A DNA stretch of 34,048 bases. Origin: a virus. Each line of letters starts with the position of its first letter. Within the stretch, counting starts at the first letter, position 1. Position numbers and translations under genes: made by a program. Location of the stretch: the IMG/VR virus record IMGVR_UViG_3300042546_000723, positions 1 through 34,048 of that record, one strand, 5' to 3'. Of the stretch, positions 1 through 34,048 are shown piece after piece. The notes below the pieces were generated by a model. It saw only the letters and a list, made by a program, of their open reading frames with translations. It had not been told where the DNA came from and searched no databases.

Positions 1-103
1 AAATTGAATACGGCGGCGGACGATGTACCGGCATTGGTAACCGTCGCACTACTCCCGGCGGCTCCGGTCGAAACGGTCCCAACGGCGATGGTCGCCGCGG
101 ATC
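1..103. repeat. Terminal direct repeat, left copy (circular contig overlap)
   Basis: Bases 1-103 are identical to bases 33946-34048. The simplest reading is an assembly overlap that closes the genome into a circle, since the fibre gene continues in frame across it. The overlap lies inside a 189-bp tandem repeat, so a repeat-induced contig break is also possible. Confidence 0.9.
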
Positions 104-440
104 CGGCGGCACCCGTGGCACCCGTCGGCCCCTGTGGGCCAGTTGCGCCGGTCGCCCCGGTTGGGCCCGTCGGTCCCTGGGGACCGGTCGGACCTGTGGG
201 GCCCGTGGCCCCGGTCGCTCCGGTGTCACCGCGCGGGATGGTGAACGCCAAAACGACGGCCTGGCTGGTTCCGGTGTTGGTAACGCTCGCGTTGGTCCCC
301 GCGGCTCCGGTGGTGGTTGTTCCAACGTCCACGGTTACCGTGCCGCCGCCGCCACCGCCGTTGGGGACGCCATACGCGGCCACCAAATCAATTTGGATTT
401 CCGGGGGTGGTGATAGCTCAATGGTTACGTTGTCGGCCAT
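1..440 (-). CDS. Collagen-like phage tail fibre / structural protein, N-terminal part (continues across the contig join)
   Basis: This is the first part of a 405-aa protein whose remainder is at 33168-34048. The ATG at 440 lies 10 nt after the stop of the upstream gene. The N-terminus is followed by a Gly run near residue 30. A module of the form VGTxxTGAAGxxAxVTN...IPRGD ends near residue 72, and about 13 Gly-X-Y triplets rich in GAT/GPT follow (about 73-111). Such IPRG modules with collagen triplets are typical of phage tail fibres and minor virion proteins, where they trimerise and extend host-binding tips. The reading frame is preserved when base 104 is joined to base 34048. Family-level function is secure; the exact virion location is not. 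Confidence 0.8.
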
Positions 441-450
441 GGTTCACCCG

Positions 451-807
451 TCACGCGATCAAATAGAAATTGGCTGACAAATAGCGGCGGGTGTTCCCGT
501 TGGGATCGGTGCCGGTAACGTTGAACGTCCACCGCGCGGCTAGGTCGTCGCGGTTGGTGCCGCCCACCATGGCGGCCGTTTGCGTGTCGGATAGTTTGAG
601 GGTTACGGTACCGTTTACGGCGTCGATGGTGTTGGTGGTCACAACGTCGGTTTGCCCGGTTTTCTTTAGGCGTCCCTCGAACGTCCAACCGGTTAGATTC
701 ACGGCGACGTTGTCGATTTTGAAGGCCAACAATAGGGCGTAGTCGTCCCCCTTGGAAACGGTGGCGATTCGCTGCGCGGGGGGTTGTCCGATTTCGTTAC
801 AACTCAT
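451..807 (-). CDS. Putative virion-associated protein, BppU-N-like
   Basis: 118 aa, ATG at 807 preceded by a GGGGAA Shine-Dalgarno. The sequence is mostly beta-strand-like, with a pattern KGDDYALLLAFK...VNLTGWTFEGRLK near residues 19-48. This pattern recurs in small phage proteins related to the N-terminal domain of lactococcal baseplate upper protein and other short virion proteins. It lies between the connector genes and the collagen-like fibre, 12 nt after the upstream gene and 10 nt before the fibre start, so it may be a fibre adaptor or minor structural protein. The resemblance is by eye only. Confidence 0.45.
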   Translation of the reverse strand: MSCNEIGQPPAQRIATVSKGDDYALLLAFKIDNVAVNLTGWTFEGRLKKTGQTDVVTTNTIDAVNGTVTLKLSDTQTAAMVGGTNRDDLAARWTFNVTGTDPNGNTRRYLSANFYLIA

Positions 808-819
808 TGGATTCCCCGG

Positions 820-1344
820 TTAGTATTCAATCAAAAACAACACGTCGTAGGCGTCCCCGTACTCTAAAACGTTTTCCGGGGGTGTCCTACCTGCAAAGGA
901 CACGTAAACGTTGGAGAACGCTAAATAGCCCGCGGTCCCGGCCATTTCGAGCAAACCGGGTTCGCCAACGGTGTCGTTGGAAATGATTTTTTCGATCGCG
1001 GTGGCGGCTTGTCGCCAATACTCTTCGATGGATTGGTCACCGTCGTAGGCTCGGGTTAAAACCGCGATAATCGAACCGTTGCCGCTCCAACAATTGGGGG
1101 CGGAATCGCGGGTGAATTTGTAACCGCGGTCGTCGGGGTACAAAACGACGTAGGGCCGCAACGCGTCGAGTTGCTCGCGGGTCATCGTCTGCATTTCGCG
1201 GCCACCTGGGCCAACGCCATCGACGTAAACGCGGGCGGCGGTTTCGGTGGCGTTCCACGCTGGCAATCCGCACCACGCGGCGAACGGGCGGCTATCCCGA
1301 AACATGGCGGCCAACGCGTCGATTGGATCCTTTAAAACGCCCAT
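820..1344 (-). CDS. Putative neck or tail-completion protein
   Basis: 174 aa, ATG at 1344, starting 4 nt after the stop of the upstream connector gene. No catalytic motif or membrane segment is visible. The predicted mix of helix (IEEYWRQAATAIEKI) and strand, with a C-terminal strand DVLFLIEY, suits tail-terminator or neck proteins of similar size. Position supports this: it is the third gene after the capsid block, where connector, stopper and tail-terminator genes normally lie. Function is inferred from synteny. Confidence 0.4.
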   Translation of the reverse strand: MGVLKDPIDALAAMFRDSRPFAAWCGLPAWNATETAARVYVDGVGPGGREMQTMTREQLDALRPYVVLYPDDRGYKFTRDSAPNCWSGNGSIIAVLTRAYDGDQSIEEYWRQAATAIEKIISNDTVGEPGLLEMAGTAGYLAFSNVYVSFAGRTPPENVLEYGDAYDVLFLIEY

Positions 1345-1348
1345 AGGG

Positions 1349-1726
1349 TTACCTGGTTACGTGGCGATAATTGGGGCGGGTGATTTCGGAAACCTCGGCG
1401 CGTTGCAACGTCAACGCAATCCGGCCACCGCGCACGAGTGATTCGACCACGGTATAAACGTGGGCGCAATCATCGACACGTAGATGGGCGTTGAGGGCCA
1501 CCGCCGCGGCGGTGGTGTCGATGTAAACAACGCGTTGAACGACGCGGGCGGATACCTGGGGGCTCCCCTTGCGAACCCATCGAATTTGCTCGCCATGAAC
1601 GACGGCACCTGGCAACGTGGCCCAACTGCAATTGGCATTGGCTCGCCACGATACGCCGGTCGCGTTCCCAAAGTATTCGCGATGGGCGGCGGCGGCGGCG
1701 GCGGTGTTGATGGCGAATTGGCTCAT
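1349..1726 (-). CDS. Putative head-tail joining protein
   Basis: 125 aa from the ATG at 1726, which overlaps the upstream stop codon as ATGA (1723-1726). A GTG at 1738 would add four residues but lacks the coupling. The N-terminus is Ala-rich (AINTAAAAAAHREYF). The C-terminal half is strand-rich, with the pattern VYTVVESLVRGGRIALTLQR that resembles the end of many phage head-closure proteins. Its place directly after the HhH connector supports a head-tail interface role. No confident family could be named. Confidence 0.4.
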   Translation of the reverse strand: MSQFAINTAAAAAAHREYFGNATGVSWRANANCSWATLPGAVVHGEQIRWVRKGSPQVSARVVQRVVYIDTTAAAVALNAHLRVDDCAHVYTVVESLVRGGRIALTLQRAEVSEITRPNYRHVTR

Positions 1727-2247
1727 AGGTGCAACCACTCAATGATTTTCTTGGCGGCGGATTTGCCGATGCCGTCAATGTCCAAAAATGCGTCCGCGCC
1801 GTCGGTGGCAACCTCGGCCACCGATTCGCGGGATTGGAAACCGGCGGCCAATAGGGCATCGGCGATCCGCGGGGCGAGGCCCTCGAACGGATTGGCGGTG
1901 GCATCGACTACTTCGATTTCGGTCGTCACGGCTGACGGTGCCGCGGCGGCGGCGACGTCGGCGGTGTCGTTGGCGTTATCGATCGCGTTGAGGGTGTCGG
2001 GATCGTCGGCGGCTGGCGGCTCGATGGTCGTAGCCGATGTTGCGTCTCGCTCGCGGCGAACGTTGCGCACGTCGGCGGGCCTTGCTTCCATGGGTTCGAT
2101 GGCGATGGCTCGCATGTCGCCGCACCATAGGGCGGAAATCACGTTGGACAACTCCAACGAAGTTTCAAGTGTGCCAACAATTGCGCCGGCATCAATCATT
2201 TGGCCATCAACAAGCAATTGGCCTTTGCTTTGGATTCGGTATTGCAT
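1723..2247 (-). CDS. Putative head-tail connector with C-terminal helix-hairpin-helix
   Basis: 174 aa, ATG at 2247. The N-terminal 50 residues are strand-rich. A low-complexity acidic, Ala-rich linker covers about residues 70-120. The C-terminus (about 123-174) has a helix-hairpin-helix-like segment, IDGIGKSAAKKIIEWL, preceded by a second helical unit (LAPRIADALLAAGF). HhH domains contact DNA backbones non-specifically, and small HhH-tailed proteins occur among phage connector genes after the capsid. It is the first gene after a strong terminator, so it may be translated from read-through or a separate promoter. Confidence 0.45.
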   Translation of the reverse strand: MQYRIQSKGQLLVDGQMIDAGAIVGTLETSLELSNVISALWCGDMRAIAIEPMEARPADVRNVRRERDATSATTIEPPAADDPDTLNAIDNANDTADVAAAAAPSAVTTEIEVVDATANPFEGLAPRIADALLAAGFQSRESVAEVATDGADAFLDIDGIGKSAAKKIIEWLHL

Positions 2248-2290
2248 GGGTCCGTTGTTGTTTTTTGGGTGTTGTGTTGTTGGTGTCCAA

Positions 2291-2324
2291 ACAAAAATGG
2301 CGACGGTTGCCCGCCGCCATTTCG
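2291..2324 (-). terminator. Rho-independent terminator after the DUF2190 gene
   Basis: Arms 2295-2306 and 2311-2322 form a 12-bp stem with one mismatch and a TTGC/GCAA loop. On the - strand the stem is followed by TTTTTGTTT. It lies 49 nt past the stop codon at 2371, so it should end most transcripts of the portal-capsid block. Confidence 0.8.
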
Positions 2325-2370
2325 TTCCCTCCCACTAACGTGGTTTGATGTTCGTCGAAACGCGGATCGG

Positions 2371-2718
2371 TTAACCGTTGAGTCGAACCAATACCGATGT
2401 TTCGGTGGCCACTTTCGCTTTCTCGGCCTTGCCGATCGCGATGGAACCGCCGGTACCGCTGGCAACCGCCAATTTGTTGGTTGGGTCGTAGCTGACGGCG
2501 GCGGCCGCTGCGAACGTGGTCGCGCTCGCCGAATCCACCAAAACCAACGCGTCGGTTGCAACCGCCACGCGGTCACCGCTCACGCTGTCGGCGGTGTCGC
2601 AAACGATGGCGGCCTTTCCCGAACCGGTTAAAAAAATATCGCCGGTTTTGGTAGCCCCGGTGCAAGTGAATTCCTCGCGGCCCGCATAACCGCCCAAATC
2701 GCGTACTACTTCGTTCAT
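2371..2718 (-). CDS. DUF2190-family capsid-associated protein
   Basis: 115 aa, ATG at 2718 with an AGAGGGAA Shine-Dalgarno. The sequence is small-residue-rich and strand-rich, with features of the DUF2190 (COG5471) family: an N-terminal segment with a Thr/Gly-rich turn, SGDRVAVATDALVLVD in the middle, and YDPTNKLAVASG. Members of this family are about 110 aa and usually lie right after the major capsid gene. They are thought to decorate or stabilise the capsid; the old label recombinase is not well supported. Here it follows the capsid gene by 100 nt and is closed by a terminator. Confidence 0.7.
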   Translation of the reverse strand: MNEVVRDLGGYAGREEFTCTGATKTGDIFLTGSGKAAIVCDTADSVSGDRVAVATDALVLVDSASATTFAAAAAVSYDPTNKLAVASGTGGSIAIGKAEKAKVATETSVLVRLNG

Positions 2719-2762
2719 CGTGTTTCCCTCTTAGGGTTGAATGTTCTTTATGGGTTGGTGTT

Positions 2763-2813
2763 GGACTGCCGGGGGCAACCACCTAGACGGCGGCTACCCC
2801 CGGCAAACAACGG
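2763..2813 (-). other. GC-rich hairpin between capsid and DUF2190 genes
   Basis: Complementary 8-nt arms (GCCGGGGG / CCCCCGGC) surround an interrupted GC-rich loop in the 100-nt gap after the capsid stop codon. There is no T-tract on either strand, so it could be an attenuator or an mRNA-stability element rather than a full terminator. Confidence 0.45.
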
Positions 2814-2818
2814 TTCAA

Positions 2819-5218
2819 TTAGGCGGTGCAACGTACCAACGCGGCGGCCTTAATAACGCCCACCCCGACGTCGTGGGCAATGTCCCACCCAAGGCCGAAT
2901 TGGCCGGGTTGCATCAATGGCCGAACGCGGATTTGTGGGGCTCGCCCGGTTCCGCGGCGGTAACCGATTTGGATCGCTTGTTGGCCGGATTGTTCGGCCA
3001 AATACCACGTGGTGGCGGATCCGGTGGTTTTTACCTCGGTCAACGGGTTTACCACGCCGAGGTCCAACCGTGCATCGCTGCGCAATTGGTAGTCGCCGGC
3101 AAATGGGTTGATGTTCCCAGTTTGCGTGGTGTTGCCATGAACGACGCTCGCGGACGAAACGATTTGTTTGCCCAACGGTCGCAACGCTCGCGGAACCACC
3201 AACCAACCGGCCATCAAATTGAGGGGGCGTGCAACGCCTGATTTCGATTTGACGGTTTGGGATGCCATCGCGGCTTCGGCCTTGCCGAGATTGTCGAGTG
3301 ACAATGCGTTGGTGGTAACAACGTTGCCGCGGCTGCTATGGAACAACGCGACGCCATCGGCAAGGTTTCCGTTGGCTTGGAGCAACGCGTAAACCAAGTC
3401 GGGACGCAATCGGGCGGCCATGGCTCCCATTTGCGTTGGCATGGTTTGATTGGCTCCCACCGTGTCGTCGATAATGTCTTGCTCATCGAGAACGAATCGG
3501 CCGGTGTACCGCTGAACCGCGTAGGCTTCGCCGTAGTCTGCAAAATCCACGTCCTTGGCTTCGGTGCCTCGGGTGTGGCGTCGCAAACCTTGGGTGGCGT
3601 CAATTCCGATCGGCTGGTTGTTTCGGAAATCGGCCCAATCGGCTTCGCTGGTCCAACCCACGGTGGAGTCGGGGTATTCCATGTAGCCCTGAACCAATCC
3701 AACGCTGACGATTGCCCCAAACACGCGTGGCATGTAGGGGGAACTAAACGAACGGGAAACGATTTCCTCGACGTCGTTGGGTGCGCCGTCTTTGGTCGTC
3801 ATATCCAACATTCGTTCGCACGTTCGCGCGGCGGAATCGCTGCTATATCGGCGGCCAACGTCGGCGATTTGCTCGGCATCGGTGTTTCCTCGCTCGGCAA
3901 TGTCGCGGTTGAATTGATGCAACCAACCGATGTGGTTTCGTTCGAGGATAACGCGGGCTTGTTCGCTCGCAAACGCTGGGTTGTCGAGTCGGATCCCGGC
4001 GCGCAGTAGGATTGCGGCTTGGAGACTTTCTACGGTTGCCGAACGTGCGACGTGGGCGGCTGGGGCTCGGTTCACGCCGTCACCGGATTGGCTGGTACGA
4101 TGCCCGGCTGATTCGCCTCGCATTCGCTCCAACACGGCCAACCCAAATTGCTCGGGGCTCAACCCGTCGTTGATCGCTCGCGTTACCAATTCGTCGGGTT
4201 GCCCGGATCCCAATTCGCGGATGCGGGAAACGCGTTGCCGTTCGTCGCGGCGGGCGGCTTCGATTTGGTCGGCGGTTGCGTTCGTGCCGGCTCGGCGGTC
4301 GGCTCGCGCGGTCATCTCGGCCAATTGTGCCTCAACTCGCGTTTGCTCGGCGGTTCGCGCTCCACGCTCGCGGTTTTCGCTGTAATGAAAATCGCGTTGT
4401 GTTTCGACGTCGCCATCGTCAAACGCGGCGGTGTCGTCGATCGATCCGTTTGGCGCGGTGTCGTCGATCGTGGTTGGTTCGGCCACCGCGTTGCGGCGCG
4501 CTCGTTTGCCCGCTTCGTTTTTCGGGCCGGCCGTGCGGCGTTCGCCGCGCTTGTTTCGTACTGTCATGCTCTCACCTGTGGTAATAGGCCCCGAATCGGG
4601 TAAACGTTGGTCCAATTGTGGGTGCCGTTTGTTCGTTGTCCTAATTTGCTTGGATCGAATGACGGCGCGGGGGTCGGCGGGTGTATCAACGACGCTTGTT
4701 TCGTCCGGTGTCCAACGCTGAACAATGCGCATTGGAACGTCGCTGGCCGCGTAGGTGATGCCGTTGATTTTTTGGCTTTGGCCTGGCTGTAGGGTCACGG
4801 TGTCGCGCATTCGATACGTGGCCCCAATGCTCACGGAGTCAAGGTTGCCCTCAACGACGCGCGTAAAAATTTCTTCGACGTCGGCGGCTCGCGAAAAACG
4901 TAGCGTGGCCTCGATGGTCCGTGGTCCAATGGCAAAATCGTAAACGGAACCGATAACGCCTCGGCTCGCGTAAACGTTGTGGTCGAGTCGCAACCGCATT
5001 TTGGTTGGCTCCACCATGCCGGTGGGTATCAACACTTCGTCCACCTCGCCATAGGTGCCGTTTCCAAGGTCATCGCGGATACGAACGGGGGTATCGGTCG
5101 CAATCACGGCTCGAACCGTGCGGGCGGAATTGTCGAGCGTTTTAGGTCCGGTGGCGGCGGCGGCGGCCCGTTGTAGATGCCGCGTTTTTGGATTGCGGAC
5201 GGTTTGAATAACGGCCAT
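2819..5218 (-). CDS. Prohead protease / major capsid protein fusion
   Basis: 799 aa. The ATG at 5218 begins 2 nt after the portal stop (TAA-CC-ATG). Residues about 30-190 are a S78-type (HK97/herpes-like) prohead protease: the His motif RLRLDHN gives H80, and the Ser motif SVSIGATY gives S128/S130. A charged, low-complexity, coiled-coil-prone segment (about 195-340), rich in Arg, Glu and Ala, resembles a scaffold/delta region. The remainder (about 360-799) is an HK97-fold-like major capsid protein, with motifs GWTSEADWADFRN and a long N-arm. The protease presumably cuts itself and the scaffold away during head maturation. Protease-capsid fusions are a known class, but less common than separate genes. 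No stop or frameshift separates the two halves. Confidence 0.9.
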   Translation of the reverse strand: MAVIQTVRNPKTRHLQRAAAAATGPKTLDNSARTVRAVIATDTPVRIRDDLGNGTYGEVDEVLIPTGMVEPTKMRLRLDHNVYASRGVIGSVYDFAIGPRTIEATLRFSRAADVEEIFTRVVEGNLDSVSIGATYRMRDTVTLQPGQSQKINGITYAASDVPMRIVQRWTPDETSVVDTPADPRAVIRSKQIRTTNKRHPQLDQRLPDSGPITTGESMTVRNKRGERRTAGPKNEAGKRARRNAVAEPTTIDDTAPNGSIDDTAAFDDGDVETQRDFHYSENRERGARTAEQTRVEAQLAEMTARADRRAGTNATADQIEAARRDERQRVSRIRELGSGQPDELVTRAINDGLSPEQFGLAVLERMRGESAGHRTSQSGDGVNRAPAAHVARSATVESLQAAILLRAGIRLDNPAFASEQARVILERNHIGWLHQFNRDIAERGNTDAEQIADVGRRYSSDSAARTCERMLDMTTKDGAPNDVEEIVSRSFSSPYMPRVFGAIVSVGLVQGYMEYPDSTVGWTSEADWADFRNNQPIGIDATQGLRRHTRGTEAKDVDFADYGEAYAVQRYTGRFVLDEQDIIDDTVGANQTMPTQMGAMAARLRPDLVYALLQANGNLADGVALFHSSRGNVVTTNALSLDNLGKAEAAMASQTVKSKSGVARPLNLMAGWLVVPRALRPLGKQIVSSASVVHGNTTQTGNINPFAGDYQLRSDARLDLGVVNPLTEVKTTGSATTWYLAEQSGQQAIQIGYRRGTGRAPQIRVRPLMQPGQFGLGWDIAHDVGVGVIKAAALVRCTA

Positions 5219-5220
5219 GG

Positions 5221-6717
5221 TTAGGGTTCCTCTAGCTCGGTTTCGTTGTCGATGCTGGGTACGTCGGGGGTGGTATCGATCGGTTCGGAAATCGATTGCA
5301 ACGCGGCGATTTGTTCGGCGGTCATCGTGGACGGAACGGCCCCGAGTACGGGCGGCAAACCGGCATCGACCAACGCGGCATTGTCGCGGGACCGAATCCG
5401 TAGCGTTTCCTCGGGGCGGCGGCCGTCGGCGGCGATCGCTTCGGATAGTGCCAGTGTGCCGTTTTCCAATTTGATCCGTTCGGCCATGGCGTCTTTGAGA
5501 TTGTCCACGGCGGGGGGTTTCGGCCACGTCCACGCGATCGGCAAAACGATATTGGGGAACTCGAACGCCAACCGGTCGAATCGCGTTTGGTTGGGGGTCG
5601 GTCCCAACACGCCGGTGTACTGGGCAATCCGAACCAATCGGCGAACGATTGGGGTTAAAAATCGGCGTTCCAATTTGGCCTGAATGCGCTCGACGGATTT
5701 GGCGTATCGCGAACCGTCAAACCGTGCGGAACTCATGTTGTGGTTGGATGCGTCTTTCCTCAAAATCATCCATGGCATTTGCAACACGTTGCCAATGTCG
5801 GTTTGTTTTTCCTTGCGAAATTCGCGGTAGGTTGCGGACGGTTGCCTGGAATCGAGTTGGGCGATTTTCCAACCTGGCCGAATGTATTGGCGGACGCGGC
5901 GACGCCATGGCAATGTCGTTTGTTCGGGCTCCACGAAATCCGCGTCGGGGTGGTCGGAATAGAAAAACACGCTGTGGTCGGCGGCGGCTCGGGCGGCATC
6001 CTGCACGCTGTCGTCGTAGTCTCGCAAATCGGCGGCGGTTTGTAGGACGCTTGCAAATTCGGGGTAACCGCGGCGTTGGTGGGCGAAACGGCGGCGGTAG
6101 TAGTGCAAACACAACGTGGCGGGCAATCGATCTTTGGCCGACGGGTTGGAGGGATCGTAAATGCGGTAACCGACAACGCGCCCGTTTTCGTCGGTTTCGA
6201 TGCCGCTGTGAACGTTGGCCGCCGATAGGGTGGTGTCGATGGACTCGGGGCCCATGTCGAGGATTTGGTACTGTGCAACGCTGGCCCCAATGATTTCTCG
6301 GGCAAACATTTCGCCGTAAACCATGTATTGCGCCACCCAACCGTCGAGCAAATCAACGAGTGCCAATCGGTCTTGGTATTCGCACGCGGCGGCCCACTGT
6401 GCAAATAGGGCCTCCACTTCGTCGTTAAAAGCGTTGTCGGCGGTTAACACTTGCAACGCTGGCCCGCGGGCAGAAACAACGTTGGTTTGCTGGGTTTCGA
6501 TCGCGGCGTCAAGCACCGGATTGTTGATGGATTCGTGGCGTACGCGTCGTTGTAGCTCGGGCAAATCGGTCCGCAAATCACCCAATGGGTTGTCGCTCGC
6601 GTTTTCCCAATGGGCGGCGTTCAACCTGTCGGTTTGTGCGGATTCCCAATGCCGCGCGGTTTTGGTTAGGTCGGCGGCCAATACGTCCCAAACGCCCCAT
6701 GGTGGCTGTTGTGTCAT
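5221..6717 (-). CDS. Phage portal protein, lambda (gpB) family
   Basis: 498 aa, ATG at 6717, 3 nt after the stop of the gpW-like gene. The protein forms the dodecameric ring through which DNA is packaged. Lambda-family features include YGEMFAREIIG near residue 135, the block HYYRRRFAHQRRGYPEF followed by LRDYDDSVQDAARAAADH (about 205-250), and a C-terminal RRLVRIAQYTG region. Length matches the family. The C-terminal 50 residues are acidic and Ala/Pro-rich. It is followed immediately by the protease-capsid fusion, the normal order in lambda-like heads. Confidence 0.9.
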   Translation of the reverse strand: MTQQPPWGVWDVLAADLTKTARHWESAQTDRLNAAHWENASDNPLGDLRTDLPELQRRVRHESINNPVLDAAIETQQTNVVSARGPALQVLTADNAFNDEVEALFAQWAAACEYQDRLALVDLLDGWVAQYMVYGEMFAREIIGASVAQYQILDMGPESIDTTLSAANVHSGIETDENGRVVGYRIYDPSNPSAKDRLPATLCLHYYRRRFAHQRRGYPEFASVLQTAADLRDYDDSVQDAARAAADHSVFFYSDHPDADFVEPEQTTLPWRRRVRQYIRPGWKIAQLDSRQPSATYREFRKEKQTDIGNVLQMPWMILRKDASNHNMSSARFDGSRYAKSVERIQAKLERRFLTPIVRRLVRIAQYTGVLGPTPNQTRFDRLAFEFPNIVLPIAWTWPKPPAVDNLKDAMAERIKLENGTLALSEAIAADGRRPEETLRIRSRDNAALVDAGLPPVLGAVPSTMTAEQIAALQSISEPIDTTPDVPSIDNETELEEP

Positions 6718-6720
6718 CGG

Positions 6721-6990
6721 TTACCCCCTGGTGTATTGAATCGGCTCGATAACGTTGGGGGATTTCGCCCAACGGCGTGCGTTCGCCGTCTTGATTATTT
6801 GTTGCAACGCCATGGTTGCGCCGGCTCGGTCGAAACGAATTTGGTCCCCGCCGTCAAACTGGGTGTCGGGGGTCGTTGCAATAATGAGAAGTGCCGCATT
6901 AGCGGCGGTGGCGGCGGTTTCCCATGCCCCGGCTTCTAATGCGGCGATTGCGGCGTCGGTTTTTGTTTGTAAATCTGCTAGTGTGGCCAT
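6721..6990 (-). CDS. gpW-like head-tail joining protein
   Basis: 89 aa, ATG at 6990. An N-terminal helix (LADLQTKTDAAIAALEAGAW) is followed by a strand-turn (GGDQIRFDRAGAT) and a second helix (MALQQIIKTANARRWA). This helix-strand-helix layout, the length, and the position just before a lambda-type portal all fit the gpW family of head-completion proteins. It ends 3 nt before the portal start. The assignment rests on pattern and synteny. Confidence 0.55.
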   Translation of the reverse strand: MATLADLQTKTDAAIAALEAGAWETAATAANAALLIIATTPDTQFDGGDQIRFDRAGATMALQQIIKTANARRWAKSPNVIEPIQYTRG

Positions 6991-7022
6991 GCGCCAATTG
7001 TGCGGCGGCGGGCGGCGGTGTC

Positions 7023-7535
7023 CTACTCGTTAGGCTCAAACGCGGCGGGCTCATAGGCCAAACCCGATTTTGGTTTCCATTTGGCGCATAACTCATGGGC
7101 CATGGTCAATTTTCTTTCGACGGGATGCCGTGCCCAACACTCTCGGCAATCCTGATTGAAAACATGGAATCCGTTTTCCGTCCCTTTCACCTGTTCGCAT
7201 TTGGTCGAGTCGATCCAAAACCGGCACGTGTAACAACGCCCGCGCATCGTTTTTGGGTCAATGTTCATTAGCTGTATTGGCTGGTTTGCCGTAATCGATT
7301 GCGGTTTTGGGTTTGGTTGTACAACCGGAAATTGCGTTTCGGGATTGTGTGGGCGTTTTGCGTAGGCCCATAAATAATGCCCTGTTTTTCCGTCCTCGCG
7401 ATCGCATTCGTAAAACGGGCCGAATTTGCTTTGGTCGATGCGTCGCAATCGCCGCGGAAACCATGGGTCGCATTCATAATCCCGGACCAAAATGATTTTG
7501 CCAACGTCGGCGTTGGTGGGTTGGTCATCGCTCAT
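7023..7535 (-). CDS. Cys-rich, probably zinc-binding phage protein of unknown function
   Basis: 170 aa, ATG at 7535 with AAAGGAAAG just upstream inside the repeated linker block. The N-terminal half (about 10-65) has the pattern VGKIILVRDYECDPWFPRRL...YECDRED...HYLWAYAK, which recurs in short phage proteins of unknown role. The C-terminal half has a cluster of cysteines (CYTCRFW, CEQ, DCRECWARHP, ELCAKWKP) suggesting one or two metal sites. It is the last gene of the mini-gene array and precedes the head genes by 32 nt. Confidence 0.6.
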   Translation of the reverse strand: MSDDQPTNADVGKIILVRDYECDPWFPRRLRRIDQSKFGPFYECDREDGKTGHYLWAYAKRPHNPETQFPVVQPNPKPQSITANQPIQLMNIDPKTMRGRCYTCRFWIDSTKCEQVKGTENGFHVFNQDCRECWARHPVERKLTMAHELCAKWKPKSGLAYEPAAFEPNE

Positions 7536-7540
7536 TGTCT

Positions 7541-7577
7541 TTCCTTTCGGCTCGGTGATCCGAGCGTTATGCGTACC
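7541..7577 (-). repeat. Linker repeat R1 (hairpin plus Shine-Dalgarno)
   Basis: Between the stop of the 70-aa gene and the ATG at 7535. It holds the core CGCATAACGCTCGG (- strand), a hairpin with arms 7550-7555 and 7560-7565 and a 4-nt loop, then AAAGGAAAG as ribosome binding site. Nearly identical blocks lie at about 7997-8034 and 8684-8720. Confidence 0.8.
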
Positions 7578-7789
7578 TAATCCGCGATCACCAACGCGGT
7601 GAGGCGTTCCAGCTTTGCAAACAGCTTTTCGCTTGGCCGCTTACCTGTTTTGTAACACGCAATGTATTCGTCCCTTGCCGCGACAAGATCGCGGAGGAAA
7701 TCACGCTCCATCACCAACATTCGGCCTTGCTCGCTGTCGTTCGCAATCTCCGCTGCTTCCAACTCCGTAATCCGTCTGAACTTGCTCAT
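7577..7789 (-). CDS. Small helical protein, tandem paralogue A
   Basis: 70 aa from the ATG at 7789, chosen because it aligns exactly with the start of its paralogue at 8035-8247; in-frame starts further upstream lack a match. The two proteins differ at 8 of 70 positions, mostly in residues 17-26. The sequence looks wholly helical and amphipathic (ERDFLRDLVAARDEYIACYK) with a basic C-terminal helix (GKRPSEKLFAKLERLTALV). No known domain is recognised. It overlaps the 3' end of the preceding 94-aa frame by 89 nt and ends just before linker repeat R1. Confidence 0.65.
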   Translation of the reverse strand: MSKFRRITELEAAEIANDSEQGRMLVMERDFLRDLVAARDEYIACYKTGKRPSEKLFAKLERLTALVIAD

Positions 7790-7985
7790 TGTTCTTGTAC
7801 CCTTTGAACCAATACCAAATTCGCTCAAACCAAAATGGCCGCCCACAATCGCGGCAAATCAACCTGTCATGCGGATTGCCTCGCCAACCTAGAATTTCTG
7901 AACCCCAGAAGAATCCATAACCATCACACCGGCATTGCGGACGACGAACAACGGATTGCACCGACGCCTCATTCGTCTCGCTCAT
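7701..7985 (-). CDS. Small Cys-rich protein of unknown function
   Basis: 94 aa, ATG at 7985 with AGAGGT 8 nt upstream. Cysteines in QCRCDGYGFFWG and LICRDCGRPFWFERIWYWF form a zinc-ribbon-like pair (CxC ... CxxC) within the first 55 residues. An aromatic helix follows. The last 29 codons overlap the start of paralogue A in another frame and look unstructured, so this tail may be the result of a lost stop codon. It lies directly downstream of linker repeat R2. Confidence 0.5.
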   Translation of the reverse strand: MSETNEASVQSVVRRPQCRCDGYGFFWGSEILGWRGNPHDRLICRDCGRPFWFERIWYWFKGYKNNEQVQTDYGVGSSGDCERQRARPNVGDGA

Positions 7986-7996
7986 TCTCGTTACCT

Positions 7997-8034
7997 CTTT
8001 CCTTTCGGCTCGGTGAACCGAGCGTTATGCGTAC
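7997..8034 (-). repeat. Linker repeat R2 (hairpin plus Shine-Dalgarno)
   Basis: Second copy of the linker block: arms 8008-8013 and 8018-8023, loop TGAA on the + strand, followed in the - direction by AAAGGAAAGAGG. It differs from R1 mainly by one base in the loop. It also follows the same gene 3' end (ALVIAD, TAG), so the repeat unit includes the paralogue ends. Confidence 0.8.
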
Positions 8035-8247
8035 CTAATCCGCGATCACCAACGCGGTGAGGCGTTCCAGCTTTGCAAACAGCTTTTCGCTTGGCCGCTT
8101 ACCTGTCTTGTAGCACGCGATGTATTCATCTTTAGCCGCAACGAGGTCGCGGAGAAAATCGCGCTCCATCAACAGCATCCGAACTTGTTCGCAGCCCCTC
8201 GCAATCTCTGCCGCTTCCAATTCTGAAATCCGTCTGAACTTGACCAT
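8035..8247 (-). CDS. Small helical protein, tandem paralogue B
   Basis: 70 aa, ATG at 8247, coupled to the upstream stop as TGATG (shared base 8247), with GGAG 7 nt before it. An ATG at 8253 is too close to that site. It is identical to paralogue A at 62 of 70 positions, including the whole C-terminal 31 residues. All-helical, no domain recognised. The near-identity and shared downstream linker indicate a recent duplication of gene plus linker. Confidence 0.7.
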   Translation of the reverse strand: MVKFRRISELEAAEIARGCEQVRMLLMERDFLRDLVAAKDEYIACYKTGKRPSEKLFAKLERLTALVIAD

Positions 8248-8429
8248 CACCATACTCCAATGAAATCACTGTGTTCGCGGTGTCCGCACTTACTGCAACA
8301 CTGCTCAATACACCACCCAAAACCGTACCTGATCCAATAGCTTCCATCGTATTCGTGCTCACACTCAGAAGAGAACGACGAACAATCGGATGAACCCGAG
8401 TGCTTGATAGTCTGTTTTTCTGAATCCAT
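8247..8429 (-). CDS. Small Cys-rich protein of unknown function
   Basis: 60 aa, ATG at 8429 with GAGGAG 6 nt upstream. The N-terminal 30 residues are Ser/Glu-rich. The C-terminal half has CIEQCCSKCGH near residue 40, a likely metal-binding knuckle, with aromatic residues before it (YWIRYGFGW). The stop codon overlaps the next start as TGATG. It may be one of the minor host-takeover proteins common between early and late phage genes, but nothing specific is recognisable. Confidence 0.55.
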   Translation of the reverse strand: MDSEKQTIKHSGSSDCSSFSSECEHEYDGSYWIRYGFGWCIEQCCSKCGHREHSDFIGVW

Positions 8430-8430
8430 G

Positions 8431-8468
8431 TTTTTCTCCTCGCACCGGGTTATCCGAGCGTTATGCGT
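8431..8468 (-). repeat. Linker repeat R3 (degenerate copy)
   Basis: Shares CGCATAACGCTCGGAT with R1 on the - strand, but the second hairpin arm has diverged (CCGGTG in place of CCGAGC). A Shine-Dalgarno GAGGAGAAAA follows, in the same relative place before the ATG at 8429. Confidence 0.7.
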
Positions 8469-8469
8469 G

Positions 8470-8682
8470 TTAAAACCACGCCTGATCTTTCCGAAGACCG
8501 CTGCCATTGCAGTTTGGGCATGTTCCAGGTCCATCATCGTCCCAATCCCATCTGCCTGATTCTTGGCAAACGGAATCGACAATTCCTTCTCCACAACACG
8601 ACATGCAACTTGGTTCGCATCCGTCGTCATCATCGAAGTCATCCATATCCGAATCGTATGCTGATTGCCGTATATCGCTCAT
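8470..8682 (-). CDS. Small acidic zinc-finger-like protein (DnaJ-type Cys motifs)
   Basis: 70 aa, ATG at 8682 with GAGAGGAAAA upstream. Residues 9-22 are very acidic (DSDMDDFDDDDG). Four Cys pairs follow: CEPSC, CC, CQ and CPNCNGSG near residue 55. The CxxCxGxG pattern is that of DnaJ-type zinc fingers. It may bind protein partners; no catalytic domain is present. It sits between linker repeats R3 and R4. Confidence 0.6.
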   Translation of the reverse strand: MSDIRQSAYDSDMDDFDDDDGCEPSCMSCCGEGIVDSVCQESGRWDWDDDGPGTCPNCNGSGLRKDQAWF

Positions 8683-8683
8683 T

Positions 8684-8756
8684 GGTTTTCCTCTCGGCTC
8701 GGTGAACCGAGCGTTATACTTTTCGCAATCTTGAAAAACGCGTCTGTTGATATGGT
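8684..8756 (-). repeat. Linker repeat R4, long copy carrying a decayed HTH-gene 3' end
   Basis: The longest copy outside R5. In its first half the - strand reads as the amino acids ITISTDAFFKIAKSIT, matching the C-terminal part of the intact HTH protein at 9300-9596 (ITISTDAFLKIARSIT). The second half is the hairpin (arms 8697-8702, 8707-8712) plus Shine-Dalgarno. The nucleotide match to 9328-9397 is about 80% by eye over 70 nt. Confidence 0.75.
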
Positions 8757-8770
8757 GATTTTTAGAACCA

Positions 8771-9316
8771 CTAAAATTTTAATGAAGTATTCCAACTAAC
8801 AATCGAACCCGCTAAACCCGACGTTTTTAACCGCTGTGCATCATCGTTACCGTATGCAACTAAACACGATGGGCCGCCGCTATTGCCCTTTGCCCTAGAT
8901 CCGTCCGGTTTGTAAAAAAACAAACGCCCATGAATAAACATTATCGCCGTTGCTCGGTTCCATACGTGTTTCACGAAACCTTCTGTTTCCGTTCTGGCAA
9001 AAATTAGGGCTGTTCCTCGGTTATGGTCCGCAAGACGTTCAACCCATGCCCAAACTTCGCTGTATGGCGGATTCAAACAAAACCTAGCAAACCAAACGCG
9101 TTTAAGTCCGTTTTGATCGATTCCGAATGCGTTTTCTGCGCATACCCACGGTTGCGGAGTGCATTGGCATGGGTCCAAATCAAATGGCCCAAGTGCGTCG
9201 ATTATGTTTTTTGGTGTGATCCACGAATCCGTTGCTCCACGGTTTGGTAGGGTGTAACCTCCAATTCCTCGCGTTACGGCAACGAGTTTCTCAATGGCGT
9301 TATTCGTTTGGTTCAT
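8771..9316 (-). CDS. dam: Phage DNA N6-adenine methyltransferase (Dam_phage family)
   Basis: 181 aa from the ATG at 9316, which overlaps the 3' end of the upstream HTH gene by 17 nt. Family features: WITPKNIIDALGPFDLDPC near residues 35-53, the catalytic motif NPPY (FCLNPPYSEVWAW, about 84-96), LIFARTETEGFVKHVW, and the C-terminal LVAYGNDDAQRL. Size matches PF05869 proteins of 150-180 aa. The enzyme transfers a methyl group from S-adenosylmethionine to adenine N6, probably protecting phage DNA from host restriction. No cognate restriction enzyme is adjacent. The base composition is a little AT-richer than the flanking genes. Confidence 0.88.
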   Translation of the reverse strand: MNQTNNAIEKLVAVTRGIGGYTLPNRGATDSWITPKNIIDALGPFDLDPCQCTPQPWVCAENAFGIDQNGLKRVWFARFCLNPPYSEVWAWVERLADHNRGTALIFARTETEGFVKHVWNRATAIMFIHGRLFFYKPDGSRAKGNSGGPSCLVAYGNDDAQRLKTSGLAGSIVSWNTSLKF

Positions 9317-9596
9317 GCGTTTTATCGCTTTCTTTTCGCTCGGCGAATCCAATAGTTATGCTCCGTGCAATCTTTAAAAACGCGTCGGTTGATATGGTTA
9401 TTTTCTGGGTGGCAATCTGCGATAGGTAGGTTGAACTTAAACCGGTGCGGCGGCCCAATTCTCGCAACGTAATTGATTGCGTTGCGGTTGCAATCAACGC
9501 GGGGCCCTCGTTTTCGCAAATGTATTTCGCTAGCCGTTGGTACTCTTTAAATTGCTCAATCCGTTGAACTGCAATTCGGATTTGTGCTGTGTTCAT
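9300..9596 (-). CDS. Small HTH (XRE/Cro-like) DNA-binding protein
   Basis: 98 aa, ATG at 9596 with a strong GGAGGT Shine-Dalgarno 8 nt upstream. Residues about 40-85 form a Cro/XRE-like helix-turn-helix: ITLRELGRRTGLSSTYLSQIATQKITISTDAFLKIAR. It probably regulates phage genes, as Cro-type repressors do. It overlaps the upstream gene by 41 nt. Its 3' end (9328-9397) is the probable source of linker repeat R4. Confidence 0.7.
   Translation of the reverse strand: MNTAQIRIAVQRIEQFKEYQRLAKYICENEGPALIATATQSITLRELGRRTGLSSTYLSQIATQKITISTDAFLKIARSITIGFAERKESDKTHEPNE
9328..9397 (-). repeat. Repeat R5: HTH-gene 3' end matching linker R4
   Basis: This stretch lies inside the intact HTH gene (codons for ITISTDAF...GFAERKE) and aligns with 8684-8756. 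It contains the diverged counterpart of the linker core (GCATAACTATTGG on the - strand). It suggests that the linkers arose from a duplicated gene end. Confidence 0.65.
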
Positions 9597-9906
9597 TCGC
9601 TGCAACCTCCTTTCGCTCGATCCATTGTTTTTCCTGGTCGCGGCGGTAGTGGTTCGCGGTACACGCGACGCAAACCGCGGTGGTGATCGAGTAGCCGCAT
9701 TCGGGACAACGCCCCGGTTTTTCCACGCTTCCAATCGGTTTTGATTTCGCCAATCGGGCGCGGCGGCGGTGGTACTCGATCGCTCGCCGGCTGCAACCAA
9801 TGATTTTGCACAATTGGCCCTCGGTTAACTCGCTCTCGATAATGAAACGCACTTGGTCGGGTTGCAAATGCCGCGGACTCGGCGTTATGGGTTTGCCACG
9901 TGCCAT
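9556..9906 (-). CDS. HTH protein with zinc ribbon
   Basis: 116 aa, ATG at 9906 directly after the HNH stop (TAAATG). Residues about 14-52 look like a helix-turn-helix: LQPDQVRFIIESELTEGQLCKIIGCSRRAIEYHRRRAR. A zinc-ribbon-like segment follows (CPECGYSITTAVCVAC, about 67-82). The C-terminal 40 residues are polar. The HTH-then-Cys architecture parallels the gene at 22561-22860. A regulatory or DNA-targeting role is likely; the target is unknown. Confidence 0.6.
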   Translation of the reverse strand: MARGKPITPSPRHLQPDQVRFIIESELTEGQLCKIIGCSRRAIEYHRRRARLAKSKPIGSVEKPGRCPECGYSITTAVCVACTANHYRRDQEKQWIERKEVAANEHSTNPNCSSTD

Positions 9907-10326
9907 TTAGTACGCCTCTCCACGCAACACGGCCGACGCATCGCGAATAACGCGTGCATTGCTCTTGGTCCAATCGGGGCGTTGTGGCCGCCATGGTCCG
10001 TCGGGATCGTGCCCAATCTCGAAATGATGGCGGCGGCATAGCGTGATTAAATTGGCGGGGTCCAATTCCAAATCGGGGCGTTCGTGGAACGGCTCAATAT
10101 GATGAACGTTTAATGCCTCGCCGGATCCGCACGCGGCGCAACGCGGATATTTTGCGACGTGATTGGCTCGCACGGTGGGCCATTGCGTCGCGCGTCCCTC
10201 GTAATCTGCGTTAACGCTTTCGTTTACTTGGTCGGGCGGCTCGGGTGGAATCCGTTTTGGCAACCCGCACCAAACAACGATGGCTATTGCCGCAACCACA
10301 ACGGCGGCGATGGTTGGTTTACTCAT
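9907..10326 (-). CDS. HNH endonuclease-like protein with N-terminal membrane anchor
   Basis: 139 aa from the ATG at 10326 (a second ATG at 10332 would add two residues). The HNH motif is clear: CAACG (zinc), VHHIEPFHER (catalytic His), ANLITLCRRHHFEIGH (Asn and the second zinc pair). Residues 5-20, TIAAVVVAAIAIVVWC, are hydrophobic enough to be a membrane anchor or signal. HNH proteins nick or cut DNA, and in many phages act with terminase in packaging. Those are soluble and near terminase genes; this one is early and apparently membrane-bound. The start overlaps the 35-aa gene upstream. Confidence 0.75.
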   Translation of the reverse strand: MSKPTIAAVVVAAIAIVVWCGLPKRIPPEPPDQVNESVNADYEGRATQWPTVRANHVAKYPRCAACGSGEALNVHHIEPFHERPDLELDPANLITLCRRHHFEIGHDPDGPWRPQRPDWTKSNARVIRDASAVLRGEAY

Positions 10327-10426
10327 GGTCATGTGGATCCAACGGAACGTCCAAAAATAATGCCATGGTGGCAATTCCGGCCGCATAGGCGGCTACACAA
10401 CAACAAACGATTGCGGCGGCTGTCAT
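10319..10426 (-). CDS. Small hydrophobic protein (35 aa)
   Basis: The ATG at 10426 overlaps the upstream stop codon as ATGA, and the TAA at 10319-10321 overlaps the HNH start, so both ends show translational coupling. The sequence has a Cys triplet and a hydrophobic helix (AAAIVCCCVAAYAAGIATMALFL) followed by an acidic/His tail (PLDPHDHE). It would form a single membrane helix. Function unknown; it may pair with the membrane-anchored HNH protein encoded next. The small size makes this a moderate-confidence gene. Confidence 0.5.
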   Translation of the reverse strand: MTAAAIVCCCVAAYAAGIATMALFLDVPLDPHDHE

Positions 10427-11445
10427 TGGGTCACCTCGGCGGCTCGCTGGCGATCGATGGAGGCATGCGCGCGGCGGTCGGCTTCATCGTCGGATAGCTC
10501 CACGCCCGCGGCTCTAGCGGCTCGAATGATGGCGAACCGTGCCCGCTCAAACTCAAGTTGGCTCGATGCCGTTCGACGTGCGGCGGCTCGGCGTTCGATC
10601 GCGGCGGAATCGGGCACGTCCACGGGCCACGAACCCGAACGGATGCGGTCCACGATGGCCCCCGGTGATCGGAACAAATGCCGGTTGTTGGTGTACTCGG
10701 CGACGATGGCGGCCACGTCGTCGGGGGTCAACCTGGATTGCTTGGCGTGGTGTACGATGGCCGCAACGCGTGCAACGCCGGCATCGGTCAACGCTCGATG
10801 TATCGCGTTCCAATCGTGTTCCAAAACAACCGCCGCCGCCCGTTCGCTCGGTGGTGGCGGATTGTTCGGATGTTTCGGTAAAACCGGTATATAGTAGGGC
10901 GTCGATTTTCCTGGGCCGTTTCCGGGGCCGGATCCTGGGCCGGATCCGGGGCCGCTTCCGGGGCCGCTTCCGGGGCCGCTTCCGGGGGCGGATTGTATTT
11001 GACTTCCACGGGTTGAAATTTGACTTCCAACGCCGATTGGTTCACTTCCACCGGCGGCGTTGATGGCTCGCATTTCAAGGGATACAACCACGCCAACCAC
11101 CAACCCTCGATCGTCAATTTGGTTGGTGGTGGTGATGAACCCGGCGGCGCGGAATCGGCGCATCGCTTTGGCGATCGAATCGGCGGAACAATTCAACCGC
11201 GGATCGGCGGCCAACTCGGCCCACGTGCCGCACCAACGCAACCCAGTTAGGCCCATGGCGCGTTGGCTGGGTGAATCGGCGTAAATGGCCAACGTACCGG
11301 CTAGCTTGTACGCCACCTCGCCGGGGCGGATCCCGAGGGCAACGGCGGCGGCCTCGAACGCACGGGCACGGCTGGCCCGCGCGGCGGTTTCCATGGCCCG
11401 TTCGGCCTCGGCTCCCTCTCCAAAATCTAAACGCATTTGCTCCAT
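10423..11445 (-). CDS. Replication-initiator-like HTH protein with Gly-Pro-Ser linker
   Basis: 340 aa from the ATG at 11445, which has AAGGGGG just upstream; the ATG at 11460 would add five residues. The N-terminal part (about 20-125) is helical, with a winged-helix-like segment (LNCSADSIAKAMRRFRAAGFI). A low-complexity linker of repeated GPGS covers about residues 152-176. The C-terminal part is helical and basic, with DDVAAIVAEYTNN and FRSPGAIVDRIRSG. This N-terminal wHTH, linker, C-terminal helical layout is seen in phage replication proteins such as O/DnaD-like initiators. No helicase or polymerase gene is in the genome, so it may recruit host machinery. Inference only. Confidence 0.5.
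   Translation of the reverse strand: MEQMRLDFGEGAEAERAMETAARASRARAFEAAAVALGIRPGEVAYKLAGTLAIYADSPSQRAMGLTGLRWCGTWAELAADPRLNCSADSIAKAMRRFRAAGFITTTNQIDDRGLVVGVVVSLEMRAINAAGGSEPIGVGSQISTRGSQIQSAPGSGPGSGPGSGPGSGPGSGPGNGPGKSTPYYIPVLPKHPNNPPPPSERAAAVVLEHDWNAIHRALTDAGVARVAAIVHHAKQSRLTPDDVAAIVAEYTNNRHLFRSPGAIVDRIRSGSWPVDVPDSAAIERRAAARRTASSQLEFERARFAIIRAARAAGVELSDDEADRRAHASIDRQRAAEVTQ
10912..10987. repeat. 12-bp minisatellite encoding GPGS repeats
   Basis: About six imperfect tandem copies of a 12-nt unit (CCGGGGCCGCTT and variants) within the replication-type gene. It encodes the flexible Gly-Pro-Gly-Ser linker. Copy number should change readily by slippage without frameshift, since the unit is a multiple of three. 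Confidence 0.8.
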
Positions 11446-11478
11446 GGCGTCCCCCTTCATGGTTTCCGTTGTCGGTGC

Positions 11479-11832
11479 CTAGCTTTCCCGTATCTCGATG
11501 CCGTGTTGGTCGAGCATTAGCCGCCGTTTTTGCTTGTAGGTCGGTGTTTTGAATCCTTTGGTGTCCTCAACCACGGTTTCGCCGTTCTCGACGTACACGA
11601 AATCCGCGACGTAAACGACGGTTTGAACCAACCGGTAGCGAACTTGGGTTTTCAATTGCTCGATGCGTCCCGCACGCTCCAACGCTACCAACTCTTGATA
11701 GCGGCGCGCCTCCTTGCGGGATGCGAACCGCTTGCCGTCAACGATCGTTGCCTTGGCTCCGAACTTGGACCGGCGGCCCAATGCGGCATCGAGCAAACGA
11801 CGGGTGGATGTGTCCACGCGTTTACGCTTCAT
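11479..11832 (-). CDS. DUF1064 nuclease-like protein
   Basis: 117 aa from the ATG at 11832, which overlaps the upstream stop codon as ATGA (11829-11832); an ATG at 11844 would add four residues. Family features: FGAKATIVDGKRFASRKEARRY, then VYVADFVYVENGETVVEDTKG, then KQKRRLMLDQHGIEI. The Glu, Asp (ADF), Glu-Asp-x-Lys (VEDTKG) pattern is that of restriction-like (PD-(D/E)xK) nucleases. DUF1064 proteins are thought to act as Holliday-junction or packaging-related nucleases. Location among early genes favours a role in recombination or replication. Confidence 0.75.
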   Translation of the reverse strand: MKRKRVDTSTRRLLDAALGRRSKFGAKATIVDGKRFASRKEARRYQELVALERAGRIEQLKTQVRYRLVQTVVYVADFVYVENGETVVEDTKGFKTPTYKQKRRLMLDQHGIEIRES

Positions 11833-12353
11833 GGTGTTTCCCATGCGTCGTATTGCGGCTTCTCGGATTGGCGGAACAACTCCACCAATTGCCGCGTGCT
11901 AATGTGGCTCGAATCGTCGCGAACCCACGATGCCACGGCGTCGCCAATCTCGGCGGGGTCGCCGCAACCCTCTAACGCTCCGATGGCCTCCTGCATCAAT
12001 CGCGTTTGGCGTTTGCGTAGCTTGGTGGCCTCGCGTTCTAGCTCGCGTAAAAATCGCTTTAGCTCCGACACCCGGGCGTCAATGGTGGGGTTCGGGATCT
12101 CGCGAAAATCGCCGTCGAGACGCGAAAAAAAATACAACGCGCAATCGTCGTTGCTAAGGGTCAATTCCTGGCCGGTTAGCCCACGCGTTCGCGTGTCGAT
12201 TTCAACGAAACACGCTAACGGTTTTGGCTTGCGAAGTATGGCAAAACACCTAAACACGCGGGACACGGTGCCGCCGCCGAATGATAGGCCGTAAAGCTGG
12301 CCCGGTTGTAGGCGGCTTCGGAATTGGTCCACCATGTGATTGATACGCGCCAT
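11829..12353 (-). CDS. Hypothetical protein with coiled-coil region
   Basis: 174 aa, ATG at 12353. The N-terminal 85 residues are strand-rich (LYGLSFGGGTVSRVFRCFAIL, CALYFFSRLDGDF). The middle (about 90-125) is a strongly charged helix, VSELKRFLRELEREATKLRK, that could form a coiled coil. No known family is recognised. It belongs to the early operon, with its stop coupled to the DUF1064 start. A role in DNA metabolism is suggested only by context. Confidence 0.5.
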   Translation of the reverse strand: MARINHMVDQFRSRLQPGQLYGLSFGGGTVSRVFRCFAILRKPKPLACFVEIDTRTRGLTGQELTLSNDDCALYFFSRLDGDFREIPNPTIDARVSELKRFLRELEREATKLRKRQTRLMQEAIGALEGCGDPAEIGDAVASWVRDDSSHISTRQLVELFRQSEKPQYDAWETP

Positions 12354-12375
12354 TCGCTAATCCTTTTCTTAAAAT

Positions 12376-12442
12376 CCGACAAACACCCCAATGGGTTGCA
12401 ACGTGCGCCCCAAAACCGTTTCCGTGTGGGGGTGTTTGTCGG
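12376..12442 (-). other. Long inverted repeat with 14-bp perfect arms
   Basis: CCGACAAACACCCC at 12376-12389 pairs with GGGGTGTTTGTCGG at 12429-12442, with a 39-nt loop. It begins 2 nt after the stop codon of the winged-helix gene, and the - strand downstream reads ATTTTAAG. It may be a terminator/attenuator or a protected mRNA 3' end between the first two genes and the rest of the early operon. Confidence 0.6.
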
Positions 12443-12444
12443 TG

Positions 12445-12744
12445 TCAAAATGGGAACTGTTGTTGGACGGGTTTTTCGTGGGATCGCAACCGAACTACCG
12501 TTGCCTGTTTGCCGTAGGGTGTTTCCCGCGTGTCGTCGGTGGAAAAAACCCAGTTGGTTTTCTCTAGTTCGGAAACACGGCCGCAAACGGTGGACAATGG
12601 CAATCCCAGCCGCTCGCCGATTTCGTGGCGTGTCAAACCGTTGGGTTCGGTTCGCAACAAATCCACAATGCGGCGTTTGACTTTTGGCAATTCCTCTAAC
12701 GCGTGAAACGTCGCGTTTCGGTTTTCGACGCTGTGAACGCTCAT
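12445..12744 (-). CDS. Winged-helix DNA-binding regulator
   Basis: 99 aa, ATG at 12744 overlapping the upstream stop as ATGA. Residues about 20-65 form a winged helix: KVKRRIVDLLRTEPNGLTRHEIGERLGLPLSTVCGRVSELEKT with a beta wing after it (NWVFSTDD). The pattern is like MarR/ArsR-type regulators. As the second gene of the leftward operon it may autoregulate the divergent control region; it is the best candidate here for a lysogeny-type regulator, though no CI-like peptidase domain is present. Confidence 0.7.
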   Translation of the reverse strand: MSVHSVENRNATFHALEELPKVKRRIVDLLRTEPNGLTRHEIGERLGLPLSTVCGRVSELEKTNWVFSTDDTRETPYGKQATVVRLRSHEKPVQQQFPF

Positions 12745-12968
12745 TGGTAAACCTCGGTGTGCGGTTTCGCGCTTGCAACACGGCCGCCGGTTGGTTTCTT
12801 AGGTCTGCCTAATGGCTTCTTGACGTCACGCACGTCTGGCAAACACAACCCAAGGGTTTCGGCCTGGTTCCATGTAAACTCCCCCGCGCGGATGCGGCGG
12901 AATAAACGGTGGTACTCGGCGACGGTTAGCCCGCGGATGGTCGGTTGTTTCTTGCGTTTCTTGGTCAT
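12741..12968 (-). CDS. Small basic AT-hook-like protein, first early gene
   Basis: 75 aa from the ATG at 12968, selected for its strong GGGGAG Shine-Dalgarno; an in-frame upstream extension lacks one. It is basic. Residues 12-45 suggest a helical DNA-binding segment (LTVAEYHRLFRRIRAGEFTWNQAETLGL). Near the C-terminus, PLGRPKKPTGGR is an AT-hook-like motif that would bind the minor groove of AT-rich DNA. First gene downstream of the leftward promoter, so probably a regulator. Confidence 0.6.
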   Translation of the reverse strand: MTKKRKKQPTIRGLTVAEYHRLFRRIRAGEFTWNQAETLGLCLPDVRDVKKPLGRPKKPTGGRVASAKPHTEVYQ

Positions 12969-12987
12969 GCTCTCCCCTGTCGCGGCT

Positions 12988-13014
12988 ATTGTAAGCGTTT
13001 TCGCAAAAACGCAA
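12988..13014 (-). promoter_or_regulatory. Leftward early promoter with operator-like dyad
   Basis: On the - strand, TACAAT (12988-12993) follows TTGCGT (13009-13014) with a 15-nt spacer; TTGTTG at 18 nt is an alternative -35. The spacer contains the perfect 7-bp inverted repeat GCGTTTT-CGCA-AAAACGC at 12995-13012, a place where a bound regulator would block RNA polymerase. Confidence 0.55.
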
Positions 13015-13091
13015 CAAATCGCCAAGCATTTTCTCCCGTTCTAGAGTGATAGCAAACAACTAAGTCGAAATGGCCCAAAACGTTACGCAAC

Positions 13092-13104
13092 GCAAATAAT
13101 TTGC
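13092..13104. promoter_or_regulatory. Operator-like perfect palindrome in the divergent region
   Basis: GCAAATAATTTGC is a perfect 13-nt palindrome. It overlaps the -35 hexamer of the rightward promoter, so a protein bound here would control the lysogeny module. Confidence 0.45.
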
Positions 13105-13128
13105 AAAATTCCGCAACTCGGTTAGAAT
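13101..13128 (+). promoter_or_regulatory. Rightward promoter of the lysogeny module
   Basis: TTGCAA (13101-13106), a 16-nt spacer, then TAGAAT (13123-13128). The first gene starts at 13151 with its own AGGGGGG site. The match to the sigma-70 consensus is good at the -10. Confidence 0.55.
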
Positions 13129-13150
13129 GAAACCAAATAGGGGGGACACT

Positions 13151-13477
13151 ATGAAAGAAAAACCAGTTGATCGAGCGCACGAATTTACAACGCTCGAAAT
13201 CGAATCCGTATTGCGTCAATTGGCGTTGGCAACTGAGATTTTTGGCGATTTTCTAGCCTGTGCGCAATCAACAAAAACAAAGAGCATTGCGGCCCACAAC
13301 CGGCGAACGCTCGATAGGGCGTTGGCCAATCTCAACTCAAGTTGCTCGGCGATTCAAAAGGCTATTTGGTTCCATCGATCGGGGACGCCTCTCGAACCTG
13401 GCCAACTAAAACCGCGTTCACCCGCGCACAAAACAAAGGGGGTGAAACATGGTCGAAAACCAAAAACCAACGGTTGA
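13151..13477 (+). CDS. Hypothetical protein of the lysogeny module
   Basis: 108 aa, ATG at 13151 preceded by AGGGGGGACACT, a strong Shine-Dalgarno; an upstream in-frame start has none. Residues 10-80 look helical (LEIESVLRQLALATEIFGDFLACAQ, RTLDRALANLNSSCSAIQKAIW). The C-terminal 30 residues are basic and Pro/Gly-rich (GVKHGRKPKTNG). No domain recognised. First gene of the integrase operon and likely expressed from the prophage; an immunity or superinfection-exclusion role is possible but not shown. Confidence 0.55.
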   Translation: MKEKPVDRAHEFTTLEIESVLRQLALATEIFGDFLACAQSTKTKSIAAHNRRTLDRALANLNSSCSAIQKAIWFHRSGTPLEPGQLKPRSPAHKTKGVKHGRKPKTNG

Positions 13478-13652
13478 TTGGCTTTGGCTGTTGTTTGTTG
13501 TGCTTTTGGTTCTGGGTTGGGTTGTGGCGAACTTTATCGACACAACGCCCGCGGCCGCGGCGATCGCTTGGCAATCATGGATTGGGTTGTGCGCCGGTGT
13601 GTGTGGATTGGCGGCCTTGAAATACTTGATTTCGTACCGCGGGGGCTTATGA
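13449..13652 (+). CDS. Small membrane protein of the lysogeny module
   Basis: 67 aa, ATG at 13449 with AAGGGGGTGAAAC upstream, overlapping the previous gene by 29 nt. Two membrane helices are clear: WLWLLFVVLLVLGWVVANFI (about 11-30) and IAWQSWIGLCAGVCGLAALKYL (about 39-60). Its place between regulators and integrase, not in the late region, favours a lysogenic-conversion or superinfection-exclusion role over holin function. Its stop codon overlaps the next start. Confidence 0.6.
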   Translation: MVENQKPTVDWLWLLFVVLLVLGWVVANFIDTTPAAAAIAWQSWIGLCAGVCGLAALKYLISYRGGL

Positions 13653-13930
13653 TGTTCTCGCGCTTGCAACGCGGCCTCGTTTACGGGGCCATTATGAACA
13701 ACCCAACCATTGCGGAATTGGTCGCGACGCTCGCGAATGAATTGCGCCGCGTGCAACCAGTAACGCTTCCGCGTGTTGCGTACACTCTCGACGAAATCGC
13801 CGCCATGTGCGGCGTGTCTAAACGTGTCGTCGAGGGCCAAATCGAAATCGGGGCATTAAAAACAAAACGCATCGGCCGTTCGCTATGCGTTACTGCTCGG
13901 GAATTGGAACGGTGGCTAAACCATGGCTAG
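13649..13930 (+). CDS. xis: Excisionase-like MerR-type HTH protein
   Basis: 93 aa from ATG 13649, overlapping the previous stop (ATGATG cluster, 13649-13654). An ATG at 13694 is possible but less well supported. Residues about 45-90 form a MerR/excisionase-type winged helix: YTLDEIAAMCGVSKRVVEGQIEIGALKTKRIGR followed by CVTARELERWL. Such proteins bind DNA and direct integrase toward excision, or act as simple regulators. It overlaps the integrase by 8 nt, as xis often does. Confidence 0.7.
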   Translation: MMFSRLQRGLVYGAIMNNPTIAELVATLANELRRVQPVTLPRVAYTLDEIAAMCGVSKRVVEGQIEIGALKTKRIGRSLCVTARELERWLNHG

Positions 13931-15080
13931 CGTGTGGCAACACAAACGGGGCGGGTGGTATCTCCAAATCGTTTTGCCAACGCAACGACGCGTGAAAATC
14001 TACCTTGGCAAAATCACGGCCAAACACGCGCACAACCTAGCCCGTCGAATCGACGAATTAGGAAACCTGGTTCGCCTCGGCGAACAACCAACGCCGGACC
14101 TGGCCGCCTGGTTGATTGCTTTGGATCCCGCAATGGTTGAACGGCTCGCCGAGTGCGGTCTAACACGAACGTGGACGAAACCCGCGACGGCCCCGAGGTT
14201 GCTAGATTTTTGGACGCAATACGTCGATGGCCGCACGGATTTTGCACCCTCGACAATCAAGGGGTGGAAAACGGCGCGTTTGCATGTAGAGGCTAGGTTC
14301 CCTACGCAAACCCTCGACGAAATCACGGCGTTGGATGCGAAAACATGGGCCCGCGATCTTTCGCAAGTTGTCGCCCCCACACACGCCGCGAAAATCATTG
14401 GTCGCGTTTCGCAAGTGTACGCGGCTGCGATCGATGGCCGCGTCGTTTCGGAAAATCCGTTTGCGGGAATCAAAACGAGTCGCGAAATCGACGCAACGCG
14501 CAAATTGTATGTAACGCCCGAAACGTCGTTGGCCGTGTTGGACAAATTCGCCACGTTGGAGGGTCGCGCGTTATTCGCATTGGCTCGCTGGTGTGGTTTG
14601 CGTGTTCCCCATGAACCATTGGCGTTGACGTGGCGAAACGTCGATTGGGAACAAATGCGGTTGCAAATTCCGGCCGACACAAAAACCGGCGGTCGCATCG
14701 TTCCCATTTTCCCCGAGGTCGCCAATGAACTAAACGCGTTGGATTCGGCGGCCAAAACCGGCGCGATTTATGTTTTCAATCGTGCTAGAAATTCCGCGGC
14801 CACCGAATGGCGTCGATGGTTGCTTGCCGCGATCGCGGCGGCTCACCTAGAACCATGGCCGCACGCCTGGCACAACCTTAGAGCGAGTTGCAGAACCGAT
14901 TTGGAGGAACGATTTCCAACGCACGTTTGCGATGCGTGGTTGGGTCATTCCTCACGCGTAGCCAAGGACCATTATTTACGCGTTACCCCGGACCATTGGG
15001 CGGCGGCTCGCGAAACAATGCCGCGCACGGCACAACCACCGGCGCACGGCCCGGCGCACGGCACCGAGGGGGTTTTGTAG
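13923..15080 (+). CDS. int: Tyrosine-type site-specific integrase
   Basis: 385 aa, ATG at 13923. The catalytic set is visible: R227 (WCGLRVPHEPLALTW), K254 (ADTKTGG), H327 and R330 (WHNLRAS), H342 (WLGHSS) and Y351 (AKDHYLRVT). The N-terminal 80 residues are an arm-type DNA-binding-like region, and about 90-190 a core-binding SAM-like domain. It integrates the phage by attP x attB recombination. The WLGHSSRVAKDHYLRVTPDHW tail resembles planctomycete integrases known to me. The C-terminal residues 370-385 (AHGPAHGTEGVL) are encoded by DNA containing three copies of a 9-mer repeat. The gene is expressed away from the tail operon. Confidence 0.93.
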   Translation: MASVWQHKRGGWYLQIVLPTQRRVKIYLGKITAKHAHNLARRIDELGNLVRLGEQPTPDLAAWLIALDPAMVERLAECGLTRTWTKPATAPRLLDFWTQYVDGRTDFAPSTIKGWKTARLHVEARFPTQTLDEITALDAKTWARDLSQVVAPTHAAKIIGRVSQVYAAAIDGRVVSENPFAGIKTSREIDATRKLYVTPETSLAVLDKFATLEGRALFALARWCGLRVPHEPLALTWRNVDWEQMRLQIPADTKTGGRIVPIFPEVANELNALDSAAKTGAIYVFNRARNSAATEWRRWLLAAIAAAHLEPWPHAWHNLRASCRTDLEERFPTHVCDAWLGHSSRVAKDHYLRVTPDHWAAARETMPRTAQPPAHGPAHGTEGVL

Positions 15081-15226
15081 TGGTTTACCGTGGTGAAAAA
15101 CCCAATGAAAACGAAAAAACCACGGCGTTAACCGTGGTTTGTTTCGTTGAGAAGTGCCCCCGCAAGGGGTCAAACGTACCAACAAAAACGTTAGGCTGCA
15201 ACACGGCGCACGGCCACGCGCACGGC
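15023..15226. repeat. Five GCGCACGGC repeats: candidate attP arm sites
   Basis: Identical 9-mers at 15023-15031, 15042-15050, 15054-15062, 15206-15214 and 15218-15226, all in the same orientation. Three lie within the 3' end of the integrase gene and two 144 nt further downstream. Integrases of this type bind arm sites on both sides of a core, so the attP core may lie between 15063 and 15205. The core itself cannot be identified from one sequence. Confidence 0.4.
15117..15144 (+). terminator. Terminator after the integrase gene
   Basis: Arms AAACCACGG (15117-15125) and CCGTGGTTT (15132-15140) form a perfect 9-bp stem with a 6-nt loop. It is preceded by an A-run and followed by TTTGTTTC. It lies 37 nt after the integrase stop codon and may work in both directions. 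Confidence 0.7.
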
Positions 15227-15398
15227 ACGCAAAAACTATCGTTACGGCGATCCCCCCGCCATGGGGGCCGCTGCCCCGGCTTACTTACCTGTCGTCAATT
15301 TGAATTGTGCGTGAAAAAAAATCGTCCGATGTGCCGCTTCGCGGGGGCTTGCCTCCCCCCCCTGGGGGGAGAACCTTAAAACAACCCCGGTAGGGGGG
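15141..15398. other. Non-coding region between integrase and the last tail gene
   Basis: With the preceding terminator this makes a 318-nt gap without a convincing gene. It contains two of the five GCGCACGGC repeats, a short CCCC/GGGG hairpin near 15157-15170, and a C-run/G-run hairpin (about 15353-15371). No tRNA gene or intact tRNA 3' end was seen. It probably holds attP and the end of converging transcripts. Confidence 0.6.
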
Positions 15399-15400
15399 TT
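15376..15400 (-). terminator. Terminator of the leftward late operon
   Basis: Arms AACCCC (15383-15388) and GGGGTT (15395-15400), overlapping the stop codon of the last tail gene. On the - strand the stem is followed by GTTTTAAGG. This is the convergent end of the late operon, facing the integrase. Confidence 0.65.
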
Positions 15401-16172
15401 ATTCCTCCCCGCCGACGGTTCCAATGCTTTGGATTGTTTGGATTTCCTCCGCAAGCCTACCAACACGCACCAGCCAACCCTCAAAATACAACTGGCCGGT
15501 TTGTAAAACCTCGTCGGGTTCCGCGTCGGATCCACTTGCGGGCGCGTTGTCGTTCACGGCTGGCGTTTGCGTGGAGGTCGGAACCTCGCGGTATAGCCTG
15601 CAACGTAACCGAATCGTTTGGCCTGGTTGTACCGTACAAACAAAAAACACGGGTTCGCAATTGGCTTGCATTCCATCGATTGGATTGTTGCCAGTTGTTC
15701 CCGCTGTAAACGCCATCGTTCCCGCCGATGGTCCGGTTGTGGCTGGTTCAAAAAACGCGTGCATGTACGATTGCAACGGCGCGCCGGTACTCCCGCCCGC
15801 CCAATTGCCAATCAACGTTCCGGTTGCCGCGGCGACGTTGTAGGCCGTGGTGATCGCACGCCAAACAAAATTGGTCCAAATGGTCCCGTTCCACGTCCCA
15901 AATTGGTAGTATTGAATTGGTGCAAACCAACTGCGTTGGATATGGCGATGGCGAAACACGGACGCGCCGGCAACCTCGACGTTTAAAACGGCGGTAGCTG
16001 CTCCACCTGTTGCGGTCGGCTTGGTGTTATCGTCCGCGGCTTTTAGTAGAAAACGAACCGCCCCCCAATAGTAGCCCGGCAAATCGCCATCGGGTTTTAG
16101 GTCGATGGTGTAAAGGTCCGACGGGCTCGCGGATTGCTTAACACGTTTGAATATGTTTGCGTTCCCAATCAT
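15399..16172 (-). CDS. Putative tail-tip or appendage protein, last late gene
   Basis: 257 aa, ATG at 16172 overlapping the upstream stop as ATGA. Strand-rich with aromatic blocks (YYWGAVRFLLKAAD, QRSWFAPIQYYQFGTWNGTIW), an Ala/Gly/Thr-rich middle, and a short acidic stretch near residue 220. Such beta-rich, small-residue-rich sequences are typical of phage tail tips and receptor-binding parts. Being the last of three similar genes after the putative baseplate hub supports this. No known domain is recognised. Confidence 0.45.
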   Translation of the reverse strand: MIGNANIFKRVKQSASPSDLYTIDLKPDGDLPGYYWGAVRFLLKAADDNTKPTATGGAATAVLNVEVAGASVFRHRHIQRSWFAPIQYYQFGTWNGTIWTNFVWRAITTAYNVAAATGTLIGNWAGGSTGAPLQSYMHAFFEPATTGPSAGTMAFTAGTTGNNPIDGMQANCEPVFFVCTVQPGQTIRLRCRLYREVPTSTQTPAVNDNAPASGSDAEPDEVLQTGQLYFEGWLVRVGRLAEEIQTIQSIGTVGGEE

Positions 16173-16702
16173 GCGCCGTTCTCAAAATTGTTGTTATGGT
16201 GCCCAATTGCTAATAACCGCACCTTCGATTTAGTGCCTGGTTGGCTTACTGTTATTCGCACAACCTCAGAAACTAAATTGCTAGGCGTTGCAATTTCGTA
16301 AATGCCGAAAAACCTGTTCGCAATCGTTGTTTGGCTGTTGGTTGTTGTTCGATTGTTTTGATAGGTTCCGCCGCCCCACGCCCCACCGGTTGGTATTCTG
16401 TATTCTCGAATCGTTATTGCCGACGTCATGGCCTGTTGGTCGGGATAGGCTGACGGGTACAACGTTTCGGTGGTGTTTGGTCCTGGCTTGTAAACTGTCA
16501 AACGATAATCGTTTTGGGACCAAACCCAAAATTGAATTTGTGCATAGGCAAACGGCATTTGTAGAACGCGGCGGTATGCGTCAAACTGCAAACGCAACGC
16601 GTGCATATTGCCCGCGACGAATGTTAGTTGCGGGCGGTCCGCACTGTAAATCCAGTCGAACAACGCCCAACCGGTGCCGCCGTAGTGTTCAATTGGTAAC
16701 AT
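16169..16702 (-). CDS. Putative tail-tip protein
   Basis: 177 aa from the ATG at 16702, which has GGGGGCGG upstream and overlaps the previous gene by 14 nt. A TTG-initiated extension to 16741 is possible but unlikely. Beta-rich, with aromatics (GWALFDWIYSADRP) and Asn/Gln-rich turns (YQNNRTTTNSQTTIANRF). No known domain. Position after the hub and coupling to the next gene suggest a tail-tip structural role. Confidence 0.4.
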   Translation of the reverse strand: MLPIEHYGGTGWALFDWIYSADRPQLTFVAGNMHALRLQFDAYRRVLQMPFAYAQIQFWVWSQNDYRLTVYKPGPNTTETLYPSAYPDQQAMTSAITIREYRIPTGGAWGGGTYQNNRTTTNSQTTIANRFFGIYEIATPSNLVSEVVRITVSQPGTKSKVRLLAIGHHNNNFENGA

Positions 16703-17633
16703 TGCACCGCCCCCAAACGTCGAATTTGTCGGCCAATCCAAAATTGGTTATGCGAATTTCTTGGATCGTGTTTGCGCCGGCTGCGATGTTGATGGTGTAG
16801 GTGGCTGGGGTCGATGTGTACGGCATTGAAACGCTTCCCATTGTCGCACCGGCGTTATTGATAACGGTTAGCGTTGGCGATCCGGTTGCCGATTGGCCCG
16901 GCGTGGTGTGAATCGTGAAAACCACGCTGTGCGTATAGTTTGCCAACATATCGCGCGGGTAAAACGTGACGCGGTTGGAAGCATTGTCGGCGGTCGCTGC
17001 GATACGATGCCAAACGGGCTCGGGATTCAACCACGCGTTTTTCAATGTCGCCAACGCTGTTACGGTGGCGTTTCCACTTGTGTTGCTCCCCTGAACTACG
17101 GCATCCAATAACCTGTTGGCGTCTTGGATTTTTTGGCCATCAACGCCACCGGCGTAGTTGTGGAATCGCCAAACGTCGGCGGTCCACGTTTGGCTACCGG
17201 CTGTTTGGCCGCTCGACGCCCGCCATTTTACGGCCTGGTTCGCCGTCGTCGTTTGAATCATCCATGCCATATTCACGCGCTCGTAGGGTTGCCACTCGCG
17301 TGTAATCGTCTCGACGGTTGGATCCGCGGTACCGGCGGCCGATGCGGTTACAACGGTTGGTTGAACAAACGTTGCCATATTCCACCGGCCTAGCGTGTTG
17401 ATGGCCTCGGCGGTCGGTTGTATCAACTCAATTTCGGTTGTTTTGCGGGCGGTTTCGGTTTGAACCACTAACAAATACCAACCCGGTTCGGCAAACGTGA
17501 TTTGCCCGGTTTCGCCGCTTTCGGCGTAGCTTCCTCGCACAAACTCGTTTTGCCCGCTGATAACAACACGCCAACCCAATGTTGGCACGTTTCTACGCTC
17601 GAACCTAGCCCAACCCAACGGCAAACCGTGCAT
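16689..17633 (-). CDS. Putative tail-tip or receptor-binding-type protein
   Basis: 314 aa, ATG at 17633 directly after the stop of the large upstream gene (TAAATG). The N-terminal 70 residues look like a beta-sandwich (GWRVVISGQNEFV, PGWYLLVVQTET). The C-terminal half has Thr/Ala-rich strands that resemble a carbohydrate-binding or jelly-roll domain (HSVVFTIHTTPGQSATGSPT, TITNFGLADKFD-like end). It may bind host surfaces. Assignment is by position and composition. Confidence 0.45.
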   Translation of the reverse strand: MHGLPLGWARFERRNVPTLGWRVVISGQNEFVRGSYAESGETGQITFAEPGWYLLVVQTETARKTTEIELIQPTAEAINTLGRWNMATFVQPTVVTASAAGTADPTVETITREWQPYERVNMAWMIQTTTANQAVKWRASSGQTAGSQTWTADVWRFHNYAGGVDGQKIQDANRLLDAVVQGSNTSGNATVTALATLKNAWLNPEPVWHRIAATADNASNRVTFYPRDMLANYTHSVVFTIHTTPGQSATGSPTLTVINNAGATMGSVSMPYTSTPATYTINIAAGANTIQEIRITNFGLADKFDVWGRCNVTN

Positions 17634-20003
17634 TTATTCCCCCTGATTCAATTGGGGGAAAAATTGGAGGGGGTCCAATTCCCCAAATGATGTTTGCACC
17701 GTGAACGTTGGTTTGACGTATGCCCCGTTCTCGCCAATTCCCATGGTTATCGAAACCTCGGAAATCATCGCGTTGGATGTAACCGTGTGGCCGGTTCCCG
17801 CATTGAGTGTTCCAATGATTTGGCCCGGCCATAGCGTCGCCGAGGCTCGGCGGCTTTGAATCCGCACAATTGAACGCGGAACGAAATAGTAGGTTGCAAG
17901 AAACGCGGCGATTTGATCGGCTAAAACTTGGTCGTCGCGGATTTTGAAACGCGCGGGAACGGTTTTAGTGCCGGTGTCATCGACGCCAACCACCGTTCCA
18001 TCCATTACTTCGATTTGTTGGAGTTTGTCCCCCAAATCAAAAACCTTGGTTCGGTCCGCGTCGATGTTGCTGGCCGTTGTGCCCAATGTTGCGGGATTGC
18101 GTTTCACCGATCCAACGTTGAAATCCGACAACGCGGCCACGGTGATTTGCAATTCCGCTGGATCGAGTCGAGGAACGTGGGGGGCCACGCGGCCGCCGCC
18201 GGATGCCAACGCCCCTTGGTAGCCGCCCGAAACCTCTAACACCAACCCCACGGCCAATTCGTTGGTTAACTCGCGGCCTGTCACGCCGTAACTTGGGTCG
18301 TTCGGATCGTAAAGAACGTCGCGCGGGGCCTTGTTGCTCCAACAAATCCATTTCCCAGTTAGTGTGCCGTCGCTCTCGAACGTCTTGGCGTATATCTCTA
18401 AATTGCGGTACGGGGCCTTGCTCGATTGGTGGGCGGTTTTTAACGCCGTCGTATCGGCTTGGCTATAATCGATTCCCTCGCGAAACGGTAAACCGGATAA
18501 CAAACGCAACCGCAACCCGAACGGCAAATACCGTTCGTTCGTGGATCCAATTTGGAAAACGTCGGACGGTCCGCCGCCATCCTTCCAGTTGTACAAATGC
18601 TTGATGCGGTAGTTGCGCCCGATTGGCCGGTACTTAGGCAAATCGCGAATATCCCGCATCCTTTGCAATTGCCGCATAATTGCCGGGTTTAATCCTGCAA
18701 TCTCGGCGTTGTATTCGTCCTCCAACGCCGTGGACCACGCCGGGGTTAACTGCGTGGTGGTGTCTATCGTAAAAACGGTAACGCGCGGGGCACCCTTCAC
18801 AAAAACGGTGGTGTAGTTGGTTGCCCCGCTCGATTGCACCGAAATTGCGGTAGCCGAATCGGTCGATGTCGTAACGGCAATAACGCGGGAATTGGCCGGC
18901 AATGTTTTGGTTGCGCCGGCTTCGTTGGTCATTGAAACCGCGGCGGTTACGGTGGTGAACGGCTCGACGTACAACCGGTTCGGGGTCACTGATTCATCGA
19001 CAAAACAAAAATATCCCTGGCCGGCGTTTGGCGATAGCAACCGATCCAACGCCCCTTTGAGAGTCAACCCGTCGCAATCCAAAATCGATTCAAACCAATC
19101 TGCGTATTGCGTCGTTGTCGATGGAGGATTTAGGTTTGCATGGTCAAAAATCCAAACCGGTACAAACTGCGATTTTCCGTCATTGAACGGCCCCGAATCC
19201 GTCCGATTGCCAACCCGTGGCGCATTGTAGGCGGCTAGATATTCCAACGCGTCTTTTAGGGTCCAACGGTCGGCGGTGTTGGTATCCACAAACCCATATA
19301 AACCGGGGAACGAATGTATATATGTTGATCGCGTTTGGCCTGTTAAACCGAATCCTGGCGCGGAATAGGTGCCGGTCGAACGGCTCGGCGGTAGTTTTGT
19401 TGCGCCGAATTGGTCGCGCTTGACTTTATTGTTGTCCGACACGTTAAACATTGGGGCGGACCATGCCACCCGGTAGTTGTCCGTTCCGTTGTTAGAAAAC
19501 GCCGTTGTGCAAGCAAAATAGGTGCGTTGGATCGGTGCGCGATCGAGGGCCGCAATCATGCCGACGCACGAAATGGTTTGAATCCCGGTTACCTCGTAAA
19601 CGGTTGTCGGCGGATCGCCTGGGGCACCTGGCACTACTCTCGCAATCGTGCCGTGTTGTTCGTCGGCAACGTCGTCGATGAAACCATGCCAAATTCGGTC
19701 ACCGTCGGCGCAATGGACAACAATTTTCACGTACCAACCAATCCATGTTTTTTTGGTGCGGGTTGTTTCGGTCGTTGCGGTACGTTCGAGAACGCGGCCA
19801 TATCGAAAACGCAACGACGCGGTTGGGATGTTTGGCGCGGCGTTCCAACTGACGGCCAACAAATCCAATTGCGTTTCCGCGGTCCATGAATCGGCCCAAC
19901 GTTGTTTCGTGTAAATGTCCGCCGAAATGTCGGTTCCCAACGCGTCGGAAAATGTAATCGCGTTGCCGGTCGGTTGTGGGTTTGGGTATGGGAACGCGGG
20001 CAT
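17634..20003 (-). CDS. Putative baseplate hub / tail tip protein (large)
   Basis: 789 aa, ATG at 20003 with GGTGGAGG upstream. It is the largest tail-tip protein. The first 110 residues include a beta-rich domain (SLRFRYGRVLER, GWYVKIVVHCADGDRIWHGFIDDV) like the N-terminal domains of tail hub proteins, where a host-facing ring is formed. The central 400 residues hold aromatic, Asn-rich strands, and the C-terminus (about 680-750) another strand-rich domain (VPRSIVRIQSRRASATLWPGQIIG). It comes two genes after the tape measure, where hubs usually lie. No enzymatic motif seen. Confidence 0.55.
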   Translation of the reverse strand: MPAFPYPNPQPTGNAITFSDALGTDISADIYTKQRWADSWTAETQLDLLAVSWNAAPNIPTASLRFRYGRVLERTATTETTRTKKTWIGWYVKIVVHCADGDRIWHGFIDDVADEQHGTIARVVPGAPGDPPTTVYEVTGIQTISCVGMIAALDRAPIQRTYFACTTAFSNNGTDNYRVAWSAPMFNVSDNNKVKRDQFGATKLPPSRSTGTYSAPGFGLTGQTRSTYIHSFPGLYGFVDTNTADRWTLKDALEYLAAYNAPRVGNRTDSGPFNDGKSQFVPVWIFDHANLNPPSTTTQYADWFESILDCDGLTLKGALDRLLSPNAGQGYFCFVDESVTPNRLYVEPFTTVTAAVSMTNEAGATKTLPANSRVIAVTTSTDSATAISVQSSGATNYTTVFVKGAPRVTVFTIDTTTQLTPAWSTALEDEYNAEIAGLNPAIMRQLQRMRDIRDLPKYRPIGRNYRIKHLYNWKDGGGPSDVFQIGSTNERYLPFGLRLRLLSGLPFREGIDYSQADTTALKTAHQSSKAPYRNLEIYAKTFESDGTLTGKWICWSNKAPRDVLYDPNDPSYGVTGRELTNELAVGLVLEVSGGYQGALASGGGRVAPHVPRLDPAELQITVAALSDFNVGSVKRNPATLGTTASNIDADRTKVFDLGDKLQQIEVMDGTVVGVDDTGTKTVPARFKIRDDQVLADQIAAFLATYYFVPRSIVRIQSRRASATLWPGQIIGTLNAGTGHTVTSNAMISEVSITMGIGENGAYVKPTFTVQTSFGELDPLQFFPQLNQGE

Positions 20004-20006
20004 CGG

Positions 20007-20402
20007 TTAAACCTCCACCGGTTGCAATTTCCAAGTTGCATGAACGACATAGGCCGGCGAAATGTTGCCACGCGGGCAATGATAAAACGGGACCGATTGA
20101 ATCGACGTTTTCACTTCCAAAACAACAAATTGGATTCCCGTGAATCCGACGTTTCCAACCAACATGGAAACCGGGCTCGCCGTGAATGTGTTAGCGTAGG
20201 TCACCTCCAACGCGCGGGCGTTTGCGTAGCTTGTGTGCGCGAACTGAGAACGCATTTCAAACACTTGCCCGCGCCGGCCCGTGTTGAATACGGAAACGCC
20301 GCTGTTGCCGGTTTTCGTCTCGGATTCGCGACGCATTTGGGGCAAATCGAAATCCCCCTGCAAATCGTCGAACGCCAACGCGCCCAAACTCCAAACGCTC
20401 AT
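20007..20402 (-). CDS. Putative distal tail component
   Basis: 131 aa, ATG at 20402 with GGGGGATCC upstream, starting 11 nt after the tape measure. It is strand-rich (ALEVTYANTFTASPVSMLVG, GIQFVVLEVKTSIQ), the composition expected of a small distal tail or tail-completion protein. Gene position right after the tape measure matches distal tail proteins of siphoviruses. No catalytic residues. Confidence 0.5.
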   Translation of the reverse strand: MSVWSLGALAFDDLQGDFDLPQMRRESETKTGNSGVSVFNTGRRGQVFEMRSQFAHTSYANARALEVTYANTFTASPVSMLVGNVGFTGIQFVVLEVKTSIQSVPFYHCPRGNISPAYVVHATWKLQPVEV

Positions 20403-20413
20403 TGGATCCCCCG

Positions 20414-22561
20414 TTACTGTTTGACTGTGTTTGCATCGAGAATTTGGGAACGGATGTTATTCGCCGGCGGGGTCGGCGGCGGAACCGGTTTTGCCCCCGG
20501 CATGTTTGCCAACAACCGGTTGGTTTCCGCCGTCAATTCGTTTTGCGAACTCAAGAATTGTCGCAACGTCGCTTGGTCGCTTTCCATGGCCTTTAGTCGC
20601 TCGGGCAACGCGGCCAATTTGGCGATTTCGGTTAGGGCCTGTGCAACCACCTGTTGTTGGTCCATCGGTGCGCCGGTTTCCTGTAGAAAGGACAAACGGC
20701 GTTGCAACTCCAATTGTTGGTGGCGGCCGGCTAATCCGCTGGGGTCCATAGTTCTTGATGCGGGTTCCACGGCATACAACAAAACGTTGCTAAGACTGGT
20801 CAACATACCGGTGGAACTGGCGGCCATGGCGTCGGTGAATTGTCCCGAAATAGCTGCGCGGGTCTGTCCCTCGACGTTGCGGGCCTGTTGAATTTCAATA
20901 GCCGTTTTTGTGGCGTTTTCGCTTTGAACAATTTTTGATTGGGGCGTTTCGACGGTCGATTTTGCCACCGTCTCGAATGCTTTGGTATCGGTGGTTATCG
21001 TCTTGTTGGCGGTCGCCAATTCCTGATTGAACGCCGATTGGCCATCGAGCAATTGCTTGAACAACGGCAAAAACTTCGCTTCACCGGTCAACGTTTCGCC
21101 AAGTTGGTTTTTCAACTCCGGGGTTTGTTGAATGATTTCCAAACGCTTGTTGAATGTTCCGGGGTCCGCTGCGGCCTGTTTGTCCATAGCGTCAAATTGG
21201 GAAACCTTATCCCGCATCACCAATAAACGAGTTTTGTTTTGGTCGATTTCCTGCGTAAATTGTTGCTTGATCTTCAAATCCGATTCGGTACGCTCGTTGA
21301 TCGGTTTTGCATCGATTTTATCAATAACCTTCTGCGTGGCTGAAATCGCGTTTTCTAGGTTCCCAACCCTTAGGGTTGCATCAAATCGGGCATCCCGTCG
21401 CTCGGCTCGATCCGCCGCCGATTCGTTGCCGGTCACCCGTTGGATAACTGTAAGTTTCTGCAATTCCTCGGCGTCCCGCTTTTGCTTCAATTGTGCCTGC
21501 GAAACGTCTTGCGTTGCTTTATCAACCTCTAGCCTAGCCGTTCTCGCCTCGCGGCTTTGGTCGTCCGGTTTGAAAAACTTGGCCATTTCCTCGGCCTTGG
21601 TCAAACGCAATTGCGATTGCTCAACGTTGAGGGCGTTATCGGTTTTGGCTAGCTTCAAATCCTCAATGCGTTGCGTGCGTTCACGCACCATTTTGGGGTC
21701 ACCGAATAGGTTGGAAACCTGTTTGATAAAATCGGTCGTGGCGGTCGCTGCGCTCTGGCCCGTTGGATCCACCTTGGACAATTTCGAGTAGAGGGCCACG
21801 CCCTCTTTGGCCGCTTCTACTTTGTCCTGTTTGGGGGCTTGGGCGATCGATGCGTTTACGGCCACGGCGGCCCCCTGGGCCAGTTTCGATAGTTGCTCGG
21901 GGCGTGCCACCGATCCCGTGGACGCCAACAACGCCAACGCCTCTTTGGCGTCCTTTAAACCGCTCGCCGCCATAATGTCGGCGGTGGCGGTCGCGGTCGT
22001 CTGCAACTCACCTGGCGTAAACCGTGTAAGCTGGGCGGATGCGGCCACAACGCCTTTGGCCTGATCCTCGCCGACGATGGACGCGGCGGAACCCAACGCG
22101 GTTGTCAATTTCGCAAGGTCCGAAAATTGCGTTTGCTGTGCGATTTCCGGCACGGTTCGTTGGAGCGTGTCGCTAATTTCTTGCGGGGTTTGCCCCGCCA
22201 TGTTTTTCGCCGCTTCCTGTTGTGCGGCTGCTAGCTCTCGCGCCTTGGCGATCGCTTTGTCCTGATTGCTCACCAATTCGGCGTTGGCTTTGCTCACCGC
22301 GGCGATGGCCGTTTGCACCGAAAAATAGGACGCCGCCAATCCTGCGACGCCCATAATCATTCCGTCGAGACGGTCGCGGTGTTGTTTATCTTCCTTCTCT
22401 TGGTCGCGGGCGGCTTGTTTGGCGGCGTCGGCGGCTTCCTTGCTCGCGTCTTTGATTTTCTTATAACCGGCGTCGGTTTTGTTCTGTTGGTCAATGATGC
22501 GTTGGAATGCTTTGTACAATTCCGCATCGTCGCCGCTTAGGGTAACAATTGTGTTGGCCAT
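20414..22561 (-). CDS. Tail tape measure protein
   Basis: 715 aa from the ATG at 22561, which overlaps the upstream stop as TAATG. It is dominated by Ala/Lys/Glu-rich helices with heptad character (EAADAAKQAARDQEKEDKQ, ARELAAAQQEAAKNM, AAADPGTFNKRLEIIQQTPE). A hydrophobic stretch near residue 65-85 (MIMGVAGLAASYFSVQTAIAAV) is the usual membrane-insertion segment. In siphoviruses the length of this protein sets tail length; 715 residues at the usual 0.15 nm per residue gives a tail of about 107 nm. It is the longest tail gene but one. Confidence 0.85.
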   Translation of the reverse strand: MANTIVTLSGDDAELYKAFQRIIDQQNKTDAGYKKIKDASKEAADAAKQAARDQEKEDKQHRDRLDGMIMGVAGLAASYFSVQTAIAAVSKANAELVSNQDKAIAKARELAAAQQEAAKNMAGQTPQEISDTLQRTVPEIAQQTQFSDLAKLTTALGSAASIVGEDQAKGVVAASAQLTRFTPGELQTTATATADIMAASGLKDAKEALALLASTGSVARPEQLSKLAQGAAVAVNASIAQAPKQDKVEAAKEGVALYSKLSKVDPTGQSAATATTDFIKQVSNLFGDPKMVRERTQRIEDLKLAKTDNALNVEQSQLRLTKAEEMAKFFKPDDQSREARTARLEVDKATQDVSQAQLKQKRDAEELQKLTVIQRVTGNESAADRAERRDARFDATLRVGNLENAISATQKVIDKIDAKPINERTESDLKIKQQFTQEIDQNKTRLLVMRDKVSQFDAMDKQAAADPGTFNKRLEIIQQTPELKNQLGETLTGEAKFLPLFKQLLDGQSAFNQELATANKTITTDTKAFETVAKSTVETPQSKIVQSENATKTAIEIQQARNVEGQTRAAISGQFTDAMAASSTGMLTSLSNVLLYAVEPASRTMDPSGLAGRHQQLELQRRLSFLQETGAPMDQQQVVAQALTEIAKLAALPERLKAMESDQATLRQFLSSQNELTAETNRLLANMPGAKPVPPPTPPANNIRSQILDANTVKQ

Positions 22562-22860
22562 TAGTCGTACCGCGCCGGCTGAGAACTCGAACAAATAACG
22601 CACGGCCAAAACCAAACCCGGCCGTGTACCTCACAACGCCGCGGTGTGTCCACGCGCTGAAACGGTATTGTGTCGGCTTCCGGCTCCGCGTCCGATTCCT
22701 CCGCGCTCCACCTGTCGTAGATTTTTTGGCGGTGGTAGTCCACGGTCGATTTGCCGACGCGTAGTTTTCTCGCCACCGATCGTAACGAACCCTCACAACG
22801 TTGGATAAACTCGATTTCGAGTTGGGTTAACCGTCGCCCTCGGCGTGGTGTGTGGTCCAT
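22561..22860 (-). CDS. Small HTH protein with C-terminal Cys/His cluster
   Basis: 99 aa from the ATG at 22860 with GGGGGCACGG upstream; an ATG at 22872 would add four residues. Residues about 12-48 form an HTH: LTQLEIEFIQRCEGSLRSVARKLRVGKSTVDYHRQKI. The C-terminus has CEVHGRVWFWPCVIC, a likely zinc knuckle. The HTH-plus-zinc plan parallels the gene at 9556-9906, and both share the DYHR/EYHR end of the recognition helix. It lies between the terminase and tape-measure genes and after two dyads, so it may regulate or serve as a packaging factor. Confidence 0.6.
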   Translation of the reverse strand: MDHTPRRGRRLTQLEIEFIQRCEGSLRSVARKLRVGKSTVDYHRQKIYDRWSAEESDAEPEADTIPFQRVDTPRRCEVHGRVWFWPCVICSSSQPARYD

Positions 22861-22872
22861 CCGTGCCCCCAT

Positions 22873-22926
22873 GCAAAAACGTTCCGCAATTTGTCGCGTT
22901 TTGTTGGGTTCATTTTACGTTTTTGC
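22873..22926. promoter_or_regulatory. Inverted repeat GCAAAAACGT, operator-like
   Basis: GCAAAAACGT at 22873-22882 and its complement ACGTTTTTGC at 22917-22926, 34 nt apart, just upstream of the HTH gene that starts the tape-measure operon. The core GCAAAAACG also occurs at 13003-13011 inside the early promoter dyad, so one regulator might bind both. Confidence 0.45.
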
Positions 22927-22932
22927 AATAGT

Positions 22933-22956
22933 GCTAGAAATTGGCAATTTCCTAGC
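22933..22956. promoter_or_regulatory. 24-nt near-perfect palindrome after the terminase gene
   Basis: Reads outward symmetrically with one wobble-type mismatch and no loop, ending 2 nt before the terminase stop codon. There is no T-tract, so it is more like a protein-binding site than a terminator. Confidence 0.5.
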
Positions 22957-22958
22957 GG

Positions 22959-24986
22959 CTAGTCCCCCCATTTTCGTTTCGGCTTGGGATCCTCGGGGCC
23001 AGTTGGGGCCCAACCCAATCGCGTGGCGGCGCAAATGGCGTAGGCCAACGCGTCTTTGTAGTGGTTCGCCCCGGTGGTAATCCAACGCGATTTCGGCGGT
23101 TGGTCGGGCAATTCCTCGGTTACAAACTGCTCGTTGATTAAATGGCGTATAAACGTGCGGTGGACGGTTCCCGGCCCCGAAAACAACGTGATGGCTCCCG
23201 GATTTCCCGCCCCCACGCGAAAACCGCCATCGGCCAACCGTTTGTAGCCGTCGGCGTCGAGTGTCAATTGGTCGATGCGAACGCGGCGAACGCGGGACAA
23301 ATGCCAACGGCCATCGGGATCGATTTTACGAACCTGGTTGCCGGTTTTGGTGGGGGCGGAATAGCGGCGTTTGGCCATTTGGGTTTCGCCCCGGCCCAAC
23401 ACGGGTAACGCAAAATCTTTGCGGGTGACATTGAATTGCTTGGACGCCTCAAAAACAACCTCGGGCATGTGCCCCGAATCGACGTAAACCGAACGGCATG
23501 GCAAACGGCCACCGGCCACGGCCACGCCTGGCGGGGCGGTACCGTCGCGCACCACGCCCAATTCCAAATGGCCGAACAAATCCAACAACGTCCGCAACAA
23601 CCCGGTTTTTACGCCGGCGTCGCGGTCTACCTCGGCCGTGCCGTAGTCGCAAACGTGCAATTGGGCGTTGGGGCGGACTGCTAAAATTACCCAATGGCAA
23701 AACCGTTCGCCGACGTCCACCCCCGCGACAACGTGCAATGTATCGCCATGGGCCACGCCACGGGGCAACGCATCGCGGCGGGTGTCGATGTCGCTTTCCT
23801 CCAACACGTCCCCGGCCTCGGTGATTGGTGCCACGTAGGGCACGCCAAACACGAATTGCGATAGTTTCCGCTCGGCCAACTCGCGGGGGCGGCTGTCGGG
23901 TTCGAGTTGGGCGGCGGCCCACAAATCCACCGCCACGTCGGCCGCGTTCAAAAATAGATTGTGCCACGCGCCATAGCGAAAATACAACCGCCGCGTTTTT
24001 GGTGGCTCGCCGGTGATGCGGCCCCGCTTGTCGATTTCCTGGCCCGCGTGAACCAACACGGAATCGGCAACCGCCGTGCGGCGTTCCTCGGCGGTGATCG
24101 CCTCGCCGCATTTGGGGCAAACCCACGTTGCCAATTCGGCCGCCTCCACCTCGGTGCGGGCCGATTCCCAACCCAATAGGTTGTCCCGGCCTGGTTCCAC
24201 AAAGCTGCCGCAATGGGGGCATGGGCTCACGATGCGGGAATCGGTGGAAACCGGCCGCAACGTCGCCGGCAACTCGTTAAGCGTGGTGTTGGTGCCCTCG
24301 ATGTACGTCGCACGGTCGGCCCACTGGATCGAGCGTTGCCGGGCTCGCAATTGTTCGAGGGGATCGGCCTCGGGACTGTTCGACGCGCCGCGGCTGAACG
24401 CGGCCGCCTCGGTCACCAAAATGGTTCGGAGTGTGTAACCGGCCTTGGCCGCGTCACGTCCCCCGGCGGTTAGAATTTTGGCCACGGCGGCGTTGGAGAA
24501 AACGACGCGATCGCGGATGGTTCCCCCGGCGGATCCCGGACCGCTGCGTGGTAAAAAACGCTTTAGGCGGTGGCTTGCTTCCATCACCGGTTTAATGTCC
24601 GCGGTCCATTTGTCGCCGGCCATTTCTTCCATGGGGACGCCAAAACCGATCGATTCGTTTAGCTCGGTGATGTGCCATAGGAACGGGCAAACGTAACCGA
24701 TAAACGATTTGCCGGATTGGCTGGGGCCGGTGTAAACGAACTCATTCCATCGGCCGGAATCGATTTCGTCCGCCCATAGTTTTGCAATCGGCTGGTACTC
24801 AAAACGAAACCGGCGGCCGGAATAGGGGCCACCGTCGTTGGGTAGATAGACTTCGGCCGCCAACCAATCGGCGAACGTGCGCGGTGGTTCCCCCATGCCC
24901 GCACGCAACGCGGCGGAAATCATCGGCCCGAAATCAGCCGGCCGTAGCAAAACCAATCCGTCGTCCGAATGCAACTCGGTGGCCAT
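22959..24986 (-). CDS. terL: Terminase large subunit (lambda gpA-like)
   Basis: 675 aa from the ATG at 24986 with GAGGGGGAACAA upstream. Residues 87-94 are the Walker A motif GPSQSGKS; the Walker B-like ILVTEAAAF is at about 189-197. Two zinc-like pairs, CPHCGSF and CPKCGEA, lie near 255-300. The nuclease domain has VAGVDVGERF and, near the C-terminus, NHYKDALAYA. The protein is the ATP-driven DNA packaging motor and cuts concatemers. The layout matches gpA-family terminases. It is preceded 24 nt upstream by a likely small subunit. It is unusually far from the portal in the transcript. Confidence 0.93.
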   Translation of the reverse strand: MATELHSDDGLVLLRPADFGPMISAALRAGMGEPPRTFADWLAAEVYLPNDGGPYSGRRFRFEYQPIAKLWADEIDSGRWNEFVYTGPSQSGKSFIGYVCPFLWHITELNESIGFGVPMEEMAGDKWTADIKPVMEASHRLKRFLPRSGPGSAGGTIRDRVVFSNAAVAKILTAGGRDAAKAGYTLRTILVTEAAAFSRGASNSPEADPLEQLRARQRSIQWADRATYIEGTNTTLNELPATLRPVSTDSRIVSPCPHCGSFVEPGRDNLLGWESARTEVEAAELATWVCPKCGEAITAEERRTAVADSVLVHAGQEIDKRGRITGEPPKTRRLYFRYGAWHNLFLNAADVAVDLWAAAQLEPDSRPRELAERKLSQFVFGVPYVAPITEAGDVLEESDIDTRRDALPRGVAHGDTLHVVAGVDVGERFCHWVILAVRPNAQLHVCDYGTAEVDRDAGVKTGLLRTLLDLFGHLELGVVRDGTAPPGVAVAGGRLPCRSVYVDSGHMPEVVFEASKQFNVTRKDFALPVLGRGETQMAKRRYSAPTKTGNQVRKIDPDGRWHLSRVRRVRIDQLTLDADGYKRLADGGFRVGAGNPGAITLFSGPGTVHRTFIRHLINEQFVTEELPDQPPKSRWITTGANHYKDALAYAICAATRLGWAPTGPEDPKPKRKWGD

Positions 24987-25010
24987 GGTTTGTTCCCCCT
25001 CCAAACCGGT

Positions 25011-25601
25011 TTAGAAACGCAACGCGCCCCCGTCGATTTCCGTCGCCAATGCGTCCAAAAATTCGTTTACAACGTCGATTCCCTGTTGGCCAACCACGCG
25101 GTGCAACTGTGTTCCAAGGGCTCGCAAACGGGACGATAGCCAATCTAGTCCGGTTTGCACGTCCGATTTGGCCAACAATTTGTCCATGTGCCTATCTAGT
25201 TCGATTTGCAACCCCGCCGATTGGCGTTGGAGTTTGCCGATTTCCTGGCGTAGCTTTTCGCGGACCAATTCCGATTCGTCCGCGTCGAGATTCGGACGGG
25301 CGGCGGCGGCCAATTCCGAAATGCGGGTATGTAATTCCTTGACCACGGCGAACAAATTGACGGTGGGACCGTCCACGGGCACGTCGTACCGTTGCCCAAA
25401 CTCGTCAACCACTTTCTGTTGGCGGCCCGCCAATTCGCAATAAAGAGTTTTTGGAATCGCTCGCAACAATGCGTCGCGGCTCGCGGCGTTCGATTCGCGT
25501 TGCCAACGGTCGATCGCCTTGGCCTCGCGTGTCGTTAGTTTTCCACCGTCGAGTTGTTTTAGCCTAGCCCGCAACCCGTCCCCCTCGGTTTTCGGATCCA
25601 C
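25011..25601 (-). CDS. Putative terminase small subunit
   Basis: 196 aa, GTG start at 25601, 3 nt after the preceding stop. Mostly helical: an N-terminal KLTTREAKAIDRW segment suggestive of a DNA-binding helix, a conserved-looking CELAGRQQKVVDEFGQRYDVPVDGPTV block (about 55-82), then a long coiled-coil-like stretch (about 105-145). This matches small terminase subunits that pair with gpA-like motors. Placement directly upstream of the large subunit supports it. The HTH is not strong, so moderate confidence. Confidence 0.6.
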   Translation of the reverse strand: MDPKTEGDGLRARLKQLDGGKLTTREAKAIDRWQRESNAASRDALLRAIPKTLYCELAGRQQKVVDEFGQRYDVPVDGPTVNLFAVVKELHTRISELAAAARPNLDADESELVREKLRQEIGKLQRQSAGLQIELDRHMDKLLAKSDVQTGLDWLSSRLRALGTQLHRVVGQQGIDVVNEFLDALATEIDGGALRF

Positions 25602-25604
25602 GCA

Positions 25605-25913
25605 TTACCCCGTTTTGCAACGTGAAACCGCTTCAACCACGCGGTTCGTTTTGGTGTCCAATTCGGCAACGTGGCTTTTGATTTCTAGGATTGCCCCGTG
25701 TTGGTCGGCAAGCGTGTCCTTGACTTGCCGCATGGTGGCGGTGGTTTCCTTCAAATGCTCCACGGCCGCATCTTTGGCCGGAACCAATAGGTTTACCCCG
25801 GCCCAACACAACCAACGATAAATCGCCCACCCGAGGGTTATTACCAATAACACGGCAAAACCTTGATTGAACCAATACACGATTTCCGTTGTTTGTTGTG
25901 CAATCAAAAACAT
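25605..25913 (-). CDS. Small membrane protein with coiled coil, holin-like
   Basis: 102 aa from the ATG at 25913; the upstream TTG-initiated extension is weaker. A single hydrophobic helix (GFAVLLVITLGWAIYRWLCWAG, about 18-40) is followed by a charged helical segment (AAVEHLKETTATMRQVKDTLADQH) to the C-terminus. The topology, one membrane helix plus a coiled coil, is seen in some phage holins and spanin-like proteins. It lies at the end of the lysis-type cluster and just before the terminase genes. Function inferred from topology and context. Confidence 0.5.
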   Translation of the reverse strand: MFLIAQQTTEIVYWFNQGFAVLLVITLGWAIYRWLCWAGVNLLVPAKDAAVEHLKETTATMRQVKDTLADQHGAILEIKSHVAELDTKTNRVVEAVSRCKTG

Positions 25914-25952
25914 GGCGTCGCGCTCCAACGCGTTGAGTTTTCGGGGAATGAA

Positions 25953-26387
25953 TTATCGGCCAAACAACCGCCGCATGGGACCGGACGAACGGACGCCGCA
26001 TTGGCCACCGCTGCACGTTTGGCGCGTGTAGGTCGTCATTGTAGAGGACTCGAAAATCTGTCCCGAAACGGCTGGGGACACGTCAACGACGGTTGGCGTT
26101 TGCCATGAATCCACAACAACCGGTTGCGGTGCCGGTTTGGACTCGGCCACCGGTTGCAATTTCGCCAACTGCAATTCCAACTCACCCACCCGCCGTTCCA
26201 ATGCGGTGATCCGATCGGCCATTTGGTTTTCGAGCGTTGCCTGGCGATACGCGGCCACCGCCTCGGGCTCGCTCGCCACCGTATACCAACTGCCATTGGC
26301 GTGGATCGGCCGGCTAATCGATGCGCCCACCAATGCCACCAATGCGGCCGCCACCATAAACCCGATGAATCCGTTCCAATTTCGCAT
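25953..26387 (-). CDS. Membrane-anchored periplasmic-type protein, possible spanin-like component
   Basis: 144 aa, ATG at 26387. Residues 7-25 (FIGFMVAAALVALVGASIS) are a signal anchor. A coiled coil follows (ENQMADRITALERRVGELELQLAKLQ, about 53-78), then a Pro/Val-rich linker and a C-terminus with one Cys pair (CSGGQC). The layout resembles spanins, which link inner and outer membranes at the last step of lysis in Gram-negative hosts. A plain structural membrane protein is equally possible. Confidence 0.45.
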   Translation of the reverse strand: MRNWNGFIGFMVAAALVALVGASISRPIHANGSWYTVASEPEAVAAYRQATLENQMADRITALERRVGELELQLAKLQPVAESKPAPQPVVVDSWQTPTVVDVSPAVSGQIFESSTMTTYTRQTCSGGQCGVRSSGPMRRLFGR

Positions 26388-26388
26388 T

Positions 26389-26865
26389 CTATTTTCCCTC
26401 CAACGTGTCTAGTGCCTTCACAATGTCAAATAACGCGCGGGCGTACTTGTCGTTTGCCGCGGGTGTTTGCTGCAAATGGGATAGCCTGGCGGCGGTTGCG
26501 TTCAACACGCCAACCACCGTGGCCCCTTCGGAATCCACCGCGCCGGCGGATCGCCAATGGATTGTTGAGTTTGGCGAAACGATCGAACGCCCGCCAAGGT
26601 CCGCACCGCTCGCCGCATCGCGGAAAAACAAATCGTTGCCTGATAGGTTCCCGAGTAGTTGCGGGATCGGTTCCGGTTTTGCTGCGTCCATCGTTTTGAT
26701 TTCCATAGTAAAACTTGCCACCGCGCCAACGATTGCCGCCGCTGCCAACCAAGCTACGCCAATTAGGATTGCGTGTCGTCGTATTTTGAAACGCTTCGGA
26801 TTGCGAAAGCTTCGTGCGGTGTGGCGCGTGATTCGGTCAAAACCGCCGTTCCGTTGGTTTCCCAT
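26389..26865 (-). CDS. Membrane protein of the lysis-type cluster
   Basis: 158 aa from the ATG at 26865 with GGGGGGACAA upstream. It overlaps the end of the protease gene by 103 nt, unusual here. The N-terminal 40 residues are basic (RITRHTARSFRNPKRFKIRRH), followed by a membrane helix (AILIGVAWLAAAAIVGAVASF, about 42-62). The rest looks periplasmic, strand/helix mixed. No domain recognised. Confidence 0.5.
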   Translation of the reverse strand: MGNQRNGGFDRITRHTARSFRNPKRFKIRRHAILIGVAWLAAAAIVGAVASFTMEIKTMDAAKPEPIPQLLGNLSGNDLFFRDAASGADLGGRSIVSPNSTIHWRSAGAVDSEGATVVGVLNATAARLSHLQQTPAANDKYARALFDIVKALDTLEGK

Positions 26866-27581
26866 TTGTCCCCCCAACTGTTCCGAATCAAAACGCCAAA
26901 CGAACCACGGCCCAAAACCACCAATTTCGTGGCGTACACTAGATGGCCCCACCATGCCAACCCGAGGGTTACCGGGAAACCATGCAACAACGCCGACGCC
27001 ACCGCATCGAAATTAAGGCTAGGTAATTCGCTGTATTCCGCCGCCGCGTGCAATTTGGCATTGGCTCGTTGTTCCGGGGTGTCGTACCGGCGATCCAATG
27101 CGGCCTCGGGCCAGTAGTCGAGGGTCGAAACGCCGTATTTGGCGATTCCCTCGATGGCTTCGCCGGCCCACCCGCCCACGTCGCGGTAGCCCTTGATTTT
27201 GGCCGCCGCCGAGGTCGCCGATAAATGCGGGACCGGCAAACCGGCAACGGCGTAAGCGGTCATCATTGCGCCCACGGTGCCGTAGCACCAACAATAGGGC
27301 CGTTGGCCTTGGTTCAAAATCGGAACGTGGGCGTAGCTGGCCAAATGCTCGGGGGTCGCCCGTCCCACCTCTGCAACCTCGGCCCGCTCCGCCCACTCGC
27401 TCCGATCAATCAATGGTTCGCCATAGGGGGCGGCATAGGCCCCGAACGGCTCGCGGTCAAAATCCCGCGGAATGTATCCCCCGGAAAATGCGTCCACGGT
27501 GCGCAATTGCGTTAGCAACTCATTGGCCCGCTTGTCGTCGTAGACGGTGTACCGGTGAATGTTGGTTTTAAAATTGCTCAC
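26763..27581 (-). CDS. Papain-like cysteine protease (family C1), candidate lysin
   Basis: 272 aa from the GTG at 27581, which overlaps the previous stop as GTGA. The C1 active-site set is complete: oxyanion Gln Q91 and catalytic C97 (NQGQRPYCWCYG), H213 (WWGHLVYA) and N234 (RNSWG), spaced as in papain (Q to C, six residues). There is no signal peptide or propeptide of the usual length; about 80 residues precede the active-site segment. The enzyme would cut peptide bonds. It sits among five predicted membrane proteins, where a phage normally keeps its endolysin, and no peptidoglycan hydrolase is recognisable anywhere. A role as lysin is inference. Confidence 0.8.
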   Translation of the reverse strand: MSNFKTNIHRYTVYDDKRANELLTQLRTVDAFSGGYIPRDFDREPFGAYAAPYGEPLIDRSEWAERAEVAEVGRATPEHLASYAHVPILNQGQRPYCWCYGTVGAMMTAYAVAGLPVPHLSATSAAAKIKGYRDVGGWAGEAIEGIAKYGVSTLDYWPEAALDRRYDTPEQRANAKLHAAAEYSELPSLNFDAVASALLHGFPVTLGLAWWGHLVYATKLVVLGRGSFGVLIRNSWGDKWETNGTAVLTESRATPHEAFAIRSVSKYDDTQS

Positions 27582-28066
27582 CGTGCGAACGCCTCCAATT
27601 TGGTTTGGAATTGGTCCACGTTTGCGGGCAACGCCATTTCCATCGCACGCCGTGGTTTTGCAAACACAACCGCCGGCGGTGTGGTGGTGATCCGTTTTCT
27701 CAATGCTCGCCACTCGGTCGCCATCGCGTCGGTTGCGTCGTCCACGTCCACGATGCGGATTTCTCCGCCGAGTTTGGCCACCAATTCGCGAACGGGCACG
27801 CTCGTTAGAATTTGCGATTGGTCGGCGGGCAACGTTTGCCGGTTCGCCGATTCCTCGACAATCAACACGCGTAAACCGTCCACCGCGATTGGCTCGCCAT
27901 CGTCATTGGGGCGGCGGGAACTGATAAACCACGCCGCGGCAATCACCAACGCCACGGCCCACGGTGCCCAACGTTCGAGTTGCACCCATGAGAACGCCGG
28001 TTGGGGCGGTGGCGGTGATGGGCTCGTTGGTGCCACAATGGGCACGTTCAACCAATCGTCGTTCAC
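27578..28066 (-). CDS. Membrane protein of the lysis-type cluster
   Basis: 162 aa, ATG at 28066 overlapping the upstream stop. A Pro-rich N-terminus, a single membrane helix (WAPWAVALVIAAAWFI, about 33-48), then a soluble domain beginning GLRVLIVEES that looks alpha/beta, perhaps thioredoxin-like, without a CxxC motif. It precedes the cysteine protease directly (GTGA overlap), so the two may be made in equal amounts and act together. Function unknown. Confidence 0.5.
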   Translation of the reverse strand: MNDDWLNVPIVAPTSPSPPPPQPAFSWVQLERWAPWAVALVIAAAWFISSRRPNDDGEPIAVDGLRVLIVEESANRQTLPADQSQILTSVPVRELVAKLGGEIRIVDVDDATDAMATEWRALRKRITTTPPAVVFAKPRRAMEMALPANVDQFQTKLEAFAR

Positions 28067-28716
28067 GGTTGGCCCCCGTTCGATTCGTTGCCGTTCGGGA
28101 CCGGGGGCGGGGGTTCATGGGGGACACGTTCCCCCGCCGCCCGATCCGACGTTTTTTCCAATAGTTGATCCAATTTGGATTGGGTCGCACGCTGTGATTC
28201 AAACACGGTCAAAAACGTGGTTCGCACCTGTTCGGCGAACGCGGCCAATTGCGGATCGGTGATTGCCGCGCCGGCGGCCTGGCCTGCTTGCCTGGCCGCG
28301 TCGGCGGCGTCTCGCGTGGCGGCTCGCTGCGATTGCTTATAAACCTGGTTGATGCGTTCGATCGTCGCGGCCTTCGTTTGTTGTGCAATGCGCCAATTGG
28401 AAACGGTCGAATAGATGCCGGTCACCACGTCGGCAATGATTCGCCAACCGAACGTTGCGGCGAAAATTCCGAAACCGCCGAGGGCCACTACGAAATCGAT
28501 TGCCAACGGCAACAACAACCCAGTGACGCCAACCACGGAACCGTAACCGTCGGGGGCTGGGGCGTTGGGTGCCACGGTCGAAAACAACCAACCCGCGATC
28601 AAACGGCGATTGGCCCAAACTGCGTAGAGAATTGCGCACCCGATGGCGAAACGTAGTCCGCGGCTAGGTGGCTCGGAAATAGTTACCGTGTGCGTTGTGT
28701 TTCCGTTGGTGTCCAT
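28063..28716 (-). CDS. Polytopic membrane protein, holin-like
   Basis: 217 aa, ATG at 28716. Three hydrophobic helices are likely (FAIGCAILYAVWA, about 23-36; VVGVTGLLLPLAIDFVVALGG, about 61-81; FGIFAATFGWRIIADVVTGIY, about 82-102). A long basic/Ala-rich helical tail follows, then a Pro-rich C-terminus. It is the first gene of the lysis-type cluster and follows a hairpin that abuts its start codon. Number of helices and position fit a class I-like holin, though the tail is long for one. Confidence 0.5.
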   Translation of the reverse strand: MDTNGNTTHTVTISEPPSRGLRFAIGCAILYAVWANRRLIAGWLFSTVAPNAPAPDGYGSVVGVTGLLLPLAIDFVVALGGFGIFAATFGWRIIADVVTGIYSTVSNWRIAQQTKAATIERINQVYKQSQRAATRDAADAARQAGQAAGAAITDPQLAAFAEQVRTTFLTVFESQRATQSKLDQLLEKTSDRAAGERVPHEPPPPVPNGNESNGGQP

Positions 28717-28733
28717 GCCTAGAAAATCTAGGC
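28717..28733 (-). promoter_or_regulatory. Hairpin abutting the holin-like start codon
   Basis: GCCTAGA (28717-28723) and TCTAGGC (28727-28733) form a perfect 7-bp stem with a 3-nt loop, directly upstream of the ATG at 28716. No normal Shine-Dalgarno is visible, so the stem may restrict ribosome access and delay expression. Confidence 0.5.
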
Positions 28734-28845
28734 GGGGTTCTACAACTGTCCTAAAACTTTCACCAACCGCATTGCCACGCGTAAAAATCGGCGTAACTAC
28801 CTGCCAACCGTGGAACCCGGCCGGCGGCCATCGCCGCCCGCCAAA

Positions 28846-29598
28846 TTAGGTAACGGCCCCAACGTCGGCCCCAACGTTTTTTTTTGCCACCCATGCCCGT
28901 ATCGTTGGGAAATCGAGGGCACAATGTACCAACGCATCCCGCACGGTCACGTTGTACACGTCCTCGAACAACGACAACTCGGCCGCACCGATCCGATAGT
29001 TGGCGGCCAATGCGGCGATCGCCAAATCGTCGATGCGTTCAAAACTGAACGTGGCGACGTCATCCCCCACCGCCTGGTCGTGCGCGTCGGCGTAGGCCAA
29101 CGCAAGGTCGAGAAATTGTCGGTATTCCTTTGCCACGCGAACCGCTCGCCATTTTCCGGTCGATGAATCGTAGGCCAACGTTTTCGGCAATGGCGTATAG
29201 TAGCCCGCGCTTTCAACGTCGAAACCACGGGCGACGGCTGCAACCCAAACCGAACCGTCCCCCAACGCCACGTTGTGGCCATCAAGCAACGTAGGCCGTT
29301 GGAGTTTCGCCGGTTCCAAGGTCGCATCGTTCCACCGGCCCACGTAGCATTGAGGGTTTACCGGAACGCCATCGACGGCGTGGAATATGGGGGCCCACGT
29401 TTGGGTTTGCGTATCCCATTTCAAATCCCGCGTGGGATCGGTCCCCAACATGAACAACCAACCGGGGCCGGATCCATTGGGACCGGCTAAAACCTCGCGG
29501 CGGGTTACTGTGGCCCCGCGGTCGATGGTGTACGCCAAATGGGGTGGAACGCGGAACGCTGCGCCGGCGTCACCGCGCGGCACGTAATAGAAAAACAT
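28846..29598 (-). CDS. Phage protein of unknown function
   Basis: 250 aa, ATG at 29598. The N-terminal 130 residues are strand-rich with aromatics (MFFYYVPRGDAGAAFRVPP, GPGWLFMLGTDPTRDLKWD). The C-terminal 110 are mainly helical (KEYRQFLDLALAYADAHDQAVGD, IDDLAIAALAANYRIGAAEL). No recognised domain. It comes two genes after the putative tail-tube gene, the place of tail-assembly chaperones, so it could serve in tail assembly, but no slippery site linking it with the 74-aa gene was seen. Confidence 0.5.
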   Translation of the reverse strand: MFFYYVPRGDAGAAFRVPPHLAYTIDRGATVTRREVLAGPNGSGPGWLFMLGTDPTRDLKWDTQTQTWAPIFHAVDGVPVNPQCYVGRWNDATLEPAKLQRPTLLDGHNVALGDGSVWVAAVARGFDVESAGYYTPLPKTLAYDSSTGKWRAVRVAKEYRQFLDLALAYADAHDQAVGDDVATFSFERIDDLAIAALAANYRIGAAELSLFEDVYNVTVRDALVHCALDFPTIRAWVAKKNVGADVGAVT

Positions 29599-29636
29599 AA
29601 ATTCGGGTCCGTTGTCGTTTGTCCGTTGTAATTACC

Positions 29637-29654
29637 GCACGGCTCGCGCCGTAC
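29637..29654. other. Short hairpin between two tail-assembly-position genes
   Basis: ACGGC and GCCGT arms flank a GCGA-type tetraloop on the - strand (about 29637-29654). It lies in the 60-nt gap before the ATG at 29598. It may slow or stop transcription, but it has no T-tract. Confidence 0.35.
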
Positions 29655-29658
29655 CGTT

Positions 29659-29883
29659 TCAAATCGCTTTATTCGATGGGTTAATCAACGCGGCGATTTC
29701 GTCCACCGCACCCATGGCCAACAACTCGGCCGCCACGTCCCACGCGTCGGCGTCGTTCAACCGCTCGAAAATCCATCCTGCGCCCAACCCGGTCACGTTG
29801 GCGATTTGTTGGGCCAACTCGGGGTTGGTGATCGATGGCGCGGTCGCCGGTTTGTCGGTGGTGGTCGGTGGGTTTTTTGCCAT
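29659..29883 (-). CDS. Small protein, tail-assembly-chaperone position
   Basis: 74 aa from the ATG at 29883; a GTG at 29895 is in frame but overlaps the previous stop codon. An unstructured Thr/Pro-rich N-terminus (about 25 residues) is followed by helices (NPELAQQIANVTGLGAGWIFERL, DAWDVAAELLAMGAVDEIAALI). It directly follows the tail-tube-like gene. Small helical proteins at this point often act as tail-assembly chaperones. Not supported by homology. Confidence 0.45.
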   Translation of the reverse strand: MAKNPPTTTDKPATAPSITNPELAQQIANVTGLGAGWIFERLNDADAWDVAAELLAMGAVDEIAALINPSNKAI

Positions 29884-29894
29884 GGTGGTTTCCA

Positions 29895-30812
29895 CTAGAG
29901 CGCTGACGCCGCGTTGATAACGTAGGGGGTGTTCGTTCCGTCAAACGTCGCGGTCAACTCGAACACGGTCGAACCGTCTTGGTTGTTCGATGCGCTGAAC
30001 GGCTGGGTTGGAACCACCATTCCATCGGCGGTGATTGCAATATGCTCGGCGGTTGCATCGGCAACGAACGTTCCGGTTTTCGCAACTCGTTTGCGTAGCT
30101 TAATGGATGTGTTCGCGTGGGTCGCTGCGACGCCGGTAATGTTGATTTTCCCCGCCGCGGATCCAACCAACGACGAATTGAGGGTAGTAACGGTGATTTT
30201 TGGGACAATCGACGCCAATGCCATCCGCGTATCAAAAACGTTGCTGTTGCATGTTTCCGACGTGATTTGCATCCCCGATTCAATCCGTAAATCAGTGACG
30301 CATCCCATGGAAATCCCGCCGAGGCTCACCGACGCAATCGTGTGGCGTGCGGTGTCCACGGCCGTAGGTGCGGCCACCGATTCGGTGAACGTGGCGGGGT
30401 TTGTGGTTCCGTCGCTCGATAGGGCCATCACCTCGATTTCGATTTGTGCATCCTGGCGGTTTTGGCAACTGATGGAACGCCAAAACGCACGGCCCGAGGA
30501 GAATGAAACCTTGCGATGGTTTGCACCGGAAACGATAAACCCGTCGTCGCCGTATTGGATCTCGTACAACTCTGCCGTGGTTCCAACGGCTAGGGGCAAC
30601 CCTAAAAAACCCAACGCCGACAATGCCGCGGCGACGTTGTACGACGTGAACCGAAACCCAGTTTTGATTTCGGAAATCGTGGTGATTTGCGGATAGGGGG
30701 AACCGGCGGTGGGGTCGGTCATCATCGCCGGCGCGTTCGTGAACTGCGATTGAAGGATTCCCCCAATCCAATTGTTGCCGAGTTTTAACGCGTGGGCCTT
30801 GAATGCTGGCAT
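29895..30812 (-). CDS. Putative major tail tube protein
   Basis: 305 aa, ATG at 30812. Sequence is beta-rich, with strands of Val/Ile/Thr and the family-like pattern of tail tube proteins: an early ISEIKTGFRFTSYNVAAALSALGF, and a repeated KITVTTLNSSLVG...TNTSIKLRK in the C-terminal half. Length fits a tube protein with an extra Ig-like domain. The next gene is a possible chaperone and the tail tape measure is in the same transcript, as expected. The tube role is inferred from composition and order. Confidence 0.55.
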   Translation of the reverse strand: MPAFKAHALKLGNNWIGGILQSQFTNAPAMMTDPTAGSPYPQITTISEIKTGFRFTSYNVAAALSALGFLGLPLAVGTTAELYEIQYGDDGFIVSGANHRKVSFSSGRAFWRSISCQNRQDAQIEIEVMALSSDGTTNPATFTESVAAPTAVDTARHTIASVSLGGISMGCVTDLRIESGMQITSETCNSNVFDTRMALASIVPKITVTTLNSSLVGSAAGKINITGVAATHANTSIKLRKRVAKTGTFVADATAEHIAITADGMVVPTQPFSASNNQDGSTVFELTATFDGTNTPYVINAASAL

Positions 30813-30821
30813 GGTGAAACC

Positions 30822-31331
30822 CTAAATCGTCTTGGTTTTGGTCGGTGGTGGCCGGTTAAAAATTCGATCGTAATGGAAATCAAACCGTTGTCCCAAATAC
30901 TCCATTTCGCGTGGGAGTAGGTTGGTAAATTCCTCGCGGGCCCATGGAACGTAATTGAGGGCGTTTACGGCGTACTTGATTTGGCCGCGGTTTGATGTGC
31001 TAGTGATCGTGGCCATTTGGGCACGGTCGCGGGTTCGTCCCGAGAATACCAACGGCAACGTGTGGCCGTATTTTTTGAGTTTTCGCCCGGTGTACGATTT
31101 CCAAAAATCCTTCGATCCCCAAACGAGATTCTCGCCGGCGCGCGGTTTGTATCCCGCCTCTTTAGCGTGTTCCTTCGTGAACCGTTTCGGCCGTAGCTCG
31201 CGGTGGTAATCCTCGCCGGCTGCCGCGTAGGCACCCTTAGCCGCCTCGCGGTGGATTTGTGCGACGGCTCGGCCCATGCCCCCGGCGGCGATAAACGAAC
31301 GGTCGGCGATTTTGATCGATCGGATTTCCAT
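30822..31331 (-). CDS. Putative head-tail / tail-completion protein (HK97 gp10-like)
   Basis: 169 aa, ATG at 31331. Basic, with a helical N-terminus (GRAVAQIHREAAKGAYAAAGEDYHRELRPKRF) and a strand-rich middle (YGHTLPLVFSGRTRDRA) ending in a tyrosine/phenylalanine-rich C-terminus. Similar small basic proteins, the gp10-like family, precede the tube gene in siphoviruses. Position directly before the tail-tube-like gene supports it. Moderate to low confidence. Confidence 0.4.
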   Translation of the reverse strand: MEIRSIKIADRSFIAAGGMGRAVAQIHREAAKGAYAAAGEDYHRELRPKRFTKEHAKEAGYKPRAGENLVWGSKDFWKSYTGRKLKKYGHTLPLVFSGRTRDRAQMATITSTSNRGQIKYAVNALNYVPWAREEFTNLLPREMEYLGQRFDFHYDRIFNRPPPTKTKTI

Positions 31332-31337
31332 CGGTGG

Positions 31338-32141
31338 CTATCCTGGGAAACACAAATAGCGGCTACTCGGGCGGCGATTCGGGGCCGTCGCGGATGGTGC
31401 GTATCGGCGGCGATTCATGCCGAGTTTTTCGCGTAATCCAACGCCACGCCCGCCGGTGTAGAGAAGTTGGATTTCGGATGGTGATAGGGCACGGTTGTAT
31501 ATTCGTACATCGTCTAACTGGCAATCACAAGAACGGTCAAGATAGGTATCCCCTGAAATACGAAATCCAGAACTTACCGTCTGCAATAAATGCGACATTG
31601 CATTAGTTACTTGCGTAAGACGCCTTGACTGGCTTCCAAGGTATACAGTCGCCTTATCGGGAGAAACTGTCAATGCAATCAATACCCATTCATTTAATGG
31701 GATAATCGGCCCTTGATTCCAATTATAAGTATTTATATCGTTGTTGTTCCAAACGTAGCCAACTCTATTTCCATCTATCCCTGATTGCATGCCAATAGAC
31801 GGGCTGAACGTCACCGGCGTCCTACCAAACAATCCAAGCGGTCTATAAGTAGCATACGAACGCATATTAATCCAGCAACTAAAAGTTGCTTTATCGCCAC
31901 TAAATTGAATTGGAACATTCATATAATCATTCACCCCGTCGAAATCGAGAGCCAAACCGCTTCCGCTCGCAACCCAATCCGTGCCTGGGTCCATGCCGAT
32001 GAGAACGCCGTGGTTTTGCTGTCCGCTCAAATCGTTGAGTCTAACGCCGTTTGCGCCGCTAACGCTCGGGCACCACGCGCCCACCAATCCACGCCGCAAG
32101 CTGTCGTAGCTGTTGTATTCCGAACGGGTAAACCGGCTCAC
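31338..32141 (-). CDS. LamG (concanavalin A-like) domain protein
   Basis: 267 aa, GTG at 32141 directly after the upstream stop (TAAGTG). LamG/laminin-G-like hallmarks: RRGLVGAWCPS (about 15-26), LNDLSGQQNHGVLIG, LALDFDGVNDYMNVP, FSCWINMRSY and, near the C-terminus, CDCQLDDVRIYNRALSPSEIQLLY. The fold binds carbohydrate or protein ligands, so this is a likely host-recognition or capsid/fibre decoration protein. The core DNA (about 31450-31930) is clearly AT-richer than its flanks. The ends of the protein are phage-like in composition; the C-terminus (about 240-267) is basic. LamG proteins of this style are common in planctomycetes. Confidence 0.85.
   Translation of the reverse strand: MSRFTRSEYNSYDSLRRGLVGAWCPSVSGANGVRLNDLSGQQNHGVLIGMDPGTDWVASGSGLALDFDGVNDYMNVPIQFSGDKATFSCWINMRSYATYRPLGLFGRTPVTFSPSIGMQSGIDGNRVGYVWNNNDINTYNWNQGPIIPLNEWVLIALTVSPDKATVYLGSQSRRLTQVTNAMSHLLQTVSSGFRISGDTYLDRSCDCQLDDVRIYNRALSPSEIQLLYTGGRGVGLREKLGMNRRRYAPSATAPNRRPSSRYLCFPG
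31450..31930. other. AT-rich island within the LamG gene
   Basis: Hand counts of two 60-nt lines here give about 40% G+C, against about 60% in most of the genome. The boundaries match the core of the LamG domain, suggesting recent acquisition of the domain from another replicon. No flanking repeat or insertion element was found. Confidence 0.6.
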
Positions 32142-32741
32142 TTAGTACGTTTCCCCTTCGTCGATGGCCGCGTCGATTGCGAATACCATGGATTGTCCGC
32201 TGTTGTTAATACAACGAATTTCGTAATGCTCATTTCCCGGCAACCATATTTGTTGCACGTCGGCCAAACTGGTAACGCGGTCCCCGGAATTGTGGGCCGC
32301 CAATAGGTTCCGTTCCAACGTCAACGTGTTGGACGATATGGAAACGATGCGGGCAAACTCCACCCGGTTGGCGTTGGTATCGTCGCTGTGCAAACAAAGG
32401 GTGTCGCCCACCGCAAAACCCGTTGCGCTGGTCAATGTAATCGTTCCATCCCCGATCGATGCCGCCGCGCTCAATGTGTTCGATTGGGCGGTCGCCGTTT
32501 GGCTGATGGCGTCGTAAATTTGAACGGGCAATACCAACGTTTCGTTGTCGGTTCGACGGATGGCGACATAGGCCGCACGTGTCAATGATGTTGCGCCGCG
32601 GCGGCCCATGCGAACGTATAACCATGCCCCAAATTTCGTTCGCAAATTCAACGTTCGCAATGTGCCGAGTGATCCCGAGGCAATAACGACGGGGGCCTCA
32701 ATTTGCGAATAGGTTGGGGTGGTTTTGGTGATCGTTCCCAT
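32142..32741 (-). CDS. Putative appendage / fibre-associated structural protein
   Basis: 199 aa, ATG at 32741 overlapping the upstream stop as TAATG. Beta-strand-rich, with small and Thr residues, including SIGDGTITLTSATGFAVGDTLCLHSDDTN and SISSNTLTLERNLLAAHNSGDRV, patterns seen in phage structural proteins with repeated beta-turns. It lies between the fibre-region gene at 32741-33166 and the LamG gene. Function inferred from context. Confidence 0.45.
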   Translation of the reverse strand: MGTITKTTPTYSQIEAPVVIASGSLGTLRTLNLRTKFGAWLYVRMGRRGATSLTRAAYVAIRRTDNETLVLPVQIYDAISQTATAQSNTLSAAASIGDGTITLTSATGFAVGDTLCLHSDDTNANRVEFARIVSISSNTLTLERNLLAAHNSGDRVTSLADVQQIWLPGNEHYEIRCINNSGQSMVFAIDAAIDEGETY

Positions 32742-33166
32742 TAGGTGCGCGTCCTTACAAATTCGATTTCAATAGCGGAAACGGTTTGGGGACGGTTGGC
32801 CAACGCCATAATTGCCGTTTGCTGTTCGGTCGTCACCAATCCGGCACCCACCAACGCGCCTAACATTTGGGCAACCTGGAGATGGTCTAAATCAATCGGT
32901 CGGCCCGCCTCAACCCAATCGACGAACGTAATACAAACGCCCTTGATTAAATCCGGCGTTGCCTCGGAAACGATCGCCAAACGCAACCGTGCCCAAATCC
33001 CATTCACCGCCGAATAGTATTGCAAATCGGCCGCCGGTACCAATTCGCGACGCGGTGGGGCAATCGCATTGACACGCTCGGCGCATAGTTGATCCTCGCG
33101 GGCGTTCAACAATTGCATGGCCACCGTGTCGGATTGAATCAACGTTTTTAGCTCTTGCGGTGTCAT
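32741..33166 (-). CDS. Hypothetical protein after the collagen-like fibre
   Basis: 141 aa from the ATG at 33166, one base after the fibre stop (TAG-C-ATG). Predominantly helical: TPQELKTLIQSDTVAMQLLNA, RLRLAIVSEATPDLIKGVCITFV, LDHLQVAQMLGALVGAGLVTTEQQTAIMAL. Small helical proteins following a fibre gene often serve as fibre-assembly chaperones or caps; that role is a guess here. No domain is recognised. Confidence 0.5.
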   Translation of the reverse strand: MTPQELKTLIQSDTVAMQLLNAREDQLCAERVNAIAPPRRELVPAADLQYYSAVNGIWARLRLAIVSEATPDLIKGVCITFVDWVEAGRPIDLDHLQVAQMLGALVGAGLVTTEQQTAIMALANRPQTVSAIEIEFVRTRT

Positions 33167-33167
33167 G

Positions 33168-34048
33168 CTATGAACCCTTGATGAACGAAATACAATCCCA
33201 CCGGTCGTCCCCGGAAACATACTCGAACGCCACGCGGTCGATAACGTTCGCCGCCGTGCTAATCGTCACGGTGGCTAAATCGCCGCGGAACCGATATTTG
33301 GTATCCCATGTGACGGTACGGCTGCCGCTGCTATCCTGTTGGAGTCGGAAAATTACCACGCGGCCATCGATGGCGTTGGTTGGGTTGGCGATGGTTCGGT
33401 TGCCACCCAATACAACATGGAATTTATTACCGGTGGCGGCGTCTACGTTGATGGTGGCGGCATCGGTCAACGTTTCCACCTTCAAATCCAACGTGTCGTT
33501 AAAAGTTTTAACGCCGTCGATGGCCTGGGCGGTGGTGGTCAACACCACGCCGGATAAACTCAACGTGTTGGCAGCAAACGCTAAACCGCTCCCCAAACTC
33601 GCCGTAGAAATCGTTGTTCCGTTCCCGGTTATTAGTCCGGTTAACGTGGTGGTGGTCGCTGTGCTAACGGAATTGGGACCGGCCGGACCGGTGGCACCCG
33701 TGGCACCTGTCGCCCCGGTGGCTCCGGTGGCTCCGGTATCCCCTCGCGGGATCGAGAAATTGAATACGGCGGCGGACGATGTACCGGCATTGGTAACCGT
33801 CGCACTACTCCCGGCGGCTCCGGTCGAAACGGTCCCAACGGCGATGGTCGCCGCGGATCCGGCGGCACCCGTGGCACCTGTCGGCCCCTGAGGGCCAGTT
33901 GCACCCGTGGCACCCGTCGCCCCGGTATCCCCTCGCGGGATCGAGAAATTGAATACGGCGGCGGACGATGTACCGGCATTGGTAACCGTCGCACTACTCC
34001 CGGCGGCTCCGGTCGAAACGGTCCCAACGGCGATGGTCGCCGCGGATC
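33168..34048 (-). CDS. Collagen-like phage tail fibre / structural protein, remainder
   Basis: Continuation of the fibre gene that starts at 440; once joined, the product is 405 aa and ends at 33168. Two more IPRG modules are seen ([17 protein letters not shown]...AAVFNFSIPRGDTG), each followed by short Gly-X-Y runs, then a C-terminal domain from about residue 240: LITGNGTTIST, AIDGVKTFNDTLDLKVETLT, NPTNAIDGRVVIFRLQQDSSGSRTVTW and a final VAFEYVSGDDRWDCISFI. The last part is a common end of phage fibres and minor structural proteins. The 189-bp tandem repeat suggests copy-number variation. Confidence 0.8.
   Translation of the reverse strand, partial: SAATIAVGTVSTGAAGSSATVTNAGTSSAAVFNFSIPRGDTGATGATGATGPQGPTGATGAAGSAATIAVGTVSTGAAGSSATVTNAGTSSAAVFNFSIPRGDTGATGATGATGATGATGPAGPNSVSTATTTTLTGLITGNGTTISTASLGSGLAFAANTLSLSGVVLTTTAQAIDGVKTFNDTLDLKVETLTDAATINVDAATGNKFHVVLGGNRTIANPTNAIDGRVVIFRLQQDSSGSRTVTWDTKYRFRGDLATVTISTAANVIDRVAFEYVSGDDRWDCISFIKGS
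33757..34048. repeat. 189-bp tandem repeat in the fibre gene
   Basis: The unit starting AAATTGAATACGG at 33757 recurs at 33946 (period 189 nt, 63 codons). A third related module with diverged sequence lies at about 230-350. The unit is a multiple of three, so gain or loss of copies keeps the frame. Short-read assembly may have collapsed copies here. Confidence 0.85.
33946..34048. repeat. Terminal direct repeat, right copy
   Basis: Identical to bases 1-103; see the left copy. If the genome is circular, this stretch should be counted once. Confidence 0.9.

Follow-up and report, generated by a model that had tools for sequence, protein, structure and literature searches.

Where small genes alternate with a repeated linker that ends in a hairpin, a Shine-Dalgarno (SD) stretch and an ATG, the question is what the linker is and whether it allows the genes behind it to be exchanged. 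The window analyzed here is the whole IMG/VR virus record IMGVR_UViG_3300042546_000723 (34,048 bases), and the genes between 7.0 and 9.6 kb, where the linkers lie, are all on the minus strand. The original prediction saw in this region four short genes joined by linkers derived from the end of an HTH gene, and took the linkers to be recombination seams that supply a translation signal. We conclude with considerable confidence that the region is an integron cassette array of the CALIN type in a temperate phage of Pirellula-like planctomycetes, that its attC recombination sites bear the start codon of the next gene, and that its cassettes would be moved by an integron integrase.

The record encodes virion and packaging proteins, namely a portal protein, a large terminase and a head/protease protein, as expected of a phage genome. 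Given these genes and a recombinase of the Phage_integrase family, the window is a phage, probably a temperate one. The recombinase, the only one found, was considered as an integron integrase (IntI) and ruled out, since it does not match TIGR02249. Among 199 genomes of the Pirellula family, 11 hold relatives of the terminase, at no more than 44% identity, an indication that the hosts belong there. One collagen-like repeat region with a 189-base period occupies both ends of the record (1–480 and 33641–34048); the genome is therefore probably circular or permuted, and the record broken within a tail-fibre-like gene. Scans of the window with Rfam (gathering thresholds) and for tRNAs returned nothing. 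Among GenBank phages, BLAST with the region found weak matches only. Neither the HTH protein nor the phage gene that follows linker R1 had an IMG/VR relative at the sensitivity of the search used.

Coordinates of the predicted features of the window, and loci of the phage integron integrases
Feature	Position	Strand	Basis
attC 5' half (linker R1: R'', L'', hairpin, SD, ATG)	7541..7575	-	profile match, 46.7 bits
C_a ORF2 (small helical protein, SKFRRITELE...)	7577..7789	-	97% identical in L032-L034
C_a ORF1 (Cys-rich)	7701..7985	-	start codon within attC R2; frame crosses crossover
Complete attC (linker R2)	7941..8032	-	covariance model R1, 67.2 bits, E 2.9e-17
C_b ORF2 (C_a ORF2 paralogue)	8035..8253	-	100% identical protein in L004
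C_b ORF1 (Cys-rich)	8250..8429	-	start codon within attC R3; DNA identical to L004 from crossover on
Complete attC, other sequence type (linker R3)	8375..8468	-	covariance model R1, 57.7 bits, E 2.3e-14
C_c, small Asp/Cys-rich ORF between half-site R4 and attC R3	8470..8682	-	ORF; no Pfam family
attC 5' half (linker R4), after copy of HTH gene tail	8690..8721	-	profile match, 35.3 bits
Dam-type N6-adenine methyltransferase between half-sites R5 and R4	8771..9316	-	PF05869, 38.5 bits (cut-off 28.1)
HTH protein gene, end overlapping R5	9300..9596	-	PF01381, 21.2 bits, just below cut-off of 23
Degenerate 5' half-site (R5), 3' end of HTH gene, before Dam-like gene	9320..9365	-	profile match, 15.5 bits
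Phage-type tyrosine integrase	13923..15080	+	PF00589, 31.6 bits; no NCBIfam family, hence no TIGR02249 match
Phage IntI loci	L214-L219 (records G226, G242, G239, G235, G243, G253)		

The repeated linkers with hairpin and SD proved to be real. The record of 34,048 bases has exactly three copies of their core, CGCATAACGCTCGG, all on the minus strand (7560, 8018 and 8454), as against none in the control, and R1, R2 and R4 have the hairpin GCTCGG-n-CCGAGC, the SD stretch and the ATG. In the sense of the genes the linker reads GCATAACGCTCGG..CACCGAGCCGAAAGGAAAG..ATG; the families D5, D8 and D14 of the repeat search are longer linkers. A pattern scan of IMG/VR, whose records are of uneven viral status (terminase or portal matches in 8 of 24 in a first set, plus one weak match), returned 21 contigs. 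The whole linker is present in 19 of them, other viral contigs in which different, unrelated small genes lie between the same linkers, and it also occurs in three Pirellula/Planctomycetota MAG contigs; the linker is thus neither absent elsewhere nor tied to a fixed order of genes. The first genome scan used a pattern with 4-base spacing and gave no matches, because most sites have 5-base spacing. Matches in L012, L022, L027 and L028, from which the AACGCT arm is absent, were taken as chance.

Conservation does not stop at the ATG, where the linker had been thought to end, and runs about 40 bases further into the gene as codons for MSETNEASVQSVV, beyond which the genes diverge. The reason is that this stretch is the 3' arm of an attC site and is coding. 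The 5' arm CGAACGCTCGGATT-CACCGAGC pairs with the downstream arm GCTTCGGTGCAATCCGTTGTTCG, the second arm has an unpaired base, and the ATG lies in the loop. The inverted arm pairs R''/R' and L''/L', the AAC...GTT cores and a pairing kept by covariation together identify the element as attC, and an extrahelical base is seen at alignment column 79, with a bulge near column 71-72 of the 3' arm. Extrahelical bases of attC steer strand choice. Other sites of the same loci have different arm sequences and retain the pairing: across 25 sites, 90.6% of the cells are paired, double changes number 127 as compared with 41.7 in shuffled data (0/500), and sliding the arm partner lowers pairing to 26-47%.

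The covariance model was built from these sites, some of them start-bearing, and finds hundreds of ordinary sites; its training sites exclude the window, in which it recognized R2 and R3 and nothing else. In R2, the ATG of the next ORF is at 7985, inside the site, and the predicted crossover G^TT has its G at 7949; in R3, with arms AACGCTCGGATAACCCGGTGC and GCACTCGGGTTCATCCGATTGTTCG, the corresponding positions are 8429 and 8383. Judged by sequence, R2 and R3 are complete attC sites whose R''/R' and L''/L' arms are paired, and R3, once described as degenerate, is a site of another sequence type. R1, R2 and R4 had been called near-identical, and this holds for the core, hairpin, SD and ATG but not for the 3' arm: neither R1 nor R4 has one or is matched by the covariance model. 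Some sites elsewhere are chimeric (L005 4984-5076, L013 8162-8254 and L004 2343-2430), with 5' and 3' arms of different types that are expected to pair poorly. Two viral contigs also hold a second intergenic repeat of about 120 bases (L004 4080-4200 and L005 5395-5520; AACTATAGATTCTC..GAGCCTGGGAGAAT..CAGGTGAGCCGTGCATAATGTTC..) with an SD and ATG at its end, to which the attC model gives no match.

R1, R4 and R5 would be remnants of attC joined to phage genes. All three retain the hairpin, SD and ATG, R1 leading into the phage gene at 7023-7535 and R4 into cassette C_c. As predicted, R4 is accompanied by a copy of the HTH gene end that matches R5 (84% between 8713-8762 and 9355-9404, repeat family D14); the two copies flank the Dam-like gene. 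Each copy runs into an attC half-site, an arrangement that suggests an insertion in the course of which the end of the gene was duplicated or regenerated. The proposed origin of the linker from the HTH gene end was not borne out, since sites of this type follow unrelated genes both in Pirellula integrons and in many phages, and R4 and R5 are half-sites joined to the HTH tail. With two complete attC sites 436 bases apart in a window that has no intI, the region is a CALIN; a complete integron would have an IntI gene and an attI site, and TIGR02249 found no IntI in the window. What speaks against reading it as an array is that only two sites are complete and the other three linkers are half-sites.

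A cassette is the stretch between successive G^TT. What had been counted as four short genes are five small ORFs, grouped into three units. The protein of C_a ORF1 is 88% identical to one in L032 that lies behind a different attC; over the first 40 codons, 15 codon changes are synonymous and 3 nonsynonymous. A search of GenBank phages with the protein of C_a ORF2 gave no matches. ORF1 and ORF2 of C_a lie in different frames and share about 89 bases (7701-7789), an overlap retained in L032. A 252-base repeat, D2 (7538-7789 versus 7996-8247, 88%), corresponds to the second ORF of two distinct cassettes; its origin by local tandem duplication was considered and dropped, as the cassette of each copy occurs separately elsewhere. 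Sister arrays carry methyltransferases, a Lar restriction-alleviation protein and DUF4326.

The comparison of cassettes between phages bears on where exchange takes place. C_b and the cassette in L004 have identical DNA for about 300 bases starting from the predicted crossover G^TT, and the attC sites that precede them differ. Likewise, C_a recurs in L032/L033 behind another attC. Cassettes are, accordingly, common to several phages, with a left edge at the predicted G^TT. The attC downstream of the same cassette also differs between phages, and the sequence of C_b towards its 3' end is that of the neighbouring C_a, not of the L004 cassette. These two observations suggest that ordinary homologous exchange probably acts as well.

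If cassettes move by site-specific recombination, then the question is which integrase moves them. No IntI above cut-off was found in the window or in 20 linker-bearing records. In the Pirellula family, 75 of 149 genomes have an IntI above cut-off and 53 of 60 have attC matches, in arrays that include some of more than 100 sites; on L025, a contig of a Pirellula MAG, attC lies beside an IntI scoring 409.7 bits against a TIGR02249 cut-off of 265. In this contig (132-5742) and in L112-L116 (G014), IntI stands at the end of the array in cassette orientation, the reverse of class 1 integrons. Among 31 phage records selected by the attC 3' arm, 13 of which have portal matches, six carry an IntI above the TIGR02249 cut-off, five of these six also having a portal gene, and each of the six IntI has an attC array nearby in the same orientation. 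In a tree, the phage IntI are split from 31 chromosomal IntI of the Pirellula family with support of 100/98, a grouping that the long branches of L214 and L217 weaken. Of the six, five (two of them identical to each other) show 53-60% identity to their closest relative among the phage IntI and 37-41% to the closest among the chromosomal ones; L214, the sixth, shows 44% to chromosomal and 38% to phage IntI. With IntI present in the host family and in 6 of the 31 phage records, either the host or a related phage could supply the integrase. A contig with IntI and terminase together (L196) has no attC, and the prophage neighbourhoods of terminase relatives gave nine attC matches in 3 of 10 stretches.

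Integron cassettes are usually described as having their own start and depending mainly on a distant promoter. Because the initial count of start-bearing attC came from loci found with the linker pattern, the count was redone on phage records picked by the attC 3'-arm pattern alone and scanned with the covariance model. A site was scored as start-bearing if an SD-preceded ATG opens a frame of at least 30 codons past the crossover. Such sites make up 36 of 101 distinct phage sites as compared with 7 of 358 chromosomal sites from 12 genomes, an uneven sample with 139 sites from one genome (Fisher p 7e-20); with a stricter SD the numbers are 34 and 4. Host contig L025, which has IntI, holds three. 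About one third of the predicted attC sites in the related phages thus carry an SD and ATG in the loop, with a frame that crosses the crossover into the next cassette. In all 34 strict phage sites the frame continues without a stop for 30 codons or more of the cassette. Of the 34 cassettes behind these start-bearing attC, 2 have an SD and start of their own within 60 bases past the crossover, versus 30 of the 67 cassettes that follow ordinary attC in phages. Homologous cassettes were compared in 15 pairs: similarity between the proteins sets in with the codon directly past the crossover, and the frame is kept behind different attC; the differences fall 38/28/105 on codon positions 1/2/3, several pairs being near-copies and most of this signal coming from a few divergent pairs. 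An example is a C5-methyltransferase cassette in L009, in which the Pfam domain begins 7 codons past the crossover and the first in-frame ATG is codon 105. The phase of the frame at the crossover (0/1/2) is 18/17/1 in one set and 37/17/0 in the other, phase 2 being nearly absent.

We interpret these results to mean that an integron integrase, supplied by the host or by a related phage given that the window phage has none, would recognize the folded bottom strand of attC and would insert, remove or reorder cassettes. A cassette landing behind a start-bearing attC would then be translated in frame, with its N-terminus supplied by the attC as peptides such as MSETNEASVQSVVRR. The view of the linkers as recombination seams supplying a translation signal is upheld to this extent, the predicted attC identity accounting for the seam and the SD and start serving the next gene. 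We further propose, as the probable though less secure extension, that planctomycete phages own an integron lineage, with a phage-type IntI in some of them and start-less cassettes entered in frame from an SD, start and N-terminal codons borne by attC, so that exchange alters the N-terminus. The benefit is likely to be that small accessory and anti-host genes are densely packed and can be swapped, as the methyltransferases and the Lar antirestriction protein of the sister arrays suggest.

One could envision that the sites derive from attC and see no integrase action in the phages, the linkers offering short homology for recombination between co-infecting phages. The lack of IntI in the window and the first 20 records, the chimeric attC with arms of two types, and the 3' end of C_b exchanged with C_a would all fit. 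We consider this unlikely because the left edge of the cassettes coincides with the integrase cleavage point despite differing flanking attC, because arm pairing is maintained in 101 phage sites, and because IntI is present in 6 of 31 records. In another scenario, the ATG in attC would start a short leader only, coupled by termination and reinitiation to a start inside the cassette, and the crossing of the frame would be incidental. Such a mechanism has been described (PMC8876359), and an upstream stop often lies near attC. The open frames of all 34 strict cases, the position of the L009 methyltransferase domain so far ahead of an in-frame ATG, and a third-position bias that follows the attC-started frame make this very unlikely.

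A further possibility is that the linkers are start-associated regulatory repeats like SAS/ESAS, their hairpin and SD serving expression with no site-specific recombination. Hairpin, SD and ATG are indeed conserved jointly before many small genes, and half-sites R1 and R4 could act in this way. The second covarying arm downstream of the ATG, the beginning of cassette identity at G^TT, and the long arrays that the same sites form beside integron integrases leave this explanation highly improbable. We therefore retain the interpretation of an integrase-driven cassette array with start-bearing attC.

A recombination site that is itself coding would guarantee the translation of any cassette behind it. 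It would be a natural example of in-frame gene exchange, in which small phage genes could swap with their expression kept, and a possible route for cassettes between phage and host in an environmental phylum. There is a practical side too. ACID annotation limits the overlap of ORF and attC to 15 bp (PMC2674596), and under such limits start-bearing cassette genes would be truncated or missed.

The linkers had been thought to belong to no named system, yet they are attC, and cassette arrays in phages have been on record since 2023. Qi et al. described phage-borne CALINs, and some phages with complete integrons, carrying small accessory genes that include methyltransferases; five of six attC tested from phage CALINs were functional (PMC9892861). 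Like the window, those CALINs are attC clusters without IntI. That survey did not include planctomycete phages and makes no mention of start codons or translation, whereas here the following gene begins within many of the attC, and a distinct group of IntI is present in some of the phages. The attC of phages TJE1 and P12002L were not found by the phage-site model (best 15.3 bits), so that no comparison with them was made. In the literature covered, which took in few subscription papers, we found no report of an attC start codon opening the following cassette's own frame. In cluster K mycobacteriophages, SAS/ESAS repeats lie at gene starts with an SD and inverted repeats like the linkers (PMC3203893). 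Such repeats lie only upstream of the start; the element described here spans the start, and its conserved second attC arm lies in coding sequence. To our knowledge, SAS/ESAS repeats have no link to integrons. Planctomycete attC have been modelled (PMC8352920) and planctomycete IntI noted (PMC2426708), and the chromosomal integrons have the same attC architecture and IntI family as the phage sites; they differ in that 2% of their attC are start-bearing versus about one third in phages. A parallel in translation is ORF-11 of attI1, which overlaps the crossover, together with the short ORFs of class 1 attC sites, for which a role in reinitiation has been proposed (PMC8876359). There, as here, a frame begins in the recombination site, overlaps the crossover and aids translation of the next cassette. 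There, however, the frame is a short leader, with reinitiation at the cassette's own start, whereas here it is the main ORF of the cassette; and ORF-11 sits in attI1, whereas here the start site is attC itself, repeated in every array.
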